A stretch of 5,057 bases of DNA from JACPSX01 sp035288405 [NCBI: bacterium] (GTDB taxonomy: Bacteria > JACPSX01): positions 1-5,057 of the forward strand of contig DATEAK010000390.1 in NCBI GenBank assembly GCA_035288405.1. The letters run 5' to 3'. Shown here piece by piece: positions 1-5,057 of this stretch. The notes under the pieces were generated by a model. The model was given only the letters and a program-made list of their open reading frames with translations, had not been told where the DNA came from and searched no databases. Within the stretch, counting starts at the first letter, position 1; each line of letters opens with the position of its first letter. Both the position numbers and the translations under genes were made by a program.

Positions 1-473
1 CCGATGACCGGTGGAATCGCTCCCGGAATCCCGCCGATCACCGTACACAGGGGGGTGGAGCGTTTGAGCCACGCCGTATAGATCCCCACGTAAAACAAAA
101 TGGCTCCCAGCGCGAGGACGGCGCTGAGCAGGTTTACCTGCCAAACCAGGAGCACGAAGGAAATCACACCAAGGCAGATGCCGAAGAGAAGTGCATGATG
201 GGGGCTTATGCGGCCCGTGGGCAGGGGACGGAGGCGCGTCCGGCTCATGAGGGCGTCGATGTCCCGGTCGATATAGCCGTTCAGCACGGCGGCTGAAGCC
301 GAGGCCAGGGCGGTTCCCAACAGGGTAGCCAGCACCAGCCCTGCCGGGCGGGGTGCGGAACTTGCCATCCAGATTCCGCCGAGCGTGGTTAAAATCACCA
401 GAAGGTTAATATCCGGTTTCGTCATCTGGTAGTAATCTTTGAGAACGTGGGCTTTCGCTTGTTGATCTCTCAA
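1..473 (-). CDS. ctaB: Protoheme IX farnesyltransferase (heme O synthase), 3' part missing at window edge
   Basis: This integral membrane enzyme of the UbiA prenyltransferase family adds a farnesyl group to heme B to give heme O, the substrate of CtaA. The 157 visible residues contain the first Asp-rich prenyl-diphosphate/Mg motif NGYIDRDIDALMSRTRLRP (residues 65-83), followed by LPTGRIS. They also contain the family signature YTAWLKRSTP and then IGGIPGAIPP near the window edge. Hydrophobic segments lie at about 23-37, 44-62, 91-108 and 112-128. The second Asp-rich motif should lie beyond the edge; family members are about 300 aa, so roughly half is present. The start is TTG at 473, chosen because GGAGGG (480-485) sits 6 bases upstream and begins directly after the ctaA stop; the next candidate, Met17, lacks such a site. 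It follows ctaA by 12 bases and is probably translationally coupled to it. The family assignment is firm. Confidence 0.96.
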   Translation of the reverse strand, partial: MRDQQAKAHVLKDYYQMTKPDINLLVILTTLGGIWMASSAPRPAGLVLATLLGTALASASAAVLNGYIDRDIDALMSRTRLRPLPTGRISPHHALLFGICLGVISFVLLVWQVNLLSAVLALGAILFYVGIYTAWLKRSTPLCTVIGGIPGAIPPVI

Positions 474-485
474 GGCGATCCCTCC

Positions 486-1412
486 TCAGGTTGAGTGTTG
501 TTCTAACAATACGGGCGCAGATGGAGAAGCAGAAGGTCGCAAGCAAGCGGCCGAAAGAAAAACCATGATGGCCATGAGGGCCTCTGCATTCGCCAGGTGA
601 AGAACGGTCACAGTCGGAGCGAGACGGGAGGAAACGGCAAGGATACCCAGGAAAATTTGCAGTCCCACGAAAATCGCCGCTGCCGGAGCGAGAGCCTTCA
701 GAAATGGTTGCTCTTTCAGTGTGCCTAGCGTGCGGGCTGCCGCTACCAAGGTCAGCCCTGCGACGAGTAGGGCTCCGGCCCGATGGAGGAAATGAAACGT
801 GGTAAGACCCTTCAGGGGAGGGATCAACTCCCCTTGACAGAAGGGGAGGTCCGGACAGGCCAATCCGGCACCGCTGTGACGGACGTAAGCGCCCAGGATC
901 ATCTCGATGTAGAGTGCTCCCGTGGCGATCAGCGGCCAGAACGGTCGCAGCTCGCCCTGTGTGTTGTCCAAGAAAACAGGATTTCCGGAAGCCCGGCGGC
1001 TCAATATCACCATTAAGGCCAGAGTGACCAGAAGAGCAGTGCCCAGAGCGAGGTGACCCGTGACGACTTCTGCGGGGAGCTCTCTGAGTACGGTAACGGC
1101 TCCCAGCAAAACCTGGCCCAGCAGTACCACGAGTGCGGTTGCTGCGGCCGCCCCGGCTCCGGGAATTTGCCGGCGCCTGCGCCATGCGGCTACGGCGGTC
1201 GCGAGAACCAGAAGGCTTACCAGGGCGGCCAGAACCCGGTGACTGTATTCAATGAGGACGGGGCCTTCAAGAGGAGGAATGAACTGCCCGCGGCATAGGG
1301 GCCAGTCGGGGCATGCCAGACCGGAGCCCGTGGCGCTGACGATGCTGCCCACGATCAGCAGGAGATAAGTTGCCGCCAGGCTAATCCAGGAGAGCCGTTC
1401 CAATGGTTTCAT
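486..1412 (-). CDS. ctaA: Heme A synthase (COX15/CtaA family)
   Basis: CtaA oxidises the C8 methyl of heme O to a formyl group, giving heme A, in the cytoplasmic membrane. The 308-aa protein is full length for the bacterial family and shows the expected internal duplication of two four-helix bundles. The first half has a Cys pair in GLACPDWPLC (C34, C40), then E55 and H58 in EYSHR, and H120 in TGHLALGT. The second half repeats this with GLACPDLPFC (C186, C192), H210 in HFLHRAGA and H272 in VLHLANAE. The four histidines are the expected heme-binding ligands, and E55 matches the catalytic Glu of the Bacillus enzyme. Cys pairs in both extracytoplasmic loops are as in Bacillus subtilis CtaA. The ATG start at 1412 has AAGGA (1419-1423) six bases upstream. 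The gene leads the leftward ctaA-ctaB operon, diverging from the oxidase operon. Confidence 0.97.
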   Translation of the reverse strand: MKPLERLSWISLAATYLLLIVGSIVSATGSGLACPDWPLCRGQFIPPLEGPVLIEYSHRVLAALVSLLVLATAVAAWRRRRQIPGAGAAAATALVVLLGQVLLGAVTVLRELPAEVVTGHLALGTALLVTLALMVILSRRASGNPVFLDNTQGELRPFWPLIATGALYIEMILGAYVRHSGAGLACPDLPFCQGELIPPLKGLTTFHFLHRAGALLVAGLTLVAAARTLGTLKEQPFLKALAPAAAIFVGLQIFLGILAVSSRLAPTVTVLHLANAEALMAIMVFLSAACLRPSASPSAPVLLEQHST

Positions 1413-1440
1413 AAAGAATCCTTACGTAGGGGAGCCCACA

Positions 1441-1463
1441 CTCCTGCGGGAAAACCACAGGAG
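1441..1463. repeat. Hairpin-forming inverted repeat in the ctaA leader
   Basis: CTCCTG (1441-1446) is complementary to CAGGAG (1458-1463). After one C/A mismatch the stem continues with GG (1448-1449) pairing CC (1455-1456), closing a 5-base loop. It lies about 29 bases upstream of the ctaA start, inside its probable 5' leader. There is no T-run typical of an intrinsic terminator. A second repeat, ACACTCC (1438-1444) against GGAGTGT (1488-1494), would compete with it for the same bases. The function is unknown and short repeats like this can occur by chance. Confidence 0.3.
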
Positions 1464-1556
1464 GAGGCTTGATGATTTAACGAACTGGGAGTGTTTATTT
1501 TCTGCGGAAAACCGGTCGAAAATGGGTGAAGTGATTCGCGATTTTGCAGCGTGCAC

Positions 1557-1584
1557 TTGCATTCCCCCTCGTGAGGATTATAAT
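1557..1584 (+). promoter_or_regulatory. Main candidate sigma70-type promoter of the oxidase operon
   Basis: A perfect -10 box TATAAT (1579-1584) is preceded by TTGCAT (1557-1562) with a 16-base spacer. The alternative register CTTGCA (1556-1561) gives 17 bases. The -35 matches only the first half of the consensus, so strength rests on the -10. Transcription would start near 1591, about 95 bases before the preferred GTG start of the oxidase gene. This is a motif match only. Confidence 0.55.
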
Positions 1585-1608
1585 AAGTCACGTTTGCTGG
1601 TCCGTCCA
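1580..1608 (-). promoter_or_regulatory. Candidate divergent promoter for ctaA-ctaB, overlapping the rightward -10
   Basis: Read on the minus strand, TGGACG (1608-1603) lies 17 bases before TATTAT (1585-1580), and a perfect TATAAT also occurs at 1582-1577. These -10 options use the same AT-rich palindrome ATTATAAT (1577-1584) as the rightward promoter. The -35 matches 4 of 6 consensus bases. Transcription from here would give ctaA a leader of about 160 bases. The site is plausible but weaker than the rightward one, and a promoter nearer to ctaA is not excluded. Confidence 0.35.
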
Positions 1609-1622
1609 CCCGTATTTATAAA
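1594..1622 (+). promoter_or_regulatory. Second, weaker candidate promoter toward the oxidase gene
   Basis: TTGCTG (1594-1599) and TATAAA (1617-1622) are separated by 17 bases. A transcript would start near 1630, downstream of the TTG at 1623. If this promoter is used, the longer 615-residue reading of the oxidase gene cannot be made from its mRNA, which fits the GTG start at 1686. The -35 matches 3 of 6 consensus bases. Confidence 0.3.
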
Positions 1623-1671
1623 TTGAGCGTTTTCGATCGCACCGATAACGGACATCCGGAGAGGAGGTGCC

Positions 1672-1692
1672 GTGCAGAGGCTTCCGTGGTAA
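1672..1692 (+). other. Possible six-codon leader ORF overlapping the oxidase start
   Basis: The strongest ribosome site in the region, GAGGAGG (1661-1667), stands 4 bases before a GTG at 1672. That GTG opens a six-codon frame (MQRLPW) ending with TAA at 1690-1692. The frame differs from that of the oxidase gene and overlaps its GTG start at 1686. Translation termination here could feed ribosomes to the oxidase start. The site could equally be a chance ORF, or the purine-rich site could be poorly placed for the main gene. I see nothing recognisable in the peptide. Confidence 0.2.
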
Positions 1693-3470
1693 CCCGAGAG
1701 AAGGATGCTCGATTTGGATTCTTCCTTTTTTTCTTCCTCGGTGCCGTGGTTTTAGCTCTTTTTCCTGTGGCCCCCACCCTCGCGCAGGAAGCCGGCAAAG
1801 AAGTCGCCTACCGGGCGTTTCCCCTTCTGGGCTCTAAACTTGCTGTCTGGGTTATAGCCCAGATCCACTTAAATTTTGCCGCCTTCATCCTCGGCGTTCC
1901 CGTCTTTTCCGTCATCATTGAAATCGTGGGATGGCGGACAAAAGACCCGAAGTACGACTGGCTCGCCCACGAATTTGTCAAGCTGATCATCTCTGCTTTC
2001 TCGATTACGGCTCTGCTGGGAGGACTGTTGCTGTTTATCCTGGTCGGTTTTTATCCGAAGCTCTGGTCGTACATGAGCGGCATTTTTTTCCCCACCTTCT
2101 GGATGTACGGAATCCTCTTTTTCCTGGAAACCTTCACCGTCTATCTCTGGTATTACGGGTGGGAGTGGCTGAGCGGGCCGAAGAAGTGGATCCACGTCAG
2201 CCTCGGGGTGCTCTCAAACCTGTTCGGCACCGCGATTCTCTTTGTGGCCAACGCCTGGGTCACTTTCATGGTTTCTCCGAAAGGAATTGACGAGGCGGGG
2301 AATTTACAGAGTCTCTGGCAGGCCATCGACAACCCGACCTGGATGCCCATCAACGTTCACAGGCTCCTGGCGAATGTCGTTTTCGGCGGAATCATTGCAG
2401 CCGCCTACGCGGCGTATCGTTTCCTTTCCGCCACCACGGAAGAAGAGCGGGCCCGCTACGACTGGATGGGTTATATGGGCAACTTCGTCGCGATCTCGGC
2501 TTTTCTCGTGCTCCCCTTCGCCGGCTACTACCTGGGACGCGAGATTTATGCTTTCAACCAGACCATGGGCATCACGATGATGGGGGGCTTTCTCTCCTGG
2601 CTGTGGATCATCCAGGCGATCCTGATCGGGATCCTCTTCATCTGTTCCAACTATTATCTCTGGCTGGGAATGGAGCGAATTCCGGGGTCGGAGCGCTACC
2701 GGAGGTATATTCCTTACCTTCTCATGGTCCTTGCCTTCGGATTCATGGTGTGGGCCACCCCGAGGAGCATGGTGGTCACACTGGCAGAATCCCGGGCCAT
2801 GGGAGGAACCTATCATCCGATTCTGGGCTTCCTGGGGGTCATGTCCGCGAAAAACACCGCGGTGAACATCTTGATCCTTACCACGTTTCTGTCGTTCCTG
2901 CTGTACCGGCGAGCGAACCGTCTCTCCACAAAATCCTGGGCCGGTACCGGAATGACAGTGCAGTGGGCCACCTTCGGGATTGCGGCGAGCATCGTCATCT
3001 TCTTTGGCGTCTACGGATACTTCGTGGATTCCATCGTGCGGATCGGCTTCTCCGTTTACCAGGTGCTAGCTGTGCTGGGGACCATCGTACTTGTCATGGC
3101 CATCGACATCCCCATGTTCCGGGGTGCCAAGTCGACGGGTACGATCCGCTGGGGGAAAATTGCTCCGCGCTCTCAATATGTGTTAATCCTGCTGGCCGTG
3201 ACCTTTACCTGGCTGATGGGGCTTATGGGCTTTGCGCGTGCCGCAATTCGCCAGTACTGGCACATCTTCGGCGTCATGCAGGACACTTCCCCCGAGGCCG
3301 GGGCCCCTGCATTGGGGTATGCGGCGAACGTGATCTCCGGGGTGACCATCGTTTTCTGGTTGCTCGTGATGTTTATTTTTTGGCTTGCCAGTTTGGGCGA
3401 CCGGGGGAAGGCAAGAGCCCATGAACACGCAGCTCCGGTGGTCGCCGGCGGCGTCGGGGATCCGGAGTAA
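1686..3470 (+). CDS. Atypical cytochrome bd-like oxidase, subunit I (CydA superfamily)
   Basis: This is a probable heme-bearing oxygen reductase subunit of the cytoplasmic membrane. From GTG 1686 it has 594 residues. A signal peptide or extra helix (10-33, ending TLAQE) is followed by about 13 membrane helices. CydA landmarks are H61 in AQIHLNFAAFILG (like E. coli H19), FFLETF with E148 (like E107), VANAW (187-191), and H225 in NVHRLLANVV (like H186). By hand alignment the E99 position is M140, the E445 position is A519 in GFARAAIRQYWHIFGVM, and no loop is long enough to be a Q-loop. The GTG start has AGAGG (1676-1680) 5 bases upstream and leaves a normal signal peptide. A TTG at 1623 would add 21 residues but has no ribosome site. 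No cydB follows; cytochromes c do, which suggests cytochrome c rather than quinol as donor. Similar proteins are known from Nitrospira. The superfamily call is firm, the activity is inferred. Confidence 0.9.
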   Translation: MVTREKDARFGFFLFFFLGAVVLALFPVAPTLAQEAGKEVAYRAFPLLGSKLAVWVIAQIHLNFAAFILGVPVFSVIIEIVGWRTKDPKYDWLAHEFVKLIISAFSITALLGGLLLFILVGFYPKLWSYMSGIFFPTFWMYGILFFLETFTVYLWYYGWEWLSGPKKWIHVSLGVLSNLFGTAILFVANAWVTFMVSPKGIDEAGNLQSLWQAIDNPTWMPINVHRLLANVVFGGIIAAAYAAYRFLSATTEEERARYDWMGYMGNFVAISAFLVLPFAGYYLGREIYAFNQTMGITMMGGFLSWLWIIQAILIGILFICSNYYLWLGMERIPGSERYRRYIPYLLMVLAFGFMVWATPRSMVVTLAESRAMGGTYHPILGFLGVMSAKNTAVNILILTTFLSFLLYRRANRLSTKSWAGTGMTVQWATFGIAASIVIFFGVYGYFVDSIVRIGFSVYQVLAVLGTIVLVMAIDIPMFRGAKSTGTIRWGKIAPRSQYVLILLAVTFTWLMGLMGFARAAIRQYWHIFGVMQDTSPEAGAPALGYAANVISGVTIVFWLLVMFIFWLASLGDRGKARAHEHAAPVVAGGVGDPE

Positions 3471-4313
3471 ATGCGGCTGCCGGTCGTTGTGAGGATCAGT
3501 GTGCTGGGTCTTGCCGCGATGGGTGTGTACACGTACTACGCAAACTCCATTCCCCAGATTCAATTAAAGCCTCCTCAGCAGCTCTCCCTGGAAAGCGGCA
3601 AAGTAACCAATGAGCAGCTCGTCAAGGCGGGTGAGGGGATTTTCCACGGGAAAGGCACCTGTGAGGTTTGCCACCGGATCGGCCAGCCGGGATCCCGTGC
3701 TCCCGATCTGGCCGGCGTCGGCGCCCGGGCGGCAAAACGGAAAACCGGTCTGAGCGGGAAAGCCTACATCATGGAAGCACTGCTGGACCCCGGGGCTTAC
3801 GTTGTGGAAGGTTTTCCAAACATCATGCCCAAGGCGGACAAGCCTCCCATCGGTCTGAACCGGTCCGAGGTGTGGGCGATCACGGCCTTTCTCGAGTCTT
3901 TGGGGGGGACGGTGGATGTGACGCTGGACGATATCCCGAAAACTGCGGGATCTGGTGGGGCAGGCGGGGGAAGTGCTCAGGTAGTGGAGTTGAAGCTCCC
4001 GGGTGATGCCCAGGCCGGGCAGGCGGTTTTCATGGGGAAGGGCGGTTGTTTTGCCTGTCACAAAGTCGGCCCCGCCGGAACCGGAACCGTCGGGCCCGAC
4101 CTTTCTCAAATCGCAAAAATCCAGACTCCTGAATACATCATGGGAAAAGTTCTTGATCCGGCCGCCATGGGGACCGTGGCTGGGTTTCCGCCCCACGTCA
4201 TGCCCCAGACTTTCGGACAGACCCTCACTGCCAAAGAGTATGTCGATCTTGTCTCCTTTCTCTTGACCCTGAAGGGCGGCAGCGCTGCCCCGACGACTCA
4301 AGGAAAGAAGTAA
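3471..4313 (+). CDS. Membrane-anchored diheme cytochrome c
   Basis: This is a likely electron carrier on the periplasmic face, donating to or forming part of the oxidase encoded just upstream. The 280-aa protein has one N-terminal hydrophobic segment (about 5-23) without a clear cleavage site, so it is probably an anchor. Two class I cytochrome c domains follow. Domain 1 has CEVCH (64-68) and its probable axial Met119 in NIMP; domain 2 has CFACH (193-197) and Met244 in HVMP. A Gly/Ser-rich linker (about 158-169) joins them. Both domains share the order CxxCH, PDL, LDP, GFP, MP, so they look like a tandem duplication. The tail is Gly/Ala/Thr/Lys-rich. The ATG directly follows the oxidase TAA with no gap, with CGGAG (3463-3467) very close and GGGGA (3456-3460) at 10 bases, implying coupled translation. 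It could also serve as a CydB-replacing subunit; the exact role is unproven. Confidence 0.93.
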   Translation: MRLPVVVRISVLGLAAMGVYTYYANSIPQIQLKPPQQLSLESGKVTNEQLVKAGEGIFHGKGTCEVCHRIGQPGSRAPDLAGVGARAAKRKTGLSGKAYIMEALLDPGAYVVEGFPNIMPKADKPPIGLNRSEVWAITAFLESLGGTVDVTLDDIPKTAGSGGAGGGSAQVVELKLPGDAQAGQAVFMGKGGCFACHKVGPAGTGTVGPDLSQIAKIQTPEYIMGKVLDPAAMGTVAGFPPHVMPQTFGQTLTAKEYVDLVSFLLTLKGGSAAPTTQGKK

Positions 4314-4316
4314 TCC

Positions 4317-5057
4317 ATGCTTCGATCGAAGTTTTTCCAGGCAATTTTCATTTTCGTTGCAGCTTTTGCCTTCTTCCGTTACGGGATCCGCCCGCCCGCT
4401 CCCTGGAGCGTGGTGTATCTCTATATGGGCATTGTGCTGGTCGCCTTGCTGGTCTACGTTTCCTCCGACTCGGAGTCATGGCAGGCGTTCCTGCGTCCGA
4501 TCCGTGTGGTCCTGGTTGATGAAGAAAAAGGACTCATCCGTCTCCTCCTCATGATTGTCTTGCCGCTTCTCCTGGGCTATTACGCTTACTCCCAGGCTGC
4601 AGCCAAGGTGGAGGCCCCTCCCGAACTGCGCGCCATCCACCCGGCACCTCCTTCTTCGATTTCGTTCCGGGGAAAGACGATCAGTATTGAGGGGCTGGAG
4701 AATCCCCTTCGAAAAGACGGCGCCAACTTTCGCAAGTACGTAAGTGAAGGAGGCGAGATCTACATCAAGAACTGCATGTTCTGCCATGGCGACAACCTGA
4801 ACGGCGATGGTATGTTTGCCCACGCGTTTAATCCCGCTCCGGCCAATTTTACCGACCCTGGGACGATTGCGATGCTGCAGGAATCCTACCTGTTCTGGCG
4901 GATCGCCAAGGGAGGTCCGGGCCTGCCGAAAGAATCCAAGCCATGGAACTCCGTCATGCCGTCCTGGGAAGATCGATTGACGGAGGAGGGTATCTGGAAG
5001 GTGATCATGTATCTCTACGATGCCACGGGATTCCAGCCCCGCCGCTGGGACAAGCAG
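4317..5057 (+). CDS. Three-helix membrane protein with C-terminal cytochrome c domain, 3' end missing
   Basis: This is a probable membrane-tethered cytochrome c of the same oxidase module. The frame is open for all 247 codons to the window edge. Hydrophobic segments at about 6-20, 30-48 and 74-92 are followed by a Pro-rich stretch (about 99-114) that probably acts as a spacer. A monoheme cytochrome c domain comes next, with CMFCH (153-157), then GDNLNGDGMFAH, PANFTDPGTIAMLQ, FWRIAKGGPGLP, and the probable axial Met214 in SVMPSWEDRLTEEGIW. The last visible residues (about 225-247) look like the end of the heme domain, so the stop may be close, but a further domain is possible. The ATG follows the preceding stop by 3 bases. 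AAGGA (4300-4304) is rather distant and only a weak GAAG (4307-4310) is closer, so coupling is likely. I recall close cytochrome relatives beside bd-like oxidases in Nitrospira, which I could not check. Confidence 0.9.
   Translation, partial: MLRSKFFQAIFIFVAAFAFFRYGIRPPAPWSVVYLYMGIVLVALLVYVSSDSESWQAFLRPIRVVLVDEEKGLIRLLLMIVLPLLLGYYAYSQAAAKVEAPPELRAIHPAPPSSISFRGKTISIEGLENPLRKDGANFRKYVSEGGEIYIKNCMFCHGDNLNGDGMFAHAFNPAPANFTDPGTIAMLQESYLFWRIAKGGPGLPKESKPWNSVMPSWEDRLTEEGIWKVIMYLYDATGFQPRRWDKQ

What the first reader, a model, noticed from the sequence alone, without database searches (positions are those of the whole stretch)
1686..5057. bd-like oxidase subunit I in an operon with two membrane-bound cytochromes c and no cydB
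Seen: a CydA-superfamily gene, a diheme cytochrome c and a three-helix cytochrome c are packed with gaps of 0 and 3 bases. Known: classical cytochrome bd is CydA plus CydB (plus small CydX) and takes electrons from quinol. The superfamily also contains divergent families thought not to use quinol. Inference: this is a cytochrome c-fed oxygen reductase, with the cytochromes replacing CydB and the quinol site. The assembly would be a poorly described terminal oxidase or a related electron-transfer complex.
Basis: partly seen in the sequence, partly recalled or inferred. Interest (0 to 1): 0.65.

Follow-up and report, generated by a model that had tools for sequence, protein, structure and literature searches.

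The report
Cytochrome-c-wired bd-like respiratory module
The window holds a divergent relative of the respiratory oxidase cytochrome bd that lacks the usual partner and the usual quinol site, sits in one operon with cytochromes c, and in its nearest relatives is joined to a second, ordinary type of oxidase; what it reacts with has not been tested.

Summary
A CydA-superfamily gene (1686-3470), a diheme cytochrome c (3471-4313) and a three-helix cytochrome c (4317 to the window end, cut off there) are packed with gaps of 0 and 3 bases, without cydB. Relatives keep this order: the diheme cytochrome follows in 38 of 39 loci. No CydB match in 41 loci plus window, nor in 11 of 14 genomes.

Quinol-site residues are lost and extra helices replace the Q-loop, as published for OR-N 'bd-like oxidases'. 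Reduction of O2 is less certain: two of five canonical haem-ligand positions are kept.

Two things change the picture. In relatives the third gene is fused to, or followed by, a diheme cytochrome with a NxrC-like EB_dh domain, and in the nearest ones the operon runs on into a cupredoxin-like protein and a CuA cytochrome c oxidase. Also, a radical-SAM/PCP_red cassette accompanies the module in three lineages; searches found no paper on this link.

Verdict: new variant of a known kind (OR-N-like).

The parts
1686..3470 (+). CydA-superfamily (bd-like) membrane subunit, 594 aa, 13 long helices after an N-terminal helix in the model; canonical Q-loop residues absent
3471..4313 (+). diheme cytochrome c, 280 aa, N-terminal membrane anchor
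4317..5057 (+). membrane-anchored monoheme cytochrome c, three hydrophobic segments; open at window end. In L004 (nearest relative), L019, L020 and L021 this gene is fused to diheme cyt c + EB_dh; in L010 it ends at 250 aa and the diheme protein is the next gene. The window cannot tell which
486..1412 (-). CtaA-like haem A synthase, divergent; same arrangement in L004
1..425 (-). CtaB-like haem O synthase, cut by the left window edge

Best explanation
The operon encodes a bd-superfamily respiratory complex that is wired to c-type haems instead of quinol. The CydA-like subunit keeps the N-terminal helical core with the equivalents of H19, H126 and H186. Electrons pass between it and a string of periplasmic haems: diheme c, membrane-anchored c, then a diheme-c/NxrC-like unit that in relatives lies at or after the point where the window ends. 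In the nearest relatives the same operon encodes a cupredoxin-like protein and a CuA aa3-type cytochrome c oxidase. The two enzymes would then share one periplasmic electron pool. I think it most likely that the CydA-like subunit is itself an O2-reducing branch, with the aa3 enzyme as the other. Shown: gene content, order, residue losses, predicted fold. Inferred: complex formation, electron path, O2 as acceptor.
For: Family and fold: PF01654 63.8 bits; the AlphaFold model (pLDDT 74, pTM 0.76) matches ten solved CydA entries at Z 27-30. Quinol site: K252 is L/M and E257 is A/T/I in 36 of 36; by my assignment four extra helices lie where the Q-loop lies. Haem site: H19, H186 and E107 kept in 36 of 36; H126 aligns in the profile comparison and is invariant in A1. 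Cytochromes c follow in 38 of 39 and 35 of 36 loci, the EB_dh unit in 36 of 36; EB_dh of L004 matches NxrC of the PDB (7b04_C, 1.3e-9). coxB and coxA follow in 22 of 31 and 19 of 28 loci; CoxB of L004 carries a CuA-type motif (read). 11 of 14 genomes have no other PF01654 protein and no CydB match. Literature: OR-N enzymes likely use cytochrome c (PMC10839748, passages); a Nitrospina bd-like protein lacks the Q-loop and quinol residues (PMC3578206, passages).
Against: E99 is Tyr in 36 of 36 and M393 is Met in only 2 of 36; E445 is Leu in 35 of 36 with one gap by one alignment, and by the RQxW anchor Ser in 37 and Ala in 1 of the 38 loci, of 41, where the motif was found (the window, not in that count, has Ala). 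So axial ligands of the high-spin pair are not those of known bd oxidases. All 14 genomes already have a haem-copper superfamily match (PF00115). A bd-like gene sits in the NXR cluster of the strict anaerobe Kuenenia (PMC3578206, passages), so bd-like need not mean O2 reduction. Nine of 28 loci with enough flank have no coxA downstream. No co-folding was possible.
Confidence: 0.48

Rival explanations
1. It is not an oxidase but an electron-transfer module: the CydA-like subunit passes electrons between the membrane (perhaps a quinone at a new site) and the periplasmic cytochromes/cupredoxin that feed the aa3 oxidase, or runs in reverse, like an alternative complex III.
For: Operon shared with a CuA oxidase. 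In L028, L034 and L037 the gene lies directly after ActA-, ActB- and ActE-like genes, and in L030 and L036 it follows actC-actD-actE-actF and cox genes (actA/actB not inside these loci). Next best fold match after CydA is ActC of ACIII, Z 19-20. Three canonical haem-ligand positions changed. PMC3578206 (passages) proposed an ACIII-like role for bd-like proteins.
Against: K252 and E257 are lost and no quinone site is known here. NrfD-family matches are present in all 14 genomes, so ACIII itself may be available (not resolved gene by gene). The fold likeness to ActC may only be a common helix arrangement.
Confidence: 0.32
2. It is a quinol oxidase with a relocated quinol site in the extra helices.
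For: Long inserted membrane segment in the Q-loop position (position by my assignment).
Against: 0 of 36 keep K252 or E257; the cytochromes c are conserved beside it.
Confidence: 0.08
3. It detoxifies or senses O2/NO/peroxide beside the aa3 oxidase rather than conserving energy.
For: A Usp-PCP_red protein accompanies the module.
Against: Three or more dedicated cytochrome c haems conserved next to it suggest a respiratory role (inference).
Confidence: 0.07

Closest known systems
OR-N family of the cytochrome bd superfamily (Murali, Gennis, Hemp 2021; not held, known here through passages of PMC10839748 and PMC12342949 and recall)
   Same: CydA homologue without quinol site, proposed cytochrome c donor; OR-N5 lies directly after ACIII genes in Nitrospirales, as relatives L028, L034 and L037 do after act genes
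   Different: OR-N1/N2 are proposed to pair as CydAA'; here 11 of 14 genomes hold a single PF01654 protein. OR-N reference sequences could not be fetched, so the subfamily is unplaced
Nitrospina/Nitrospira 'bd-like oxidase' in the NXR cluster (PMC3578206, passages)
   Same: helices in place of the Q-loop, quinol residues lost; cytochromes c, NxrC-like and cupredoxin-like proteins nearby
   Different: three helices replace the Q-loop there, four here by my assignment; aa3 oxidase in the same operon in the nearest relatives; NXR was not looked for here
TO_1 to TO_4 of Ca. Manganitrophus (PMC9040806, passages)
   Same: bd-like protein with a periplasmic cytochrome b (TO_1) or complex III/ACIII-like parts (TO_3, TO_4)
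Canonical cytochrome bd (qOR, CydAB)
   Same: fold, H19, H126, H186, E107, RQxW
   Different: no CydB, no Q-loop residues, E99/M393/E445 not kept
NxrC / ethylbenzene dehydrogenase gamma
   Same: EB_dh domain in relatives' third or fourth gene (71.6 bits in L004)
   Different: joined to two or three c-haem motifs, beside a bd-like gene

Membership tests
Canonical quinol cytochrome bd (qOR) | cydB beside cydA | tested here: not met
   no CydB hit in 41 loci + window (tblastn E<=1e-3); CydB in 3 of 14 genomes, each beside a separate canonical CydA. The window's own contig could not be extended
Canonical quinol cytochrome bd (qOR) | Q-loop residues K252, E257 (E. coli numbering and role recalled) | tested here: not met
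   0 of 36; 4 of 4 canonical controls have both
Canonical quinol cytochrome bd (qOR) | haem ligands H19, H186, M393, E445, E99 (roles recalled) | tested here: not met
   H19 and H186 36 of 36; E99 is Tyr 36 of 36; M393 2 of 36; E445 0 of 36, and 0 of the 38 loci with the RQxWH motif. The C-terminal alignment is weak
CydA superfamily | Cyt_bd_oxida_I domain and fold | tested here: met
   PF01654 63.8 bits; Z 27-30 to ten CydA entries
OR-N bd-like | no quinol site; helices in place of Q-loop | tested here: met
   description from passages of PMC3578206 and PMC10839748
OR-N bd-like | tree position within OR-N | not testable with these tools
   no OR-N reference sequence could be fetched; tree only separates it from four qOR CydA
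OR-N CydAA' pair | second CydA paralogue | tested here: not met
   11 of 14 genomes hold one PF01654 protein; the second in the other 3 is canonical. The genomes are drafts and may lack genes
OR-N5 | directly downstream of ACIII genes (PMC12342949) | tested here: inconclusive
   met in L028, L034, L037, not in the window, whose upstream genes are ctaA/ctaB
Alternative complex III | NrfD-type quinol subunits ActC/ActF in the module | tested here: inconclusive
   none among the window's genes, nor downstream of cydA in the 41 loci by blast with L034's ActC/ActF; actC lies upstream in L030 and L036 and divergently in L034

The most novel reading that the evidence does not exclude
The bd-like subunit uses a non-standard tetrapyrrole, made or inserted by the accompanying cassette: a radical SAM/SPASM protein akin to AhbD/NirJ2 carrying a C-terminal PCP_red domain, a Usp-PCP_red protein, an Mrp ATPase and, in some lineages, a small PCP_red protein. 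The Tyr at the E99 position and the missing E445 would reflect that changed active-site cofactor.
Probability: 0.12. Interest if true: 0.78.

Novelty: new variant of a known kind. Interest (0 to 1): 0.5.

Why it matters
bd-like proteins without a quinol site are called terminal oxidases in several phyla, but PMC10839748 says that their subunit composition and function lack experimental confirmation, and PMC12342949 that their O2 affinity is unknown (passages). This operon gives a compact, conserved gene set to express, and its coupling to an aa3 oxidase makes a clear test possible: is the bd-like part an oxidase, or an electron feeder for the aa3 enzyme? If the radical SAM/PCP_red cassette modifies its haem, it would point to an unknown respiratory cofactor.

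Tried and rejected
Rejected: 'cydB just downstream' (no match in 41 loci or the window). Rejected: longest-ORF gene maps for the GC-rich loci (one search gave false genes); replaced by a codon-usage caller. Doubtful: a six-codon mini-ORF with a good ribosome site overlapping the cydA start; it is shared with L004 and not evident in the printed upstream stretches of 13 other loci, several of which do not reach the start. Led nowhere: plasmid search with the CydA-like protein (no match); structure prediction of the 729-aa fusion (pLDDT 35, not used); kin search by phylum (returned only the centre genome); full text of Murali 2021 (not held); PMC6018796 passages (nothing on this). Papers: on a link between PCP_red or radical SAM proteins and bd-like or other oxidases, the searches (no paper; eight listed, none holding PCP_red or PF08369) gave none. 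On Rokubacteria and oxidases I saw only listings (20 of 805, 10 of 417) and read none of these beyond PMC6018796. The library lacks most subscription papers and Murali 2021.

Rows dropped before counts: six partial loci (L021, L023, L033, L038, L040, L041) were left out, leaving 36 of 42 family sequences; two canonical hits and repeat copies of the same genes were also left out. In one search only loci with enough flank were counted, with distance limits (c2 600, c3 1500, EB_dh 3000, p235 5000, coxB 6000, coxA 7500 b); L039, frame-broken, fails for c2 and c3. L040 has the cytochromes on the opposite strand and its contig ends inside cydA, so it fell outside these counts. The window is not among the 38 loci of the RQxWH count.
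Full report
Observation. The three genes are present as described: CydA-like 1686-3470, diheme cytochrome c 3471-4313, membrane-anchored cytochrome c from 4317, gaps 0 and 3 bases. The third frame is open at base 5057, so its end is unknown. On the other strand lie ctaA (486-1412) and a partial ctaB (1-425), haem A and haem O synthases.

Relatives. One scan of species genomes gave 41 loci: mostly Rokubacteria, with two Methylomirabilota, at 72-82% identity, one Tectomicrobia locus (L004, 79%), and Rhodothermales, Acidobacteriota, Deltaproteobacteria and Anaerolineales at 50-57%. The window is sister to L004 (100/99) in a tree where the family separates from four canonical CydA (100/100, long branches). 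L004 has the same divergent ctaB-ctaA arrangement.

What follows the window. In L004, L019, L020 and L021 the third gene is a fusion of 729-797 aa: the window's cytochrome domain, then two more c-haem motifs; Pfam finds an EB_dh domain at its end in L004, and blast finds the same unit in the others. In L004's protein the diheme part matches a cytochrome of the PDB (6h5l_B, 2e-33; that it is a Kuenenia protein is recalled) and the EB_dh part NxrC (7b04_C, 1.3e-9). In Rokubacteria such as L010 the two halves are separate genes. Downstream come a protein with a cupredoxin-like C-x2-H-x3-M motif (my reading of the sequence; Pfam sees carboxypeptidase-regulatory-like and fn3_3 domains only), coxB with a CuA-type motif, coxA, two coxC and coxD; in Rokubacteria ctaA and ctaB stand after coxA. 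Counts in loci with enough flank: EB_dh 36 of 36, p235 25 of 35, coxB 22 of 31, coxA 19 of 28. The nine loci without coxA downstream are L020, five Rhodothermales (L027, L029, L030, L032, L036; coxA lies upstream on the same strand in L027, L029, L030 and L036), L028, L034 and L037; in the last three, actA-, actB- and actE-like genes stand directly upstream.

The CydA-like protein. Against E. coli CydA and three canonical CydA from the relatives' genomes, 36 family members keep H19, H186 and E107 in all, but have Tyr for E99 (36 of 36), no K252 or E257, Met for M393 in 2 only (Leu in 22) and no Glu for E445. Anchored on the RQxWH motif instead, the E445 place is Ser in 37 and Ala in 1 of 38 loci, of 41, that show the motif; the window, outside that count, has Ala. 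At the R9 place the window has Lys where the other 35 have Arg. The N-terminal alignment is secure (profile match 46-253 to E. coli 4-214, probability 98.6%), the C-terminal one weak. The model (pLDDT 74) has 13 long helices after an N-terminal helix; by my assignment four of them lie where E. coli has the Q-loop. It matches ten CydA entries at Z 27-30, ActC of alternative complex III at 19-20, polysulfide reductase at 15.6, and everything else listed at 7.4 or less.

Genome context. Of 14 relatives' genomes searched (14 of the 41 loci's), all have a PF00115 haem-copper superfamily match and an NrfD-family match; 4 of 14 have a PF13631 cytochrome b; 3 of 14 have CydB, each beside a canonical CydA; in the other 11 the family member is the only PF01654 protein. 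These genomes are drafts and may lack genes.

Accessory cassette. Beside the module lie a Usp-PCP_red protein, an Mrp-type ATPase, a radical SAM/SPASM protein with a C-terminal PCP_red domain, and in some lineages a small PCP_red protein. The radical SAM proteins score 289 bits with AhbD (L034) and 350 with NirJ2 (L029), below the 500-bit cut-offs, so they are relatives, not members. All four parts lie near cydA in L020, in L029 and in L034; Usp, radical SAM and Mrp follow in all six Rokubacteria regions that I extended (L078-L083). L028 and L037 have Usp, Mrp and the small protein but no radical SAM gene in the locus; in G010, L037's genome, a PCP_red match in a 430-aa frame, which I take to be the radical SAM gene, lies about 2 kb from ferrochelatase and 3 kb from a HemG/HemY-like gene. 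Of 64 PCP_red domain matches in 14 genomes, 45 lie within 25 kb of the bd-like gene; G011 and G013 have theirs on other contigs, and G002 has none, probably because its contig ends inside the Usp gene; among 14 well-known control genomes only Synechococcus has the domain. A HemG/HemY-like match over the cut-off occurs in 12 of 14 genomes and ferrochelatase in 13 of 14, so the cassette is probably not needed for ordinary haem b in most. Against a tie to the bd-like gene alone: in Rokubacteria the cassette follows the cox genes, so it could serve the aa3 oxidase; and in G011 it lies on a contig with another COX1 match, away from the bd-like gene.

Known work. PMC3578206 (passages) describes a Nitrospina bd-like protein with 14 helices, three helices in place of the Q-loop and no quinol residues, next to cytochromes c, cupredoxin-like and NxrC-like genes, with Kuenenia sharing it. 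PMC10839748 (passages) and PMC12342949 (passages) report OR-N types as likely cytochrome c oxidising and not experimentally confirmed, with OR-N5 directly after ACIII. PMC9040806 (passages) describes Manganitrophus TO complexes. PMC8115632 (passages) reports seven bd-like genes in Nitrospira marina. Murali 2021 is not held; what I say of it comes from these papers and recall.

Judgement. A bd-superfamily module tied to c-type cytochromes and lacking the known quinol site is well supported; that it reduces O2 is my leading but unproven reading; an electron-feeding role for the aa3 enzyme is the main rival.

Noticed in passing
L034:14725-21080; L029:14986-21699; L020:2916-7943; L078-L083: Conserved cassette of Usp-PCP_red, radical SAM/SPASM-PCP_red (AhbD/NirJ2-like), Mrp ATPase and (not in L078-L083) a small PCP_red protein beside the bd-like module.
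   Followed up: partly
G010 C19:663827-669675; G007 C43:40153-45821: A PCP_red match (430- and 440-aa frames) lies within a few kb of HemG/HemY-like and NrfD-family genes, in G010 also ferrochelatase.
   Followed up: no
window 1672-1692: Six-codon mini-ORF with a strong ribosome site whose stop overlaps the GTG start of the CydA-like gene; also in L004, not evident elsewhere.
   Followed up: partly
L034:1-9788: actC, actD, actF and cox genes on one strand; actA, actB, actE and the bd-like module divergent on the other: a split ACIII cluster.
   Followed up: no
L039:1-10034: Anaerolineales contig with a second EB_dh and cupredoxin-like pair before a frame-broken cydA-like gene.
   Followed up: no
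L040:3957-8381: Cytochromes and EB_dh gene on the strand opposite to the cydA-like gene, unlike the other loci with flank.
   Followed up: no
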